From an uncultured bacterium (GTDB taxonomy: Bacteria; Cyanobacteriota; Vampirovibrionia; Gastranaerophilales; Gastranaerophilaceae): a stretch of 64,000 nt of DNA. The translations under genes and the position numbers were made by a program. Positions 1 through 64,000 of the stretch are shown here, in pieces. The notes under the pieces were generated by a model that was given only the letters and a program-made list of their open reading frames with translations, was not told the DNA's origin and searched no databases. Position 1 is the stretch's first letter. The number at the start of each line of letters is the position of its first letter. The DNA is taken from contig CACYTP010000002.1 of the NCBI GenBank assembly GCA_902777385.1, forward strand, positions 62,001-126,000, written 5' to 3'.

Positions 1-209
1 TAATCGGTGCTTGGGTTGATACTATTCAAAAAACTGTTTCTAAAGGCAAAAAAGTAACTTTAGTTGGCTTTGGTACTTTTGAATCAAGAAAAAGAGCTGC
101 TAGAACCGGCAGAAACCCTCAAACCGGCAAGGAAATTAAAATCCCTGCTAAGACAGTTCCTGCATTCTCAGCTGGTAAAAAATTCAAAACTATTGTTAAC
201 GGCAAGTAG
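1..209 (+). CDS. hup: HU-family DNA-binding protein, C-terminal part
   Basis: HU is a small dimeric nucleoid protein that bends DNA. The frame is already open at the window edge (first full codon at 3) and ends at TAG 207-209, giving the last 68 residues; a full HU has about 90, so roughly the first quarter is missing. The visible part has the HU hallmarks: the GFGTFE strand, then the DNA-clamping arm with [10 protein letters not shown], then [15 protein letters not shown] near the C-terminus. A strong terminator follows directly, so it is probably monocistronic. IHF is less likely because the arm and tail read as HU. Confidence 0.93.
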
Positions 210-229
210 TTCGTAGTTACAGATATTTA

Positions 230-268
230 AAGGCATATCATTCAATTTGAGTGATATGCCTTTTTTTT
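230..268 (+). terminator. Rho-independent terminator of the HU gene
   Basis: A perfect 10-bp stem (AGGCATATCA at 231-240 with TGATATGCCT at 252-261) closes an 11-nt loop and runs into eight T. The T tract reaches the end of the convergent small gene at 267. Confidence 0.9.
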
Positions 269-512
269 ATCTAAATACACTGTTAGTTTTTGGTTGACCT
301 CCCTGCATATTAGGCGGTGGGGCATCAGGTCGTCCGTATTCTTTCAAATCTACATGTCTTTCTTTTGCCAATTTTTCAACGTCTTTTGGCGACATTTTTT
401 GTAATTGCTCAACTGTAATTCCAAGAGCTTTAGCTAAGTCCTGAGGTCCTTTTCCCTGTTTTCTCTGCGGCTGCTGAGCTTGTTGCATGCTATTAATTGC
501 ATCCAATCCCAT
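267..512 (-). CDS. Small hypothetical protein (81 aa)
   Basis: I do not recognise this gene. It encodes 81 residues: a Gln-rich start (MQQAQQPQRKQ), a central helical stretch (about residues 24-52) with LAKALGITVEQLQKM that looks like a compact helix-turn-helix or SAP-like fold, and a Pro/Gly-rich tail ending NSVFR. The ATG is well supported by AAAGGAG five to six nt upstream. It is convergent with HU and its stop abuts the HU terminator. There is no signal peptide or membrane segment, so it is probably cytoplasmic. DNA or RNA binding is only a guess. Confidence 0.7.
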   Translation of the reverse strand: MGLDAINSMQQAQQPQRKQGKGPQDLAKALGITVEQLQKMSPKDVEKLAKERHVDLKEYGRPDAPPPNMQGGQPKTNSVFR

Positions 513-612
513 ATCTACTCCTTTCTTGCTTAATACATGTCTATAAAGTAAATTTTTGAATTGAATTGCGTGATAAATATTTTTTCGTTACAAATATTTT
601 CATGGTTATAAT

Positions 613-650
613 AAAAATGTCCTTTTAAACTTTTTAAAAGGACATTTTGT
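613..650 (-). terminator. Terminator of the kdsA-pheS operon
   Basis: Read on the minus strand, a stem of about 15 bp (AAAATGTCCTTTTAAA with its complement) lies just after the pheS stop and ends in ATTTTTATT. Confidence 0.85.
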
Positions 651-661
651 GCTAAACCTTG

Positions 662-1696
662 TTAAAACTGCTTTAAAAATCTTACATCATCGTTAAAGAA
701 AAGACGAATATCGTCTATTGCATATTTTAGCATGGCTAGTCTTTCTACTCCCATGCCGAATGCAAAACCGGAATATACTTCAGGATCAATCCCGACACCT
801 CTTAGTACATTCGGGTCAACCATGCCTGCCCCAAGAACTTCTAACCAACCTGTTCCGGAGCATGTTTTACAGCCTTTTCCCCCGCACATGATACATTGAA
901 CGTCAACTTCGGCAGAAGGTTCTGTGAACGGGAAAAAACTGCTTCTGAATCTTGTTGGACGGCTTGAACCAAAGTATATTCTGATAAATTCATTTAATAC
1001 CCCTTTTAAATCCCCAAATGTGATGTTTTTATCAACATATAACCCTTCTATCTGGTGGAAGAAGTTATTTTTACGGGCATTAATATTTTCATTACGGTAT
1101 ACTCTCCCCGGAGAAATAACCCTGATTGGAGGTTTTTGGTTTTCCATAACGTGAATTTGAGCACCGGAAGTTTGACTTCTTAATACAACATTAGATGCAA
1201 GCGAAGTGAAAAAGGTATCCTGAACGTCTCTTGCCGGGTGATCTTTTGGAATATTAAGCATATCAAAGTTAAAATATTCAGTTTCAACTTCCGGAGAATC
1301 CTTGCTTTCTACAACTGAAAATCCCAAACTTTGTAATATTGATACTATTTCATTCGTAGTAGATGTTAGCGGATGAATTCTGCCTTTAGGAGTAAATTTG
1401 CCGGGTAAACTCACATCTATTCTTTCTTTTTCTAATTTCTGATTAAGTTCTTTTTTATAAAATTCATCATGTTTAGTCTGAATTGATGTTTCAAGCTTTT
1501 TTGTGATTTCATTTGCCAAAGAACCTATGATTCTTTTATCTTCATCTGATAAATTTTTTAAATTCTTTTTTATTTCGTTAAATTCCCCTTTTCTGCTCAA
1601 GTATTTAGCCCTTATTTCGTCTAAATCACTTATAGAAGCAGCTTTTGCTATATCTTCTGTAGCTAATGAATAAATGTTTTCCAGTTGTGCTTTCAT
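662..1696 (-). CDS. pheS: Phenylalanine--tRNA ligase alpha subunit
   Basis: PheS is the catalytic subunit of the alpha2beta2 enzyme that charges tRNA-Phe. At 344 aa it has normal length. An N-terminal coiled-coil arm (about residues 1-90) is followed by the class II core with GRVYRNENINARKNNFFHQIEG (class II motif 2 region, split here only by eye), the Cys-rich CGGKGCKTCSGTGWLE loop typical of bacterial PheS, and motif 3 (GMGVERLAMLKY, arginine present) near the C-terminus. GAGGAC lies upstream of the ATG. It is the last gene of a leftward operon. pheT is not adjacent, unlike in many bacteria; this agrees with scattered operons in cyanobacterial relatives. Confidence 0.97.
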   Translation of the reverse strand: MKAQLENIYSLATEDIAKAASISDLDEIRAKYLSRKGEFNEIKKNLKNLSDEDKRIIGSLANEITKKLETSIQTKHDEFYKKELNQKLEKERIDVSLPGKFTPKGRIHPLTSTTNEIVSILQSLGFSVVESKDSPEVETEYFNFDMLNIPKDHPARDVQDTFFTSLASNVVLRSQTSGAQIHVMENQKPPIRVISPGRVYRNENINARKNNFFHQIEGLYVDKNITFGDLKGVLNEFIRIYFGSSRPTRFRSSFFPFTEPSAEVDVQCIMCGGKGCKTCSGTGWLEVLGAGMVDPNVLRGVGIDPEVYSGFAFGMGVERLAMLKYAIDDIRLFFNDDVRFLKQF

Positions 1697-1712
1697 TCTT
1701 TATGTCCTCATC

Positions 1713-2330
1713 TTAATTTATTTTGTTATATCTCTTTTCATACTCTACGGTTGTACTTTCTCCGTGTCCTGTGTGTATCTGAATATTGTCATCTAATTTA
1801 AATATTATGTTTTTAATGCTGTTTTGAATATCTTTAAAGTTGCCACCGAGTAAGTCTGTTCTCCCATAACTGTTTCTGAATATCGTGTCTCCGCAAAATA
1901 AGTGGTTGCTTATCAGGTAGCAAACTCCACCTTCAGTATGTCCGGGTGTGTGTATTACATCAACTTTTATATTCCCAAATGATATATTATTATTTTCGTT
2001 TACATAAAAGTCATATTTTTGAGGTTCTTTCGGTGGCAAACCAAACATAGTACACATTTCCGGAGTATGCTCCATCATTATTGCATCATCTGAATGAATC
2101 CCGACTTTAGCATCAAGAGCCTTTGCCATATCATTAACTCCCAGAATATGATCAAAATGTCCGTGTGTGATCAAAATATATTTTACCTTCAGACCTTTTT
2201 GTTTTACTTCGTTAATGATGTCTTCTCTGTATGCGGAACAGTCTATTAAGATGGCTTCTTTTGTCATTTCATCAGAAACCAAATAATTGTTTGCATCAAT
2301 TGGTCCGGCAATGTATGTGCTAATTTCCAT
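1713..2330 (-). CDS. MBL-fold metallohydrolase (glyoxalase II-like)
   Basis: A 205-aa metallo-beta-lactamase-fold hydrolase, probably a thioester hydrolase of the glyoxalase II/YcbL type. Both metal sites are visible: THGHFDH (HxHxDH), a later histidine in HTPGHTEGG, the bridging aspartate in FCGDTIF, and the last histidine in HTGHGE. It has no C-terminal substrate-binding domain as in classical GloB, so the substrate is uncertain. It lies between kdsA (3-nt gap) and pheS (16-nt gap) and has only a weak Shine-Dalgarno, so translation is probably coupled to kdsA. Confidence 0.88.
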   Translation of the reverse strand: MEISTYIAGPIDANNYLVSDEMTKEAILIDCSAYREDIINEVKQKGLKVKYILITHGHFDHILGVNDMAKALDAKVGIHSDDAIMMEHTPEMCTMFGLPPKEPQKYDFYVNENNNISFGNIKVDVIHTPGHTEGGVCYLISNHLFCGDTIFRNSYGRTDLLGGNFKDIQNSIKNIIFKLDDNIQIHTGHGESTTVEYEKRYNKIN

Positions 2331-2333
2331 TTT

Positions 2334-3155
2334 TTATGTTCTCACTAATTCAAAAATATCTCTGCATATCGAGAATAATTTTTCAACATTATCCAGAGCT
2401 ACCATATTTGGACCGTCACACAGAGCCTTATCCGGATCAGGGTGAACTTCAAAAAATAGTGCATTGGCACCTGCAGCAACTGCAGATTTCGCAAGTACAG
2501 GTACAAACCTCCTGTCTCCGCCCGAACTGATACCATTTGCCCCCGGAAGCTGAACGCTGTGTGTCGCATCAAATACTACAGGATAACCAAAATTTTGCAT
2601 AATAGGAATTCCTCTGAAGTCAACAACCAAATTGTTGTAGCCAAATGTAGTTCCCCTGTCAGTTAATAGCACGTTATAGTTGCTGCTGTCTTCTACTTTT
2701 TTGATTAGCGGTTCCATTTGCTCAGGTGCCAAAAACTGCCCCTTTTTTATGTTTATAATTTTGCCTGTCTTAGCTGCAGCTACGAGTAAATCGGTTTGTC
2801 TGCATAAAAATGCAGGAATTTGAATTACATCAGCAACTTCTGCTGCTGAAGCAGCTTGTTCCGGCGTATGTATATCCGTTACAATCGGCAAATCAAATTT
2901 CTCTTTAACCTTTTGTAACATCTCCAAGCCTTTTTCAAGTCCGGGACCTCTGTATGAAGTTATTGATGAGCGATTTGCTTTATCAAAAGAAGACTTAAAA
3001 ATATAATTTATCCCCAATTTTGAGGTTATTTCTTTAAGCTTTTCGGCTGTTTGATAAAGTATATCCTGACTTTCAATAGCACAAGGACCTGCCATAATAG
3101 TAAGCTTGTCGCCGCCGATTTCAAAATCTTTTAATTTAATTCTCTTCATATCCAT
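2334..3155 (-). CDS. kdsA: 3-deoxy-8-phosphooctulonate synthase
   Basis: KdsA condenses phosphoenolpyruvate with arabinose-5-phosphate to give Kdo-8-phosphate, the committed step to the Kdo of lipopolysaccharide. It is 273 aa, normal length. Family motifs visible: IMAGPCAIES near residue 20, NIKKGQFLAP, TDRGTTFGYNNLVVD, DATHSVQLPG and CDGPNMV near the C-terminus. The cysteine in AGPC suggests the metal-dependent class, but I cannot confirm this. The first ATG has no Shine-Dalgarno and lies 6 nt after a perfect TATAAT, suggesting a leaderless mRNA. Its presence implies a Gram-negative-type outer membrane. Confidence 0.97.
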   Translation of the reverse strand: MDMKRIKLKDFEIGGDKLTIMAGPCAIESQDILYQTAEKLKEITSKLGINYIFKSSFDKANRSSITSYRGPGLEKGLEMLQKVKEKFDLPIVTDIHTPEQAASAAEVADVIQIPAFLCRQTDLLVAAAKTGKIINIKKGQFLAPEQMEPLIKKVEDSSNYNVLLTDRGTTFGYNNLVVDFRGIPIMQNFGYPVVFDATHSVQLPGANGISSGGDRRFVPVLAKSAVAAGANALFFEVHPDPDKALCDGPNMVALDNVEKLFSICRDIFELVRT

Positions 3156-3161
3156 ATTCTG

Positions 3162-3196
3162 ATTATATTAAAAAAGCATATTAAATACAAGTTAAA
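3162..3196 (-). promoter_or_regulatory. Probable kdsA promoter, leaderless type
   Basis: On the minus strand TTGTAT, a 17-nt spacer and TATAAT (3162-3167) are followed by CAGAAT and then the kdsA ATG. With a start site about 7 nt after the -10 box, transcription would begin at or next to the ATG. Confidence 0.55.
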
Positions 3197-3210
3197 TTAC
3201 AGTTATTGTA

Positions 3211-4038
3211 TTATTTGATAACATGATTTCCAATAAATCCTACTGTGATAATTATGACAAACATTATAATTGCAGTAAGCCCGAATAGTAAAATTTTCCA
3301 TAATGGGCTTTTTTCGTTATTTTGATTTGCAGTATATGCTTGTGCAATCATGTTATTTGATATCATTCTAAGAAATGGTGCAATCATTAATGGAATTATA
3401 TATAACAGAGCATATTTAATTTTTGCTGTCGTTAGTGTTGCGAATACCCCGTTTATTGATGCCAGCATTGCCATTCCAAAAAGTGCCGTAAAATAATTTC
3501 TGCTAATGTAGCCGAATAATTTTTTTATATTAAATAAAGATAAAATATTGTATTCTGATTCAATGAATAAATATGTAAAACCAATGCTGCAAAATGCCAT
3601 TAATATTTCTATAACTATAAGCAGAGCGTATGATGTATGAATTACGATTGCCATGTGAGATTTTACTTTAAGCGTAAGTAATGTACCAATTGCTGCAAAC
3701 ATGATTATTGCTGTCAGTATAGTTATTCCGAGCAGTATTATTGCCCAAATATATTTAAGCCCTATACCAAAGTATTCTGCCCATTTACTCCAATTCGGTA
3801 AATCTGCATCATCTTTTTTTATAAGTAATTTTGTATATTCTATGTCATATCCGAGAGCAAAGCAAGAAGCGATTATTGCAATTATTAGTGAAGGAACCAT
3901 AACCTGTTGATTTTTAGCAAGTAATGCAAACGATAGTAATCCGCATCCAAAAGACAATATTATAAGTACAGTGTATTTTGGTAAAAAATCTTTATCCTTT
4001 ACGATATTTTTAAAGGCTTTGCGAATGCTTATTGTCAT
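3211..4038 (-). CDS. DUF4013-type integral membrane protein
   Basis: A 275-aa polytopic membrane protein of unknown function with about six hydrophobic helices (roughly residues 25-42, 46-64, 95-120, 130-155, 178-198 and 240-268). The cytoplasmic loop GYDIEYTKLLIKKDDADLPNW followed by W and YFGIGLK matches the DUF4013 pattern (GY...R...G...LPxW...F..GLK) found in bacteria and archaea. The start has a GGGAG Shine-Dalgarno. It stands alone between kdsA and a large membrane protein gene. No catalytic residues are apparent. Confidence 0.75.
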   Translation of the reverse strand: MTISIRKAFKNIVKDKDFLPKYTVLIILSFGCGLLSFALLAKNQQVMVPSLIIAIIASCFALGYDIEYTKLLIKKDDADLPNWSKWAEYFGIGLKYIWAIILLGITILTAIIMFAAIGTLLTLKVKSHMAIVIHTSYALLIVIEILMAFCSIGFTYLFIESEYNILSLFNIKKLFGYISRNYFTALFGMAMLASINGVFATLTTAKIKYALLYIIPLMIAPFLRMISNNMIAQAYTANQNNEKSPLWKILLFGLTAIIMFVIIITVGFIGNHVIK

Positions 4039-4083
4039 AATTCACTCCCTAATAACTCATACTACTATGTAAATGGTAACAGA

Positions 4084-4101
4084 ACAAGCATTTTTTTGTC
4101 A
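4084..4101 (-). promoter_or_regulatory. Upstream element shared with the 8.5-kb gene
   Basis: On the minus strand TGACAAAAAAATGCTTGT lies 46 nt upstream of the DUF4013 gene. A nearly identical element lies upstream of the gene starting at 8521. The TTGACA it contains could be a -35 box, though no good -10 follows at 17 nt. Confidence 0.3.
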
Positions 4102-4104
4102 AAT

Positions 4105-6192
4105 TTACTTAGATAAAAATCCTTGCATAGTAATTTTGGTTGCCGGAGTATTTGTAATATTCTGTGGCTGAGAATTGTCATGAGTATTCTGTTGCATTCC
4201 CGATTGAGCTTTTAACGCCAAGTCTTTTGCTCTGGCATTACGAGTCATTCTGTCACATGTCCTTGCAAGCCATACCATGAATGCAGGAACAATCAGAATT
4301 GTTGACAGGAATGTAAACATGCTGTTATAGAATTTTGCACTCTTAACAAAGCGGTTCTTGCTGTTTTTGAATATGTTTTCAAATGTATGTAAAGCCTGCG
4401 TTTTTGCAGTGTCGGCTTCAGTAATATTCTTGAATGCGTTTTTAATTTCGTTATCATCAGCTACATCTTTAAGGTCTTTTCCAAGTATAGTCTTCAAGCT
4501 GTTAACCATTTCTTCGCTCTTGTCACGCATTAATAATTTTTTCAAATTACCGCCGTTATCGGTAATGAAGTCAAAGAAGCCGTTTACACCGCCCTTGAAC
4601 TCATTAATATATGTGTATTTAGACTCAAGTTCTTTATTTGTAAATACATTTATACCGCTAACAGGTGAGAAGTAATCTCTAATATATTTTTTGTAGAAAT
4701 TCTCATTGTGATCTCCAGGAGTATGGTTAAGTGCAAGTCCTGAAATCTTTGAGAATATCTTAGAAAAACCTCTTGATAATGCTTGGGCTGCAAATAATAT
4801 TGCTCCGAAACTTGTAACGTCACGGGTAATAGTTTCTTTTCTGTCATACTTATCAGGTGCATTCAATAATCTGGTAGGTAAACAGAAACCGTATAACAAA
4901 GCCATCATTGCTGATACTGACATTGATGCATCATCAAATTCAAAGTGATTTAAGAATTTCTTTAACTTGCTTGAATTCAAAACATATTCTGCCGTCTCAG
5001 TGAAGACTTTTTCCCTTCCGCTGAATGATACATCTTTCTTATTTGTGTTTAATGTATCATTTAGCTTTTCGGTTTTTCCTGATATTTCTACTTTATCATT
5101 ATTTCCATTGTTGTCATTTCTGTGTTCATGTGCAAATGCCGGATTTTGTCCCTTTAATCCCAGAGAATATAACTTCGGAATTAAAGCATAAAATCCTACA
5201 ACAGCACCCCACATACCGACATTTGACAGTATTCTTGAGCCTGTTCGTTTGTCAACAAAGGTTTTCAAAAATCTTGCAGGATCGAAGTTTTGATTTTTGT
5301 ATTTTTTTAACGCTTTTCCTGTCGTATCTATAACATCATCCGTAAAATCTGTCATAGTTGTCAGTAATTTTTTGAAGGATACACTTGTTTTATCAGCATC
5401 TTGTAATTCTTTTCCTGTTAATCCGAATTTTTCAGGATTAATAACCATTTCAATAGTTAATTCATTAGCAGACGGACTTAAATGACGTTTTTTAAGCTTC
5501 ATAAAGTCATTCAGCAAACTGTCCGTCAAGTCTTCAGGAGAACCTGCAACCTTTTGATTTGTAATCTTTTTCCATAAAGATTTTTTATTGCCTTTTGCCT
5601 GTTCAATTTCAATAGCCCTTGCAGCATAATCTTTTGCAAGTGTATCTAGTTCAGCCTCAGGCAGATTGCCTTCAAGTGTTGTATTTAATACATTCTTAAA
5701 TACATTATTGTAAAATTCTGTTTTTGTTTTAGCAACATCATCAAGGGTATTAGGATTTTTTGTCGCATAATCAATGAAGTTGTTACCTAAACCCTGTATC
5801 ATATTAATAGGAACATTATTTGCAGTTCCGGAATACTTTTTAATAAAGTGAAGTAATATTGCAGGAATAATGAAGGCACTAGGACCGCTCAGTATTTCTC
5901 GGATACCTTCTCTTCTTGCAAATGCCCAGTTGTAAGGACCCTCTTTCTTCCCTGTTTCTTTATTTACGGGACGGCGATTAATTCCTTCCAATACACGAGG
6001 ACCAGCCATGCCAAAGAAATCCTGTGCAATAAAAGACGTAATAAATCCGCCATTGGTTAGTGCATCTGCTACTGCAACAGGAATTTGCTCCAAACCCTGA
6101 AAGGATGGCTGTGCTGTATGTTTTACACTATTCCCTGTATTATTGTTTTTTCTGGCATTTAAATCAGCCGCTTTTATTGCTTGTATTGCCAT
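4105..6192 (-). CDS. Large F-x-G-tagged membrane protein, family member 1
   Basis: A 695-aa protein of unknown function that I group with the products at 19008-20600, 40196-41950 and 41966-43888. Shared layout: a short polar start ending in PSFQG (about residues 28-32), an early hydrophobic region, a long helical charged middle, a membrane segment around residue 325 (GMWGAVVGFYALIPKLYSLG), then a block with R..NAPDKYDRKETITRD (about 436-455) and FGAILFAAQAL, and a final membrane helix (TFLSTILIVPAFMVWLA) followed by a basic R-x-AK tail. There is no cleavable signal peptide. A TATAAT at 6234-6239 is a plausible promoter. It is probably an envelope protein; its role is unknown. Confidence 0.85.
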   Translation of the reverse strand: MAIQAIKAADLNARKNNNTGNSVKHTAQPSFQGLEQIPVAVADALTNGGFITSFIAQDFFGMAGPRVLEGINRRPVNKETGKKEGPYNWAFARREGIREILSGPSAFIIPAILLHFIKKYSGTANNVPINMIQGLGNNFIDYATKNPNTLDDVAKTKTEFYNNVFKNVLNTTLEGNLPEAELDTLAKDYAARAIEIEQAKGNKKSLWKKITNQKVAGSPEDLTDSLLNDFMKLKKRHLSPSANELTIEMVINPEKFGLTGKELQDADKTSVSFKKLLTTMTDFTDDVIDTTGKALKKYKNQNFDPARFLKTFVDKRTGSRILSNVGMWGAVVGFYALIPKLYSLGLKGQNPAFAHEHRNDNNGNNDKVEISGKTEKLNDTLNTNKKDVSFSGREKVFTETAEYVLNSSKLKKFLNHFEFDDASMSVSAMMALLYGFCLPTRLLNAPDKYDRKETITRDVTSFGAILFAAQALSRGFSKIFSKISGLALNHTPGDHNENFYKKYIRDYFSPVSGINVFTNKELESKYTYINEFKGGVNGFFDFITDNGGNLKKLLMRDKSEEMVNSLKTILGKDLKDVADDNEIKNAFKNITEADTAKTQALHTFENIFKNSKNRFVKSAKFYNSMFTFLSTILIVPAFMVWLARTCDRMTRNARAKDLALKAQSGMQQNTHDNSQPQNITNTPATKITMQGFLSK

Positions 6193-6233
6193 GTCCCTAC
6201 TTTACTGATTTCATAACTAACTACACATATACA

Positions 6234-6260
6234 ATTATAAAAACTTTTACCTATTGTCTA
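6234..6260 (-). promoter_or_regulatory. Probable promoter of the 695-aa membrane protein gene
   Basis: On the minus strand TAGACA (6255-6260) and TATAAT (6234-6239) are separated by 15 nt. The leader is about 35 nt and ends in AGGG close to the ATG. Confidence 0.5.
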
Positions 6261-6461
6261 TTGCCTTTTTTTGGGGGTTCGTTAAGTTTTTTTTACAAAA
6301 CTCATGACAATAAGTGTACTTATCATACTTAATATTTAAAAATTTTTCAAGCTTTTTACTACAAATATAACAGAATATTACAAAAATTATTCATATTTAC
6401 TATGAATTTTGTCCATGTTACTATTATCACAGAGAGTTACACGAAATATAAGGAATTAATT

Positions 6462-7961
6462 ATGACACAAGAACAACAACGTGAAGTGAATTCTGCCGGT
6501 GATCAGATTAGACAAATAAGAATTCAAAAGCTTGCAGATTTGGCTGATAAAGGTGTAAATCCGTATCCTTATGTATTTAATAAGACTGCGGATGCTGCTG
6601 ATTTGCAGGAAAAATATAAAGACATTGAACCGGGTGTTGAAACCGAAGACGAATATTCAGTTGCAGGTCGTGTTATGGCTGTCAGAAACAGCGGCATGTT
6701 TATTGATTTAATGGATTCATCCGGAAAAATTCAGATATTTTCCCATAAACAAAACTTGTCAGAAGAACAGTTACAAATATTAAAACTGATAGATATTGGT
6801 GATATCGTTGGGTTTACGGGGACTATCAGACGTACTCCGAGAGGTGAATTATCAATTAAGGCAACTTCATTGACAATGTTATCAAAATCATTATTGCCGT
6901 TGCCTGAAAAATTCCATGGCTTAACTGATGTTGAAACCAGATACAGACAACGTTATGTTGACATGATTGTGAATGATGATGTCAGAAAAACATTCAGAAC
7001 AAGAAGTCTTATTATCCAGAAAATAAGAGAATTTTTGACAAAAAGAGGATTTTTAGAGGTTGAAACGCCGATGCTTCATCCTCAGGCAGGCGGTGCAAAT
7101 GCTCGTCCGTTTATTACACATCACAATACTCTTGATATGGATATGTTCTTGAGAATTGCACCTGAACTTTATCTAAAGAGATTAATGGTTGGCGGTGTAA
7201 GTGAAAAGATATTTGAAATTAACAGAAGCTTCCGTAATGAGGGTATTGATGTACGTCACAACCCTGAATTCACCATGATGGAATTATATCAGGCTTATGT
7301 TGATTATAATGAAATGATGACATTAACCGAGACCCTTGTTTCTACCGTAGCTCAGGAAGTTTTGGGTACAATGAAAATTAAATACGGTGATAATGAAATT
7401 AATTTAACTCCGCCATGGGACAGAAAGACCATGATTGGTGCTATTCAGGAAAAAACAGGTATAGATTTTGCAGCATGCTATACTTTAGATGATGCAAAAG
7501 CTAAAGCAAAGTCTTTGGGAGTTGATCCTGAGGATTGTGATAACTGGGGTAAAGTTATAGACTTAATCTTTGAAGAAAAAGTTGAACCTTCCCTAATCCA
7601 GCCTGTTCATATTATAGATTATCCTCGTGACATTTCGCCATTGGCAAAAGTTCATAGAGATAACGACAGATTGACCGAACGTTTTGAAACTCGTGTAAAC
7701 GGTTGGGAAATTGCTAACGCATTCTCTGAATTGACCGATCCGATTGATCAGAGAATGAGATTTGAAGCTCAAATGCAGGCAAAGGCAAACGGTGATGATG
7801 AAGCTATGCCGATAGATGAAGATTATATCTGTGCGTTAGAACATGGGGCTCCGCCTATGGGTGGTTTAGGCTTAGGAATTGACAGATTAATTATGTTGTT
7901 GACTAATTCTCCGTCTATTCGTGACGTAATTGCTTTCCCTACTTTAAAGAAACGTCAATAA
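6462..7961 (+). CDS. lysS: Lysine--tRNA ligase (class II)
   Basis: A 499-aa class II lysyl-tRNA synthetase. It has an N-terminal OB-fold anticodon-binding domain (about residues 50-160, with VAGRVMAVRNSG), then the catalytic core: RYRQRYVDMI, motif 2 in FRNEGIDVRHNPEFT, and motif 3 in GGLGLGIDRLIMLL near the C-terminus. The start at 6462 is chosen because AGGAA lies 6 nt upstream and the family start fits; an in-frame ATG at 6402 has no Shine-Dalgarno and would add 20 untypical residues. It is transcribed away from the 695-aa membrane protein gene and ends at a strong terminator. Confidence 0.97.
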   Translation: MTQEQQREVNSAGDQIRQIRIQKLADLADKGVNPYPYVFNKTADAADLQEKYKDIEPGVETEDEYSVAGRVMAVRNSGMFIDLMDSSGKIQIFSHKQNLSEEQLQILKLIDIGDIVGFTGTIRRTPRGELSIKATSLTMLSKSLLPLPEKFHGLTDVETRYRQRYVDMIVNDDVRKTFRTRSLIIQKIREFLTKRGFLEVETPMLHPQAGGANARPFITHHNTLDMDMFLRIAPELYLKRLMVGGVSEKIFEINRSFRNEGIDVRHNPEFTMMELYQAYVDYNEMMTLTETLVSTVAQEVLGTMKIKYGDNEINLTPPWDRKTMIGAIQEKTGIDFAACYTLDDAKAKAKSLGVDPEDCDNWGKVIDLIFEEKVEPSLIQPVHIIDYPRDISPLAKVHRDNDRLTERFETRVNGWEIANAFSELTDPIDQRMRFEAQMQAKANGDDEAMPIDEDYICALEHGAPPMGGLGLGIDRLIMLLTNSPSIRDVIAFPTLKKRQ

Positions 7962-7989
7962 AATTTCTTAAAATATATAATCAAGTAAA

Positions 7990-8019
7990 AAAGATGTGCC
8001 GTAAAGCACATCTTTTTTT
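7990..8019. terminator. Bidirectional terminator between lysS and the 8.0-kb gene
   Basis: AGATGTGC (7992-7999) pairs with GCACATCT (8006-8013) around a 6-nt loop. There is a T run on the plus side and an A run on the left, so it can serve both convergent genes. Confidence 0.88.
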
Positions 8020-8041
8020 ATAAATTTATCAGTAGTTTTTG

Positions 8042-8521
8042 TTAGCTTTTAAATTTGCTGATTTCTTCAAAATAATGAGCAAGTGCTACATAGCCTTTGT
8101 AAATCTCATTTGATATTGTTGCATAGCAGTTTGCATCAATAAATTTTAATTCTTTTGCACGAATTTCCATTATTCTGTCTGCGTCAGCTTTTAATTCTGT
8201 ATCTTTAGAAGTTGACCAGTCCTGAAGTAATGCCAATTCATCATACATTTGTTTAGCGGTAGTAAATTCAAGAGTACTAAAATCGTATTTAGACAATAAT
8301 TCTTTATCGACAGGTGTGATACGGCTTTGTACGGCTTGAAACTTATATATTCTCTTAATTACGGTATAATTATCCGCAACCTTTTTATGAGAGTACGGTA
8401 CATCATTTTTTGCAAGCATTGCAGCATGCGAACGAGATGTAAATGGATCTTCCTGATGGGATAATGCACTTTTAGATGTAATATCAAACCCCGATTTTTT
8501 GTCTATAAGTTCTTCTATCAA
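8042..8521 (-). CDS. Hypothetical protein (159 aa)
   Basis: I do not recognise this gene. It encodes 159 mostly helical, soluble residues with a Ser/His-rich N-terminal third (SALSHQEDPFTSRSHAAM) and two long predicted helices after residue 85. It has no cysteine cluster, signal peptide or membrane segment. The start is TTG at 8519-8521, supported by a strong AGGAGG 6 nt upstream; no nearby in-frame ATG has comparable support. The upstream element at 8554-8573 may control it. Convergent with lysS. Confidence 0.75.
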   Translation of the reverse strand: MIEELIDKKSGFDITSKSALSHQEDPFTSRSHAAMLAKNDVPYSHKKVADNYTVIKRIYKFQAVQSRITPVDKELLSKYDFSTLEFTTAKQMYDELALLQDWSTSKDTELKADADRIMEIRAKELKFIDANCYATISNEIYKGYVALAHYFEEISKFKS

Positions 8522-8550
8522 AGCCTACCTCCTACTAATAAATTTATGTT

Positions 8551-8574
8551 ATGACAAGCATGTTTTTTTGTCAT
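8551..8574 (-). promoter_or_regulatory. Inverted-repeat upstream element
   Basis: ATGACAA (8551-8557) and TTGTCAT (8568-8574) form a 7-bp inverted repeat around an AT-rich centre, 30-50 nt before the TTG start. The minus-strand core TGACAAAAAAACATGCTTGT differs from the element at 4084-4101 only by two extra bases. Confidence 0.35.
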
Positions 8575-8639
8575 GAATTTTGGCAAATTTTTAACAAAAG
8601 TTTGTAAATTTATTTTAAAGCAGATTATCCTTACAATAT

Positions 8640-9443
8640 TTAATGCCCGCATGATTCAATCTTTGTTTCTTTATTATTTAGTGCAATCTCATCTGTATAA
8701 TTAACCAGAGCATTATAGACAAGCGGATTTATTTTGCCTCTTCTTACGTCAGGGCGTATTATTGTTAATGCCTGTTCTCTTGTTAGAGGTTTTTTATACG
8801 GACGTTCTTCGGTTAAGGCAGAATATTTGTCCGCTATAGATAATATTTGTAAATCCAGGTCGGCATAGAAATTTTTGTCAACTTTCGGGTAGCCTGTCTT
8901 TTGTGCGTTTTGATGATGATTTCTGATTAATTCAAGAGTTTTAGGGCTTATGTCCGAATTTTTTAACAGTTCGTACCCAAGTTCAGAGTGTTTATGCACA
9001 ATTTCTGTTTCTTTATCATCAAGTTTACCGTTTTTATTAAGTATTTCTGTAGGGATAAAGACTTTCCCTATATCGTGCAGATATGCTGCATCCTTAATAG
9101 AATTCAAATCAGCTTTACTTTCGAGGGCAAACGGTAAATTCCGAACTATACCTTCGGCTATGTTTGCAGTATCTGTGCAGTGTCCATCCAGTATCTTATT
9201 CCAGTCCTCTATATTTAGATTATATTCAATTCCTGCATTTTTCAGGATTTTTTCTATATTAGGATTTTGTTTTGCAAGTCTTGTTATACTGATTTCAGTA
9301 GCATAGCGTTTAGGATTTTTGCTTTCAAAACTGTCATATTGATTATTTGCTATTTGGACATGTCTGTCCTGTGGCTGCACATTTACGGGTTTTACCTGTG
9401 CAACCGAGCCAAAGTATGGAAATCTGCCTACACTAAAGTACAT
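8640..9443 (-). CDS. HD-GYP domain protein, probable c-di-GMP phosphodiesterase
   Basis: A 267-aa protein whose residues about 90-250 form an HD-GYP domain, which in studied members hydrolyses cyclic di-GMP. Visible motifs: YLHDIGKVFIP (HD), HKHSELG, NHHQNAQKTGYP (the HHxxxxxxGYP signature), and ADKYSALTEERPYKK. There is no receiver, PAS or membrane domain; the N-terminal 60 residues are short and polar and include RFPYFGS, which may be a variant of the lineage F-x-G tag. Output control must come from elsewhere. No GGDEF cyclase lies in the window. No clear Shine-Dalgarno. Confidence 0.9.
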   Translation of the reverse strand: MYFSVGRFPYFGSVAQVKPVNVQPQDRHVQIANNQYDSFESKNPKRYATEISITRLAKQNPNIEKILKNAGIEYNLNIEDWNKILDGHCTDTANIAEGIVRNLPFALESKADLNSIKDAAYLHDIGKVFIPTEILNKNGKLDDKETEIVHKHSELGYELLKNSDISPKTLELIRNHHQNAQKTGYPKVDKNFYADLDLQILSIADKYSALTEERPYKKPLTREQALTIIRPDVRRGKINPLVYNALVNYTDEIALNNKETKIESCGH

Positions 9444-9553
9444 TTATACACCAATTTATTACACTACACATTTATATAAAGTTTTTTCCTTTTGAATAAT
9501 TTACTTTTCTGTAAATAAATATTACATTTTTTTTGTTGCTATTTTGGTTGTTA

Positions 9554-9559
9554 TATAAT
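9554..9559 (+). promoter_or_regulatory. -10 box placed for a leaderless start
   Basis: TATAAT followed by six T and then the ATG at 9566. There is no Shine-Dalgarno, and the -35 region is weak. Confidence 0.5.
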
Positions 9560-9565
9560 TTTTTT

Positions 9566-10480
9566 ATGAGAGATATTAAAAACATAATTTTATGCGGATG
9601 CGGAGCTGTTGGTTCTGTTTACGCCGACATTTTTTCAAAGTACCCCGATATCAATTTTCGTGTACTTGTTGATGAAGAACGATATACAAGATATTCTAAT
9701 AATCCTATAATTTTTAATGGTACTCCTTTAAAATTAAATTATATTTTGCCCTCTGATGATACATTTAAGGCAGATTTAATTATTATTGCAACAAAGATGT
9801 CCGGACTTAGTGATGCACTTTCTCAAATGGAAAATTTTGTTGCAGAAGATACTGTAATTTTGCCGCTTTTAAATGGGGTTATGAGTGAGGAAATTGTAGC
9901 TGCTAAATATGGTAGAAATAAAGTTCTCTATTCATATTTTATAGGGCATAGTGCGGTTAGAGTCGGGAATTCAATTACTCAAGATGGTGTTAATACAATT
10001 GTGTTTGGTTCTGATTGTCCTGCTGATATTGAAAATGTTGCCCGTGTAAAGTCTTTATTTGACAAATACAAGGTAACATATTCCATACCAAACGATATAA
10101 GACATTCTTTATGGACTAAATTTATGCTTAATGTCTGTGCAAATCCTACTACTGCTCTTTTTAGAGTGAATTTTGGGCAAATGCTTTCTAACAAGAAACA
10201 TATTCAGTTAGCTTTGAATATATTAAAAGAGGTTCAGCTTGTAGCCGCAGCGGAAGGAGTACGAAATCCGGAAACTCTTGTTGATGATACTCTGAAAGCT
10301 TTAAATAAGATGTGTCCCGAGGGTAAAACTTCTATGCTTCAGGATGTAGAAGCAGGAAGAAAGACCGAAAACAATATTTTTGCCAAATCTGTTGTTTTAC
10401 TGGGGCAAAAACATTCAATAGATACCCCTTACTGTTCTATGATTAGTGAATTATTTGACGTTATTGATTTTGGAAAGTAA
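9566..10480 (+). CDS. Ketopantoate reductase-family oxidoreductase
   Basis: A 304-aa NAD(P)H-dependent reductase of the ApbA/PanE family, which reduces 2-dehydropantoate to pantoate on the coenzyme A pathway. The N-terminal Rossmann motif is CGCGAVGSVYADIF; the C-terminal helical domain has the family pattern LWTKFMLNVCANPTTAL (the catalytic lysine usually lies here). I start at ATG 9566 rather than 9533 because the Rossmann strand then begins at the usual distance and a TATAAT lies 6 nt before it. No other pantothenate gene is nearby, so the exact substrate is open. Confidence 0.85.
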   Translation: MRDIKNIILCGCGAVGSVYADIFSKYPDINFRVLVDEERYTRYSNNPIIFNGTPLKLNYILPSDDTFKADLIIIATKMSGLSDALSQMENFVAEDTVILPLLNGVMSEEIVAAKYGRNKVLYSYFIGHSAVRVGNSITQDGVNTIVFGSDCPADIENVARVKSLFDKYKVTYSIPNDIRHSLWTKFMLNVCANPTTALFRVNFGQMLSNKKHIQLALNILKEVQLVAAAEGVRNPETLVDDTLKALNKMCPEGKTSMLQDVEAGRKTENNIFAKSVVLLGQKHSIDTPYCSMISELFDVIDFGK

Positions 10481-10497
10481 GTTGCTAAAATTTTATA

Positions 10498-10528
10498 CAA
10501 AAAAGCACTCCTTATGGAGTGCTTTTTG
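10498..10528. terminator. Bidirectional terminator between the reductase gene and clpC
   Basis: AAAAAGCACTCC (10500-10511) pairs perfectly with GGAGTGCTTTTT (10516-10527) around TTAT. A and T runs flank both sides. Confidence 0.92.
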
Positions 10529-10545
10529 CTTTATTGTTTTAGAAA

Positions 10546-13059
10546 TTATACTTCTGTACTTACTTCTTCTTTTGCTTTAGTCTTTCTTTTTGTTCCTTTT
10601 TCACAGGCAATTTTACCGTCATTTAATACCAATCGGATAGTATCGCCTGCCTGATATTTGCCTGAAAGAATTTCCTCAGCAAGCATATCTTCAATTTTAC
10701 GCTGAATTAATCTTCTCAAAGGTCTTGCACCGTAAGCCTCAGAATATCCTGCTTCTGCAAGATGATCTTTGACTTCGTCAGTAACTTCAACCTTCAATTC
10801 TTTTTCATCCAAACGTTTGAACAAGTCTTTCAACATCAAATCAACGATTTGTCGTATTTCTTCTTTTGTCAGATGAGCAAATACAATAGTTTCGTCAATA
10901 CGGTTCAAGAATTCCGGTCTGAAAGCTTTTTTCATTTCTTCTGTAACCGTTTCTTTGAGCTTTTCGTATTTATCTTTTGATTCGTCATCAGATGTTGAAA
11001 ATCCAAGTCTTGATGTTGTTGTAATCATGCTTGCACCAACATTTGAAGTCATAATTATAATTGTATTTTTGAAATTGATATGGCGTCCTTTTGAGTCAGT
11101 CAAACGTCCGTCATCAAGTATCTGAAGCATTATATTAAATACGTCAGGGTGTGCTTTTTCAATTTCATCAAACAATACAACAGAATATGGTTTCTTTCTG
11201 ATTTGTTCTGTCAAATTACCGCCGTCATCGTATCCGACATAGCCCGGAGGAGAACCGATAAGTTTTGCTGTAGAATGTTTTTCCATAAATTCTGACATAT
11301 CTACTCTTATCATATTGTCTTCTGAGCCGAATACGGCTTCCGCCAGAGCTTTTGCCAATTCAGTTTTACCAACACCTGTTGGCCCGCAGAAGATAAAGCT
11401 TCCGATAGGTCTGTTTGGTGATTTTAAACCGACTCTTGCACGTCTGATTGCTTTTGAAATTGCTACTACGGCTTCATTTTGTCCGATTACACGAGCATGC
11501 AGCGTATCTTCAAGCTTAAGTAATCTTTCGCTTTCGCCTTCTGTTAGTTTTGTTACAGGTATGCCTGTCATTGTCCCGATTACTTCCGCTACATTTTCTG
11601 CTGTAACAGTCGGTTTGTTAGCTTCATGTTCTTCTTTGTATTTCTGTGAAACTTCTCTGATTTTTTCTTTCAAGTCAGCTTCATCATCTCTTAATTGTGA
11701 TGCTCTTTCAAATTCTTGATTTCTTATTGCATCTTCTTTGTCTTTGATAAGTTCACGAAGTTCAATTTCTAACTCTTTCCCTTCAGGACAAAGTGTTGAT
11801 GCCTTTAATCTTACTTTTGATGAAGCTTCATCAATTACGTCAATTGCCTTATCAGGTAAAAATCTGTCTGTAATATATTTTGCAGATAATTTTACTGATG
11901 CTTCAATTGCTTCATCTGAAATTATCAAATTATGATGTTCTTCATATTTCTGTTTCAAACCTTTCAGAATTTCAATAGATTCTTCTTCGGTAGGCTCGTC
12001 AATAATTACTGACTGGAATCGTCTTTCAAGTGCAGAATCTTTTTCTACATATTTTCTGTACTCTTCCAGTGTAGTTGCACCTATAACCTGAATTTCGCCT
12101 CTTGATAAAGCCGGTTTTAAAATATTAGCAGCATCAATAGCACCTTCAGCGGCACCTGCACCGATTAAAGTGTGCATTTCATCAATTACAAGAATAATGT
12201 TTCCTGCCTGACGAATTTCATCCATGATTTTTTTTAGACGTTCTTCAAATTCTCCACGATATTTTGTACCTGCAACAAGTAAGCCCATATCAAGCTGGAT
12301 AACCTTTTTGCCATCTAAAATATCAGGAACTTCCGCATTTACTATTCTTATTGCTAAACCTTCGGCAACCGCAGTTTTACCAACCCCCGGTTCACCAATT
12401 AATACAGGATTATTTTTTGTGCGTCTTGCAAGTATCTGTATTACTCGTTCAATTTCTTTATCTCTGCCAACAACAGGATCAAGTCTAAGTTCTTGTGCGG
12501 CAAGTGTTAAATCTCTTCCGAATTCATCAAGGCTAGGTGTTTTTTGTTTACTGCCTGATGAAGATGAGCTTGAACTTGATGATGAAGATGTTGATGAACT
12601 TGTAGAAGAAGATGATGATGGTTTTGTTTCTCCAAGCATTTTTACTACATTACTTCTTACTTTATTCAGGTCAACGCCCAGATTTTCAAGTACTCTTGCT
12701 GCAACGCCTTCGCCTTCTCGTATCAAACCTAAGAGCAGATGCTCTGTTCCTATGTAATTATGTCCAAGTTGTCTTGCTTCATCCCAGGATAATTCCAAAA
12801 CTCTTTTCGCTCTTGGGGTAAACGGAATTTCTACCGCAACAAAACCCGAGCCTCTGCCTATAATTTTTTCGACTTCTGCTCTGGCATCTTTCAGATTAAC
12901 CCCCATAGATTTAAGAGTTTTTGCAGCGACTCCGGTACCTTCGCCGATTAAACCTAACAATACCTGTTCTGTTCCGACAAAGTTATGTCCGAGTCTGCGA
13001 GCTTCTTCCTGAGCAAGCATTATAACCTTTATTGCTTTCTCCGTAAAACGTTCAAACAT
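10546..13059 (-). CDS. clpC: ATP-dependent Clp protease ATPase subunit ClpC
   Basis: ClpC is an Hsp100 unfoldase that feeds proteins to ClpP. At 837 aa it has the full layout: two Clp-N repeats (about 1-145), a Ser-rich linker (about 147-170), AAA1 with Walker [10 protein letters not shown], a UVR-type middle segment ([20 protein letters not shown]) that separates ClpC from ClpA and ClpB, and AAA2 with [16 protein letters not shown]. The C-terminal [16 protein letters not shown] extends slightly beyond the core. ClpC is shared by Gram-positives and Cyanobacteria. Shine-Dalgarno AGGAG precedes the ATG. The almost pure Ser linker is unusual in length. Confidence 0.97.
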
Positions 13060-13203
13060 TATTTGCTCCTATCTCTGTCTTATCATTTATATAGTATATA
13101 TTTTACATAAAAACTAAAAAGAATTCAAGACTGTAAAGTGATATTAAGCGTTATAAAATCAATAATTTTGCAGGTTATAATTTATTTGCTGAATTTTATT
13201 CTT

Positions 13204-14154
13204 TTAAAGTGTTGATATTATTTCACCTATTATTTTACCGCTATTTATTCTTATAGTGTGATCGGTTTTGATATCAGCCCAGTGAAGATTTTTTAAGGCA
13301 TCTGTTGCTACAATTTCCCTCGCTTGCATACTACAGTCCGAAATTTTTACGATTAGTGCTTCTTCGCTTTCCGTGTTTACAATAATACAAAGTCCGCCGG
13401 CACCCACTTTTGCAATAAGATTTTCGGAATTTTCAATAATCTTTGTATCTGTTCTGTCTTCGCCGCCAATTATATAGGGATTATTTAAAAATGCTTCTTT
13501 TATTTTTTTGTATTCATCCGAGCAAAATAAGTTTAGATAACCTTTTCCCATGTTTTCAAGCGGCATTGCATATATTGGAACTCCGCATCCGTCGGTTGTA
13601 ACAGGATATTCCTTTTTAAGTTCACATAACTGATATATTTTTTCTTTTATAAGTTTTTGCAGAGGATGGGTTGGTTCATCGTAGGTTTTAATATCCCAAT
13701 TGTGCATCTTGCATAATGCGAGCATCATAATATGTTTACCGGAACAGTTATTATGCAGCGTTGTCGGCTCTTCGTTATCCAGTAGCATTCTGTCACGTTC
13801 CGTTTTGGATAAAGGTTCGTGAATTCCGCATTTTAAATCTTGTTCGGTTATACCTATTTTAGCGAGCAGTTTTTTCGCTATATCAATATGGCATTGTTCT
13901 CCTGCATGAGAAGCACAGCATAGTGCAATTTCTTCCGACGTCATATTGTAGTATTCATCCATTCCAAAATCTATCATTAATGATGCCTGAAGCGGTTTTG
14001 CACATGATCTCAGATAAAACGGATAACTCCCGCTTTCTCCCACTCTGTCAATTACATGCACTCTATTCATTACCATAAGATAGCCAAAATGCTGTTCTTC
14101 TACAAGACCGTCTCTTATGTGTTTTACTATTGTATCAGGGGAATTAAATGTCAT
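13204..14154 (-). CDS. L-asparaginase II-family protein
   Basis: A 316-aa member of the Asparaginase_II family (Rhizobium-type, distinct from E. coli AnsA/AnsB), which hydrolyses asparagine to aspartate and ammonia. Motifs: SCAKPLQA near residue 40, CCASHAGEQCH, the core NNCSGKHIMML (Ser-Gly-Lys and nearby Cys likely catalytic or metal-binding), and TDGCGVPIYAMPL. It is cytoplasmic with no signal peptide. Its start overlaps the end of the upstream gene by 11 nt, so the two are translationally linked. Confidence 0.9.
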   Translation of the reverse strand: MTFNSPDTIVKHIRDGLVEEQHFGYLMVMNRVHVIDRVGESGSYPFYLRSCAKPLQASLMIDFGMDEYYNMTSEEIALCCASHAGEQCHIDIAKKLLAKIGITEQDLKCGIHEPLSKTERDRMLLDNEEPTTLHNNCSGKHIMMLALCKMHNWDIKTYDEPTHPLQKLIKEKIYQLCELKKEYPVTTDGCGVPIYAMPLENMGKGYLNLFCSDEYKKIKEAFLNNPYIIGGEDRTDTKIIENSENLIAKVGAGGLCIIVNTESEEALIVKISDCSMQAREIVATDALKNLHWADIKTDHTIRINSGKIIGEIISTL

Positions 14155-14893
14155 AGTTCTTTACCACATTTACTATTTTTGACATTGTCTTTTTTAGTGC
14201 AGCATTTTCTTCTTTTAATGCTTTTATTTCATTTTCATAATCTGTAGCAGGTCTTGAACTTTTATTACTTTCAGGTATTATTTCAGGATTGATAACAAAT
14301 CTTTTTTTAGCATCTGATTTTAATTTGAATAGTGTTTTTATTGTATCTTCAGAAACAAGTTTCTTTTTTACAAGGAATTTCCCTGTTAGAATGTGATTTC
14401 CTCTGGAAGTTTCGGTGGTTTGAACTTCCAAAACTTCTTTTAGTTGTTCATTAGTGATTGTTCCGTTGAGTACAAAATATTCACCTGTCATTAATTTCCC
14501 GGATATAAATCCTGCCATTGCATATATTTCAGGGCTATCAGGTGCTTCTATAAAATTCTGTTCCAGACAAAATATAAACAGCTTTGCAAGTTCTTCAATT
14601 GACATAAAAAGATTTAAAGATATTTCAAGTATTGTGTAGCCGTTATGTGCAAATTTCAAAAAGTTATATATATTGCTGTCTAAACCGCATTTCTTATCCC
14701 AAAGCTCCTGTTTTCCTTTAAACGTGAGTGTAGGAATATGAAGTGCAAATAATTCACCTGCATTATCTATAATGTATTTGTCACAGCCGTTTTCCTGCAT
14801 ATTTTGCCATAATCTGTAATAAACAACTTGTTTTACCCATAGCGGATAAGCAAGAAACTTGTTTAAAAATAGTTTGAATATGTTTCTGTTCAT
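14144..14893 (-). CDS. Hypothetical protein with possible MshEN-like domain
   Basis: I do not recognise this gene with certainty. It encodes 249 residues. Residues about 140-190 (NGTITNEQLKEVLEVQ, then GNHILTGKFLVKKKLVSEDTI) resemble the N-terminal domain of type II secretion/pilus ATPases (MshEN/GSPII_E_N), which can bind nucleotides including c-di-GMP. The C-terminus is a short coiled coil (ENEIKALKEENAALKKTMSK). The start at 14893 is favoured because AAAGGA lies 7 nt upstream; an in-frame TTG 16 codons earlier has none. It overlaps the asparaginase gene by 11 nt. Confidence 0.72.
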   Translation of the reverse strand: MNRNIFKLFLNKFLAYPLWVKQVVYYRLWQNMQENGCDKYIIDNAGELFALHIPTLTFKGKQELWDKKCGLDSNIYNFLKFAHNGYTILEISLNLFMSIEELAKLFIFCLEQNFIEAPDSPEIYAMAGFISGKLMTGEYFVLNGTITNEQLKEVLEVQTTETSRGNHILTGKFLVKKKLVSEDTIKTLFKLKSDAKKRFVINPEIIPESNKSSRPATDYENEIKALKEENAALKKTMSKIVNVVKNYDI

Positions 14894-15020
14894 CTTACCA
14901 TCCTTTGAAGTTATTATAATTAATAGAGATTTTTTTTTCAAGAGTAAATTTATTCTACTTTATACTATTGATTTATTCCCTAAAGGTGTATAAAATAGTT
15001 AATATAATAAGGAGAAGGAT

Positions 15021-16253
15021 ATGGAAAAGAGTGTTTTATTAAAGAAAATTTCTATTTTTATTATTGCTTTAATTGGTTTTTTTACTACAATCAAACTGGC
15101 TGTAATATATTATAATGCGGTATTTAATCCTTATGCTCTGCCAAGTTTTTGCTCGGTAAGCGAACTGATTGATTGTGACGGAGTCGCAAAAACTCCTGAA
15201 TCACAATTCTTCGGAGTACCTCTTGCCTTGTGGGGTATGTTCTTTTACTTTTTTGTTATAGTTTTGTTGCTTGCGGATAAGTTGAAGAACATTAAATTGT
15301 TTAAATTCTTGGAAGTGTTTAAAAATCCGTTGGATTATATTGCATTACTGGGTGTTTTTTCATTTATTATTTCAATGATTTTGCTTTGTGTAAGTTTGTT
15401 TGAAATTCATAAGATTTGTATTTTATGTGCTTTTACTTATGTATTAAATTTATTAATAGGTTTGATTTCAATTGATTATAAAAACGGAGGATTAATGAAA
15501 GCGTTAAAACAAAGTTTTACTGATTTTAAAGATGCAATTGCAAACAGAGCGTATTTGGCTGCATTTTTGATTGTTGTATTCTTAGGTGTAAGCGGACTTG
15601 CTTATACAGATGCTACAGAAGTTTTAGCCCCTCAGGCTAAATATCACAAGGAAATGGGTAAATATCTGTATGCAAAGAAAAATAAATATGCAGTTTCAGG
15701 TAATATTTTAGGTGATAAGGATGCAAAGACAATAATTTATATTTATACGGATTATAATTGTCCTTTCTGCGGTGCATTTGATATTATGGCTCATAAAGCA
15801 GTAAAAGAGTTAAAGGGTTATAAAGTTGTTCATAAAAATTTACCGTTAGATACCGAATGTAACATATATTTAAAACAACCGTTCCATGAAGGTTCATGTA
15901 CTCTCGCAAAATATGCTATGGCTGCTGAAATGCAGGGTAAGTTCTGGGATATTGATGCGAAATTCTTTGAAATTCATCCTAAGACAGAAGAAGAAATCTT
16001 GCGGATAGCCAAAGATTTGAAGCTTGATACAGAAAAATTAAGAGCTGACGCAAACAGCAGAGAAGTATATGACAAATTAGTTAAAGAAATTGATGAAGCA
16101 TATAAATCAGGTGTCAATGCCACCCCAACAATGGTAATTAACGGCAAAGTCATGGTTGGGATAAGTCCGTACCCTGAATTTAAAAAAGATATAATTAATG
16201 CGTCAAAATTGTCGGAAAAATCTCAAGACAAACAGGACAAAGTAAATGAGTAA
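15021..16253 (+). CDS. VKOR-DsbA fusion, periplasmic disulfide-forming protein
   Basis: A single 410-aa protein that joins a vitamin K epoxide reductase membrane domain to a DsbA-like thioredoxin, so it can both make disulfides in exported proteins and pass the electrons to quinone. Helices lie around residues 8-28, 70-90, 110-135, 135-150 and 175-198. VKOR cysteines: loop pair C44/C52 and active-site C133-I-L-C136. The thioredoxin active site is C247-P-F-C250, followed later by the cis-proline motif GVNATPTMVING. Such fusions are known from Cyanobacteria and Actinobacteria. It has a strong AAGGAGAAGG start and overlaps queH by 8 nt. Confidence 0.95.
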   Translation: MEKSVLLKKISIFIIALIGFFTTIKLAVIYYNAVFNPYALPSFCSVSELIDCDGVAKTPESQFFGVPLALWGMFFYFFVIVLLLADKLKNIKLFKFLEVFKNPLDYIALLGVFSFIISMILLCVSLFEIHKICILCAFTYVLNLLIGLISIDYKNGGLMKALKQSFTDFKDAIANRAYLAAFLIVVFLGVSGLAYTDATEVLAPQAKYHKEMGKYLYAKKNKYAVSGNILGDKDAKTIIYIYTDYNCPFCGAFDIMAHKAVKELKGYKVVHKNLPLDTECNIYLKQPFHEGSCTLAKYAMAAEMQGKFWDIDAKFFEIHPKTEEEILRIAKDLKLDTEKLRADANSREVYDKLVKEIDEAYKSGVNATPTMVINGKVMVGISPYPEFKKDIINASKLSEKSQDKQDKVNE

Positions 16254-16782
16254 AATTTTACTACATGCCTGTTGTGCGATATGTTCAGGTTATCCCATAT
16301 CTTTTTTAAAAGATATGGGGTATCTTGTTACGGTATATTTTTACAACCCGAATATATATCCGTCGGAGGAGTATAACAAAAGATTAGAAGCAGAAAGAAC
16401 CTTATGCATATATTCTGATGTAGAATTAATTGAAGGGGAATATGAAACCTCACTGTTTTACGAATATGCTGAAGGCTTAGAGAATGAACCTGAGAAGGGT
16501 AAACGTTGTGATAAATGTTTTGAATTACGTTTGAGAAAAACTGCTGAGCTTGCTAAACAACTCGGATATGAATATTTTGCAACATCTATTGTTATAAGTC
16601 CCCATAAAAATTATCAAAAGTTAACTGAAATTGGAGAGCGTATCTCATTAGAATACGGCTTAAAGTATCTTGCGATTGATTTTAAGAAAAAAGACGGTTT
16701 TTTAAAAACAAATCAACTGTCAAAGAAGTTAAATTTATACAGGCAAAATTATTGCGGTTGTGAATTCAGTATCAGAAGATAA
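16246..16782 (+). CDS. queH: Epoxyqueuosine reductase QueH
   Basis: QueH performs the last step of queuosine synthesis in tRNA (epoxyqueuosine to queuosine) in many anaerobes in place of QueG. The 178-aa protein carries the cysteine signature of the family (formerly DUF208): HACCAICS at the start, RCDKCFELRL in the middle and YCGCEFS near the C-terminus, which bind an iron-sulfur cluster and a second metal. It overlaps the VKOR-DsbA gene by 8 nt, so they are cotranscribed, perhaps only for convenience. No other queuosine gene is in the window. Confidence 0.93.
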   Translation: MSKILLHACCAICSGYPISFLKDMGYLVTVYFYNPNIYPSEEYNKRLEAERTLCIYSDVELIEGEYETSLFYEYAEGLENEPEKGKRCDKCFELRLRKTAELAKQLGYEYFATSIVISPHKNYQKLTEIGERISLEYGLKYLAIDFKKKDGFLKTNQLSKKLNLYRQNYCGCEFSIRR

Positions 16783-16784
16783 AA

Positions 16785-16812
16785 AAGAAGTCTGTTTTAA
16801 CAGACTTCTTCA
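16785..16812. terminator. Terminator between queH and the COG2509 gene
   Basis: GAAGTCTGTT and AACAGACTTC (16787-16808) form a perfect 10-bp stem with a 2-nt (practically 4-nt) loop. The T run is clearer on the minus strand, but both convergent genes may use it. Confidence 0.8.
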
Positions 16813-16837
16813 TTATCATAAAATATATTTTTGTTAA

Positions 16838-18211
16838 TTATCTTCCGCAGATTACTCTTGCAGCATGTACACCTGATGCGGAAGCCTGCATTAAGCCTCT
16901 CGTTACTCCGGCTCCGTCACCAATTGCAAACAGATTTTTAACTCCTTCAGTTTCAAGTTCATCTGTTAATTTTACTCTTGCGGAATAGAATTTAACTTCA
17001 ATACCATACAGCAGGGTGTATCTTGATGCTGTACCCGGTGCAATTTTGTCTAATGCGTACAACATTTCAATAATACTTGTCATTTGTCTGTATGGAATAA
17101 CCAAACTTAAATCTCCGGGAGTTGCACAAGTTAATGTAGGGGTTAAAATACTTGCTTTTATTCTTTCAGGTGTGGAACGTCTGCCGTCAAGTAAGTCGCC
17201 AAATCTTTGGACAAGTATTCCGCCTGCCAGCATGTTTGCCAGACTTGCTATATGCTGCCCGTATTGGATTGGTTCTTTAAACGGTTCAGTAAATCTTTCG
17301 CTTACCAAAAGTGCGAAGTTTGTATTATTTGTAGTTTTTTCTGCATAACTGTGCCCATTAACGGTTGCAATTCCGTTGTAGTTTTCCTGTACAACTTCGC
17401 CGTTAGGATTCATACAGAATGTCCTGACTTCATCTCCAAATGTAGGAGAGTGATATATCAATTTTGATTCATAGAGTTTTGAAGTTATCGGCTCAAATAC
17501 AGGTGCAGGTAATTCAACACGAACACCTACATCAACAGCATTGTTAACCATACCGATTTTATTCTGGCTGAATTCTTTTGTCAGCCAATCGGCACCTTCT
17601 CTACCCGGTGCTATAATCGTATATTCTGCTCGGATTTCTTCTCCGTTATCTAAAATTAAACCTTTTACCTGTTCGCATTCAACAATCAAGTTTCTTGCGG
17701 AAACATCGTTTCTGATTGTAATCCTTTCGTCAAGATAGTCCTGCATATTTTTTAGTACATCAAGACTTCTTTCGGTTCCTAAGTGTCTGACCGGAGAATA
17801 TACAAGTTTCAGTTCTGCCAAAGAAGCTTCTCTTTCCAGTTCTCTGAATGTGTTGTAGTCGGTTCCGAAAACTTCTTCCGTTGCACCGAATTTTAAATAT
17901 AAATCGTCTGAATATTTTATTAAATCTTCTACTTTATCTCTTGACATGTAATCAAGCAGATGTCCGCCAACATCCGGAGTAAGTGTTAATTTGCCGTCAG
18001 AAAACGCACCTGCTCCGCCCCAACCGCAAAGTAATCCGCACTTTTTGCAGTTTGGACATTTCGCATAGCCTTCTCTTAACAAACATTTTCTTTTTTCAAT
18101 TTTTTGACCTTTTTCTATTAAAATAACTTTCCAGTCAGGTTTTAATTTCATTATCTCAAGTGCAGCAAAAATTCCGGCCGGACCTGCACCAACTATTGCA
18201 ACATTATACAT
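16838..18211 (-). CDS. FAD-dependent oxidoreductase, COG2509 type
   Basis: A 457-aa flavoprotein of the uncharacterised FAD-dependent dehydrogenase group (COG2509). The N-terminal dinucleotide motif is GAGPAGIFAALEIMK with the acidic residue at LIEKG. A Cys cluster, CPNCKKCGLLCGWGGAGAFSDGK, lies at about residues 51-74 and is a group hallmark. A second FAD contact, FAIGDGAGVTRGLMQASASG, closes the protein. It is cytoplasmic; the substrate is unknown even for the family. It has a good GAGAGGAC start signal and its own terminator. Confidence 0.88.
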   Translation of the reverse strand: MYNVAIVGAGPAGIFAALEIMKLKPDWKVILIEKGQKIEKRKCLLREGYAKCPNCKKCGLLCGWGGAGAFSDGKLTLTPDVGGHLLDYMSRDKVEDLIKYSDDLYLKFGATEEVFGTDYNTFRELEREASLAELKLVYSPVRHLGTERSLDVLKNMQDYLDERITIRNDVSARNLIVECEQVKGLILDNGEEIRAEYTIIAPGREGADWLTKEFSQNKIGMVNNAVDVGVRVELPAPVFEPITSKLYESKLIYHSPTFGDEVRTFCMNPNGEVVQENYNGIATVNGHSYAEKTTNNTNFALLVSERFTEPFKEPIQYGQHIASLANMLAGGILVQRFGDLLDGRRSTPERIKASILTPTLTCATPGDLSLVIPYRQMTSIIEMLYALDKIAPGTASRYTLLYGIEVKFYSARVKLTDELETEGVKNLFAIGDGAGVTRGLMQASASGVHAARVICGR

Positions 18212-18312
18212 TAATTTGTCCTCTCGATTTACTCAACCGATTAAGTATAACGTGAACACAATTTCATTAAAAGACTTTGTGAAGAATATGTTAAGCATAA
18301 ATTTATGCTGCG

Positions 18313-19008
18313 TTAGTTTTTCTTTTCTTCTGCTTTTTTAGGTTCTATATGCTTTTGTTCATTATAATCGTTTTTAGTTTCAGAATTTACAGCCGGTTCG
18401 TCTTTGCCTCTATTCATCCATTTTTCAACTTTGCTGGCTGCAGGAGTTGCAATAAACGGAACTATTATACGTTTACCAACTGTTGTTGCGGCAATTAATG
18501 AAGTTAATGTCGTGAATGCTGCAAATGCCGTATCTTTACGTTTTGCAATTCTTTCATTAATTTCTTGCTGGCTTATATGTTTTAATTTATCTATATTTTT
18601 TGTTACGGAGTGAATCATTTTGGCTGTATTTCTGTCAAATGCTTTTCCGAACAATTTATTAAACATTTTTGTCTGAACTATTTTCTGAGAAATTGTCATG
18701 TGCATTATAATTTGAGCTGCAATCATCAGACCGCCATTAGTTAAGTCTAATGCCGCTACAAATTTTCTCTTGTCATCAGGAATATTCTTATTATTCAAAC
18801 TTTGCCATACATACATTACGCATCCAAGACCATCCTTTGCTACAATTGAAAGGATACCTGCCCAGTTCATAAATGATTGCTTATCGTTTCTGTATGCCTC
18901 ATAACCTTTTTGCATAAAGTTAGATTTTTGCAGGTTTAGCATCGGATTTTTTACACAGGTGTTGAATACACTTTGAGCACCGGCTGAGATTTTGTTAATT
19001 GCTGCCAT
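18313..19008 (-). CDS. Hypothetical membrane protein coupled to the 530-aa F-x-G protein
   Basis: A 231-aa protein of unknown function with hydrophobic segments around residues 47-66, 87-105 and 165-190 and a charged tail rich in Lys and Glu. Its ATG shares one base with the stop of the upstream gene (TAATG), so the two are translated together. The stretch DKRKFVAALDLTNGG, then a membrane-like helix, and IIVPFIATPAASKVEKWM resemble blocks in the larger F-x-G proteins, so it may be a shortened member or a partner subunit. There is no signal peptide. Confidence 0.72.
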   Translation of the reverse strand: MAAINKISAGAQSVFNTCVKNPMLNLQKSNFMQKGYEAYRNDKQSFMNWAGILSIVAKDGLGCVMYVWQSLNNKNIPDDKRKFVAALDLTNGGLMIAAQIIMHMTISQKIVQTKMFNKLFGKAFDRNTAKMIHSVTKNIDKLKHISQQEINERIAKRKDTAFAAFTTLTSLIAATTVGKRIIVPFIATPAASKVEKWMNRGKDEPAVNSETKNDYNEQKHIEPKKAEEKKN

Positions 19009-20600
19009 TATTCTACCTCAACTTTCTGTGCTTCTGTAGGTTTTTCTACAGGTTTTGTATTTAACTTCATTGATGCAAATCTTGTTGAGACAGGTTGTGC
19101 TGTCTGAGGCTTGTTGATTGTAACTGTGTCTTTAGGTGCCATTTCAACAAGTTTTGCTGATGAATTATTATGTTTCTTGTTTGATAAATTCGGGAAGAAT
19201 ATATCCATAAATCTCGGATAAATCCAGTTCAATAACGTACATGTAAACGGAAGCATTGCCAATGATACAAATATTCCGGTAAACTGTTTGTACCAACCGT
19301 GATGCTTTTTGGTTCGTTCTATTAATCTGTTTGCTAATTCTTTTACAAAATCTTTGTCTAAGCTGCTGTTACTTAATCCTAAAGTGGCTTTTTTAGCTTC
19401 CAGTTGTTGTTTTATACCTTTAATGCTTGAACTTTCGCTAATTTCATTTTGTAATTTTTCATAAAATTCTACGAGTTCTGTAAGAGCTTTTTTATCCTTT
19501 TCAACTGTAGCTTTTACCATATTTTCAACTTCTGCATCGGATCTGATATCCTTATATTTATCAGCGTGTGCAATCATATTCTGAACTTTTTCCGATAGAG
19601 CTTTAGCTACATCTGAATATGTGTAAGCATTGTTTCCTGTGTTGCTTGCGACTTTTGCCCTTTGTTTAATGTCTTTTAATATTGCAATCATTTCGGCATG
19701 TTCAGGTTTGCTCTTTAATTCGCTTATTTTGCCTGCAATATATTTATTCAAATCTTTTCGACTTGCAGAATTATCAATATTGGTTTTTAAGTCTTCTAAT
19801 ATTGCATGTGCTTCTGTATAATTATCTCTATAGTATTTACTTCTCTTGGTTCTTAATCTGATAGTTTCTTCAAGTCCGTCTAAAGTATATTTGTCTATCT
19901 TTTTAAGTTTGCCGATTGTTTCTGAAAGAAGATTTTTATAAGTTTCATCGCTCATAGGTTTTGCAGTACCATCAGCATACTGATATACAGGTCTTCCCCC
20001 TTTGCTTTCATCAAGGAATGCTTCTGATAAAGCTTTCATTTGCTGTTCTTTGCGTCTTGCAACTTCAGCCTTGATTGTGTCAGCTGTAGCATTTTTAAAA
20101 GCAGGTTCTTTCATAACCTGTTTCTTAATCCAAGAGTCATCTTGGAATAAAGTCTTATTCATGGCTTCATCAAATTCACCCTTGTTAGCCCAATTGTCGT
20201 ACATTCTGTAGAATGGAGCTGTCATACCAACTTGGGTTGCAACTGCTAATACCGCAGATAAAGGCTGTCTCCATGCCGAGTATGTTCTGGTATCTTCATC
20301 AGCGTCTGACAGAAAGTTATATTTAATGAATACCGGTGCAACAAGACCTGTTCCCATTGCATTTATGATGATATTCATTATTTCGCCGCGTAACTTCTCA
20401 GCTACACCCAATTTTTTTACCATCCAAGGCATGAAACCGTCAATAATACCATCAACGCTATCTACAGCTACACTCGCTTTACCTGTAAAGTTTGGGGACG
20501 TTTGTTGCTGTTTGCCAAGTTTAGGTACAGATAACCTGTTCCTGTACGCACTTGAACTATAACCTTTTTCATCTACCTTTATCATACTTAAACTAAACAC
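19008..20600 (-). CDS. F-x-G-tagged membrane protein, family member 2
   Basis: A 530-aa protein of unknown function. SPNFTG lies at about residues 34-39. An early hydrophobic block (IINAMGTGLVAPVFIKYNFL) is followed by DADEDTRTYSAWRQPLSAVLAVATQ, which matches the D..D.R....R....F block of the other members but sits nearer the N-terminus. A long charged helical region (about 130-430) leads to a C-terminal membrane segment (FVSLAMLPFTCTLLNWIYPRF). The start is uncertain: GTG at 20600 abuts GGAAG, while the ATG at 20585 (MIKVDEK) has the Shine-Dalgarno 14 nt away. It overlaps the next gene by one base. Confidence 0.82.
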   Translation of the reverse strand: MFSLSMIKVDEKGYSSSAYRNRLSVPKLGKQQQTSPNFTGKASVAVDSVDGIIDGFMPWMVKKLGVAEKLRGEIMNIIINAMGTGLVAPVFIKYNFLSDADEDTRTYSAWRQPLSAVLAVATQVGMTAPFYRMYDNWANKGEFDEAMNKTLFQDDSWIKKQVMKEPAFKNATADTIKAEVARRKEQQMKALSEAFLDESKGGRPVYQYADGTAKPMSDETYKNLLSETIGKLKKIDKYTLDGLEETIRLRTKRSKYYRDNYTEAHAILEDLKTNIDNSASRKDLNKYIAGKISELKSKPEHAEMIAILKDIKQRAKVASNTGNNAYTYSDVAKALSEKVQNMIAHADKYKDIRSDAEVENMVKATVEKDKKALTELVEFYEKLQNEISESSSIKGIKQQLEAKKATLGLSNSSLDKDFVKELANRLIERTKKHHGWYKQFTGIFVSLAMLPFTCTLLNWIYPRFMDIFFPNLSNKKHNNSSAKLVEMAPKDTVTINKPQTAQPVSTRFASMKLNTKPVEKPTEAQKVEVE

Positions 20601-20649
20601 CTTCCATATATATATACGTTTGAAAATTTTAAAAATTGCTATCTAAAGT

Positions 20650-22269
20650 TTATTTATTAAGTTTTGTAAATTTTATAACACTCCAATCCCCCATTTTCTC
20701 TACTCTTGCAATATTTAGCTTTTGTGAAAAATATGCATAAGTGTAATTTTTTATGTACGAAAATACCAGATAGAGTAAAGGTATTTTCTTGTATGCATAA
20801 TCGTCATGTATTATATTATTCATGCCTTCCTGTGTATATAGAGCTACGCTGTCATTTACTATTATATATAAACTTTGATTTTTTTGCATGTTATCTAAAA
20901 TATTTGTTTTTAAATAGTACTCTAACAAGATGTTAGGACCTCCCGAAAAAGTTTCTTTAAATTCGGTTTTCCCATTTTCTGCAGCACTTTTATAGGTAGA
21001 ATTTTTGTTCAAAAATTCGTAAAAATTGCCTTTATTAATGGAGTATGTTTTGTATTTATTTATATCAATGTACTTTTTAAATCTTTCAGGAGAATAGTAT
21101 TCAAATAATAATATGTCACCATCGTTTATTTTACTGTTATTAAGTATTTCTGCTACTATTTTGTGACCCTGCGGACGTGGCATGCGAGGAGCGGATACAG
21201 GGCTGAATGTAAGATAATACAAGTTAAGCAGGAAAAATATTCCAAGCAAAAAATATTTTAGTATCGGTTTCCTTACCTCCGTTACGCCCGCTGCCATTAA
21301 GAATATAAGTATCGGATAGATCTCTATTGTGTATTTAGTTATAAATACAAGTTTTCCCATGATTGCGGCTATTGCCAGTATAAAGACTGTGCAGACAGCC
21401 ATTATAAAAAGTGCAAAATTCAATTTATTTTTTATTAATGCCCTGATAATAAATCCTATAGCAATAATCGCAGGAATTACCGTAAATACCAGAAAACTGA
21501 AACTGTGGTTGTACCCAAAAATGTCAGGTGCATTCACAAGATTTGTTAGCACAGGTGAAAAATAATCTGTCATTAAAAAACAAATTTTTGATATTGAAAA
21601 ATCACCCCACCACTGAGATATACCTGATTTTGTAAATATGTGCAGGATATTTGGTATTACAAGTATTCCAAGTGCAAAAATTCCCAGCCAAACTGTCAGC
21701 AGTTGTTTTTTGTATTCTTTGAACAAGAGTACTGTTAACGCAATTAATTGCAGAAATATAAATACAAATCCTATTGTGTGTGTGAACATTATCAGAAAAT
21801 CAAAAAGTATTATTCCGATTAATGATGTTTTGTTTTGAGTTTTTACAAATCTTATGAAATACAGAAGTGATAGTGCTGAGAGCAAAAATAAAAGAGAATA
21901 TAGACGGACTTCTTGCGAATAATAAATTAGAAATGAACTGAATGCAGTTATTGCTGAAGCTATAATTCCTGTCTTTTTATCTTTTTGTTTTCCTGTAAAA
22001 TACATTACAATTACAGCCAGAACCCCTGCTAATACTGAAGTTAAACGTAGCAGTAAGTCCCCGTTACCGCCCCATGCCATAAATGCTTTTAAATAAAAAT
22101 AGTATAATGGCATGTGACACTGAGCTTTCATTGCCTGTATAAATCCGTCTGAAAATGGTGTAGCAGCGATTGCCCATGAAACATATTCATCGTTCCATAA
22201 ACCTTCAGGCTTAACAATACCAACAAGCCTATACAGCAAAGCTGCTATAGTTATAATAATTAATTGCAC
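20650..22269 (-). CDS. GT39-type membrane glycosyltransferase (ArnT/PMT-like)
   Basis: A 539-aa membrane enzyme of the GT-C fold that probably moves a sugar from a lipid-phosphate carrier to an envelope acceptor. The first periplasmic loop has GLWNDEYVSWAIA, matching the D-E motif of the PMT/ArnT family, followed by CHMPLYYFYLKAFMAWGG. About ten to eleven membrane helices fill residues 1-360; the rest is a soluble periplasmic C-terminal domain. The start is GTG at 22269 with GGGGA about 8 nt before it. Lipid A modification or protein glycosylation are both possible; the acceptor cannot be told. Confidence 0.85.
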   Translation of the reverse strand: MQLIIITIAALLYRLVGIVKPEGLWNDEYVSWAIAATPFSDGFIQAMKAQCHMPLYYFYLKAFMAWGGNGDLLLRLTSVLAGVLAVIVMYFTGKQKDKKTGIIASAITAFSSFLIYYSQEVRLYSLLFLLSALSLLYFIRFVKTQNKTSLIGIILFDFLIMFTHTIGFVFIFLQLIALTVLLFKEYKKQLLTVWLGIFALGILVIPNILHIFTKSGISQWWGDFSISKICFLMTDYFSPVLTNLVNAPDIFGYNHSFSFLVFTVIPAIIAIGFIIRALIKNKLNFALFIMAVCTVFILAIAAIMGKLVFITKYTIEIYPILIFLMAAGVTEVRKPILKYFLLGIFFLLNLYYLTFSPVSAPRMPRPQGHKIVAEILNNSKINDGDILLFEYYSPERFKKYIDINKYKTYSINKGNFYEFLNKNSTYKSAAENGKTEFKETFSGGPNILLEYYLKTNILDNMQKNQSLYIIVNDSVALYTQEGMNNIIHDDYAYKKIPLLYLVFSYIKNYTYAYFSQKLNIARVEKMGDWSVIKFTKLNK

Positions 22270-22339
22270 TCTTCATTATCCCCATTCATCAGATACACTA
22301 AAACTCTATCATAAACATTATAAACTGTAAAACTGTCTG

Positions 22340-22972
22340 TTATATTTCTTTATATGTTTTAAAATGAGTTTTACAGACTTCGTGTAATCTGTCTTTGCCA
22401 TACATAGAAATAAATTCTTTTCCCGTATCCTTTACCTGTTGGGCACAACCTTTTGGAAATACTAATCCGTATTTCGTTTCCATTTCTTTTATTTTGTGTA
22501 TAAAAGTTGCTCTTGCTAAAACTGATGCGGCAGCAACGGCAATATCACTTTCTGCTCTGACCATTTGCTCAAGTCTTATAGCTTTTCCCTTATCCATTAA
22601 TGCCGATTTAATAAGACTTTCATCTCCAAATTTATCGGATAAAGCATATTCACAGTTACTTTGTTCCAGTATATTTTCGATAGCTCTTGCATGTCCCCAT
22701 GCCAAAAGCTTATTTAAGTTTTTAATTTTTAAATACAATTCGTTGTATCTGGTATTTGATATTGCAATAACTGAATATTTAGAATTTGCCTTAATAACAG
22801 GTTCAAGTGTCAGAATTTTTTTGTCCGTAATTTTTTTACTATCCTTTATTCCTGCATCAATAAATATTTTCGCAGCTGTTTCATCTGCCATTACTCCTGC
22901 TATTACGAGCGGGCCAAAAAAGTCGCCTTTCCCTGATTCATCTGTACCAATGTGCGTAACGTAATTATTCAT
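22340..22972 (-). CDS. rnhC: Ribonuclease HIII-type enzyme, short form
   Basis: RNase HII/HIII removes RNA from RNA-DNA hybrids. The start THIGTDESGKGDFFGPLV is the RNase HIII signature (catalytic D11 and E12); DSKKI and a later Glu/Asp pair complete the site. At 210 aa it lacks the N-terminal TBP-like substrate-binding domain of about 80-90 residues found in Bacillus RnhC (about 310 aa), so it is a catalytic core only. Its ATG overlaps the PBP stop by one base (TAATG), so translation is coupled. RNase HII is the alternative name if substrate tests favour single ribonucleotides. Confidence 0.88.
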   Translation of the reverse strand: MNNYVTHIGTDESGKGDFFGPLVIAGVMADETAAKIFIDAGIKDSKKITDKKILTLEPVIKANSKYSVIAISNTRYNELYLKIKNLNKLLAWGHARAIENILEQSNCEYALSDKFGDESLIKSALMDKGKAIRLEQMVRAESDIAVAAASVLARATFIHKIKEMETKYGLVFPKGCAQQVKDTGKEFISMYGKDRLHEVCKTHFKTYKEI

Positions 22973-25146
22973 TATCTTACGCTTTCCGGAATTGCCATAG
23001 GTATTGGTGCAGGTGCAGGAAGTGGTGCAGGCGTTGGGTTTGAAGCCTTATTCGTTACTCCGACAGGTGCCGCTACATGTTCTTTGTTATGTGTAGACAC
23101 GGGTTTTTCGGTGTTTACCGAATCTGAAGTTTTATAGGTTTCGTTAGATTCGGCAGGTGTATCAGCATTATTATCGGATTCCTTTACCCCCTGATTTATA
23201 GCCCAAGTAGGTTTTAATTCTATTTCAGGATAATTGAAATCCGATTTGCCAAATTTTTCAATTGCAGTCATCATAACATCATGCCAAATTCTGGCAGGTA
23301 CTGAACCGCCCTGTATTGAACGAGTGGTAGTGTTATCATCGTTACCTACCCATACCCCCGTTACTACAGTAGGTGTGAAGCCTACGAAGCTTGCATCTTT
23401 ATAATCATCGGTAGTACCGGTTTTTCCGGCACACGGAACTCCAATATTAGCACCTCTGCCTGTTCCCTTTTCTACTACTGTTTTAAGCATAGCAGTCATT
23501 TCTGCTGCTGTTTTTAAACTGATTTGTCTTGAGGCTTTTGCTTTAGGTGCTCTGTATACAACTTTACCTCTTGATGTTTCTATACGCTCAACTGCAAATG
23601 GCTGTACAACATATCCACCGTTTGCAAATGCACCGTATGCTCTGGTTAGTTCAAAAAGTTTGCTGCCATTTGAACCAAGGGCAATTGTGTAGTCATATTC
23701 AAGCGGTGTTGTTATACCAAGTGTTCTCGCTGTTTGAATAACCGCTCTTATACCTACTTCTTTAATTAATCTGACGGCACAAACATTGGAAGATATTGTT
23801 AGGGCTGAATAAAGCGGGATTTTACCTCTGTAGTTAGAACCATAGTTCTTTGGTGACCAATCCCCAATAGTGATAGGTCTGTCTTCAATAAGATCATTTG
23901 GGGACATTCCTTTTTCCAATGCGGTAGCGTATACAAAAGGCTTAAATGCTGAACCTGCAGGACGAATTGCCTGTACACGGTCGTATTGTGATTCGGTGTA
24001 ATTTTTACCGCCGGCATAAGCTATAATTCTTCCGTCAATCGGAGAAAATGAAAATACTGCTGCCTGTTGGTTTTTACCTGTTAGACCGTAGGCTTTCATA
24101 TTTTTGATTATAACTTCATTAAGTTTTTCCTGTGTTTTATAATCAAGTGTTGTAATGATTTTATAACCGCCCTGAGAGATATCTGTTTCGTCAAAGCCCA
24201 TGCTCTCAAGCTCTTTCATTACATAATCCGTAAAATACGGAGCCTTGTTTGTAGTATAGAATCTTGGAACATCAGTAAGTTTCACTTTTGCTTCTTTAGC
24301 TTTTTCATATTCTTCTTTTGTTATGTATTTCATTTTATACATGCGAAGAAGTACCTGATTTCTTCTTTGAACGGCTAAATCCATATTATTAAAAGGGGAA
24401 TATACCGAAGGAGCCTGCGGTAACCCTGCAATTAGGGCAAGTTCCGAAAGTGTACATTGCTTTAACTTTTTATTAAAGTAAGTCTGAGCTGCACCTTCCG
24501 CACCATAGGCACCGGAGCCTAAATATACATTGTTCATGTACATTTCAAGAATTTTATCTTTTGGTATTGATTTTTCAATTCTTGCTGCAATTATTATTTC
24601 TTTTATTTTTCTGTCAAATGTCTTTTCGTTTGACAAGAATAATATTCTTGCAAGCTGTTGAGTTATGGTACTTGCACCCTGGACAACATGTCCTGCCATT
24701 ATATTTTGAATTGTAGAACGTGCCAAGCCGGTTAAGTCATAACCGTGATGATAATAGAAATTTTTATCTTCTGTTGCTATAAGTGCTTGCTTAAACTGTT
24801 CCGGTACTTCGTTAATATCTGTTTTTGTAGAGGTGTATGCCGTGAAAGTTTTTATTACTTCTCCGTCATGTGAGTAAAATTGCGTAACGATGTTAGGCTT
24901 AAAACCTTCAAGATTTTTTATAGGTTGAAGTGAAGACAGGTATAGTTCAAATGCGGCTACTGCTGCTAAACCGCATGCAATACAAAATATAGTAAGAGAT
25001 CTTACATTTTTCCAGAACCTGTTAGGCTGTTTTTTGGTTTGTTTCGGTTTTTGTGCTGCAGTCTTTTGCTCATTTTTTGTTGATGCTCTAGCTTTTGAAT
25101 GTGCTCTTTCAGCATCATATAAATCTTTCCGACTTATTCTCGCCAT
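22972..25146 (-). CDS. Class A penicillin-binding protein (PBP1A type)
   Basis: A 724-aa bifunctional peptidoglycan synthase. A basic cytoplasmic tail (1-45) precedes one membrane anchor (about 48-70). The GT51 transglycosylase has EDKNFYYHHG, GASTITQQLARILF and MYMNNVYLGSGAYG. The transpeptidase has the nucleophile motif SAFK (GSAFKPFVYATALEKG), SSN, and KTGTTDDYKD. The C-terminus is a Ser/Asn then Pro/Ala-rich unstructured tail. No OB or PASTA domain is seen. A TATAGT -10 box and GAGG lie upstream. It is cotranscribed with rnhC. Confidence 0.96.
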   Translation of the reverse strand: MARISRKDLYDAERAHSKARASTKNEQKTAAQKPKQTKKQPNRFWKNVRSLTIFCIACGLAAVAAFELYLSSLQPIKNLEGFKPNIVTQFYSHDGEVIKTFTAYTSTKTDINEVPEQFKQALIATEDKNFYYHHGYDLTGLARSTIQNIMAGHVVQGASTITQQLARILFLSNEKTFDRKIKEIIIAARIEKSIPKDKILEMYMNNVYLGSGAYGAEGAAQTYFNKKLKQCTLSELALIAGLPQAPSVYSPFNNMDLAVQRRNQVLLRMYKMKYITKEEYEKAKEAKVKLTDVPRFYTTNKAPYFTDYVMKELESMGFDETDISQGGYKIITTLDYKTQEKLNEVIIKNMKAYGLTGKNQQAAVFSFSPIDGRIIAYAGGKNYTESQYDRVQAIRPAGSAFKPFVYATALEKGMSPNDLIEDRPITIGDWSPKNYGSNYRGKIPLYSALTISSNVCAVRLIKEVGIRAVIQTARTLGITTPLEYDYTIALGSNGSKLFELTRAYGAFANGGYVVQPFAVERIETSRGKVVYRAPKAKASRQISLKTAAEMTAMLKTVVEKGTGRGANIGVPCAGKTGTTDDYKDASFVGFTPTVVTGVWVGNDDNTTTRSIQGGSVPARIWHDVMMTAIEKFGKSDFNYPEIELKPTWAINQGVKESDNNADTPAESNETYKTSDSVNTEKPVSTHNKEHVAAPVGVTNKASNPTPAPLPAPAPIPMAIPESVR

Positions 25147-25188
25147 GATACGCTATCCTCACTATAACAGTGTTATTCTATTATAAAA

Positions 25189-25217
25189 TTTATAAGTTGG
25201 CAAATTTATGGTATAAT
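25189..25217 (+). promoter_or_regulatory. Promoter of the YkgJ-type gene, leaderless spacing
   Basis: TTTATA (25189-25194), 17-nt spacer, TATAAT (25212-25217), then CTTAAT and ATG. The expected start site coincides with the ATG. Confidence 0.6.
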
Positions 25218-25223
25218 CTTAAT

Positions 25224-25622
25224 ATGTTTGATTTTTTATATTCAATAAAAAATGAGATTTTATCATATTTTGTACCGGAAAAGATTACTTATGAAGTTAC
25301 CGGAGAATGTAAAAAATGCGGCAAGTGCTGTAATTATATGTATAGTGTCGATACTTATACGGAAAAAGAATTTAAGATTATGCAGTTTTTGTTTCCGAAA
25401 TATAAGCGGTTTTACATAAAAGGTAAAGATGATGAAGGCAATCTTATTTTTGCCTGTAAATTGGTTACTCCTGAAGGGTTGTGTTCCGATTATAAGCACA
25501 GATTAAGAATGTGTAAAAATTATCCTGCAAAGCGTGTCGGGTACAAGGCAAAGTTACATGACGGTTGCGGATATGTGGTAAATATAAAATCATTTGATGA
25601 TTATTTACAACAAAAATCCTGA
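25224..25622 (+). CDS. YkgJ-family cysteine cluster protein
   Basis: A 132-aa protein with the YkgJ/CxxCxxCC zinc- or iron-binding pattern: CKKCGKCCNYMY near residue 28, then a C in FACKLVTPEG, C in GLCSDY, RMCKNYP and DGCGY. The family is widespread and functionally obscure; some members are linked to protein oxidation or methylation of flagellin. The start at 25224 is chosen over an in-frame start at 25170 because a perfect TATAAT (25212-25217) ends 6 nt before this ATG. It is divergent from the PBP gene. Confidence 0.85.
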   Translation: MFDFLYSIKNEILSYFVPEKITYEVTGECKKCGKCCNYMYSVDTYTEKEFKIMQFLFPKYKRFYIKGKDDEGNLIFACKLVTPEGLCSDYKHRLRMCKNYPAKRVGYKAKLHDGCGYVVNIKSFDDYLQQKS

Positions 25623-25640
25623 TGTTATATCAGGATTTTC
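25611..25640. terminator. Terminator shared by convergent genes
   Basis: AAAATCCTGAT (25613-25623) pairs with ATCAGGATTTT (25629-25639) around a 5-nt loop. It overlaps the TGA stop of the YkgJ-type gene and faces the EF-hand/LysM gene. Confidence 0.8.
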
Positions 25641-25656
25641 ATTGTTTATATGTTAT

Positions 25657-27471
25657 TTATCTTTCGGGTGCAAGTAATTTTAATATCTCTTCAAACTTAA
25701 ATTCTTCCGGTTTGAAATTCATTGTATTAGAGTTTTCACCTTCTTTGGTTGTAATTTTACCTTGCTCTAATGTGACTGTCAGGTCTTTGCCTGTTTCAGG
25801 ATTCTTGCACTTTACTGTTATTGACTTTGGTTCGCCGTTTTCCAGTTTGATTTCGATTTCTGTATCTCCGGCTTCAAGTATTTTTGTATTTTCGTCGCCC
25901 GAATCTTTTTCTTTAAGCTCTGAATATGGATTTAATCTTGCATTCAGCAAAGCACTTAATCCAATCTTTGCAAGTTTAATCGGTTCTTTTGCAGTTTGTG
26001 CAAATTCTTCATTTTTAAATAATGGTACTATTTCATCCATCATTTTAGGAAATATCTCTTTATTGAGTTTTTCTTCGATTTTTTCTTTGCCTGCAGCTAT
26101 TTCTTCATCTGTGAACCCGAGTTTTTTAAGCATTGTTTTTTGCTGCTCATCTAAAGGTTTTTCTGTAGCAGGTTTCGTTGGAGCTGCTGCTTCTGTCGGC
26201 TGTGCCGGAGCAGTTGGCTGTGTAGCAGCAGTTGGTTCTGCAGCTGCTGTAGGTTGTGCTGCTGCATCTGATTTAGGTACTGTAATTTCTACTCCTGCTT
26301 TAGGCTCTTTGCCTTCATTGAGGTTCATTATTACGCCAATTCTTTCAAATATTTGTGCGTATGATGGCTTTGGATTTCCATTGTCTATCAGATTTTGTTT
26401 TGCAATTGACCACCAGTTGGTATTCTTTTCCAGAGTTTTTTTCTGTGTATTTGTGTCATTATAGCCATCTGCTTTGCCTGCTGATTTGGCTCTGTTAACG
26501 TATGCCTGTTCTTCAGCCGCTGCGTCAACTCCAAATGCTTCGTCTTTCAATTTATCTTTTAAATCGTCCGGAATTGTAATTTCTTTTCCAATGTTGAACC
26601 ACCCTTTTTTGGCAGCTTTAGGATTTGCCTTTGCAAATGCTTCATATTCAGGTGTCCCTTCTTCAAAGCCAAGTCTTTTTGCTGTTTGCTTAAATGTTTC
26701 GCCTTCTTTAGCGTAAATAGGTCCTTCACGTTTTGTTGCTGACGGAGAATTCCCCGGATCGTTATCATTATCTGCATCGGCATCAGAGTCGGAATCTGTG
26801 TCGCCTTCTACTTTGTCGGGATTTTCTTTTTCATCTGTTGCCTGAGTTGTGTTTGGATTTGATATATTTTCCGTTTGTTCGGTCTTTGTTCCGTCCGGAT
26901 TTGTTGTCACTTGTTTGGACGGTACCGTAGAATCTCCTTCGTATTCGTATTCTACTTTAACTTTTACGTCCATGCCTTTTGCTGTTTCTATTGAGGTTAT
27001 TCTGTTTTTATCATCATAAGTAGTTTTTACTTGACCTTTTTCGACGATTTTACTTCCATCAGTATTGTAGGTTACTTTAGCTTCTTCGTTGCCTTCCAAA
27101 ATTCTGCTTTGTGCCAGTCTTATTTCGTTTTCATTCTTTTCAAATGTATGTACTTGTCTTACACCTTCGTTTTCTTTTGTTGTTACAACTATCGTTGAGT
27201 CGCTGTCGAAATCCAGTATAGATTCAATATCGTCCCTTTTTATGCCTGATTGCTCCATGAGGTTTAATGCAGCTTCATTTTCGGTTAAATCGGTAGCACC
27301 TGTTAAATCCGCTATTTCACTTTCACTAAGTTGTTTGTCAGGGTTTTTGTCTATTTTTTCGAAAAATACTGTTTGCAATTTGTTTCCCTGCACTTCATCA
27401 TATTTAACTCCAATTTTTTTAAGTGGATTTAAATACTTGTCAATAAAGTTTCCGCCTACTTGATCTACCAT
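25657..27471 (-). CDS. EF-hand/LysM-like repeat-rich protein
   Basis: A 604-aa acidic protein of unknown function. Visible parts: a single EF-hand-like calcium loop (DKNPDKQLSESEI, about residues 41-53); a beta-rich region with YD/tripeptide-like repeats (TYNTDGSKIVEKG, TYDDKNRITSIE; about 128-200); an Asp-rich SDSDADADNDND segment (about 226-238); a LysM-like module (YAKEGETFKQTAKRLG ... GKEITIPDDL; about 253-310); a second, weaker LysM-like module ending VEITVPKS (about 345-400); and an Ala-Pro-Thr repeat stalk. No signal peptide is seen, odd for a LysM protein that should meet peptidoglycan. It has a strong AAGGAGAG start signal. Confidence 0.78.
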   Translation of the reverse strand: MVDQVGGNFIDKYLNPLKKIGVKYDEVQGNKLQTVFFEKIDKNPDKQLSESEIADLTGATDLTENEAALNLMEQSGIKRDDIESILDFDSDSTIVVTTKENEGVRQVHTFEKNENEIRLAQSRILEGNEEAKVTYNTDGSKIVEKGQVKTTYDDKNRITSIETAKGMDVKVKVEYEYEGDSTVPSKQVTTNPDGTKTEQTENISNPNTTQATDEKENPDKVEGDTDSDSDADADNDNDPGNSPSATKREGPIYAKEGETFKQTAKRLGFEEGTPEYEAFAKANPKAAKKGWFNIGKEITIPDDLKDKLKDEAFGVDAAAEEQAYVNRAKSAGKADGYNDTNTQKKTLEKNTNWWSIAKQNLIDNGNPKPSYAQIFERIGVIMNLNEGKEPKAGVEITVPKSDAAAQPTAAAEPTAATQPTAPAQPTEAAAPTKPATEKPLDEQQKTMLKKLGFTDEEIAAGKEKIEEKLNKEIFPKMMDEIVPLFKNEEFAQTAKEPIKLAKIGLSALLNARLNPYSELKEKDSGDENTKILEAGDTEIEIKLENGEPKSITVKCKNPETGKDLTVTLEQGKITTKEGENSNTMNFKPEEFKFEEILKLLAPER

Positions 27472-27617
27472 GATTCTCTCCTTAAATTATTATGTTTATG
27501 TTCAGTTACGGCATATATAAATTTTTACTTTAGTTCCTAAAGTTTATTGTTACATTTTTTTACAATCTTTAAATTTATCTTTTAAAAATTTTTTCTTTTA
27601 TAAGAAAATATAAATCT

Positions 27618-29120
27618 ATGAAGGTATTAAATTTGGGTGTAAAGTTAGTGGGCTCTTCTTTGCATGACAATATATGTTGTGCAGAACCATCTCAACGTGC
27701 TAATCGCAAAAATTCTGAAACTCTTTCTGACGTGTTAAATCCTAATGATTATGGCGTAAGATATACAAAACCTGTCTTAAATTTGAATATACACGTCAAA
27801 AATATATCAGGCTTACCATTTACGGGATATTATGGTGATAAACATCCGTTAAAAAAACTTTTCAAAATTACAACCGGACGAGATACTGTATATGAAGATA
27901 ATTGGACAAAAGATAAGATGTATTCGACCGGATATTACCGATGGGTAAATTCCCGACCGAATGAACTTTTGATAAGAACTCCAGAACAGGTTATTCAGTC
28001 TGCTTGTACTATTACCAAACCCCCGTTGCATTATCCTGAAATACCTGATTACATCCCTTCTCCAAATTATGGGGATAAGTGGGGACGGTATGCTAATTAT
28101 ATAGAAATTAATCCCAGATTAGTTGCAAAATATGACGGGAATAACGTATCGGAAGGTTTGTTTGGTGTTATGAAATTATTACCTGCTATCCCTCCGACTA
28201 CAGGTAAATCTGCAAATTGTATCATCTTGTCTCAGTTGTATCCGTCCTTGAAAGGTGATGGCTCTGTTTTTGATGAATCTTTATATTGCATAAACCTTCA
28301 TACCGGAATAAGTAACAATCTTACTTCTGAAGCGTTATCCGGCAAAATGGGAGCTGATGAACAGGTAAAAGCATTCAACGATATGGCACATCTGTTAGGT
28401 TTTAAAACAGGTATAAGAATGCCTTTATCTGCAGGACAATTGAGGGTACAGGGCAGAGAATTCAACTGGCTAGAGCATGAAAAAGCGTATATTGATGCGT
28501 GTGTTTGGGCAATTGAGTTGGGTTTTGATTCAATATATTTTGATAGTGGTAAGCATATTCTTGATTTAGACGGTTATGCCGGTATTGGAGATTTGCCAAA
28601 TCGAAATGCTTTTTCTTATATTCTGTATAAAATCCGTGAACAAACAGGCAGGTCGGATTTATCGTTTATAGGTGAAAAATGTAATGATGATTTCGGGTAC
28701 AAAGAATTAGGTTTGACTGCAGGTACGGATTGGGGAAAAGCGGATTCTATATACAGTGTGAAGCATGAATCAAAAAAACAAGCCTATAACCGTGAGTATG
28801 CAGCAGGTCCTGAAGTTTCAAATGACAATGATGATGGCAGTATCCCGTTTGAAGACAGATTAAATCGTATAAATTCTTGCTTGTGGGGCTTTGATAATCC
28901 GGAAGACAGACTTCCGACATTTATGCAAATTAATGATATATTCCCTCTTTCCCCGTATATAAATACTCATGAGGGAATGATGCATGCAAAAAAAATGAAT
29001 GGCTCAGATGCGTGGACTGAATGTGAAAGACATTGGGCCGGAGTGTTTAGTACTTCAAATGCTGCTTCAAATTATACGGAAAATGTATATCATTCTTTTG
29101 AAAATTCCATCAAGAATTAA
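27618..29120 (+). CDS. Hypothetical protein, possible TIM-barrel glycosidase
   Basis: A 500-aa protein I cannot name. Residues about 250-330 read like two neighbouring strands and helices of an alpha-amylase-type barrel (GADEQVKAFNDMAHLLGFKTGIRM, shown here in part, and WAIELGFDSIYFDSGKHILDLDG), so a glycoside hydrolase is possible, but I cannot identify a catalytic pair. The N-terminal region carries LPFTGYYGD near residue 62, a match to the lineage F-T-G tag at a later position than usual. There is no signal peptide and no Shine-Dalgarno. It precedes the surface-sugar operon, which agrees weakly with a role in glycan metabolism. Confidence 0.7.
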   Translation: MKVLNLGVKLVGSSLHDNICCAEPSQRANRKNSETLSDVLNPNDYGVRYTKPVLNLNIHVKNISGLPFTGYYGDKHPLKKLFKITTGRDTVYEDNWTKDKMYSTGYYRWVNSRPNELLIRTPEQVIQSACTITKPPLHYPEIPDYIPSPNYGDKWGRYANYIEINPRLVAKYDGNNVSEGLFGVMKLLPAIPPTTGKSANCIILSQLYPSLKGDGSVFDESLYCINLHTGISNNLTSEALSGKMGADEQVKAFNDMAHLLGFKTGIRMPLSAGQLRVQGREFNWLEHEKAYIDACVWAIELGFDSIYFDSGKHILDLDGYAGIGDLPNRNAFSYILYKIREQTGRSDLSFIGEKCNDDFGYKELGLTAGTDWGKADSIYSVKHESKKQAYNREYAAGPEVSNDNDDGSIPFEDRLNRINSCLWGFDNPEDRLPTFMQINDIFPLSPYINTHEGMMHAKKMNGSDAWTECERHWAGVFSTSNAASNYTENVYHSFENSIKN

Positions 29121-29235
29121 ACCATAATAAATTTTAACATAGTGCTAATTATCCTGTGTTTGTGATATTATTTTGTTATACAGAGATTATTATACTGTTG
29201 TATGTCTAAAGAACCTATTTTATGGAGAGTGTGTT

Positions 29236-30348
29236 ATGTCTGATAAAAATTTAGTTGTTGGTGCAGGATTTTCCGGTGCTACTATTGCGAATTTGCTGGC
29301 AAATGTTTTAAATGAGGAAGTGCTTGTTGTTGATAAACGTTCTCATATAGGTGGTAATTCTTACGATTATCGTGATGAAAACGGCATAATGATTCATAAG
29401 TATGGTTCTCACATTTTTCATACAAAATCAGAGAAAGTTTGGAATTATATAAGGCAATTTACTGATTTCAATACATATATGCACAAGGTTATAGGACTTC
29501 TGGACGGTATTGAAACTCATATTCCTTTTAATTTTAATACTCTGTATGATGTTTTTCCTAAAAGTTTTGCTAAAAAATTGGAAGATAAATTACTTGATGT
29601 TTTTCAAATTAATACGAAAGTCCCTATACTGGAGTTTCAGGCTCAGGATGATGACGATTTAAAATTTCTTGCCAATTATGTATATCAAAAAATATTTTTG
29701 TACTATACAACTAAACAATGGGGTGTATCTCCAAAAGAAATTGATGATGCTGTTACAGCAAGAGTTCCTGTATATTTAAGTAAAGATAATCGTTATTTTC
29801 AGGACAGATTTCAGGGAATTCCGCTTGAAGGATACACTAAAGTTATCGAGAATATGCTTGCAAGTGATAAAATTGAAGTTAGGTTGAATACTTCTTACGA
29901 CAGTATAAAAGATCAAAAGTTTAAAAGAATTTTTTATACAGGTTCTATAGATAAATTTTTCGGATATAAATACGGACAACTTCCTTACAGAAGTGTAAGA
30001 TTCAAGTTGGAGACTCATGATAAAGAATATTATCAGTCAAATTCTGTTATAAATTATCCTTGTAATTATGATTTTACAAGAATTCATGAATTTAAATATT
30101 ATTTGGATGACAAATCTGATAAGACTGTTATTGCTAAAGAATATTCCGAAGAATATGTACGAGGTAAGAATGGCAGATATTATCCTATTATGAGTGATGC
30201 TAATAAAGCTTTGTATGAAAAATATTACGAAGAAGCTAAAAATTTAGAGAATGTATATTTCTTAGGTCGCTTGGGCGATTATAAATATTATGATATGGAT
30301 AAAGCTATATTACGAGCCTTAGAATTGTTCGAGGAGATAAAGGGGTAA
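29236..30348 (+). CDS. glf: UDP-galactopyranose mutase
   Basis: Glf converts UDP-galactopyranose to UDP-galactofuranose using reduced FAD. The 370-aa product has the N-terminal FAD motif VVGAGFSGATIA, the signature RSHIGGNSYDYRDENGI, HKYGSHIFHT, and the C-terminal LGRLGDYKYYDMDKAI with the conserved Tyr/Asp cluster. The start at 29236 has GGAGAG 6 nt upstream; an in-frame upstream start at 29173 adds residues unlike the family. It begins a three-gene operon with galE (3-nt gap) and an ABC exporter, pointing to a galactofuranose-containing surface glycan. Confidence 0.95.
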   Translation: MSDKNLVVGAGFSGATIANLLANVLNEEVLVVDKRSHIGGNSYDYRDENGIMIHKYGSHIFHTKSEKVWNYIRQFTDFNTYMHKVIGLLDGIETHIPFNFNTLYDVFPKSFAKKLEDKLLDVFQINTKVPILEFQAQDDDDLKFLANYVYQKIFLYYTTKQWGVSPKEIDDAVTARVPVYLSKDNRYFQDRFQGIPLEGYTKVIENMLASDKIEVRLNTSYDSIKDQKFKRIFYTGSIDKFFGYKYGQLPYRSVRFKLETHDKEYYQSNSVINYPCNYDFTRIHEFKYYLDDKSDKTVIAKEYSEEYVRGKNGRYYPIMSDANKALYEKYYEEAKNLENVYFLGRLGDYKYYDMDKAILRALELFEEIKG

Positions 30349-30351
30349 TTT

Positions 30352-31368
30352 ATGACAACAGTTTTGGTGACAGGCGGTGCAGGATATGTTGGAAGTCATA
30401 ATGTAATGGCTTTAATTAATTCCGGATTTAATGTAGTAATATTTGATAATCTTGAACTTGGTCATATTGAAATTGTTGAAGTTTTAAAGAAAGTTTCAGC
30501 ATCTGGCAAAGTTATTGATTTTATTGAAGGTAACTTAAAATCTTTTGATGATATAAATTCCGTATTTAACAAGCATAATATTGATGCAGTTGTTCATTTC
30601 GCAGCGTATTCGCAGGTTGCTGAATCTGTTAAAGATCCTCAAAAATATTATTTTAATAATGTGTACGGCACATTAAATTTGTTAAAGGCTATGATGGAGC
30701 ATAACGTTTATAGGATAGTTTTTTCTTCAACTGCGGCGACTTACGGTGAACCTGAATATGTGCCTATTGATGAAAAACATCCGCAAAACCCGATTAATCC
30801 TTATGGCAGAACTAAATTAATGATTGAAAACATAATGGATGATTATGACAGGGCTTATGGATTGAAAAGTGTAAGATTAAGGTATTTTAATGTCGCAGGT
30901 GCTGATTCAAATTCAAGAATCGGAGAATGGCATAATCCTGAAACCCATTTAATTCCGAATATACTGAAATCAACTTTTGGTTCTGATAAATCTTTTAAAA
31001 TGTTTGGTACCGATTATAATACTAAAGACGGGACATGTATTAGGGATTATGTAAATGTTGAAGATTTGGCTCAAGCTCATATCTTGGCTTTAAAATATTT
31101 ATTGAACGGTGGTGAAACTTCTTTCTATAATCTTGGTACGAATGAAGGCTCAAGTGTAAAAGAAGTATTTTCTGCCTGTGAAGCTGTAACAAACAAAAAG
31201 ATAAAGTTAGAAGTTTTAGGGAGAAGAGAGGGCGATCCGGCGGCTTTGGTGGCTAACAATCAAAAAGCTGCTTTAAAATTAGGGTGGATACCTAAAAAAA
31301 CTTTAACTGATAGTGTTACTTCAGCTTATAATTGGGAAAAAGAATTGGATAAAAATTATAAATATTAA
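30352..31368 (+). CDS. galE: UDP-glucose 4-epimerase
   Basis: GalE interconverts UDP-glucose and UDP-galactose and so supplies the substrate of Glf immediately upstream. The 338-aa SDR protein has the NAD motif TGGAGYVGSHNV at the start, the serine-threonine active region VFSSTAATYGEP, catalytic Y151-x3-K155 (NPYGRTKLM), RYFNVAGAD and the C-terminal TDGTCIRDYVNVEDLA region (read here as KDGTCIRDYV). Length is normal. Confidence 0.95.
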   Translation: MTTVLVTGGAGYVGSHNVMALINSGFNVVIFDNLELGHIEIVEVLKKVSASGKVIDFIEGNLKSFDDINSVFNKHNIDAVVHFAAYSQVAESVKDPQKYYFNNVYGTLNLLKAMMEHNVYRIVFSSTAATYGEPEYVPIDEKHPQNPINPYGRTKLMIENIMDDYDRAYGLKSVRLRYFNVAGADSNSRIGEWHNPETHLIPNILKSTFGSDKSFKMFGTDYNTKDGTCIRDYVNVEDLAQAHILALKYLLNGGETSFYNLGTNEGSSVKEVFSACEAVTNKKIKLEVLGRREGDPAALVANNQKAALKLGWIPKKTLTDSVTSAYNWEKELDKNYKY

Positions 31369-31386
31369 TAATGGAGATATAAATGA

Positions 31387-33189
31387 ATGACATTAAAAGA
31401 AAAGTCAACAGAATTATTAAATAAGCTTAAAACTTTACGTTTTGTCACTAATTACGGCAGAATGTGGCCTTATGTTAAACCTGTTTGGTTCAGAGCATTG
31501 TGCTCAATGCTTATTTGTATCCCGATAGGTTCATTAGATGCTGTAATTGCATTGGCATTAAAGCCATATATGGACTTAGTAATGGTTGACAAAAGTATTC
31601 AATCCCCTTGGTATATTCCGCTTGGTATTGTAGCATTTACTTCTATTCAAGGCGGTTTAAAGTACATGTCTTCTTATCTTTCGACATGGGTAGGCTCAAA
31701 GATTACGAATGCTTTAAAATTTGATTTATATAAAAAGTTACTTACTTTCCCTACTGAATTCTATGATAAGAGAAATTCGGGTGATGTAATTTTTCAGTTT
31801 AATAATATGGCGGATTCCGCTTGCTCCGGATTGTTAGATAACTTGAGTGTGTTTACTCAGAGAATTTTCTCTTCTGTTTCGCTCGTATGTGTTTTGTTTT
31901 ACAATTCATGGCAGCTTGCTCTGATTGCGGTTGTTGTTTTAGGTTGTGCTTTTGCACCGGTTGCAAAAATCCAAAAACGTATTAAAAGTGTAATGGAAAA
32001 AACCGTTGTTGCCGACTCTGCGATTATTACGGCTTACAATGAGACTTTTGCGGGTAACAAAACTATTACGTCTTATAACTTAGAAGAATATGAAACTAAT
32101 CGTTTCCAGTGGATTTTGAAAAACATATTTACACTCAGAATAAAAATGGTTCAGAAGACACAATGGTTGTCCCCTATGATGCACGTTATTGTATCAATTG
32201 GTATTGCTGCAGCAATAGGATATGGTAGCCATTTGATTTTGACTAATAAAATTACGAGTGGTAACTTCGTTTCGTTTATTACTGCTTTAATTTTATTATA
32301 TACTCCTGTAAAAAATATTGGTAACAACCTTAATGCAGTTCAGTTCTCTTTCTTTGCTATTGAAACAATATTTGATCAGCTTGAGGCAAAACCGTCTATC
32401 TGCGATAAAGATGATGCAATTGAGTTAAAATCAAGCAATTTGAATATTGCATTCAATGATGTTTGTTTTGAATATGTTGAGAACGTGCCTGTATTAAAGA
32501 ATATTAATTTGAATGTAAAAAAAGGACAGACTATAGCTTTTGTAGGTAATTCAGGTGGCGGTAAAACTACTATGGTAAATCTGTTACCAAGATTTTATGA
32601 TATTAAATCCGGTTCAATTACAATAGATGGGGTTGATATAAGAGATTATACTCTTCATTCGTTGAGAGAAAATATTGCTGTTGTTTTTCAGGACAATTTC
32701 TTATTCTCAGGTACTATTAAAGAGAATATTTTACTTGGCAAAGAGAATGCAACTGATGAAGAAATTTGGAATGCCGTTAATATGGCTTATTTGACAGAGT
32801 TTGTTAATTCTTTGGAAAAAGGTTTAGATACTGAAATAGGGGAAAGAGGTATTTTGCTTTCCGGAGGACAGAAACAGAGAGTTGCAATTGCACGTGCTTT
32901 TCTGAAAGATGCCCCTATTATTATATTAGATGAGGCAACCTCTGCGTTAGACAATAAGGCTGAGGCTATTGTACAAAAAGCTATAGATAATCTAATGAAA
33001 GATAAAACTGTATTTGTAATTGCTCACAGATTATCTACTATTCAAAATGCTGATATGATTGTCGTTATCAATCAGGGTGAAATTGTGGAACGAGGTTCTC
33101 ACGAAGAGTTATTGAGCATAGAAGATGGAGCATACAAAGCTTTATACGAAATGCAATTTAAAAAGCAGGAAGAGCAGTCTGCCGTATAA
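31387..33189 (+). CDS. ABC exporter, MsbA-like (lipid or glycan flippase)
   Basis: A 600-aa half-transporter with a six-helix membrane domain (about residues 30-320) fused to an ATPase: Walker A GNSGGGKTTM, Q-loop VVFQDNFLFSG, signature LSGGQKQRVAIARAF, Walker B IIILDEATSALD and the H-loop AHRLST. Its place after glf and galE suggests export of a lipid-linked, galactose-containing glycan or lipid A; a peptide or drug substrate cannot be excluded. The ATG at 31387 is 10 nt after GGAG; a better-spaced ATG at 31383 opens only a 13-codon out-of-frame ORF. Confidence 0.92.
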   Translation: MTLKEKSTELLNKLKTLRFVTNYGRMWPYVKPVWFRALCSMLICIPIGSLDAVIALALKPYMDLVMVDKSIQSPWYIPLGIVAFTSIQGGLKYMSSYLSTWVGSKITNALKFDLYKKLLTFPTEFYDKRNSGDVIFQFNNMADSACSGLLDNLSVFTQRIFSSVSLVCVLFYNSWQLALIAVVVLGCAFAPVAKIQKRIKSVMEKTVVADSAIITAYNETFAGNKTITSYNLEEYETNRFQWILKNIFTLRIKMVQKTQWLSPMMHVIVSIGIAAAIGYGSHLILTNKITSGNFVSFITALILLYTPVKNIGNNLNAVQFSFFAIETIFDQLEAKPSICDKDDAIELKSSNLNIAFNDVCFEYVENVPVLKNINLNVKKGQTIAFVGNSGGGKTTMVNLLPRFYDIKSGSITIDGVDIRDYTLHSLRENIAVVFQDNFLFSGTIKENILLGKENATDEEIWNAVNMAYLTEFVNSLEKGLDTEIGERGILLSGGQKQRVAIARAFLKDAPIIILDEATSALDNKAEAIVQKAIDNLMKDKTVFVIAHRLSTIQNADMIVVINQGEIVERGSHEELLSIEDGAYKALYEMQFKKQEEQSAV

Positions 33190-33192
33190 TTT

Positions 33193-33225
33193 AAAAGAGC
33201 AGGTATAAAACCTGCTCTTTTTTAT
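33193..33225 (+). terminator. Terminator of the glf-galE-ABC operon
   Basis: AAAAGAGCAGGT (33193-33204) pairs perfectly with ACCTGCTCTTTT (33210-33221) and is followed by more T. Confidence 0.92.
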
Positions 33226-33242
33226 ATTGATTATTTAATAAA

Positions 33243-34451
33243 TTAATTATTATTTTTTGATTTTATACCTATAAAGGAAAGAAGTTTAGAACCCATTGAT
33301 TTTTTCTTAATAACAGGTTCTTTATAATCTTCAATTGATTCTACATTTGGCAAATAGTCAATTGATTGATTTTTAAAACTTTCTATTTCTACCTCAATAT
33401 CGTTTTCCATGTCATAGAATTTCTTGGACTCTTTATCGGATTTGAAATTTGTGCGAGGAGAACTATTTGGCATTAATTCTGATATAGAAACAGTTTTCTC
33501 ATTTTCAATTTCAGGATTAGTTATATTTGTATAGAATTGAGCCTGTTGTTGCTTTAGTGATTTTAACTCCGTTACAGGTGTTGCTATTGTTTTAGCAATC
33601 TTTTGACCTTTCATTTTCAGTATTTCAGTTAAATATGTAAGCTTTAATTTTTCTACTTTATATTTTTCATCCTGTGTAACTAATCTTTTTGTTACTGCGG
33701 TATAGAAATCCAATAAATATATCATGTGATCTATGTTTTCTTTTAGCATATCCCTATTATTCAAAAATTCCAGTAGGTTATGCCAGTTATACATTTGCCA
33801 AGCTGCTGTTTCAAATAAATTATCAAGTCCTGAACCCTGATTTTTTACATAGTAGTTAAATATACTATCTTCAAAGTATGCTGATTTCGAAACGAACTGG
33901 TAGCACCACATAAAATAGATATTTTCATAAATACCTTCATCAGGGAATTGTATATTATTATCTTTTATAATTTTTGTTTTAAGTATTTTGTTACCTAAAA
34001 ATGTTCCGGCTGAAAATCTTAAATCAAAAGACAACTCGGAATATCCATCGTGGTACATAACATCCTGCCCATTATGGTTCTTTGTTTCAACTGCACCAAA
34101 ACAGAAATAATCAATATTGAAATTTTTAAATATTGTGTCAGCATACTCCAGAAATTTAGGATAAACCAAAGTGGAATCACTATCAATAAAGTAGCAATAT
34201 TCACCCTGCATAATATTCAGAATAATGTTTTTTGCTGCGGCAACGGATTTATTTTGCATTGAAACAAATCTAATTCTTTCATCCTGCTTTTTGTATTCTT
34301 CCAGTATTTGCGTCGGAATATCGCCGGTTGAATAATCGTGTAAGCACAGTATTTCAAAATCTTTGTATGTCTGATTGATAATGCTATCAAGACAATCTCT
34401 TAGATTTTGTTCATCTGTGTTAATTTTTACTATAATACTAAATTTTGGCAT
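33243..34451 (-). CDS. Family 2 glycosyltransferase
   Basis: A 402-aa GT-A fold glycosyltransferase. The N-terminal 210 residues are a GT2 domain: SIIVKINTDEQNLRDCLDSI, NQTYKDFEILCLHD, then NKSVAAAKNIIL and the metal-binding YCYFIDSDSTL (D-x-D). The C-terminal 150 residues are charged, lack membrane helices and end in a basic tail (SMGSKLLSFIGIKSKNNN) that might touch the membrane. The glf operon converges on it, so it probably works on the same surface glycan. GGAG lies 6 nt before the ATG. Confidence 0.9.
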   Translation of the reverse strand: MPKFSIIVKINTDEQNLRDCLDSIINQTYKDFEILCLHDYSTGDIPTQILEEYKKQDERIRFVSMQNKSVAAAKNIILNIMQGEYCYFIDSDSTLVYPKFLEYADTIFKNFNIDYFCFGAVETKNHNGQDVMYHDGYSELSFDLRFSAGTFLGNKILKTKIIKDNNIQFPDEGIYENIYFMWCYQFVSKSAYFEDSIFNYYVKNQGSGLDNLFETAAWQMYNWHNLLEFLNNRDMLKENIDHMIYLLDFYTAVTKRLVTQDEKYKVEKLKLTYLTEILKMKGQKIAKTIATPVTELKSLKQQQAQFYTNITNPEIENEKTVSISELMPNSSPRTNFKSDKESKKFYDMENDIEVEIESFKNQSIDYLPNVESIEDYKEPVIKKKSMGSKLLSFIGIKSKNNN

Positions 34452-34647
34452 ACCTTTTCTCCAAATGTCTATCTGTTAAGATTATTTTATAAAATATATT
34501 GACAAAATAAACCATACAGTTATATGATATAGCTTGTCTTAATAAAGTGTTTATTTGTAAAGTTTTCTTAATAATCCTGTAAGTAAAAAGCATATTTTTG
34601 ATGAAAAATTTGTTTTAATATCCGGTGGTAGTTTTTTGGAGTTTGTT

Positions 34648-34920
34648 ATGAGTTTAGTTATTGCAGAAAATTTAAAAGCAGTTTATCCGATGGCAAAGTT
34701 AAAAGTTACAAAATTTGTGCATTCTTTTACATCCCCATCTAAAAAATCACTTGTTCCTTCCGAACCTCCTAAAATTAGTTCGGAAGATTTTACGAAAATA
34801 AAAGCTTTTTTGGAAAATGCTGAAAAACAGTTGAATCTTGAACCGGGCAATATAGATTTAAGACAATATTGTGCCCATTTGAGAACATTGTTGGCTACTC
34901 GTTACGGAGTTTCTTTATAG
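34648..34920 (+). CDS. Small hypothetical protein (90 aa)
   Basis: I do not recognise this gene. The product is a 90-residue basic protein: a Lys-rich N-terminal half (AKLKVTKFVHSFTSPSKKS) and a helical C-terminal half (KIKAFLENAEKQLNLEPGN ... YCAHLRTLLATRYGVSL). It has no cysteine cluster or membrane helix. ATG 34648 is chosen because GGAG lies 6 nt upstream; it lies alone between divergent and convergent neighbours and ends at a strong terminator, which supports real expression. Confidence 0.7.
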   Translation: MSLVIAENLKAVYPMAKLKVTKFVHSFTSPSKKSLVPSEPPKISSEDFTKIKAFLENAEKQLNLEPGNIDLRQYCAHLRTLLATRYGVSL

Positions 34921-34921
34921 A

Positions 34922-34959
34922 TAAAAAAGCGGTAAAGAATTCTCTTTACCGCTTTTTTC
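34922..34959. terminator. Bidirectional terminator between the 90-aa gene and clpB
   Basis: A 16-bp perfect stem (34923-34938 with 34943-34958; core GCGGTAAAGA) has a 4-nt loop and A and T runs on either side. Confidence 0.93.
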
Positions 34960-37562
34960 TATGCTTTTTCAAAACAAATTTCGTCTTGATTATTTATCCC
35001 TATTATTAGTTTGTCACCTCTGTTGAAGCGTTGTTTAAGTATTTCTTTAGATAGCGGATTCTCAACCATTTGACGAATTACACGTTTAAGTGGTCTTGCC
35101 CCGTATATTGGATTGAAACCTCTTGTCGCAAGTAATTCTTTGGCTTCTTCCGTAATTTCAATTTCAATTTCCTGATCTTTAAGAAGTTTTCTCAAATATT
35201 CCATTTGTATGTCAACAATTAGTGATAATTGAGTAAGAGTTAAGCCCTTAAAGAAAATTGTTTCATCTATTCTGTTTAAAAATTCAGGCTTGAATTGTGT
35301 TCTCAGAATATCCATAACTTTTTCTTTTGTATCTTCAAAATTGTTTGAAGATTCCAAACCTTTGATAGAATCTTCAAGAATAATATCACTACCGATATTG
35401 GATGTCATAATAATCAGGGTATTCTTAAAGTCAACAGTCCTGCCTTTGGAATCAGTAAGCCTTCCGTCATCAAATATCTGAAGCATAATGTTAAATACAT
35501 CAGGATGAGCTTTTTCAATTTCATCAAAAAGAACTACAGAATATGGTTTTCTACGGACTGCCTCAGTTAGTTGTCCGCCTTCGTCATACCCGACATATCC
35601 CGGAGGAGCTCCTACCAGTCGTGATACGGTATGCTTTTCCATGTACTCGGACATATCAATTCTTATTAGAGCGTCTTCATCGTTGAACATAAACTCTGCC
35701 AAAGATTTTGCAAGTTCCGTTTTACCGACTCCGGTCGGACCTAAAAATAAGAATGTTCCGATAGGTCTTTTTGGATCTTTCAACCCTGAACGGGCACGTC
35801 TTATTGCATCAGATACTGTTTGTACTGCTTCATCCTGTCCAACCAGCCTTTTGTGTAAGATTTCTTCCATATTTAATAACTTTTGTTTTTCACTTTCAAC
35901 AAGTTTAGAAACGGGAATACCTGTCCATTTGCTTACTATATTAGCAATATCGTCCTCATCAATTTCTTCTTTAAGAAGTCTGTTTTCACTTTTTTCTTGT
36001 GATTGTGCCATTGTAAGTTGCTTTTGTAACTCCAATAATTTCCCGTATTTCAGTTCTGCAGCTGTCTGAAGGTCAGTATTCCTTTCTGCCTCTTCAATTT
36101 GCCTTTGAACCTGTTGAATTTCATCTTTTATTCCGGCTTCACCTGTAATGGATGCTTTTTCAGCTTCCCATTGTGCTTTAAGTTTATTAATTTTTTCTTC
36201 AAGTTCATCAATTTGTTTTGTCAGATTTCCAATTTTTTCAAAAGCTTCGTCGGAAGTTTCTTTTTTAAGAGCTTCTCTTTCAATTTCTAATTGAATTTTT
36301 TGTCTGAATAACGTATCAATTTCTTCCGGCATTGAATCTATTTCAATTCTCAGAGAAGATGCAGCTTCATCTATCAGGTCGATTGCTTTATCAGGTAAAA
36401 ATCTGTCTGTAATATATCTGTCAGACAATTTAGCAGCCTGAATTAATGCACTGTCAAGAATTCTTATTCCGTGATGTACTTCATATTTTTCTTTTAGTCC
36501 CCTCAAGATACTTATAGTATCTTCTACGGAAGGCTCTCCAACCATAACCGGTTGAAATCTTCTTTCTAACGCAGGATCTTTTTCAATGTATTTTCGGTAT
36601 TCGTTAATTGTTGTTGCTCCAATTGTTCTTAAAACTCCTCGGGCAAGCATTGGTTTCAGCAGGTTGCCTGCATCCATGGAACCTTCAGTTGCTCCTGCTC
36701 CGACTACAGTATGTAATTCATCTATGAACATTACTATACTGCCGTTTGAATCTTCAACTTCTTTTAATACTGCTTTTAATCGTTCTTCAAATTCACCTCT
36801 GAATTTTGCACCTGCAACTAATGCTCCAAGATCCAGTGCTACAAGTTTTACATCTTTCAGACTTTCAGGGACATCCCCTCTTACTATACGCTGAGCCAAA
36901 CCTTCTACTATTGCAGTTTTCCCAACACCGGGTTCTCCTATTAATACAGGGTTGTTCTTTGTACGTCTGTTGAGTACCTGTATAATTCTTCTGACTTCTT
37001 CATCTCTTCCTATTACGGGATCTAATTTCCCTTTTCTTGCTCTTTCAGTCAAATCTGTAGAATATTTTTCAAGAGCTTTCATGTTTTCTTCTGCATTTTT
37101 ATTATCCACTTTTTTGTTACCTCTTACTTTTTTCATTGCATTCAATACTGTGTTTGCCGTTACATTAAATTCTTTAAGTATTTTTTGTATATTAGAGTTT
37201 TCAAGTAGTGTCATTGAAAGTAAAATTACTTCTATCCCGATATATTCGTCTTTCAGTTTTTCAGCTTCCCCTACCGCAATATCAAGTAACCTGTATGTAT
37301 CTGTTGCCAAAAATAATTGTTGTGCATTAGGTGGGGTTGAAATAGTAGGGAAATTTTTTACGGCTGTTACTATTCTGTTTATAAAAGATTGATTTAACAG
37401 CTTTAATTCAGTTAGATAATCTTTAATTATCCCGTTATCTTTTATCATTGCAAGCATAATGTGTTCCGGCTGTAATTCTGAATTTTTGTGTTCGTTCATT
37501 ATTGCACTTGCAGACGAAATAATTTCTTGTGAATAATTTGTAAATTTGTTAAAATCCGTCAT
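34959..37562 (-). CDS. clpB: Chaperone ClpB (Hsp104-type disaggregase)
   Basis: ClpB pulls proteins out of aggregates together with DnaK. The 867-aa protein has a Clp-N domain (1-145), AAA1 with [14 protein letters not shown], the long coiled-coil middle domain typical of ClpB (about 400-525, e.g. [20 protein letters not shown]), and AAA2 with [16 protein letters not shown]. The C-terminal [18 protein letters not shown] is the ClpB consensus. ATG 37562 is preferred over GTG 37571 because GGAG then lies 8 nt upstream. I see no CIRCE or HAIR-type heat-shock operator in the 130 nt upstream. Confidence 0.97.
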
Positions 37563-37701
37563 TTGAATCACTCCATTCGTTATCTTATATATTTTATTTT
37601 AACGCTATTTTTTAAGAAGTCATAATAAATTAATTATTAATTAATATTTCATGACATAAAGGAGTTAATTATTGTTTAGGATGGAATATAATTTTTTTTT
37701 A

Positions 37702-39132
37702 TTAATTTTTTTTATAGTTATCCGTAATAAATTTAACAGCCTGTTCTTTTGTTTGAATATTACCGTCCAGTTGCTCTTCTTGAATTCGTTTTATAATCTT
37801 GCCAAGTTTTGGACCGGCGTTAATGTTTAGAATTTGCATGATTTCTTCTCCGCTCAATAATTTTTCAAGCGGTTTTAATTCTTCAAGTGAGTTAAAATAA
37901 AATTCCATCAACCTGTCTAATGCGTGTAAATTATGCTCAATGTCTTCGTCAGAGATTGCTTCACCTCTTGCTGATAATCTGTCGGCTTTTGCAAGTATTA
38001 TGTTATCAATTACGTTGTCCCCGAGTTTTCTTAAATATCTCATCATTGCTTTTTCGTTTACTGTATCTTCTTGCATTAGGGCCGACGGGTATATATGATT
38101 TTTAATCATGCAGGATATATATTCTATCTGTTTGTTTGAACATGTGAACTGTTTAAGTATCGGTTTTACTATTTTTGCCCCGACATCGTCGTGCTTAATA
38201 AATCTGTGTCTGCCTGTAGCTTTATCAATTGTCCATGTCGAGAATTTTCCGATATCATGCAAAAATCCTGCAAATTTAAGATGTGCAAGCCGTGGAAATC
38301 CTCCAAAATCACATTGTTCAAGGTGAACCTTAATTCTGTCATCAGAATTTTCATATAGCAGCTGAATTTGGTTAACAACTTCTATACTATGGTGTAATAA
38401 ATCTAAATGATGATGTGTGTTTGGCGGTACTTGTTTAAGTTCCTTTACGCAAGGGAAAATCTCTTCCAACAACCATGTTTTATTCATATTTATTAGTGCA
38501 GTTTCAGTGTATTTTCCGTTAAATAATTTCATTAATTCATAGAGAACTCTTTCTTTTGCAGGTTCTGTTATTAAATCAGAATGTTTGCATATTGCATGAA
38601 TCGTATCAGCACCGATTTCAAAATCTAAATTTGCCTGAAATCTGTATACTCTAAGAAGTCTAAGCGGATCATCAATAAAATTTATTTCTTCTATATGGTT
38701 AAGTGTATGTGTCTTTATGTCTGATATACCGCCAAATAAATCTGTTATTTCTCCGGTTTTTATATTTACTGCTATTGCGTTGATAGTTAAATCTCTTCTC
38801 ATTAAATCTCTTTCCAGAGAATTTTCTATAGGGTTAGTTATATCTATCATTTCCGGATTGTGTTTGCTTTCACTTTCTTTTAGTACAAGTCTGTATATGT
38901 TGTTTTCTGTATCAAGCGGGATTAATGTTGACGGAAATATTTTACTTAATTTTTCGGCTAATTCTTTTGCAGATATATCTGTTGCTATCAAATCTCTGTC
39001 ATGAGTATTTTTATCCATGAGATAATCACGAACAGCACCGCCAACAATATAAATGTTGTTGTTCGGTAATTCATTAGCTATTTTGGCTAATATCTTGTCC
39101 GATTTAATTTTGTCTTGAATAGTTGTACTCAT
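37702..39132 (-). CDS. cca: CCA tRNA nucleotidyltransferase / poly(A) polymerase family with HD domain
   Basis: A 476-aa class II nucleotidyltransferase that probably adds or repairs the tRNA 3' CCA. Motifs: GGAVRDYLMDKNTHDRDLIA (metal-binding DxD variant), RRDLTINAIAV, and DDPLRLLRVYRFQA. An HD phosphohydrolase domain follows (FAGFLHDIGKFSTW, RHRFIKHDDVG), as in cyanobacterial and many Gram-negative enzymes. It overlaps rsmE by 29 nt. tRNA-Phe in this window encodes its own CCA, so the enzyme may act mainly in repair here; poly(A) polymerase or A-adding activity is the alternative. Confidence 0.9.
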   Translation of the reverse strand: MSTTIQDKIKSDKILAKIANELPNNNIYIVGGAVRDYLMDKNTHDRDLIATDISAKELAEKLSKIFPSTLIPLDTENNIYRLVLKESESKHNPEMIDITNPIENSLERDLMRRDLTINAIAVNIKTGEITDLFGGISDIKTHTLNHIEEINFIDDPLRLLRVYRFQANLDFEIGADTIHAICKHSDLITEPAKERVLYELMKLFNGKYTETALINMNKTWLLEEIFPCVKELKQVPPNTHHHLDLLHHSIEVVNQIQLLYENSDDRIKVHLEQCDFGGFPRLAHLKFAGFLHDIGKFSTWTIDKATGRHRFIKHDDVGAKIVKPILKQFTCSNKQIEYISCMIKNHIYPSALMQEDTVNEKAMMRYLRKLGDNVIDNIILAKADRLSARGEAISDEDIEHNLHALDRLMEFYFNSLEELKPLEKLLSGEEIMQILNINAGPKLGKIIKRIQEEQLDGNIQTKEQAVKFITDNYKKN

Positions 39133-39856
39133 ATACTATATTTCCCAATGCCGTAATTACGGCGGTTTCTGCTTTTAATATTAAATCTCCCAATGTAAGC
39201 ATTGGAATATTGTTATCTCTGAAATATTTAAATTCTTTTTCGGAAAATCCTCCCTCAGGACCTATAATTATCAGTACATTGTTATTTTGATTAAATATGT
39301 CGGAGGTTTTCTCAATATATTCTCTTAGTGTTAATTTAGAGAGCCTTTCGCAAAATGCTATTATGTGGTTAAATTTTTTGCTGTCATACAAAGTTTTTAT
39401 ATCGGTTAAATCGTGGCAGCTTGGAATTTCAGCCCTCTCGCATTGCTTTGACGCTTCGTACATAGTTTTTTGCCACTTTTCAATTTTCTTGCCTATTACA
39501 GATTTGTTTAAAGCACAATTGTCTGTATAAATAGGATAAACCCCTTTAACTCCAAGTTCAGTCGCTTTTTCCATAATTATTGACTGAGCTTCGCTTCTTA
39601 GCGGTGATTGAGCAAGATATAAATTAAAATTTAAAAATCTTCTTGACGGATATTCGCTTACTATTTCGGCAGAGATTTCTTTGGACGTTATTTCTTTAAT
39701 AAGACATTCGTATTGAACTTTGTTCTCGTCAATCAATAAAATCTTTTCTCCGGTTTTAGCTCTCAACGATTTTGCAATATGACGATAATTTTCTTTGTCT
39801 TCAATCTTTATTATATTATCAGTTTTATTTTCTGATTTAATAAAAAAATGAGGCAT
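39104..39856 (-). CDS. rsmE: 16S rRNA m3U1498 methyltransferase RsmE
   Basis: RsmE methylates U1498 of 16S rRNA using S-adenosylmethionine and a SPOUT (knotted) fold. The 250-aa product has an N-terminal PUA-like domain (about 1-75), then AQSPLRSEAQSIIMEKATELGV (shown in part) and the SAM-binding knot IIGPEGGFSEKE ... LTLGDLILKAETAVITAL. The start has AAGGAG. The 29-nt overlap with the downstream CCA gene points to a two-gene RNA-processing operon. Confidence 0.95.
   Translation of the reverse strand: MPHFFIKSENKTDNIIKIEDKENYRHIAKSLRAKTGEKILLIDENKVQYECLIKEITSKEISAEIVSEYPSRRFLNFNLYLAQSPLRSEAQSIIMEKATELGVKGVYPIYTDNCALNKSVIGKKIEKWQKTMYEASKQCERAEIPSCHDLTDIKTLYDSKKFNHIIAFCERLSKLTLREYIEKTSDIFNQNNNVLIIIGPEGGFSEKEFKYFRDNNIPMLTLGDLILKAETAVITALGNIVYEYNYSRQN
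39150..39163. repeat. Second copy of the 14-bp palindrome
   Basis: GCCGTAATTACGGC inside rsmE, 18 nt before the start of the CCA gene. It also encodes the conserved A-V-I-T-A stretch of RsmE, so chance or codon constraint is possible. Confidence 0.4.
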
Positions 39857-39995
39857 AAAATCTCCTTCTTTTTTAATTATATCATATAAATTTTTTCAAA
39901 TAATCCGGTTGTTGGCGTAAAATCTGCCACTAAACCATAAATCTTTACAAAATTTTACATATTTGCATAAATTTTTTTTCGATATTTTCATAATT

Positions 39996-40019
39996 ATTTA
40001 GCCGTAATTACGGCTAAAT
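39996..40019. repeat. Perfect 24-bp palindrome with GCCGTAATTACGGC core
   Basis: The sequence equals its own reverse complement from 39996 to 40019. The 14-bp core GCCGTAATTACGGC (40001-40014) occurs again at 39150-39163 inside rsmE. With no loop or T run, it looks like a protein-binding site rather than a terminator. Confidence 0.6.
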
Positions 40020-40161
40020 TTAATCATAAAAAATAAAAAACTTTTAAAAATACCATATTTTTATAAAATTAATTTATAATACCTCTTAATATAGTCTTTA
40101 CAATTAGTGTAAAAAAGGCAATTTTTTTTATGTACTACTTTTATTATACATGTAGTGTTGT

Positions 40162-40167
40162 TATAAT
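40162..40167 (+). promoter_or_regulatory. -10 box for the 40.2-kb membrane protein pair
   Basis: TATAAT lies 28 nt before the ATG at 40196. No strong -35 or Shine-Dalgarno is evident. Confidence 0.4.
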
Positions 40168-40195
40168 AGTCCATGTTAAAGAATAATAACAAGTT

Positions 40196-41950
40196 ATGAT
40201 TAGAAAAGTTAGTGTAGAAAAACCAGACAGTAGAATAAATACCCCGGCAGTCATTAGGGATAACAGCAAAATTGATAGAACGTCATTCACAGGACTGGAG
40301 ACGCTGTTAAAGTACGCAACGGGTGCTATGCAAAGATGCGAAGCAGAGCCGATGCTTAATGTTACTGTGCTGGATTTATCTACTGCTATTATTCCACGCT
40401 CAATCATTGAAACTGTTGCCGCATCTAAGGTTACTGATGAAAATGGAAAGCCTGTTTTGGATGAGAACGGTAAACAAAAGAGAAGATTTAATATACTTGC
40501 TGGTTTTGAAGCACTCAGAAGAGAAGGCTCCGGACTGTTAATTAACTGCATTTTACCGGGAGTTTTTGTAATTGGAGCTGCAAAACTCTTGAACAACCCT
40601 ATAATGGGTAGTAAATCAAACCTTGTTCATAACTGGGCAGATGACGCTACATTAAAAACATTAAACTCATATTATCAGGGTACAGGTCGTGAAAACTATA
40701 CTCAAATGATTAAGAAAATGTTTCTTGATTTATCAGGTGCTGATGGTAAAGAAATTGATAAATCCTTTGCTGAGATTTATCGAAAATCACCTGAAGAGTT
40801 TGATAAAATATTTGAAAATTTAGGTAAACTTGCTGATTCTGAAAAACTTGATAAAAAAGCTCTAAAAGCAGCAATAAACAATATTATTGAAAAAACTCAT
40901 ATTTCAGAGAATATAAAATTTAAAGTTAATAATCCAAAAGATTCATATTTTGGAAATTCTTTGGAATCGTTATTGAAAAATACCGTAGAAGTTTTGCATG
41001 ATGCGAAAAATGCAGGTATTGAATCTGCTGAAGATTTTGCAAAACACATGTCAAAAGCTCAAAAGCTTGTTAAATTCAAGAGTTGGGGCGGAATGGCTGT
41101 TATTTTACCGTTAGCATTATCAGCTCAACCTATAAACAGATGGATTACCCATAAAACCAGCGGTAAAAAAGGTGCTCCTATATATAATGATGACGAAGAA
41201 AGAATTTTGTCTGCGGAAGAAAAACGTAAGTTATTCGGGCAGAAGATTATTTCTATAGGTTCAATGTTAGGGTTATCATGGCTTTCAATGATGAAAATTC
41301 CTAACTTAGGAATGCTTGAATTCAAAAAATTCTTCCCGTCAATGGATCAGGCAAGAATTGTGTCAACTGCAACATTCGCAAGCCGTATGGGTGCATCTGA
41401 AGACTTTAATGATTTAAGAGAATCTACCGTAAGAGATTTGGCAACCTTCTCAAGCTTCTATTTCCTTGGTGATTATGCAGCTAAAGGTATTGCTACATTG
41501 ATTGAAAAAATTAATCCTAAATATAAACTTATAAATGACTTGAAGCCTCTGAAAGAGGGTGCAAATCCTCTCCAGAAGTTCTGGCATTGGACTAAAGATA
41601 CAGCATTAAAATCTACAAGTGAATTAGCTTCAGGTAAAGCAAATGATTTACGCTCACTTTGCCAGTTTGGTAACTTAGCGTTCTCATTGGTATCACTTGG
41701 TTTGTTTATCCCACTTATTAACAGAATACAAACGAATAAAAAAGAGCAGGCAAGAAAGGCTAAGCTTGCTCAGGAAGCTGCAACTGCGTCCGGTCTATCC
41801 TCACAGGATGCCGGCAAGATTCCCGCCGCAACCCGAACTACCGGAGCCGCGGGCATTGGGTCGAACGGTAAAACATCAGATGACAGCGAGTTCGGTATGA
41901 ACCTCATCGACAAAAAATCAACCGCATTTGGAGCATTTTTTAATTCGTAA
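40196..41950 (+). CDS. F-x-G-tagged membrane protein, family member 3
   Basis: A 584-aa protein of unknown function, first of a tandem pair. RTSFTG lies at about residues 29-34. FEALRREGSG is followed by a hydrophobic stretch (LLINCILPGVFVIGAAKLL). A charged helical middle leads to a membrane block at about 295-330 (MAVILPLALSAQPINRWITH), then SRMGASEDFNDLRESTVRD (about 393-411), FYFLGDYAAKG, and a last hydrophobic helix (LAFSLVSLGLFIPLINRI) followed by a basic tail. The final 55 residues are Ala/Gly/Ser/Thr-rich and encoded by strikingly GC-rich DNA. It lies 15 nt before the next paralogue. Confidence 0.87.
   Translation: MIRKVSVEKPDSRINTPAVIRDNSKIDRTSFTGLETLLKYATGAMQRCEAEPMLNVTVLDLSTAIIPRSIIETVAASKVTDENGKPVLDENGKQKRRFNILAGFEALRREGSGLLINCILPGVFVIGAAKLLNNPIMGSKSNLVHNWADDATLKTLNSYYQGTGRENYTQMIKKMFLDLSGADGKEIDKSFAEIYRKSPEEFDKIFENLGKLADSEKLDKKALKAAINNIIEKTHISENIKFKVNNPKDSYFGNSLESLLKNTVEVLHDAKNAGIESAEDFAKHMSKAQKLVKFKSWGGMAVILPLALSAQPINRWITHKTSGKKGAPIYNDDEERILSAEEKRKLFGQKIISIGSMLGLSWLSMMKIPNLGMLEFKKFFPSMDQARIVSTATFASRMGASEDFNDLRESTVRDLATFSSFYFLGDYAAKGIATLIEKINPKYKLINDLKPLKEGANPLQKFWHWTKDTALKSTSELASGKANDLRSLCQFGNLAFSLVSLGLFIPLINRIQTNKKEQARKAKLAQEAATASGLSSQDAGKIPAATRTTGAAGIGSNGKTSDDSEFGMNLIDKKSTAFGAFFNS
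41781..41870 (+). other. GC-rich island inside the 584-aa gene
   Basis: By hand count 57 of these 90 bases are G or C, against about one third in the surroundings. It encodes the low-complexity tail (SGLSSQDAGKIPAATRTTGA and on) and ends before the AT-rich final codons. Confidence 0.75.
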
Positions 41951-41965
41951 AGGAAAGAAATAATC

Positions 41966-43888
41966 ATGAAAGTAAAGCAATTAACCCCACAAATAGAACA
42001 GAAAAAATTATTATTTAGTCATAACAATGATGTAACTGCAAATATGACAGATGCTCAGACTATTAAATCAAAAGCTCCGTCATTCACCGGTTCAGCCGCA
42101 GCATTATACGCAATTCCTGCTGTATTTTTGAGATTTTTGGATACAAATCAGGCTTGGGGTGCAAATTTAGTTGATTTAGGCTCAATGGTTATTCCAAGAA
42201 CCGTTTATGATATGTCTAACCGTGGTATTCCTACAGGTATGGAAACCCTTAGACGTGAATCTACAGGTACGGCTAACCATGCTTCTGTAGGTTTATATGG
42301 TACTTTCCTTGGTGCTTTATTAGCTATGTCATTGAATAAATCATTTGAATTTAAGGCACATAAGATTTTTGCTAATAATGATACGTTGAATATTCTTGGG
42401 GATAATTGGTACAAAGCTTTACATTCAGGTTCTGCTGATCCGTTAAAAGATTATTTAAACGAAGTTGTATCATCAATTAAAGTTTATAATCCAACTAAAG
42501 CTGAAACTGTTGATGGTCTTGTTGCCATTGATGACGCTACAAAAAATAAAGTAATAGACAGACTGTATAATTTAATAAGCGATAAAAATGCTAAAGATAC
42601 AATTCAAGATGTTGATGTTGACTATATTAAGCGTTTGATTACAGCAAATACAGGCGGTGAAAAGAGCGTAATTCTAAATGGCTATCTTAAAGGTAAACCT
42701 ATTCAGGCTGATAATACTCTCAATACACTAATTGAAAATATCCATAATGTTACAAAAGCATTTAATAAGGAAAAAGTATTCAATAACTTTAAAAATGCCG
42801 CAAGTTTTGATGATGTAGATGTATTAAAAGGTTTGAAAAAACTAAACGTTAGCCGTTCTATTGCAGGGCTTGGTATGGCTGCTGCTATTGGTATGTCTGT
42901 TCAGCCTATTAATATGTATTTGACTAAAAAGAAAACCGGTATTGATGGGTTCCCTGGAGTTCCGGGCAGGAAGAAAGATAAATCTGTAAGTTTTAAAATT
43001 TTGAAGACTGCAATGGGTATTATTTTTGGTGCAGGTGCAATTTCTACTATTATGATTGGTGATAAGAGGTCTGCTGCTAAAGAATTAAGCAAAGCACTTC
43101 CTAAATCCGAACAATTAAAACAGTTTGTAAACAGATTCTTGTCAAAAATTCAGTTTAAAGGTAAAATGCCTACTATTAACCAACTCAAGTTCGTTTACGG
43201 TATGACTATTGTATCAAGATTTATGTGTGCAAGAGATAAAGATGAACTTAGAGAATCTGCTGTAAAAGATACTTTAGGATTTCTTAATTTGTTGATACTT
43301 GGAGCACTTGTTACTAAGGGTGCAACTCGATTATTCAATAAGAATTTAATAAATATGCCAAAGAATTCAGGTAAGGGTATAATAAGCTGGTTGAAAAATT
43401 CTTCGGTTAAATCAAGAGATGAAGTATTGCTTGAAACTCTCGGTAAACATGGTATTGATGTAACAAAAGACGGTAAGGCATTGTCTTACGGAAAATTGTT
43501 ACAGCAAATCAAAAACTTACCTGATGCCGAAAGAAAGGAATTATGGAAGAAATTAGGTACTCTGGATATTGCACAGCTTATTGGGTACGCATATTCAGGT
43601 ATATTCCTCGGCTACTACTTACCAAAGATTAATGCTACTATGTCTGCTGCAAATGAAGAAAAACGTATTGCTCGTGTAGCTAAAGCTGAAGGTAAAACTG
43701 TTGAGCAGGTTAAAGCTGAAATGGCTGAAGAATTGAAAAAGATGGAAGAAGCAGCTAAAAGAGGCGAAAAGTATGTACCTGATGAAGATAAGAAATCTGT
43801 ACAGACAAAATCCGAACAGCTGAATGTAGTTGAAAATTCTGTTTTAAAACAACAAATCGGTTCATTTACTTCAAAGTATATGAGTTAA
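41966..43888 (+). CDS. F-x-G-tagged membrane protein, family member 4
   Basis: A 640-aa paralogue of the preceding product. APSFTG lies at about residues 36-41. Shared blocks in the same order: VIPRTVYDMSNRGIPTGMETLRRE, a helical charged middle, the membrane block AAAIGMSVQPINMYLTKKKTG (about 305-325), SRFMCARDKDELRESAVKD (about 416-434), a hydrophobic NLLILGALVTKGATRLF, a C-terminal helix (IGYAYSGIFLGYYLPKINA) and a basic, coiled-coil-prone tail (KAEGKTVEQVKAEMAEELKK). AGGAAAG precedes the ATG. The 15-nt gap implies cotranscription with member 3. Function unknown; an envelope role is inferred. Confidence 0.87.
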   Translation: MKVKQLTPQIEQKKLLFSHNNDVTANMTDAQTIKSKAPSFTGSAAALYAIPAVFLRFLDTNQAWGANLVDLGSMVIPRTVYDMSNRGIPTGMETLRRESTGTANHASVGLYGTFLGALLAMSLNKSFEFKAHKIFANNDTLNILGDNWYKALHSGSADPLKDYLNEVVSSIKVYNPTKAETVDGLVAIDDATKNKVIDRLYNLISDKNAKDTIQDVDVDYIKRLITANTGGEKSVILNGYLKGKPIQADNTLNTLIENIHNVTKAFNKEKVFNNFKNAASFDDVDVLKGLKKLNVSRSIAGLGMAAAIGMSVQPINMYLTKKKTGIDGFPGVPGRKKDKSVSFKILKTAMGIIFGAGAISTIMIGDKRSAAKELSKALPKSEQLKQFVNRFLSKIQFKGKMPTINQLKFVYGMTIVSRFMCARDKDELRESAVKDTLGFLNLLILGALVTKGATRLFNKNLINMPKNSGKGIISWLKNSSVKSRDEVLLETLGKHGIDVTKDGKALSYGKLLQQIKNLPDAERKELWKKLGTLDIAQLIGYAYSGIFLGYYLPKINATMSAANEEKRIARVAKAEGKTVEQVKAEMAEELKKMEEAAKRGEKYVPDEDKKSVQTKSEQLNVVENSVLKQQIGSFTSKYMS

Positions 43889-43899
43889 ATAGGAATTGG

Positions 43900-45825
43900 C
43901 TATTCAATAATTTTGCCGTCAAATAAGTCCATTACCATGTTAACCTGATCTGAGTGCCCGACAGAGTGAGATTTCTTTTGTGGTTGTTCTTCTTCATGTT
44001 GTACAGCTTCTTCTGTAGCGGATTTTATATCTTCTTCATCAAGATTATTTTCTTCTTCTACAGTGGGATTGCTTTTGGGTGCTGTAACTTTAACCGGCGG
44101 CTTAGGTTGTGTAACTGCGGTTTTTACCTGAATGTCATCCGGCAGAGGAAGTCTGACTATGACGTTTGAATTTTGTTGATTAAACAGCTTGTCAACCGAT
44201 GCTATCACCATTGATTTTTTATTGCCGGACGTAAATTGATTAAGTAACATTTCATTTTTTATTGATAAAACTGTTTCTTCAGGTGTAATTTTAATCGGAT
44301 TAACCCATTGTTTCATCAAGGCTCTTGTAGGGGCTGAAGAAACATTGGCAAGTATGTCAGCCCATAGTGTTGAAATATCATTTTTGTTTGCAGGTTTTGA
44401 TACAGGCATAGGAGAGAAGTCCTCATTTTTCTCTTCTTTGTTATTTTCTGTAGTGTGAACTGCCGTTTGGGATTCTTTTTCTTCTGAAACATTCTCCGGT
44501 GTTTCACGTTGAGAAGATTTTTCTTGCATTATCGGCTTTTCTGCCTGAACTTTTGCTTCTGCTTCTTCTTTTTTCGCAATAAACTGTTCTTTTATTTTAT
44601 GTACTTCAGATATTGTTACGGGCTGAGGTTTGTTTGCGGTTTGTTTTTGCGTAAATGTTGTAGTTGGCTGTCCGCTTTCAAGCTTTGTAATTCTGTCTTG
44701 AAGTTCTGCAAGTTTGGTATTTTCCGTTAAATTTGCAAGATCAATAATTCCTACTTCAAGCCATAATTTAGGATTATTTGTGGTTTTTACTTCCTTTATA
44801 TAATTTGATATTTTATCCAGCAGTGAGGTTATTTGGTGCGTTTCCAGTGTTTTAACCTGTTCTGATATTTCTGTCGCCTGAGCTTCGTTTAATTGGGTTA
44901 ATTCCAAAATAACTTCTTGTCTGCAATTTTTTACTATAAGAAGATTCTTAAAGTAATCCAGCAGATTAGATAAAATTAGTGATGGCTCGTTCCCTGAGTT
45001 ATATATTTTTTCAAGTACTTCAATTGCTTCTTCGGGATTTGATTTGATAATTGCATCGGAAAGTTCCTTTAAAGTGTCGAAAGAAATCCTGCCGAGTAAA
45101 TTATTTATATCATTTGTGGATATTGCTTCCTTACCACCAAGAATACTCAATTGATCAAGAAGAGCTATACTGTCTCTCATTCCTCCTGCAGAATTTTTTG
45201 CAATCGTAAACAATGCATCATCCGTTATATTAATTTTTTCTTTATCTGATATGTACCGTAGGTGTTTTACAATATCATCCGTCGTAATGCGTCTGAAATC
45301 AAATCTCTGACACCGGCTTTTGATAGTGTCAAGAACCTTATGAACTTCTGTTGTTGCAAGTATAAAAATAACATTGGCAGGAGGTTCTTCCAACGTCTTT
45401 AAGAGTGCATTAAAAGCCTGAGGAGTCAGCATGTGAACTTCGTCAATAATATATATTTTGTAGCGGCTCTGGACGGGTGCCAATACTACTTTTTTAATAA
45501 TTTCGTCGGCGTCATTTACTGAACGATTGCTGGCCGCATCTATTTCAATAACGTCTATTGGTATTGAATTCGTTATATTATTACAGTTCGGGCATTCGTT
45601 ACATGGTGTTATTGTCGGACCATTTTCACAGTTAAGCGACTTTGCGAAAATTCTTGCCGTAGAGGTTTTTCCGGTTCCTCTGGGACCTGTAAACAAATAT
45701 GCGTGTGAAATTTTATTCATTTTGATTGCATTTGTTAACGCATTTTTAATATGTTCCTGCCCTACAATTTCTTCTAATCTTTGCGGACGATATTTTCTAT
45801 ATAGCGGTATGTATTTTTCTTCCAT
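43900..45825 (-). CDS. dnaX: DNA polymerase III gamma/tau subunit
   Basis: DnaX is the clamp-loader motor of the replisome. The 641-aa protein begins with an AAA+ module: Walker A GPRGTGKTSTARIFAK, a zinc-binding CENGPTITPCNECPNC loop, Walker B IYIIDEVHML, sensor 1 FILATTE and SRC (KSRCQRFDF). A collar domain (about 245-360) and a long charged C-terminal tau-like region complete it. A TGA-TATAAT extended -10 ends 9 nt before the ATG and no Shine-Dalgarno is present, so the mRNA may be nearly leaderless. I see no obvious A-rich frameshift slip site, but did not exclude one. It converges on member 4 with an 11-nt gap. Confidence 0.96.
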   Translation of the reverse strand: MEEKYIPLYRKYRPQRLEEIVGQEHIKNALTNAIKMNKISHAYLFTGPRGTGKTSTARIFAKSLNCENGPTITPCNECPNCNNITNSIPIDVIEIDAASNRSVNDADEIIKKVVLAPVQSRYKIYIIDEVHMLTPQAFNALLKTLEEPPANVIFILATTEVHKVLDTIKSRCQRFDFRRITTDDIVKHLRYISDKEKINITDDALFTIAKNSAGGMRDSIALLDQLSILGGKEAISTNDINNLLGRISFDTLKELSDAIIKSNPEEAIEVLEKIYNSGNEPSLILSNLLDYFKNLLIVKNCRQEVILELTQLNEAQATEISEQVKTLETHQITSLLDKISNYIKEVKTTNNPKLWLEVGIIDLANLTENTKLAELQDRITKLESGQPTTTFTQKQTANKPQPVTISEVHKIKEQFIAKKEEAEAKVQAEKPIMQEKSSQRETPENVSEEKESQTAVHTTENNKEEKNEDFSPMPVSKPANKNDISTLWADILANVSSAPTRALMKQWVNPIKITPEETVLSIKNEMLLNQFTSGNKKSMVIASVDKLFNQQNSNVIVRLPLPDDIQVKTAVTQPKPPVKVTAPKSNPTVEEENNLDEEDIKSATEEAVQHEEEQPQKKSHSVGHSDQVNMVMDLFDGKIIE

Positions 45826-45834
45826 GATGTTATT

Positions 45835-45843
45835 ATTATATCA
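45835..45843 (-). promoter_or_regulatory. Extended -10 box of dnaX
   Basis: Minus-strand TGATATAAT followed by 9 nt and the ATG. It has no clear -35, consistent with an extended -10 promoter. Confidence 0.5.
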
Positions 45844-45867
45844 GAATAAATTTAAAGAGGGTAGTTT

Positions 45868-46779
45868 ATGAAATTAATTAAGCCAAATCCTTTGCAAGAG
45901 GGTGATACAATTGCTATTATTGCACCATCAGGAGTTGTTGATAAAAATAAAATTATGTCTGCCGTAAAATATTTTGAAAATAAAAATTATAATGTAATTT
46001 TGGGTAAAAATATTTTTGAAAAAAAACGTTATATGGCAGGTGCGGATTTTGAGCGTCTGGATGATTTACATGAGGCTTTTTCTAATAGTGATATAGATGC
46101 TGTTTTTTGTGCCAGAGGCGGATATGGTGCTATCCGTTTGCTGCCTTATATTGATTTTAAGCTTATAAAAAATAATCCGAAGATTTTTTGCGGATATTCT
46201 GATATAACGGCTTTGTCATTAGTGTTTTTAGCTTATTCCGGACTAATTACTTATTCTTCACCTATGCCGCAGGGTGATTTTGCGTCTGAGGTTTCTACTT
46301 TTACAGAACAATCGTTCTTTAATGTACTTAGAGGAAATAAAGAAATTTATGAATATGCAGATATCGTGCTGCCGGGGGAAGCTCAGGGTATTGTATGGGG
46401 CGGTAATTTATCTACAATTGTTTCGCTTATTGGCTGCGATAATTTAAAGTCGGGGCAGACTGTTTCTACGAATTTAATTCCTGATGAAAACTTTATATTT
46501 ATTGCTGAAGATGTTGGAGAACCTGCATATAAAATTGATAAAATGCTAAATCAGCTTGCAAATATCAAAAATTTTAAAGATAAAATTTCAGGTATTGCGT
46601 TTGGTGAATTTACGGATACAGATAATGATGAATGGTTAAAAGATGTCCTTCTGGAGTTCGCTGTTAGAATGAATGTTCCTGCATATTCCGGATTTAAATT
46701 TACTCATAACCGTGATAAACAAACTATTCCGATTGGTGCAGGTGCAGAATTAAATGATAAGCATTTAATTACTCTTTGA
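45868..46779 (+). CDS. ldcA: LD-carboxypeptidase (peptidase family S66)
   Basis: The enzyme removes the terminal D-alanine from murein tetrapeptides during peptidoglycan recycling. The 303-aa product has IAIIAPSGVVD at the start, CARGGYGAIRLLPYID, the nucleophile serine in CGYSDITAL, the glutamate in FIAEDVGEPAYKIDKML and the histidine in FKFTHNRDKQTIPIGAGAE, which together form the S66 Ser-Glu-His triad. There is no signal peptide, so it acts in the cytoplasm. AAAGAGG lies upstream. It is divergent from dnaX. Confidence 0.94.
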   Translation: MKLIKPNPLQEGDTIAIIAPSGVVDKNKIMSAVKYFENKNYNVILGKNIFEKKRYMAGADFERLDDLHEAFSNSDIDAVFCARGGYGAIRLLPYIDFKLIKNNPKIFCGYSDITALSLVFLAYSGLITYSSPMPQGDFASEVSTFTEQSFFNVLRGNKEIYEYADIVLPGEAQGIVWGGNLSTIVSLIGCDNLKSGQTVSTNLIPDENFIFIAEDVGEPAYKIDKMLNQLANIKNFKDKISGIAFGEFTDTDNDEWLKDVLLEFAVRMNVPAYSGFKFTHNRDKQTIPIGAGAELNDKHLITL

Positions 46780-46875
46780 TTTTCACTGATATTTATAATT
46801 AGTTTTTGGAGTTTCAAGAGTACCTATGCCTACCTATCTAATGTAAAATTTCTCTTTCCCGTTTAAATTATCAAT

Positions 46876-47589
46876 ATGAGAAAATTTTTGTTATTCTTTT
46901 TATTAATATTTTTTTCATCCTCTATGTATGCATCTGAGTATGGTGTATACAAGCCTTCGGATTACGAATATTCTTCATATCCAAATGAGATGACATTATT
47001 TATTTTAGATTTTTCGAATTCTATGTCAGAGTATTTGGATGGTCAGAGTAAAGCCGATATGATGGTTGCAACTGTAAAATCATTATTACCCAAAATGAAT
47101 CCTAACAGCTTGGTAGGGCTAAGGGTTTACGGACACAGAATGGGCTTTACTCCGTTAGAGGCCTGTAGAGCATCATCTCTCGCTGTTCCTGTAGGGAAAT
47201 TAGACCAAAATATGATAAATAACGCCCTAGATAAGACTCATCCAAGGGGGATGACGCCTATTACATATTCTTTAAAACAAGCTATAAAATATGATTTTAT
47301 GGGTTTTAAGGGTAAAAAACATATAATTCTTCTTACAGATGGCGGTGAAAATTGTGATGAAAGTCCCTGTAAATATGTGATGGAGCTTATCAGAATTAGA
47401 AAAGATGTAAAAATTGATGTTATTGCGTTCAATATTTCAGATGAAGATGATTTAGATCAGTTACAGTGTACATCTCTTGTTACCGGCGGCAAGTTTTATA
47501 CTGCAAATACAGCCGCAGAACTTGCAAAAAGTCTTGAAAATTCCTCTAACTCATATAAAAAAGTAGAGGCCAAAATTATTACGAAATAA
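46876..47589 (+). CDS. Secreted von Willebrand factor A domain protein
   Basis: A 237-aa exported protein. Residues 1-19 are a clear signal peptide (MRKFLLFFLLIFFSSSMYAS). The rest is one VWA domain with a MIDAS metal site: DFSNSMS (DxSxS, about residues 51-57), a threonine in PRGMTPIT, and the aspartate in LLTDGGENCDESPC. This type is close to Ca-activated-channel-like VWA proteins that bind other proteins in the periplasm. Two cysteines in ENCDESPC and others may pair, fitting the VKOR-DsbA system nearby. The start lacks a Shine-Dalgarno. The partner is unknown. Confidence 0.88.
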   Translation: MRKFLLFFLLIFFSSSMYASEYGVYKPSDYEYSSYPNEMTLFILDFSNSMSEYLDGQSKADMMVATVKSLLPKMNPNSLVGLRVYGHRMGFTPLEACRASSLAVPVGKLDQNMINNALDKTHPRGMTPITYSLKQAIKYDFMGFKGKKHIILLTDGGENCDESPCKYVMELIRIRKDVKIDVIAFNISDEDDLDQLQCTSLVTGGKFYTANTAAELAKSLENSSNSYKKVEAKIITK

Positions 47590-47601
47590 TTTTGACCTCT
47601 A
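47564..47601. terminator. Terminator between VWA gene and His-rich gene
   Basis: A 17-bp stem with one mismatch (47564-47580 with 47585-47601; ACGA loop) overlaps the stop of the VWA gene. On the minus strand it is followed by CTTTTTT, so it mainly serves the His-rich gene. Confidence 0.78.
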
Positions 47602-47613
47602 TATACATCCCTT

Positions 47614-47952
47614 TTAACTTCCTTGACCTGAATTACCCTTAAATAAGTCTGCAATTCCACCCAGTAGTTGCATACCAAGTGAACCGTACATCAACCACTC
47701 CGGCATTCGTCCGCCTCCGCAGCAGTGATGGTGATGATGAAAGTTTATATTATCATACATGTTAGGTGCCATGGTTACTCTTCTGCCCGGCATTCGTCCG
47801 CCGTATGTTCCAAAGCAGCTGCCGCTGGTTGCCGCTCCGCCATAATAATTGTTTTGTATATAGATATTTTGTTTGCCGGCTGAGCCGTACCGTTCAGCAA
47901 TTGATGCCGAACTCGGCGTTGCCAACGCCCGTGACATGCTTAGTGGTGTCAT
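47614..47952 (-). CDS. Small Gly-, His- and Cys-rich hypothetical protein
   Basis: I do not recognise this 112-aa protein. It has a Ser/Ala-rich start, the stretch IYIQNNYYGGAATSG, a repeated GGRMP element (about residues 51-55 and 80-84), five consecutive histidines followed by two cysteines (HHHHHCC, about 72-78) and a C-terminal hydrophobic helix (WLMYGSLGMQLLGGIADLF). It may bind zinc, nickel or copper at the His/Cys patch and associate with the membrane; both are inference. Mixed CAT/CAC codons and the genomic setting argue against a cloning tag. The start has AAAGGAAAG upstream. Confidence 0.72.
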   Translation of the reverse strand: MTPLSMSRALATPSSASIAERYGSAGKQNIYIQNNYYGGAATSGSCFGTYGGRMPGRRVTMAPNMYDNINFHHHHHCCGGGRMPEWLMYGSLGMQLLGGIADLFKGNSGQGS

Positions 47953-48048
47953 GATAGAACTTTCCTTTCTCAGTCTCTTATATATATTAAGTACATAATT
48001 TATAAATAATTGCTTTTTTTAGCTATTTATTCTTTACATTTCTTAATA

Positions 48049-50433
48049 TTATATATCTAAACCCCCAAACATCTGAAGAGATGTGACTTTTTCAAGTATT
48101 GGAAAATTATTTAGATTATTATTTTTTACAAAATCAATAGCTTCCATTCTGGCAATTTCGAGGATTTTGGCATCTTTAACTATGTCTGAGATAATTAAAT
48201 CAGGCAGACCGCTTTGTCTGGTGCCTAAAAATTCACCCGGACCTCTTAATTGCAAATCTTTTTCCGCAATAACAAATCCGTCATTAGTTTGTGTCATTAT
48301 TTCAAGGCGTTCTCTTGTTTCCTGATTTCTTGAACCTGACACCAGAATGCAGTATGACTGTAAATCGCTTCTGCCCACACGTCCTCTTAGCTGATGAAGT
48401 TGCGAAAGGCCAAATCGTTCAGCATTTTCAATTACAATTACGGTTGCATTTGGAACGTCAACCCCAACTTCAACTACGGTTGTGGATACAAGTATATCGT
48501 ATTTTTTATTCTTAAAATCCGACATAACCTGTTCTTTCTCATCATTCTTGAGTTTCCCGTGTAATAAACCTATTTTATATTGCGGAAATATCTCAGTTTG
48601 TAATTTTTCAGCTTCAACCGTAGCAGCTTTGGCTGATAATGTTTCACTCTCATCAATAAGCGGATATACAACGTACGCTTGCCTGCCTTTTTGTATTTCA
48701 TCCTCGATGAGTTTATATACACTCCGATGAGATGATGTGAGGGACGTTTTTATCGGTAATCTTCCTTTAGGCAATTCGTCAATAATTGTTAAATCTAAAT
48801 CCCCATGAACAGTCATAGCAAGCGTTCGGGGTATAGGCGTTGCAGTCATTGTAAGCATTTGTGGACTTGCTGCTTTTTTCTTTAAAAGATTTCTTTGTTT
48901 TACGCCAAATCTGTGTTGTTCATCAACGATAATTGCACCAAGATTGTTAAATTCTATTCCATCTTGAATTAAAGCGTGTGTTCCGACAGCAATGTGAGTT
49001 TGACCGTTTTTTAAATTTGTTCGGAATTTTTCTCTAACTGATTTTCTTTGTGAACCCAAAAATAGTCCGACGCTTAATCCAAGCGGTGTCAGCCAATGTA
49101 CAAGATTATTATAATGTTGTTGTGCAAGAATTTCCGTAGGAGCCATTATTGCACCTTGATAACCGTTTTCTACTGCTGCCAACAGCATTATGCATGCAAC
49201 AACTGTTTTTCCGCTGCCTACATCACCTTGCAGTAACCTTGCCATTGGTTTATCGGAATTTAAATCATTTAAAATCTCATTTACAGCTTTTTTCTGACCT
49301 CCGGTTAATTCAAACGGAAGTGCTTTTATAAATTGTTGTACAAGTCCGTTTGCTTTGATTTTCAGGTTAACGGCTTTCTCTTTTGATGTTTCTTCTCTCA
49401 GACGCACCATCTTTAGTTGTAGTAAAAATAATTCTTCAAATATTAGTGAAAATCGTGCATGTTCTAATTTTTCCATTGTTTCGGGAAAATGAATTTGCAT
49501 TATTGCTTCTTGCTTGTTCATTAAGCCAAGACGATTTTTTATTTCATCAGGTACAATATTTATAATGTAGTCTTTATATAGTGTTAATGCGTTAAAAATA
49601 GCTTTTCTGAGAACTTTAATGTTTAAATTTTCACAAACAGTATATATTGGAACAATTCTGGCAAGATTTAAATTAGTTTTATCTTCTGTCAAAAATTCCC
49701 CTGTCATTATTGAATAAGACGGCTTATCAAAAGTTAATTTGTTAGTGTAGTTATCTTTTTTTACTGTACCTGAAAGCATTATGCCTGCACCTTGCGGGAA
49801 CTGCGACCTCATTCTTTCCTGTACATATCTGTTAGCTTTTGCGTTGAAAAACGTTAACTCAAGCTTACCGCTTTCATCTTTTATCACTACCTTTGTTATT
49901 GATAGACCTTTTGCAGAATTATATATGGAAACGTTATGGATGTATCCGAATACAGTAGTGCTTTCACCTTCTTTTAATTGGCTGATAAGTGTTCTGGAAG
50001 AGTAATCAACATGTTTTCGTGGAAAGTAGCAGATAAGGTCATTAGCAGTATATATCCCGAGTTTGTTAAGCATATATGCAATTTTAGGTCCAACACCTTT
50101 GACGTATGTAACATCAACTTCTACGGGATTTTGCGGTTTATTAAATTTATTTTTTGTGTTTTCTGTATTTTTTGATGTTTCCAGTTCAGATTTAACAACT
50201 TTTATAAGTAAGTCTATGGCACGTTTTCGCTCTAAGCTTGATGCCATTGGGTAATGCTCAAATGTTTCCAGCAAGACAGCCCACTTTGGTTTTTTACCCG
50301 AGATTTTATACTCTTTTCTCGCCAGCTTTCTTATAAATGATGAAAAGGAATATTGTTTCCCTTGTATATCTATGAATTTGTACTTACGCTCAACTTCTAT
50401 TGCAGCCCGTAATTGTTCTAAATTCTCTATCAT
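48049..50433 (-). CDS. recG: ATP-dependent DNA helicase RecG
   Basis: RecG reverses stalled replication forks and processes branched DNA. At 794 aa it is about 100 residues longer than E. coli RecG; the extra N-terminal 110 residues (MIENLEQLRAAIEVERKY onward) resemble the extension of cyanobacterial and plastid RecG. Then come the wedge/OB domain (VKGVGPKIAYMLNKLGI, PRKHVDY) and the helicase: Walker A GDVGSGKTVVA, DEQHRFG, TATPIPRTLAM, and QLRGRVGRSD. An extended -10 (TGCTAATAT) ends 6 nt before the ATG and no Shine-Dalgarno is present. Confidence 0.96.
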   Translation of the reverse strand: MIENLEQLRAAIEVERKYKFIDIQGKQYSFSSFIRKLARKEYKISGKKPKWAVLLETFEHYPMASSLERKRAIDLLIKVVKSELETSKNTENTKNKFNKPQNPVEVDVTYVKGVGPKIAYMLNKLGIYTANDLICYFPRKHVDYSSRTLISQLKEGESTTVFGYIHNVSIYNSAKGLSITKVVIKDESGKLELTFFNAKANRYVQERMRSQFPQGAGIMLSGTVKKDNYTNKLTFDKPSYSIMTGEFLTEDKTNLNLARIVPIYTVCENLNIKVLRKAIFNALTLYKDYIINIVPDEIKNRLGLMNKQEAIMQIHFPETMEKLEHARFSLIFEELFLLQLKMVRLREETSKEKAVNLKIKANGLVQQFIKALPFELTGGQKKAVNEILNDLNSDKPMARLLQGDVGSGKTVVACIMLLAAVENGYQGAIMAPTEILAQQHYNNLVHWLTPLGLSVGLFLGSQRKSVREKFRTNLKNGQTHIAVGTHALIQDGIEFNNLGAIIVDEQHRFGVKQRNLLKKKAASPQMLTMTATPIPRTLAMTVHGDLDLTIIDELPKGRLPIKTSLTSSHRSVYKLIEDEIQKGRQAYVVYPLIDESETLSAKAATVEAEKLQTEIFPQYKIGLLHGKLKNDEKEQVMSDFKNKKYDILVSTTVVEVGVDVPNATVIVIENAERFGLSQLHQLRGRVGRSDLQSYCILVSGSRNQETRERLEIMTQTNDGFVIAEKDLQLRGPGEFLGTRQSGLPDLIISDIVKDAKILEIARMEAIDFVKNNNLNNFPILEKVTSLQMFGGLDI

Positions 50434-50439
50434 AACTTT

Positions 50440-50448
50440 ATATTAGCA
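50440..50448 (-). promoter_or_regulatory. Extended -10 box of recG, leaderless spacing
   Basis: Minus-strand TGCTAATAT followed by AAAGTT and the recG ATG. Confidence 0.45.
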
Positions 50449-50546
50449 TAATTTTAGTTATAAATATTTTCGTAAAGATTTTTTAATACTGCAAATCTTT
50501 AGTCAATTAATTGTCAAAAAAATACTTTATTATTTTAGGTGGTATT

Positions 50547-51347
50547 ATGAAGGTTGATATTTTAGGTTATATAGGAAATGTTGTCGCAAAAGAGCGTCCA
50601 TTACAGCGTTACATAGGTCGCAAACATTATAATGTCGGTGATGTACTTGATATATCATCTTTGAAGCATACTAAAAATCCTGAGGAGTATGTTTGCTCCG
50701 GTTTTTGGGAGAATGTAAGACAATTTAAGCGTTATATGAGTGCTTTTGGGGTAAATTTCGTTGATATCATTAAAGGTAATGCTATTCATTATGCGGATGC
50801 TATGCCTTCTGGTATGTTTGAGTACCCTATTATATCTGTAAAACGTCTTGCAAATATTCCTGTAAAAACTCGTAATAATAAAGTTGTTGATTGCGTTATC
50901 GACAAAGTTAATATGGGAAATATTTATATGAATGATACAGAAACTTTTTACTACGTCCTAAAACATAATGGAAAGCAATTAGGTTACATAAATGTTACTC
51001 GTCATCCTGATAATACAATGTATATTGATTACCTTACAAATGTGCTGGGACGTAAGAAATTTAGAAATACAGAAAAAATATTAGTTCAGGCGGCTGTTGA
51101 AGATTGTATGAAAAAGGGTTTTGTTCCGGAGATTTCTGCTGCGGCTGATAATGTTGCTCGCCTGATGGGACGTGGATATAATAATTCAGCTTTATATAAG
51201 AAAATGGGAATGTCTGTTAATAATGACGAATGCTCTATTATGTCTGTTTCATCTTCAAAAGTTATTGATTTATTACGAAAATATTTGAAATTTAACGGTG
51301 AAATTTTATCCGGTTCTGCTGAACGTCTGGAAACAATAAAGCATTGA
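50547..51347 (+). CDS. Hypothetical protein, possible GNAT-like acetyltransferase
   Basis: A 266-aa protein I cannot name. The second half reads like a GNAT fold: TFYYVLKHNGKQLGYINV and MYIDYLTN (strands 2-4), then TEKILVQAAVEDCMKKGF (helix after the acetyl-CoA loop) and SALYKKMGM (the typical C-terminal Y-x-K-x-G). The usual R-G-x-G-x-A loop is not obvious, so the fold call is tentative. The first half has no recognisable domain. AGGTGG lies 4 nt before ATG 50547, preferred to an in-frame start at 50511. Confidence 0.68.
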   Translation: MKVDILGYIGNVVAKERPLQRYIGRKHYNVGDVLDISSLKHTKNPEEYVCSGFWENVRQFKRYMSAFGVNFVDIIKGNAIHYADAMPSGMFEYPIISVKRLANIPVKTRNNKVVDCVIDKVNMGNIYMNDTETFYYVLKHNGKQLGYINVTRHPDNTMYIDYLTNVLGRKKFRNTEKILVQAAVEDCMKKGFVPEISAAADNVARLMGRGYNNSALYKKMGMSVNNDECSIMSVSSSKVIDLLRKYLKFNGEILSGSAERLETIKH

Positions 51348-51367
51348 TTTTATAATCAATGCTTTAT
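51336..51367. terminator. Stem-loop between convergent genes
   Basis: ATAAAGCATTGATT (51336-51349) pairs perfectly with AATCAATGCTTTAT (51354-51367). It includes the stop codon. A T run is missing, so termination strength is uncertain. Confidence 0.6.
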
Positions 51368-51392
51368 CAGATTTTGGTATTTTCCTATTATG

Positions 51393-53084
51393 TTATTTGA
51401 TGTTTGCGAAGTTCCAAGCATCAAATGTAGGTGCTTCTGAAATTTTCATTTCTTTTCTTTCTTCACCTACTGTAGAATCGTTATGAGCAATTGGCTGATA
51501 CAATCTGTTATAATATTCAATTACCATACGATCTGAATTAAAGTAAGCTTCAGAAGTTCTGATTGCCTGACGCATTAATCTTGCCCATTCCTGTTTGTTA
51601 TCATAGTATGTAGGGATAATTTCATTTTCGATAATATTCATTACGCACTCATGATCTTTCCAGTGTCTTTCTTCCCAAGGCATTTCCGTATCAAGTTCAG
51701 GATATTCAACGGTATAACCGTTTATACCATGGAATGTACCTTCAACTGTCCAACCGTCAAAGATTGATAAGTGAAGCGTACCGTTCATATTCGCAGACAT
51801 ACCTGATGTTCCTGATGCTTCAAACGGTCTTAGCGGTGTGTTCAACCAAATATCAGAACCACGTTTTAGCATACCTGATAACTGTAATTCATATCCCGGA
51901 AGTACAACAACATTGTGCATGCTGTGAGAACGATTTAATAACTTGTTGAACATTTCTTTGCCCATAACATCATCCGGATGGAACTTACCCGCAAAGATAA
52001 TTTGAACTTTGTCTTCGTCTAACAGTTTTGTAATTCTGTCTTTATCCATCAAAATTAGCCAAGCACGTTTGTAATCCGCAAATCTTCTTGCCCAGGTGAT
52101 AGTTAATACGTCAGGATTAAATCTCTTACCTGCAACGTTTGCAACGTAGTCAAATAATTCAACCTTCATCTGGCGTTTAACGTCAAGTAATTCCTGAGGT
52201 GTTTTTGCAAACATAATTCTGTCATCTTGCCAGTAATGTAAGTTTACGGCATTTGTGATAGCTCTGATTGGGCATCTGCCTTCTACCCATTCCCACATCT
52301 TATTAGAAACAAGACCGTGAAGTTGAGATACGGCATTCGCAAGTCTGCTCATTCTTAATGCTGCAACAGTAAGTGAGAAGTTTTCTCCACCGAGTGAAAC
52401 AGCTGTTTCTCTGCTTGCACCTGCGAAGAATCCGCCTTCTAATAATGTATCTACCCAGTGAACTTCATTGCCGGCTGCTACAGGTGTGTGTGTTGTAAAT
52501 ACCGTATGACGTTTTACTTCATCCAAGTCGCCATTGTATTGTCTTAATAATTCAAATGCTGCAGGAAGTGCATGACCTTCATTCATGTGAATTACGTCAA
52601 ATTTATAATCTGCTGCCTGAAGTATTCTTACACCTGCTACACCAAGTACTGTTTCTTGTGCAATTCTTATTTTTTCATTACCATCGTATAATTTGTGTGA
52701 AATACTTCTTGCCCAGTCACTATTCCCTTCTATATCTGTAGTTAAAAGATATACAGGACATGTTCCGAATAATTCCGGTTTTACTAAAAGTGCTTTTACC
52801 TTTACTTTTTCACCGAAAATATCTACTTCTGTTGATAAATGCGGATCTGTAAGAAAGTCATAATATTTTCTGATATATGCTACTTCAACTTGTCCGTCAT
52901 GTGCAATTCGCTGATCATAGTAACCGTATGACCATAACATTGTTACACCAACCATAGGCATCTGAAGATATCCTGCAGATAACATGTGTGAACCTGCTAA
53001 AAATCCTAAACCACCTGAATATGTTTTTAAAGATTGATCTATAGCTATTTCCATTGAAAAATATGCAACGTTTGGTAATGACAT
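51393..53084 (-). CDS. GT35 alpha-glucan phosphorylase homologue lacking the PLP lysine
   Basis: A 563-aa member of the short alpha-glucan (glycogen) phosphorylase group, with NVAYFSMEIAIDQSLKTYSGGLGFLAG near the start, VIHMNEGHALPAAFEL, FTTHTPVAAGNEVHW and TWARRFADYKR. The cofactor region reads RPFEASGTSGMSANMNG; phosphorylases carry GTSGMK or GTxxxK, where the lysine holds pyridoxal phosphate. Here that position is Ser (about residue 430). It is either inactive as a phosphorylase or belongs to a non-PLP subgroup. ATG 53084 has AAAGGG 8 nt upstream; an in-frame TTG at 53108 is less likely. Confidence 0.85.
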   Translation of the reverse strand: MSLPNVAYFSMEIAIDQSLKTYSGGLGFLAGSHMLSAGYLQMPMVGVTMLWSYGYYDQRIAHDGQVEVAYIRKYYDFLTDPHLSTEVDIFGEKVKVKALLVKPELFGTCPVYLLTTDIEGNSDWARSISHKLYDGNEKIRIAQETVLGVAGVRILQAADYKFDVIHMNEGHALPAAFELLRQYNGDLDEVKRHTVFTTHTPVAAGNEVHWVDTLLEGGFFAGASRETAVSLGGENFSLTVAALRMSRLANAVSQLHGLVSNKMWEWVEGRCPIRAITNAVNLHYWQDDRIMFAKTPQELLDVKRQMKVELFDYVANVAGKRFNPDVLTITWARRFADYKRAWLILMDKDRITKLLDEDKVQIIFAGKFHPDDVMGKEMFNKLLNRSHSMHNVVVLPGYELQLSGMLKRGSDIWLNTPLRPFEASGTSGMSANMNGTLHLSIFDGWTVEGTFHGINGYTVEYPELDTEMPWEERHWKDHECVMNIIENEIIPTYYDNKQEWARLMRQAIRTSEAYFNSDRMVIEYYNRLYQPIAHNDSTVGEERKEMKISEAPTFDAWNFANIK

Positions 53085-53284
53085 TTTATAAACCCTTTCT
53101 TCTGTCAATATACTAACAACACTACCACCATCATAGGGGCTCTAATATTATATCATAATTTATTATACATATAAAGTGCTTGTTCTCTTTTTGTTCATCT
53201 AATCCTTTAGAATTAGTTATATATGGCTATTACAAGATTTACAAAAGTTAATATAATGCATATATGACGCAATAGGTGTACATT

Positions 53285-54514
53285 TTACAGTTTTTCAAGA
53301 ATTTTTTTCAGTGCAATTTTAACATGTGCATAATTTAATCCGCCCTGCATATATGCAACGTAAGGTGCTCTCATAGGACCGTCAGCGGATAGTTCAATAG
53401 TTGAGCCTTCAATAAAGGTTCCGCCTGCCATGATAACCTTATCTTCATATCCGGGAATATATTCGGGTATAGGGGTTACATAACCGTTTACAGGTGATAG
53501 TGACTGAATTGTTCTGCAAAATTGTTCTAAAGGTTCAGGAGAACCAAAGGTTATATTTTGAATTATGTCTGTTCGTTTTTCCCAATACTTAGGCGAAGAA
53601 TTATAACCTATTTCGTCAAATATTTTTGATGCAAGTATAGCTCCTTTTACAGCTTCAGATACTATTGAAGGAGCCATGAATAGTCCCTGAAAAATTAGCC
53701 TGTGCTGATTAAACATCGCACCGCCTTCAGAGCCGATACCCGGGGCAGTTAAGCGTGTTGCCGCACGTTCAACATATAATTCTTTTCCGGCAATATATCC
53801 GCCTGCTTCTACAATTCCTCCTCCGGCATTTTTTATAAGTGAACCTGCCATTATATCTGCACCTACTTCTGTAGGTTCTTTTTTATCTACAAATTCTCCG
53901 TAGCAGTTATCCACAAAACAGATGCAATCAGGATTTTTACTTTTTACTATTTTACAAATCTTTTCAATATCTTCAATCAGCAATGATTTTCTTGTTGAAT
54001 AACCTTTAGAACGTTGAATAAGAACCATTGTTGTTGTTTTGTCTATCCTGTTTTCAAGTTCTTTGTAGTCAACTGTTTGTTCTGCAGTTAGCGGTATTTC
54101 TTCATACTGAATCCCGTTTCCTATTAAGGATGCTCTTCGGGTTTCTTCATCACCCATTGTGCCTATAACTTCCTGCATAGTGTCATACGGTTCACCTGCA
54201 ACAGAGATAAGTTTATCTCCGTATTTTAAATTGCCAAATAAAGCACATGCAAGCGTGTGTGTCCCGGAAGCAAAGTGAATTCTGACTAGTGCTTTTTCTG
54301 TTTTGAATACATCCGCAAATACTTTGTCTAAAACTTCTCTCCCTAAATCGTCGTGTCCGTATCCTGAAACAGTATAAAAGTGTTCAGGTGCAACTCTGTT
54401 TTCTATAAAAGCATTCAGTACTTTTTCCTGATTGTAATCTCTTATCTCGTCCGTTATCTCAAATTGCTCTTTAATTTCTTGTTCGGCTTTTTTTATTATT
54501 TCTGTGCTATTCAT
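53285..54514 (-). CDS. Methionine gamma-lyase-family PLP protein (aluminium-resistance type)
   Basis: A 409-aa fold-type I PLP enzyme of the family once called aluminium-resistance protein (Met_gamma_lyase), distantly related to cystathionine lyases; its true substrate is unsettled. Visible: SGYGHDDLGREVLD, the cofactor-phosphate region FASGTHTLACALFG, the aspartate in CFVDNCYGEFV and the likely PLP lysine in MAGSLIKNAGGG. Length is normal. It has a GAGG Shine-Dalgarno. No neighbouring sulfur genes support a specific pathway. Confidence 0.88.
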   Translation of the reverse strand: MNSTEIIKKAEQEIKEQFEITDEIRDYNQEKVLNAFIENRVAPEHFYTVSGYGHDDLGREVLDKVFADVFKTEKALVRIHFASGTHTLACALFGNLKYGDKLISVAGEPYDTMQEVIGTMGDEETRRASLIGNGIQYEEIPLTAEQTVDYKELENRIDKTTTMVLIQRSKGYSTRKSLLIEDIEKICKIVKSKNPDCICFVDNCYGEFVDKKEPTEVGADIMAGSLIKNAGGGIVEAGGYIAGKELYVERAATRLTAPGIGSEGGAMFNQHRLIFQGLFMAPSIVSEAVKGAILASKIFDEIGYNSSPKYWEKRTDIIQNITFGSPEPLEQFCRTIQSLSPVNGYVTPIPEYIPGYEDKVIMAGGTFIEGSTIELSADGPMRAPYVAYMQGGLNYAHVKIALKKILEKL

Positions 54515-54632
54515 ATTATTCCTCTTTTATGATTAATATATTTAAAATAATTATTCAAGTCAACGCAATTTTATTTTAATTTATTTTGTCATATAATATT
54601 AAGTGTAGTATGTACATTATATAGAGGAAGTC

Positions 54633-55037
54633 ATGGAATTAAAAATTACCCCGTATTGTAAACGTAGAGTTGCTCCGCTAAGAAATTCAGTAAAAAGAGA
54701 GTTAAAGGATATGCGTCGTTATTATGTAGGTAATGCCGTAAACGGTTGGGCAAAAGGTTCTAATTATGCAAATGAAAAGCGAATAGGATTAGCAACTGCA
54801 TTTTTTGTAAAATCTGCTTATGCAGCTGCCGGAACAAGAGTTCGCAGCAAAGATATTTTACCATTTTTGGGATGGGGTTTTTTCACTTTTTCAAACCCTA
54901 TAGTAGGCATGGGGCTTGTTGGTTTTGCTCTTGGTAAATCTGCTAATAAACTTTTCAAAAGTATTTATAGCGGTATAACTAAATCAATTGAACGCTGTTT
55001 GCCGAAAATTCCGCCTCATTCAGGGCTTGAAATATAA
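54633..55037 (+). CDS. Hypothetical small membrane protein (134 aa)
   Basis: I do not recognise this gene. The product is basic (pI clearly high) with an Arg/Lys-rich N-terminus (CKRRVAPLRNSVKRELKDMRR), a hydrophobic, Gly-rich segment (about residues 72-108: LPFLGWGFFTFSNPIVGMGL) that could span the membrane once or twice, and a basic C-terminus. It has no signal peptide. AGAGGAAG precedes the ATG. It lies directly upstream of tRNA-Phe, which probably has its own promoter. Confidence 0.7.
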   Translation: MELKITPYCKRRVAPLRNSVKRELKDMRRYYVGNAVNGWAKGSNYANEKRIGLATAFFVKSAYAAAGTRVRSKDILPFLGWGFFTFSNPIVGMGLVGFALGKSANKLFKSIYSGITKSIERCLPKIPPHSGLEI

Positions 55038-55127
55038 AACTAACAATGTTCTTGACTTTAGTTTTTTAGCAAGTAACATTGAATATGTGGCAAATATAAA
55101 TGCCGCAAGATAAATTAAATAGTGTGT

Positions 55128-55203
55128 GCCGCGTTAGCTCAGTTGGTAGAGCAAGGGACTGAAAATCCCTGTGTCCTTGGTTCGATTCCGAGACGCGGCA
55201 CCA
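55128..55203 (+). tRNA. tRNA-Phe (anticodon GAA)
   Basis: A complete cloverleaf of 76 nt can be drawn. The acceptor stem GCCGCGT pairs with ACGCGGC; the D arm is GCTC..GAGC; the anticodon stem GGGAC/GTCCC-like pairing frames the loop with GAA; the T arm holds GGTTCGATTCC. CCA is encoded (55201-55203). Confidence 0.97.
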
Positions 55204-55375
55204 CTTTTTTGTATAAAAAATATTTTTTCCCCACAAAATGTTGTCGTGGCAAAAGTGAGCCTTATCTCGGAGGTTTTGTCAAGCAAAACCCTCTCGAAGC
55301 AAAACCCTCTCGCAAAACGATATTTAATCGTTTTACTACGGCAGAGTGAGACGCGGCACCACTTTTTGTATAAAA
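55190..55375 (+). repeat. Direct repeat of the tRNA-Phe 3' end bounding a 158-bp module
   Basis: The last 14 nt of the tRNA plus 15 nt of downstream DNA (55190-55218) recur at 55348-55375 with a single T missing. The arrangement is that of attachment sites left by tRNA-targeting integration, but the interval is only 158 bp and has no integrase gene. Confidence 0.75.
55281..55312 (+). repeat. 16-bp perfect tandem duplication
   Basis: AAGCAAAACCCTCTCG occurs twice back to back (55281-55296, 55297-55312). An 8-bp hairpin (AAAACGAT/ATCGTTTT, 55314-55334) follows directly. Confidence 0.85.
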
Positions 55376-55404
55376 TAGGTTAAATTATAAATTTTGATAT
55401 TGTA

Positions 55405-56100
55405 TTATCGGAAATCTGTTACTTTTACATATTTTTTCAGTTTCTCGCAAATGTGTGTGAATTCCTCGTCTGTATATGTGTCTTCTTTTCTTAAATTTTC
55501 GTTGAGTATTTTTGAAGGAACAAATTTTTGAAGATAATATTTTTTTGCACCTTTTATCAGTTTGCCTATTTGTTCAAAATCTTGTTTTGATAGCTGTGAT
55601 TTTATGACTGTTGTCCTGAATTCATAGTCGATACTTGAGTTTAATATTATGTTTATGCTTTCTTCAATCCTTTTTGTATCAGTATTTACCCGTGTTACAA
55701 CAGAATATTTCTCAAGAGGAGCTTTTATATCCATTGCGATATAGTCTATTAAATTTTCTTCCAATAGCTCTTTTAATATTTGGGGGTTTGTTCCGTTTGT
55801 ATCAAGTTTTACTAAAAATCCAAGTTCTTTTATAGCTTTTATATAGTTTTTTAATCCTGATTGTATAGTAGGTTCGCCACCGGTTATAACAACGCCGTCA
55901 AGTTTCCCTTTTCTTGTTTTAAGAAATTCAAGATATTCTTCCGGTGAATATAAATTCTCATTTTCTGAAGTTAGAAGCTCAGAGTTATGGCAGTAGCCGC
56001 AGCGAAAATTGCATCCCTGTGTGAATACAATAGATGCAATTTTCTGCGGATAATCCAGTAGTGTGATTTTTTGAATTCCACCGATTATTAACAACAGCAT
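55405..56100 (-). CDS. nrdG: Anaerobic ribonucleotide reductase-activating protein (radical SAM)
   Basis: A 231-aa radical-SAM activase that installs the glycyl radical on NrdD. The CNFRCGYC motif (C-x3-C-x2-C, about residues 31-38) binds the 4Fe-4S cluster; TGGEPTIQSG is the SAM-binding GGE motif. It is somewhat longer than E. coli NrdG (about 154 aa) and closer to the COG1180-like activases found with NrdD in many anaerobes. It overlaps nrdD by 13 nt, which fixes its partner. Confidence 0.92.
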   Translation of the reverse strand: MLLLIIGGIQKITLLDYPQKIASIVFTQGCNFRCGYCHNSELLTSENENLYSPEEYLEFLKTRKGKLDGVVITGGEPTIQSGLKNYIKAIKELGFLVKLDTNGTNPQILKELLEENLIDYIAMDIKAPLEKYSVVTRVNTDTKRIEESINIILNSSIDYEFRTTVIKSQLSKQDFEQIGKLIKGAKKYYLQKFVPSKILNENLRKEDTYTDEEFTHICEKLKKYVKVTDFR

Positions 56101-58217
56101 TCTCCTGCGTGTGCCATGTCAAATGTCTTTCTGTTTTTGAATTCTGCTTTTTTACCCTTATTCCATTGTTTTACCGGTCTTATATAACCAACAATGCGGG
56201 AATAAATTTCGCATTCGCTGCCGCAGTCAGGACAAGTTTCATGTTCCCCTGCAATATAGCCGTGTGTCGGGCATACGGAGAAGGTTGGCGAGAATGTGAA
56301 ATATGGAAGATGATAATTTTCACATATCTTTTTTACAAGATTTTTCATTGTAGTAATATCGTTTATTCTTTCTCCTGCAAATATGTGAACAACTGTTCCG
56401 CCTGTGTATTTTGTTTGTAAGTCGTCTTGATGGTCAAGCAGTTCAAATATATCGTCAGTACAGTTAACAGGCAGTTGTGTCGAATTTGAGTAGTAAGGTT
56501 CTGCACTTTGAGAATAATATTCATCGTCATTGGCACATTTTATGTCAATGAGATTTTTCTTATCGAGTTTTGCCAGTCTGTAACTTGTACCCTCGGCAGG
56601 TGTTGCTTCAAGGTTGTAGTTATTGCCTGTTTCTTCCTGAAACTTAACTATTAAATCCCTCATGTAATCCATAACTTCAATTGCAAACTTATGCCCTTCT
56701 TCTGATGCTATTCCGCAATTCAGTAGATTTTCACAAGCCTCATTCATTCCGACAAGACCAATTGTTGAAAAATGATTTTTCCAATACACGCCAAATCTTG
56801 ATTTAATATCTCTAAGATAAAATTTTGTGTACGGGTATAACCCTGCGTCAGTCAAACGTTCTAAAAGTTTACGTTTAATTTCTAATGATGCTTTAGCTAC
56901 TTCCATTCTGTCTTTTAGCACTTCAAAAAATTCTTCTTTGTTGCTGACCTGATAACCTATTTTAGGTAAATTTATTGTTACAACGCCAATTGAGCCTGTC
57001 AGAGGATTTGAACCGAACAATCCTCCTCCTCTGTATTCTAACTGTCGGTTATCAATTCTTAGTCTGCAGCACATAGAGCGTGCATCCTCAGGATTCATGT
57101 CCGAATTTATAAAGTTTGAAAAATAAGGAATTCCGTATTTCGCAGTCATTTCCCAAAGACCGTTTAATTCAGGATTATCCCAGTCAAAGTCTTTTGTGAT
57201 GTTGTATGTCGGAATAGGGAATGTAAATACTCGACCTGAAGCATCACCTTCCATCATCACTTCAAAAAAGGCTTTGTTAATCATGTTCATTTCTTTTTGA
57301 AATTCGCCGTAAGTTTCTTCCATCATTTCTCCGCCAATGATTACACACTGGTCTTTATAGTAGGAAGGAACAACTAAATCCATTGTTACATTAGAAAATG
57401 GCGTTTGAAACCCTACACGGGTAGGAACGTTCATATTAAATACAAATTCCTGCAAGGCTTGTTTTACTTGTTCGTAATTTAAGCCGTCGTATCTTACAAA
57501 CGGTGCAAGTAATGTATCAAAATTAGAAAACGCTTGTGCACCTGCACTTTCTCCCTGCATTGTATATAAAAAATTCACCATTTGTCCGAGTGCGGTTCTA
57601 AAGTGTTTTGCAGGCTTAGATGCAACTTTTCCTTCTACACCCGTAAAGCCTTCTGATAATAAGTCTTTTAAATCCCAGCCTACACAATAAACAGATATCA
57701 TATTTAAATCGTGAATGTGTATATCCCCATTTTCATGTGCTTCTTTTATTTCGTTTGGATAAATTTTATTGAGCCAGTAGTTTTTGCTTATTGCTGAAGC
57801 AAGGTAGTTGTTTAAACCTTGTATAGAGTATCCCATGTTGGAATTTTCGTTAACTTGCCAGTCAAGTTGCTTCAAATAGTCATCTACCATATTAATTGAT
57901 GCATTTTTTGCAAAATCTCTCATTTTATTGTGTTGCTCACGGTATAAAATGTATGATTTTGCAGTTTGTTTGTATTCGGACGATAACAGTACTTTCTCAA
58001 CGATATCCTGTATTTCCTCTACTGTCGGAGCTTCGAGATTTGATTGTTTTTCTTTTACAAAATCATTTACAATTTTGATAACATTTTTGGTTAATCTTCT
58101 TGCCGTAAAAGAATCAAATTCTTTTGTTACTCCTGATGCCTTGCAGATGGCATTGGTAATTCTTTCGGAATCAAAGTCTACGACTTGTCCGTCACGTTTA
58201 ATAACTTTTTGTTGCAT
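56088..58217 (-). CDS. nrdD: Anaerobic (class III) ribonucleoside-triphosphate reductase
   Basis: NrdD makes dNTPs without oxygen. The 709-aa protein starts with an ATP-cone allosteric domain (KVIKRDGQVVDFDSERI, about 1-95). The barrel follows. The C-terminus has a zinc site (CPTHGYIAGEH then CPDCGSEC) and the glycyl-radical region SRIVGYIRPVKQWNKGK. GGAGG lies 6 nt before the ATG. A cobalamin-type riboswitch sits about 30 nt upstream, so the operon is probably shut off when B12 is plentiful, presumably because a B12-dependent class II reductase can take over. That second enzyme is not in this window. Confidence 0.95.
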   Translation of the reverse strand: MQQKVIKRDGQVVDFDSERITNAICKASGVTKEFDSFTARRLTKNVIKIVNDFVKEKQSNLEAPTVEEIQDIVEKVLLSSEYKQTAKSYILYREQHNKMRDFAKNASINMVDDYLKQLDWQVNENSNMGYSIQGLNNYLASAISKNYWLNKIYPNEIKEAHENGDIHIHDLNMISVYCVGWDLKDLLSEGFTGVEGKVASKPAKHFRTALGQMVNFLYTMQGESAGAQAFSNFDTLLAPFVRYDGLNYEQVKQALQEFVFNMNVPTRVGFQTPFSNVTMDLVVPSYYKDQCVIIGGEMMEETYGEFQKEMNMINKAFFEVMMEGDASGRVFTFPIPTYNITKDFDWDNPELNGLWEMTAKYGIPYFSNFINSDMNPEDARSMCCRLRIDNRQLEYRGGGLFGSNPLTGSIGVVTINLPKIGYQVSNKEEFFEVLKDRMEVAKASLEIKRKLLERLTDAGLYPYTKFYLRDIKSRFGVYWKNHFSTIGLVGMNEACENLLNCGIASEEGHKFAIEVMDYMRDLIVKFQEETGNNYNLEATPAEGTSYRLAKLDKKNLIDIKCANDDEYYSQSAEPYYSNSTQLPVNCTDDIFELLDHQDDLQTKYTGGTVVHIFAGERINDITTMKNLVKKICENYHLPYFTFSPTFSVCPTHGYIAGEHETCPDCGSECEIYSRIVGYIRPVKQWNKGKKAEFKNRKTFDMAHAGECCC

Positions 58218-58245
58218 AATTTGCCTCCAGTCTCGTAAAGTAATA

Positions 58246-58326
58246 ACAAAACCGATTAAGCATTCCGACTGTAACGGCTGCGGACCAGTGAGGGACTTTC
58301 ACCCATGCTTTCCTTATTCGGTTTAA
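58246..58326 (-). promoter_or_regulatory. Probable cobalamin riboswitch of nrdDG
   Basis: Minus-strand features fit the cobalamin aptamer: GGGTGAAAGTCCC, then TGGTCCGCAGCCGTTA and AGTCGGAATGC (compare the conserved GGTGxxAAxxCC, CCGCxxCxGTxA and AGTCxGxAxxC). Closing stems are present: AAACCGA with TCGGTTT (58318-58324 with 58249-58255) and AAGCAT with ATGCTT. It lies about 30 nt before the Shine-Dalgarno of nrdD. It is shorter than classical AdoCbl switches and may be a variant class. Confidence 0.78.
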
Positions 58327-58381
58327 TAATTTTATATCTATTCTTATAATTTGTCAATTTAAAATACATCTTATGATGTAA

Positions 58382-59155
58382 TTAGTATGGAATAACTCCT
58401 GCTTGCAGTATTAAATTCAGTAAGCTGTTGTGCAATGATTTTGCGGCTTTAGCAGAATCATTAATCGTTAAGGAAGCTTGTTTTGTTGTATTAATTGCAT
58501 TTTTGGTACTCTCGTTGGCTGTAAGTCTGCCCAAAGTTTGCTCAATTTCAAATGTTTTTTGCATATAACTTAAATATCTGTCATGACAAATTTTTAGTTG
58601 ATTCGCATTCCTTAACAATGTAGCTTGCTCACTTGATGATAATCTGCTTATCGAAGCAATTAGTCCGATTGTATTTTTATTTAGATATTCATCTGCATAT
58701 TTTTGTTCAATTTGTGCTATTCTTTTCATTTTTTCCTGATCTGTCAGTTTAGATTTATTTGCTATTTTTTTTATTTTATTATTGAGTTTTCTGTATTGTC
58801 TGCGTGTAGAAATTTGTTTCGCCGACTGCAAAAATGCCGTAGTTGTTTCATTATTTACTACAGCAGTATTTGATATAAGTGTATCTATAGATTTGTTAAC
58901 GTAATTTTCAAGTGATGAAATTTTGGATTCATCGTCTTGCGTTTTTATTTTTGCAGATCTTCCAAATAGCTTTCTTGTTTTGTTTTCATTTATTTCCGAG
59001 TTATCTTTCTTGCGAGAAAAGAAAGTATGCTTTTTCTGTTCAGTTTGAGTTATAGCACTTTTATCTTTGTTAAAAAGCTTAAAACTGTATGCCGGAGCAT
59101 TTGATGTAACCATTAATGTACCTGCTGCAAGACATAATATCATTATTTTTTTCAT
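58382..59155 (-). CDS. Exported hypothetical protein (257 aa)
   Basis: I do not recognise this gene. The first 22 residues form a signal peptide (MKKIMILCLAAGTLMVTSNAPA with AYS/F cleavage region). The mature protein is polar, Lys- and Asn-rich and almost wholly helical (e.g. RQYRKLNNKIKKIANKSKLT, EQATLLRNANQLKICHDRYL), ending hydrophobically (LLNLILQAGVIPY). A periplasmic scaffold or coiled-coil role is a guess. GAGGG lies upstream of the ATG. It is downstream of no obvious operon. Confidence 0.75.
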   Translation of the reverse strand: MKKIMILCLAAGTLMVTSNAPAYSFKLFNKDKSAITQTEQKKHTFFSRKKDNSEINENKTRKLFGRSAKIKTQDDESKISSLENYVNKSIDTLISNTAVVNNETTTAFLQSAKQISTRRQYRKLNNKIKKIANKSKLTDQEKMKRIAQIEQKYADEYLNKNTIGLIASISRLSSSEQATLLRNANQLKICHDRYLSYMQKTFEIEQTLGRLTANESTKNAINTTKQASLTINDSAKAAKSLHNSLLNLILQAGVIPY

Positions 59156-59331
59156 AATAAACCCTCTACTTTTTTTTTAGTTATAAGGTAACAGATTTTT
59201 TTCGTATTTTCAATATCTATACAAAACTTAAATAATTTAAATTGTTAAATTTTCTTAATGAAATCAAAATTTCAGGCAATTATTCTTTTCAGCTATTTTA
59301 TATAAAATGTGTGCCAAGTATAGAGGTTTTC

Positions 59332-59805
59332 GTGTTAGACAGAATTAGTGATAATTTAGCTTTCACATCATATCATGTAAATGCTGCAGGCAGAAAAAGG
59401 ATTGCTGACAGTATTGCGGATTTTTGTGCGAAATATCCGGACTGTTCTGTGTATGAAACAGAAAGCTACAATTCTATAATCGCTGATATTTCAAGGCTAA
59501 ACACAGATGTTTATGTAAGCGGTGATCATGTTTTCTTAAAAGATGCCATAAAAAACAAGACTTATGAGATATTAGACAAACAGCCAAAGGTTTCTCGTAT
59601 TTTTAACAGGTTAAAATTCTATGTTCTCGATGAAGATGGTGTGAAAGGTAAATTTGTAATGAAATTTAGCAAAAGAAACGAAGCCAAAAAAGAAGCCGGT
59701 TATCATACTCGTGCAGGTAATGATGCAGATAGATCTGTTCTTAACAGATTTTGTATTGCATATTCGATAGGTAAATACTTAGATGATATGGCAAAGATGC
59801 AGTAA
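59332..59805 (+). CDS. Hypothetical protein (157 aa)
   Basis: I do not recognise this gene. It encodes a soluble alpha/beta protein with a basic C-terminal third (KFVMKFSKRNEAKKEAGYHTRAG). I choose GTG 59332 because AGAGG lies 5 nt upstream and the upstream in-frame stretch back to TTG 59242 (30 more residues) lacks a start signal and contains a TATAAA at 59301 that may be the -10 box. It is 17 nt before the CheR-like gene, so the two are probably cotranscribed. Confidence 0.65.
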   Translation: MLDRISDNLAFTSYHVNAAGRKRIADSIADFCAKYPDCSVYETESYNSIIADISRLNTDVYVSGDHVFLKDAIKNKTYEILDKQPKVSRIFNRLKFYVLDEDGVKGKFVMKFSKRNEAKKEAGYHTRAGNDADRSVLNRFCIAYSIGKYLDDMAKMQ

Positions 59806-59822
59806 AATAAGAGGTTTTTATC

Positions 59823-60695
59823 GTGAAGATTACTAATCATCCCATTATATATAACAAATCTGCGGCTGTACCGACTTTTACCGAGTACAGAGATTTTGTT
59901 ATGGATGAAAATAATGAAAAATTACTTTATCGCATGGATACTTGCAGTTTTCGGCACGATTTATGCTTTGATGATGTAGTAAACTTTTTGGAATGCAAAT
60001 ATCCTGAGAAAGATAATGTTGAGTTTTGGGTTCATGCTTGTTCTATAGGTGAAGAAACTCATTCATTCGCCGCACAGCTTGATTCTTCTTTGGGTGAAGG
60101 AGCCTCAAAATACTACCCCATACATTCCCGTGATATAAACAGTAATTGTATAAATAAAGCTAAAAACCCTCTTTACAAGTTTAGGTCTTATGAATTCAGC
60201 CATGCCAATTTTCAGCTGAGAAACGGTGTAGATGCATATTATGATTTGGTAGAAAAAGGTTATTGTTATGAACTTCGAAAACCTAAGGATAAAATAAGAG
60301 CTGTTGTTGAATTTAAGCAGGCTGATATATTTGAGGATTACAAAAATATACGTCCGCACAGAGCAGTTTTGGCTGCAAGAAATTTCTGGCAGTATTTAAA
60401 TACGGATAGTGCCATTTTACTGGCATATAAACTGGCAAAACATTTTGATAATACCTGTGTTTTGATTATTGGTGACTGCGACAGAGAGGCCGGAATTCCT
60501 GCAATTTTAGAAAAATTTAATTTCAAAGAGTCTTCTTCTGTGAGCAATGTTTTTGAAAAAATATCAAATTCTCTTCCTGGTTTAAAAGATTTAGGTTTAT
60601 TTTATCCGATACGAAGATTTTTGCAGGCTTATGAGTACGAGCAATTGTCTGTTTTGTCAAAGTGTGTTTATAATATATCAAAATTTTTCAGATAA
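59823..60695 (+). CDS. Divergent CheR-like methyltransferase
   Basis: A 290-aa protein with the outline of a CheR SAM-dependent methyltransferase: VHACSIGEETHSFA matches the CheR SAM loop (cf. GCSxGEExYS), HSRDINSNCINKAKNPLYKF matches the D-I-D...A..G.Y segment, VEFKQADIF the following strand, and VLAARNFWQYL the C-R-N-V-L-I-Y-F strand. The Cys of C-R-N is replaced by Ala and there is no N-terminal CheR domain or chemotaxis gene nearby, so the substrate is probably not a chemoreceptor. The start at 59823 is GTG with GAGG upstream. Confidence 0.72.
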   Translation: MKITNHPIIYNKSAAVPTFTEYRDFVMDENNEKLLYRMDTCSFRHDLCFDDVVNFLECKYPEKDNVEFWVHACSIGEETHSFAAQLDSSLGEGASKYYPIHSRDINSNCINKAKNPLYKFRSYEFSHANFQLRNGVDAYYDLVEKGYCYELRKPKDKIRAVVEFKQADIFEDYKNIRPHRAVLAARNFWQYLNTDSAILLAYKLAKHFDNTCVLIIGDCDREAGIPAILEKFNFKESSSVSNVFEKISNSLPGLKDLGLFYPIRRFLQAYEYEQLSVLSKCVYNISKFFR

Positions 60696-60723
60696 AAAGA
60701 CCGGTAATTTTTACCGGTCTTTA
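60694..60723. terminator. Bidirectional terminator between CheR-like gene and rubrerythrin
   Basis: AAAAGACCGGTAA (60695-60707) pairs with TTACCGGTCTTT around a 3-nt loop. A and T runs flank both sides. Confidence 0.88.
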
Positions 60724-60743
60724 AGTATGTTAATTATTTTAAA

Positions 60744-61280
60744 TTAATAATTTTGAGCACGTCTTGCAAAATATGACTGAGGGTGATCACATACAGGACA
60801 AATTTCAGGAGCTTTCTTCCCTATAACTATATGTCCGCAATTTAAGCATTCCCAAATAGTATCTCCGTCTGTTGAGAATACTATTCCTTCTTTGATATTT
60901 GACAGTAGTTTTTTGTATCTTGCTTCATGCTCTTTTTCTATTTCTGCAACTTTTTCAAATAGGATTGCTATTTTTTCAAAACCTTCTTCTCTTGCTGTTT
61001 TAGCAAATTCAGGATACATATCCGTCCATTCAAAGTTCTCCCCATCAGCTGCGGCTTTCAAATTTTCTTCTGTTGAACCTATCCCATTTAGCAATTTGAA
61101 CCAAATTTTTGCATGTTCTTTTTCATTGTTTGCGGTTTCTTCAAACAGCTTGCTAATTTGTACATAACCGTCTTTTTTAGCTCTTGATGCAAAGTATGTA
61201 TATTTGTTTCTCGCCTGAGATTCGCCGGCAAATGCTGCCAGTAAATTTTGTTCTGTTCTGCTTCCTTTTAATTCTGTCAT
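60744..61280 (-). CDS. rbr: Rubrerythrin
   Basis: Rubrerythrin reduces hydrogen peroxide in anaerobes. The 178-aa protein has a ferritin-like four-helix domain with two E-x-x-H-type iron motifs ([38 protein letters not shown]) and a C-terminal rubredoxin-like iron site ([10 protein letters not shown] ... CPVCDHPQ). AAGGAG lies 6 nt upstream. It is monocistronic. Together with NrdDG it fits an anaerobe that meets occasional oxygen. Confidence 0.96.
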
Positions 61281-61327
61281 ATTAAACTCCTTTCGTTACT
61301 AAAATTAAACTTAAAGTATTATAAGAT

Positions 61328-61858
61328 TTAATCTTTGTCAATATTCCTGTTGTGCATTATATTTCTTATTTCTTCTTCTTTTTTTACTTTTATTTGCTCT
61401 GCTCGTCCTAATTCCTTATAAAGCAGTTCTTCAGGAGTTTTAGTTCTAAATGCATCTAATATTAAAACTCGTCCCATTCTTGCCCAATAAAAAATATTAA
61501 ATGGATTTAGCAAGTGAAATGAAATTTTTGGCTGTTTTAACTCTTTCATTATTTCAAAATTATTAACTGCAAATTTCGCTAATTCAATTGAAGCTGCCTT
61601 ATGCTTTTTATAGCTGCCGTTGAATAGATGCAAAACTTTCGAATTAAGTAAAATTTGACCCTGTTTAACTAAATTATCGTGATTATTTGAAATTTTTTCT
61701 GTTGTATTTGAGTATATTCTGCCTGCATTATTGATATTAACCGAATGCGGCAGATAATACTGTGAACGCCGTTTCTTTACTGATTTATGTCTTTGCTGTG
61801 ATGGTGGTATTTGATATATTCTTGATACTTTAATTTTTGGAATTTTGTTAAGCGACAT
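61328..61858 (-). CDS. Hypothetical basic protein (176 aa)
   Basis: I do not recognise this gene. The product is Lys/Arg-rich with a disordered N-terminus (PPSQQRHKSVKKRRSQYYLP), a central helical part (about 75-120), a short hydrophobic stretch (NPFNIFYWARMGRVLILDAF) and a charged C-terminal helix. There is no cysteine cluster or signal peptide. GGAAAG lies before the ATG and a TATACT box about 13 nt further upstream. An RNA- or membrane-associated role is possible but unsupported. Confidence 0.7.
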   Translation of the reverse strand: MSLNKIPKIKVSRIYQIPPSQQRHKSVKKRRSQYYLPHSVNINNAGRIYSNTTEKISNNHDNLVKQGQILLNSKVLHLFNGSYKKHKAASIELAKFAVNNFEIMKELKQPKISFHLLNPFNIFYWARMGRVLILDAFRTKTPEELLYKELGRAEQIKVKKEEEIRNIMHNRNIDKD

Positions 61859-61882
61859 TTCTTTCCTTTCAAGTATAATTTA

Positions 61883-61906
61883 AAAGCCCTCAAAATGAGG
61901 GCTTAA
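61883..61906 (-). terminator. Terminator of mscL
   Basis: AAGCCCTCA and TGAGGGCTT form a 9-bp stem with a 3-nt loop. On the minus strand it ends in TTTTAAA just after the mscL stop. Confidence 0.75.
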
Positions 61907-61912
61907 ACTTAA

Positions 61913-62401
61913 TTATATATCAGCTGTGCAGTGTGGACATTTTGTTGCTTTAATATCAATTTTTGAAAAGCATCTTGGGCATTCTTTTGTTTCTGCCGCT
62001 TCAATAGCAGCTGCGTCTTCCGCTGCCTGCTTTTCGGTAGCTGCTTTCAGTTTATTAATGCCTTTGACAAGTAAAAATACTGCAAAAGCTACCATCAAGA
62101 AGCTTATTAATGTATTGATAAATGCACCGTAATTGATAGTTACTACACCCGCATCCGTTGCGGCTTTTAACGAAGTATAAGTCGTATCCGGGTTTGGGTT
62201 ATATATTGTTAAGTATAAATTTGAAAAATCAACTTTACCCATTAATGCACCAAGTGGCGGCATAATTACATCATTAACCACAGAATTTACAACATTTCCA
62301 AAAGCGGCACCGATAATGATACCAACAGCCATGTCAATTACGTTACCTTTTACTGCAAATTCTTTGAATTCGCCAAGGTTTCTTTTTAGTCTTTCCAACA
62401 T
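61913..62401 (-). CDS. mscL: Large-conductance mechanosensitive channel with zinc-ribbon tail
   Basis: MscL opens under membrane tension to release solutes during osmotic shock. The 162-aa protein has the conserved N-terminal helix ([22 protein letters not shown]), TM1 ([19 protein letters not shown]), the periplasmic loop, TM2 ([23 protein letters not shown]) and a cytoplasmic helix. The usual C-terminal bundle is followed by a zinc ribbon ([18 protein letters not shown]), which E. coli MscL (136 aa) lacks but which is known from other phyla. AAGGAG precedes the ATG. Confidence 0.95.
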
Positions 62402-62487
62402 ATTTTTTCTCCTTTTTCTACATCCAACCTGAATGTAATTTAATTATATTCGTTGATAATTATTCTGCTATATAAAAGTTACAGATG

Positions 62488-62515
62488 TTTACAAAATATC
62501 AAAAAAGTGTATAAT
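62488..62515 (+). promoter_or_regulatory. Strong promoter of the 75-aa gene and isocitrate dehydrogenase
   Basis: TTTACA (62488-62493), 16-nt spacer, TATAAT (62510-62515), then 9 nt and the ATG at 62525 with no Shine-Dalgarno. Confidence 0.65.
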
Positions 62516-62524
62516 GTGTTTGTT

Positions 62525-62752
62525 ATGTATAGTGACGGTGACAAAGTATTTATAGAAGATGATGATTTATGTATCACTTGTGAGAATTATGTCAAAGAAT
62601 TTGATTGCCCTCTCTTGAGTGCATTGGTTCTTGGAGATGTTTTTCTTGAAGATAGCTTGATTGTCAGCCGTTGCGGATTTTACAAGGAATTTAAAAGAGT
62701 ATTGCACATAGTAGGGAATAATAAGAAAAATGAGAACAATAACGCTGATTAA
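62525..62752 (+). CDS. Small acidic Cys-containing hypothetical protein (75 aa)
   Basis: I do not recognise this gene. The 75-residue product has C-x2-C (LCITCENYV), then DCPLL and a further RCGFYKEF, four cysteines that could bind one zinc or an iron-sulfur centre. It overlaps the next gene by 23 nt, which implies translational coupling. ATG 62525 is preferred to in-frame starts further upstream because the promoter at 62488-62515 lies between them. Confidence 0.68.
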   Translation: MYSDGDKVFIEDDDLCITCENYVKEFDCPLLSALVLGDVFLEDSLIVSRCGFYKEFKRVLHIVGNNKKNENNNAD

Positions 62753-63722
62753 TGGGGACGGAATCGGACCTGAAATTTCTGATGCTGTTGTGAGAATTAT
62801 TGATGCAGCCGGTCTGAAAATTGACTGGGATGTTCAAACTGCAGGTGCGGAAGTTATTGAGGCTGAAGGTACTCCGTTACCATCAAGAGTATTAGAGTCA
62901 ATTCGTAGAAATAAGGTTGCTCTGAAAGCTCCTGTTACTACTCCTATAGGTAAAGGTTTCCGTTCCGTTAATGTGCAGCTTCGAAAGGAGCTTGATTTAT
63001 ATGCAAATTTAAGACCTTGTAAAAATCTGCCAAATGTTAAAACAGTATTCAATGATGTTGATTTGATTGTTGTCAGAGAAAATACAGAAGATTTATATGC
63101 AGGTATTGAGCGGCAAGTCGATGACGATACGGCAGAAAGCATTAAAATAATTACAAGAAAAGCCAGTGAAAGAATTTGCAAATTTGCATTTGACTATGCA
63201 GTGAACAATAACAGAAGTGAAGTTTGCGTTGTTACAAAAGCCAATATTATGAAGCTCTCTGACGGATTATTTCTGGATACATATCGTAACGTATCCTTAA
63301 ATTATCCAAATATAAAAACAAGAGAAATCCTTGTTGATAATTTGTGTATGCAGCTTGTGCAAAAACCGTCACAGTTTGATGTATTAGTTCTTCCTAACTT
63401 GTATGGTGATATTGTATCCGATTTATGTGCAGGATTAATCGGTGGTTTAGGTGTTGCTCAGGGTGCAAATATTGGGCATGATTGTGCTGTATTTGAACCC
63501 GTACATGGCTCTGCACCTGATATTAAAGGTCAGAATAAGGCTAATCCTACGGCATTACTCTTGTCTGCTATTGAAATGCTCAGATATATTAAAGAGTTTG
63601 AATATGCTGATAAGATTGAAAAAGCTTTGTTTAAAACTTTAGAACAAAATATCTGCACGTCAGATTTAGGTGGAAGTGCAGATACTATTACCTTTACAAA
63701 TGCTGTTATTTCAAATTTATAA
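62730..63722 (+). CDS. icd: Isocitrate dehydrogenase, NAD-type
   Basis: A 330-aa beta-decarboxylating dehydrogenase. [13 protein letters not shown] and [11 protein letters not shown] are shared by isocitrate, isopropylmalate and homoisocitrate enzymes; the stretch [21 protein letters not shown] with the serine-containing substrate loop fits the NAD-dependent isocitrate dehydrogenase branch (IDH3-like). Also present: [34 protein letters not shown] and [21 protein letters not shown]. It likely turns isocitrate into 2-oxoglutarate. Isopropylmalate dehydrogenase is the alternative; no leucine genes are nearby. Confidence 0.88.
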
Positions 63723-63739
63723 ATGTTTTTCTGAAATAT

Positions 63740-64000
63740 TTATGTTAAGTCGCTGTGTACATGCCGTGCATTATTAAGTATTTCTCGCTGCAGTTCATTC
63801 ATAGAGATAACACCATCTTTGTTTTTGTCCAGTCCTTTATTGCTTCGGTAGGCTGAGCCGTTTGCGGATGTTATAACAGCACTTCTTTTAGCACCTGCAG
63901 GGTACAAATTTAAGGCAAATAGTTCTCCTGCATTTACCTGTCTGTCTTTACCAAATTTTTCTTCTTTACTCAGCATAAGCGAGGCTTCCGCTATATCGAG
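63740..64000 (-). CDS. EF-hand protein, C-terminal part
   Basis: The frame stays open from 63740 to the window end, so the ATG at 63976 is probably internal and the gene starts outside. The visible 86 or so residues include one canonical calcium loop, DKNKDGVISMNEL (D-x-N-x-D-G-x-I-x-x-x-E), preceded by NAGELFALNLYPAG and ending NNARHVHSDLT. It is the second EF-hand protein in the window after the one at 25657. The full length and other domains are unknown. Confidence 0.78.
   Translation of the reverse strand, partial: LDIAEASLMLSKEEKFGKDRQVNAGELFALNLYPAGAKRSAVITSANGSAYRSNKGLDKNKDGVISMNELQREILNNARHVHSDLT

Follow-up and report, generated by a model that had tools for sequence, protein, structure and literature searches.

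Two adjacent genes in the genome of an uncultured bacterium of the Gastranaerophilaceae (assembly GCA_902777385.1) raise the question of which kind of protein they encode and whether their products work as one complex. The window analyzed here, i.e., the whole stretch of 64,000 nucleotides from contig CACYTP010000002.1 to which all positions refer, carries P1 (40196..41950, 584 aa) and P2 (41966..43888, 640 aa) in tandem on the plus strand. Both open reading frames are intact and separated by 15 nt, and positions, codon numbers and gap agree exactly with a preliminary description of the locus.

Paralogy of P1 and P2 and searches against known families

All motifs quoted in the preliminary description were found in both proteins. 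The N-terminal F-x-G tag reads SFTG in P1 (residues 30-33, 40283..40294, plus strand) as well as in P2 (residues 39-42, 42080..42091, plus strand) and is followed by IPR (residues 66-68 and 76-78, respectively). The block E-[AT]-L-R-R-E occurs as EALRRE in P1 and ETLRRE in P2, the block QPIN-x-[WY]-[IL]-T-x-K as QPINRWITHK and QPINMYLTKK, and the block D-x-x-[DE]-LRES-[TA]-V-[RK]-D as DFNDLRESTVRD and DKDELRESAVKD. Both also share the final hydrophobic helix and its basic tail. P1 and P2 match each other in BLASTP with an E-value of 4e-14, and the hhalign comparison of 76 aligned P2 sequences with 74 aligned P1 sequences covers 459 columns (probability 100, E 2.5e-46). Judged by these alignments, P1 and P2 are full-length paralogues and their likeness is not due to chance. 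The tandem order is conserved as well: among 80 loci chosen by the presence of P2, P1 lies directly upstream in all 80, so the two genes can be regarded as real and constrained. The gap between them measures 3-25 nt in 78 of 81 loci (window included). Promoter-like sites occur at chance level, and the scan found no terminator.

The suggestion that the family is undescribed is borne out by the searches. Neither single proteins nor profiles gave a meaningful match in Pfam, NCBIfam, PHROGs or PDB sequences. The best sub-threshold values were 0.13 for PF10669 (P2), 0.014 for NF002824 (P1, far under the cut-off) and 0.12 for PHROG 7920 (P1), and P1 and P2 come near none of the curated Pfam and NCBIfam cut-offs. 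Family-wide Pfam scans of 76 P2 and 74 P1 proteins returned scattered single matches only (E 0.0004-0.01). The PADLOC models of anti-phage defence gave no match at E ≤ 1 for P1, P2 and the further member P4 described below. Concerning structure, Foldseek found no PDB match for the P2 model at E ≤ 0.001, and the best VIA-align results (P2, Z 6.3 across 51 residues; P1, Z 4.6 across 76 residues) belong to scattered weak helical matches. Membrane pyrophosphatases recur among the weak alignments of both models (best Z 5.2, rmsd 3.8, 129 aligned residues, 6qxa_D), but these Z values lie in the range which the tool rates as unreliable for helical models, the identity is low, and the Pfam and PDB sequence searches show no corresponding match. 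The models thus have no convincing structural match, which by the tool's own note is not proof of a new fold.

Module layout, split and fused forms, and the F-x-G motif

AlphaFold models were obtained with a pLDDT of 85.3 and a pTM of 0.80 for P2 and with 78.5 and 0.72 for P1. The two independent models show the predicted helices and strands in the same order, which together with the hhalign result agrees with a shared fold of the single proteins. Each protein is apparently built from two modules. In the proposed layout, a module would start with helix a, which would be polar and close with [PS]R, followed by a helix b which would open with (R)E-x3-[RK]-[DE]-x2-G and then turn hydrophobic. After a variable soluble insertion, a hydrophobic helix c would end near P-x-N-x-x-[TM].

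In the P2 model, helices a1-b1 of module 1 (residues 61-127, 42146..42346) carry the motif ..IPRT..D...R.....GxETxRRExxG.., contain a hydrophobic stretch at about residues 103-124 and have 23 positions which are at least 97% identical, mostly polar or Gly. The following insertion (residues 128-284, 42347..42817) has no position at 97% identity. This middle part had been taken for a long charged helical region; it does contain helices, but is predicted as a compact domain together with short strands and is the variable part of the protein. Helix c1 (residues 285-324, 42818..42937), which ends in QPINMYLTKKKTG, shows a profile match to helix c2. Between the modules lies a predicted hydrophobic helix (residues 341-363, 42986..43054) that is found in the fused P1/P2 form. 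Helices a2-b2 of module 2 (residues 404-457, 43175..43336) contain ..TIxSR....RDxxELRESxVKDxLG.., in which (R)E-x3-[RK]-[DE]-x2-G is in register with module 1, and helix c2 (residues 520-560, 43523..43645) contains ..GxxxPKINxxM.. followed by the basic tail. From model and conservation, the corresponding parts of P1 are helices a1-b1 (residues 51-137, 40346..40606), helix c1 with QPINRWITHK (residues 278-322, 41027..41161), helices a2-b2 (residues 383-439, 41342..41512) and helix c2 (residues 480-515, 41633..41740), all of these features being on the plus strand. Conserved positions cluster in the helices, and most of them are polar residues or Gly.

The tandem pair is not the whole family, since two further members were found. 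With matches to both the N- and the C-module profile required, P1-P2, P3 and P4 belong to it. P3 is a further copy in the same genome outside the window (G000:C2:180.2-181.7 kb) and matches both profiles. P4 (4105..6192, minus strand, 695 aa) was recognized by hhalign, with probability 98.5 and E 1.9e-15 for its N-module and 98.3 and 1.5e-14 for its C-module against the respective P1/P2 modules, and by its split forms. A candidate P5, an adjacent gene pair kept in relatives (18313-20600, minus strand), is not established as a member, its best profile match having a probability of only 31%.

In the genus of the source genome P1, P2 and P4 are all fused. N- and C-modules are encoded by separate genes at 8 genome loci in the sister families f9 and f15 of the same class, where the two genes share 4 nt (7 nt at one locus). 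Within the order of the source genome, one paralogue, P4, is likewise split into two adjacent, overlapping genes in G013, G019, G026, G028, G031 and G033. The products of such split genes presumably act together. The comparison of the P2 helix c1 and c2 profiles scores 30.5, whereas 60 column shuffles reach no more than 18.9; when the split sequences are added, the score is 31.6 against 14.9. The a-b block of the combined profile scores 22.0 against 17.1, with E-x3-[RK]-[DE]-x2-G in register, but split-only profiles give 15.0, below the shuffles (20.7), and the N- and C-modules of P4 are not clearly above theirs (21.7 against 21.1). The two modules probably arose by an ancient duplication, for which this evidence is supportive but not conclusive. 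Gene fusion and a second duplication would then have led to the P1-P2 operon.

Homologous modules encoded by gene pairs or by one fused polypeptide have been described for Fluc/FEX fluoride channels and for dual-topology families of the SMR/EmrE type (PMC3755343, PMC3962082, PMC9574504). Some of these fusions contain an extra hydrophobic linker helix, such as the 'inversion linker' of eukaryotic Fluc (PMC3755343). The family described here is similar in that its modules are split in f9/f15 and in some P4 forms and fused in the genus of the source genome, and in the hydrophobic linker helix of the P1/P2 fusions. In contrast, the P1/P2 modules are much larger and contain a soluble insertion, an F-x-G motif stands ahead of modules, and hydrophilic (P4) as well as hydrophobic (P1/P2) linkers occur. 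No Fluc/SMR-type family is listed when P1, P2 and their orthologues are scanned against Pfam.

An F-x-G motif is present within the first 75 residues of 78 of 81 P1 and 76 of 81 P2 proteins, and F40 of P2 is invariant in the alignment. In P4 it occurs twice on the minus strand, as SFQG (6094..6105) and as an internal SFSG (residues 389-392, 5017..5028) at the start of module 2. All 15 fused P4 proteins compared have the internal motif. Its distance to the module-2 landmark is 28 residues in 13 of them and 26 and 30 in the other two, and the linker ahead of it ranges from 33 to 84 residues where measurable. These sequence comparisons support a link of F-x-G to the modules and not to the N-terminus alone. 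As a genome-wide N-terminal signal the motif was rejected: the plain pattern is not enriched (p 0.54 and 0.12), and p 0.04 for a stricter pattern is insufficient. The motif would dock each module to a common partner, a role which we infer, and its near-fixed distance from the module within a hypervariable linker offers a handle for tracing that partner. The position of the motif ahead of modules and not just at the N-terminus, the two-module build, the split genes and the extra copies had all been overlooked in the preliminary description.

Distribution, probable membrane insertion and possible P1-P2 assembly

A match at E ≤ 0.001 was obtained in 199 of the 205 genomes listed from the same family, about 184 of them below 1e-50. 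So far the protein family has been found only in the class Vampirovibrionia/Melainabacteria, and the sampled genomes outside this class contained no member. A viral origin was not indicated either, with no relative among IMG/VR contigs and no BFVD fold match at E ≤ 0.001. The tandem is flanked by rsmE/CCA-tRNA nucleotidyltransferase genes on one side and on the other by a convergent ATP-synthase operon in about 50 relatives, or a dnaX-like gene in the source genome. Because these are housekeeping genes, they give no functional hint, and the neighbors were dismissed as uninformative.

Membrane embedding, as proposed earlier, is probable. Charge-poor hydrophobic stretches of 19 residues lie at equivalent places in P1 and P2, and helix c of the split N-halves reaches 19-residue hydropathy values of 1.5-2.6. 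The median maximum in the linker is 1.49 for P2 and 1.33 for P1, compared with 0.47 for P4; the tails of split N-halves do not exceed 0.41. Loop charges do not help to derive the topology, since almost every loop carries a net positive charge, which leaves the positive-inside rule without a signal. Alternatively, P1 and P2 could be helical proteins with a hydrophobic core that are soluble or peripherally attached, which would fit the moderate hydrophobicity of several predicted core helices and a signal sequence which is not evident by eye. Given the paralogous hydrophobic stretches and the helix c values of the split relatives, this reading is very unlikely, and P1 and P2 are probably integral inner-membrane proteins, on evidence that supports this view but is not conclusive.

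The idea of a heteromer needs to be restricted. It gains from the tandem order with its short gaps at all 80 loci and from the lack of P1 in 15 of 15 genomes without a strong P2-type match. An obligate form, in which neither subunit would function alone, is nevertheless improbable, because G176, G199 and G229, three genomes from two genera, carry P1 with no P2 at its locus and with unrelated genes downstream, and because the genes often lie apart outside the family of the source genome and f6, single copies being scattered in other families of the order. We infer that P1 and P2 would usually assemble together.

Proposed function and meaning

As a whole, the data may best be explained by a pseudo-symmetric complex of the inner membrane, specific to this lineage and possibly a transporter, with duplicated modules and F-x-G docking; we propose this tentatively, giving it slightly less than an even chance. 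Paralogy, the predicted fold common to both proteins, the existence of split as well as fused genes, the placement of conservation and the module-linked tag are supported. The modules would pack as a pseudo-symmetric unit, with conserved charged residues where helices a and b meet, and the complex would act in membrane transport of a small solute, an ion or a lipid; transport, substrate and topology are postulated here.

Alternatively, P1, P2 and their relatives could be envelope proteins with a structural or assembly role, anchored in the membrane by their modules and transporting nothing, while the variable insertion and F-x-G recruit partners. A short motif which keeps a near-fixed distance from module 2 within a linker that is itself hypervariable is what a docking site would look like, a similar N-terminal tag occurs on several further proteins of this lineage, and the Pfam and NCBIfam searches of P1 and P2 found no energising domain. 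However, the most conserved residues, which are polar and charged, belong to the helical core and not to the insertion. A functional site explains this better than an anchor alone would, so that a pure scaffold is possible but on the whole unlikely. Transport or sensing of a divalent metal is suggested by the location of P3 next to a gene for a DtxR/MntR-type iron-dependent repressor (PF01325, PF02742) in the source genome and several relatives, i.e., at 6 of 30 P3-type loci and additionally in G281. Yet most P3-type loci lack the repressor gene, P1-P2 adjoin none, and adjacency by itself is weak evidence; a role in metal-ion handling thus appears highly improbable.

The majority of these gut bacteria have not been grown in culture, and the biology specific to their lineage is poorly charted. 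A more far-reaching reading, which we consider rather unlikely, is that of a membrane superfamily with an unprecedented fold that exists only in the non-photosynthetic class which is sister to the Cyanobacteria. Its duplicated, F-x-G-led modules would form a pseudo-symmetric machine with several paralogues per cell, and the motif would mark a wider set of clients sharing one partner. Since split and fused forms with both linker types exist in living relatives, the family described here allows a direct test of how membrane proteins with two-fold pseudo-symmetry evolve. As a multi-copy membrane family that almost every sampled genome of the Gastranaerophilaceae retains, that was not seen in the sampled genomes beyond the class and that has no known relative, it points to an important lineage-specific function in the cell envelope.

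Tandem pair and its distribution

Both open reading frames of the tandem pair, P1 (40196-41950, plus strand, 584 aa) and P2 (41966-43888, plus strand, 640 aa), were found as the preliminary description gave them, with their lengths, the 15-nt gap and all quoted motifs. Judged by their sequences, P1 and P2 are paralogous: BLASTP gave an E-value of 4e-14, and the profile-profile comparison, whose 459 columns reach from the N-terminal tag to past the last helix, a probability of 100 (E 2.5e-46). No known family was found for either in any library searched (Pfam, NCBIfam, PHROG, PADLOC, PDB sequences), in agreement with the earlier claim that they match no named family, and the family is undescribed within reach of the tools used.

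A 15-row profile was applied to 289 sampled genomes of the class (cut-off E<=0.001) and matched in 215 of them, where a match can be any paralogue and not P1 or P2 specifically. In the own family 199 of 205 genomes were matched, about 184 of them below 1e-50 (counted from the printed table). Outside the class, the listing for 291 genomes sampled across the phylum showed no match, and the searched viral contigs (IMG/VR) contained no family match. P1 is located directly upstream of P2 in 80/80 named loci, all selected through their P2 match, and the proposed check on tandem order came out in its favor; the gap is 3-25 nt in 78 of 81 loci, the window counted in. In a tree calculated with a quick method, the P1/P2 split is strongly supported (99) and the upstream genes of family f6 fall on the P1 side. 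Therefore, the P1/P2 duplication is older than the split of these families. Since P1 occurs without P2 in three genomes of the genera g36 and g40 (G176, G199 and G229) and copies are scattered in other families of the order, the pairing is usual, not obligatory. P1 is also absent from 15 genomes without a strong P2-type match.

Clear P1-P2 pairs were also present in three public records (L055, L083, L093) whose titles name Clostridiaceae or Fusobacterium sp. (CAG:439 among them); these records look like misassigned Gastranaerophilales genomes. A dnaX-like gene (43900-45825) is convergent with P1-P2 in the own genome, and an ATP-synthase operon in about 50 relatives (L040-L119 flanks).

Two-module build and predicted fold

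AlphaFold2 models were calculated from 76 sequences for P2 (pLDDT 85.3, pTM 0.80) and 74 for P1 (pLDDT 78.5, pTM 0.72). The order of elements is identical in both, which bears out a shared fold of the pair at the level of prediction: a disordered tagged N-terminus, a helix, a1, b1, a helix/strand insert and the long c1 are followed by a hydrophobic helix, a2, b2, a small insert, the long c2 and the tail. A Foldseek search of the P2 model against the PDB gave nothing significant, and the best VIA-align Z was 6.3 for P2, over only 51 residues, and 4.6 over 76 for P1. These results do not prove a new fold.

Helix c1 ends with ..QPxNxYLTKKKTG and helix c2 with ..GIPKLNIYMTNK.., and comparison of the two end profiles gave a score of 30.5 (E 1.7e-6), while 60 column shuffles reached no more than 18.9; with split relatives added, the values were 31.6 and 14.9. 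The a-b blocks are in register on (R)E-x3-[RK]-[DE]-x2-G (22.0 versus 17.1 shuffled). An internal duplication is therefore likely but not conclusive, because the a-b score of the split sequences alone is not above the shuffles and the comparison of the N- with the C-module of P4, a further family member, barely reaches shuffle level.

The inter-module helix of P1 and P2 is hydrophobic (median best 19-residue hydropathy 1.33 and 1.49, respectively). Such a helix is missing in P4 of the window (0.47) and in split N-halves, whose tails reach at most 0.41. Fused Fluc channels have a hydrophobic linker that inverts their second module (PMC3755343). P1 and P2, with a hydrophobic helix joining their modules, may or may not share this inversion, and their loop charges do not decide between the two.

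Split and fused relatives and the F-x-G motif

Families f9 and f15 encode the P2-like protein in two adjacent genes: the N-half has 467-557 aa and the C-half, when complete, about 230-290 aa. The two genes overlap at eight loci, by 7 nt in one of them and by 4 nt in the others. P4 (4105-6192, minus strand) was assigned to the family by profile matches of its N-module (probability 98.5, E 1.9e-15) and C-module (98.3, E 1.5e-14). It is fused in its own genus and several others and split in G013, G019, G026, G028, G031 and G033, so the module boundary is common to two subfamilies. An adjacent gene pair at 18313-19008 and 19008-20600 (minus strand), with an NFTG tag at the N-terminus of the first protein, is kept in relatives; its layout recalls a split family member, but its best profile match has a probability of only 31%, so that it is at most a candidate member.

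Among P1 proteins 78/81 have F-x-G close to the N-terminus, among P2 proteins 76/81, and most split halves have F-x-G or F-G, against a background among 549 sampled genes of 22% for F-x-G and 35% for F-x-G or F-G-x. All 15 fused P4 proteins carry a second F-x-G at the module junction. It precedes a module-2 landmark by 28 residues in 13 of them and by 26 or 30 in the other two, whereas the hydrophilic linker ahead of it, where its length was measured, has anywhere from 33 to 84 residues. This near-fixed spacing indicates that the motif is tied to the module and not merely to the chain start. As a genome-wide N-terminal signal, F-x-G showed non-significant or marginal enrichment in simple tests. 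A polar N-terminus followed by F-x-G or F-x-A was also seen in other proteins of the own and one related genome (L128:19321-19827, L132:912-1841, L136:18270-19496, L166:7508-8503, L170:13201-15570 and L179:325-1824).

Sequence constraint and genomic context

Helices a, b and c, with the short links adjoining them, hold the near-invariant positions, which are largely polar, charged or Gly; insert 1 of P2 has none. Such a distribution is better explained by a functional helical core than by a passive anchor. The only contextual hint at function, a weak one, comes from P3, a paralogue elsewhere in the own genome: a DtxR/MntR-type iron-dependent repressor is its direct neighbor (adjacent genes at L010:7467-7955 and L010:8176-9711), and of 30 P3-type loci, 6 have such a repressor next to P3, as does G281. 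It was not seen beside P1-P2. In several genomes P3 also stands beside a gene resembling, by eye, an SGNH hydrolase.

New here are the build from two modules, which living relatives carry in split and in fused form, the further family copies, one of them inside the window, and the module-linked F-x-G motif.
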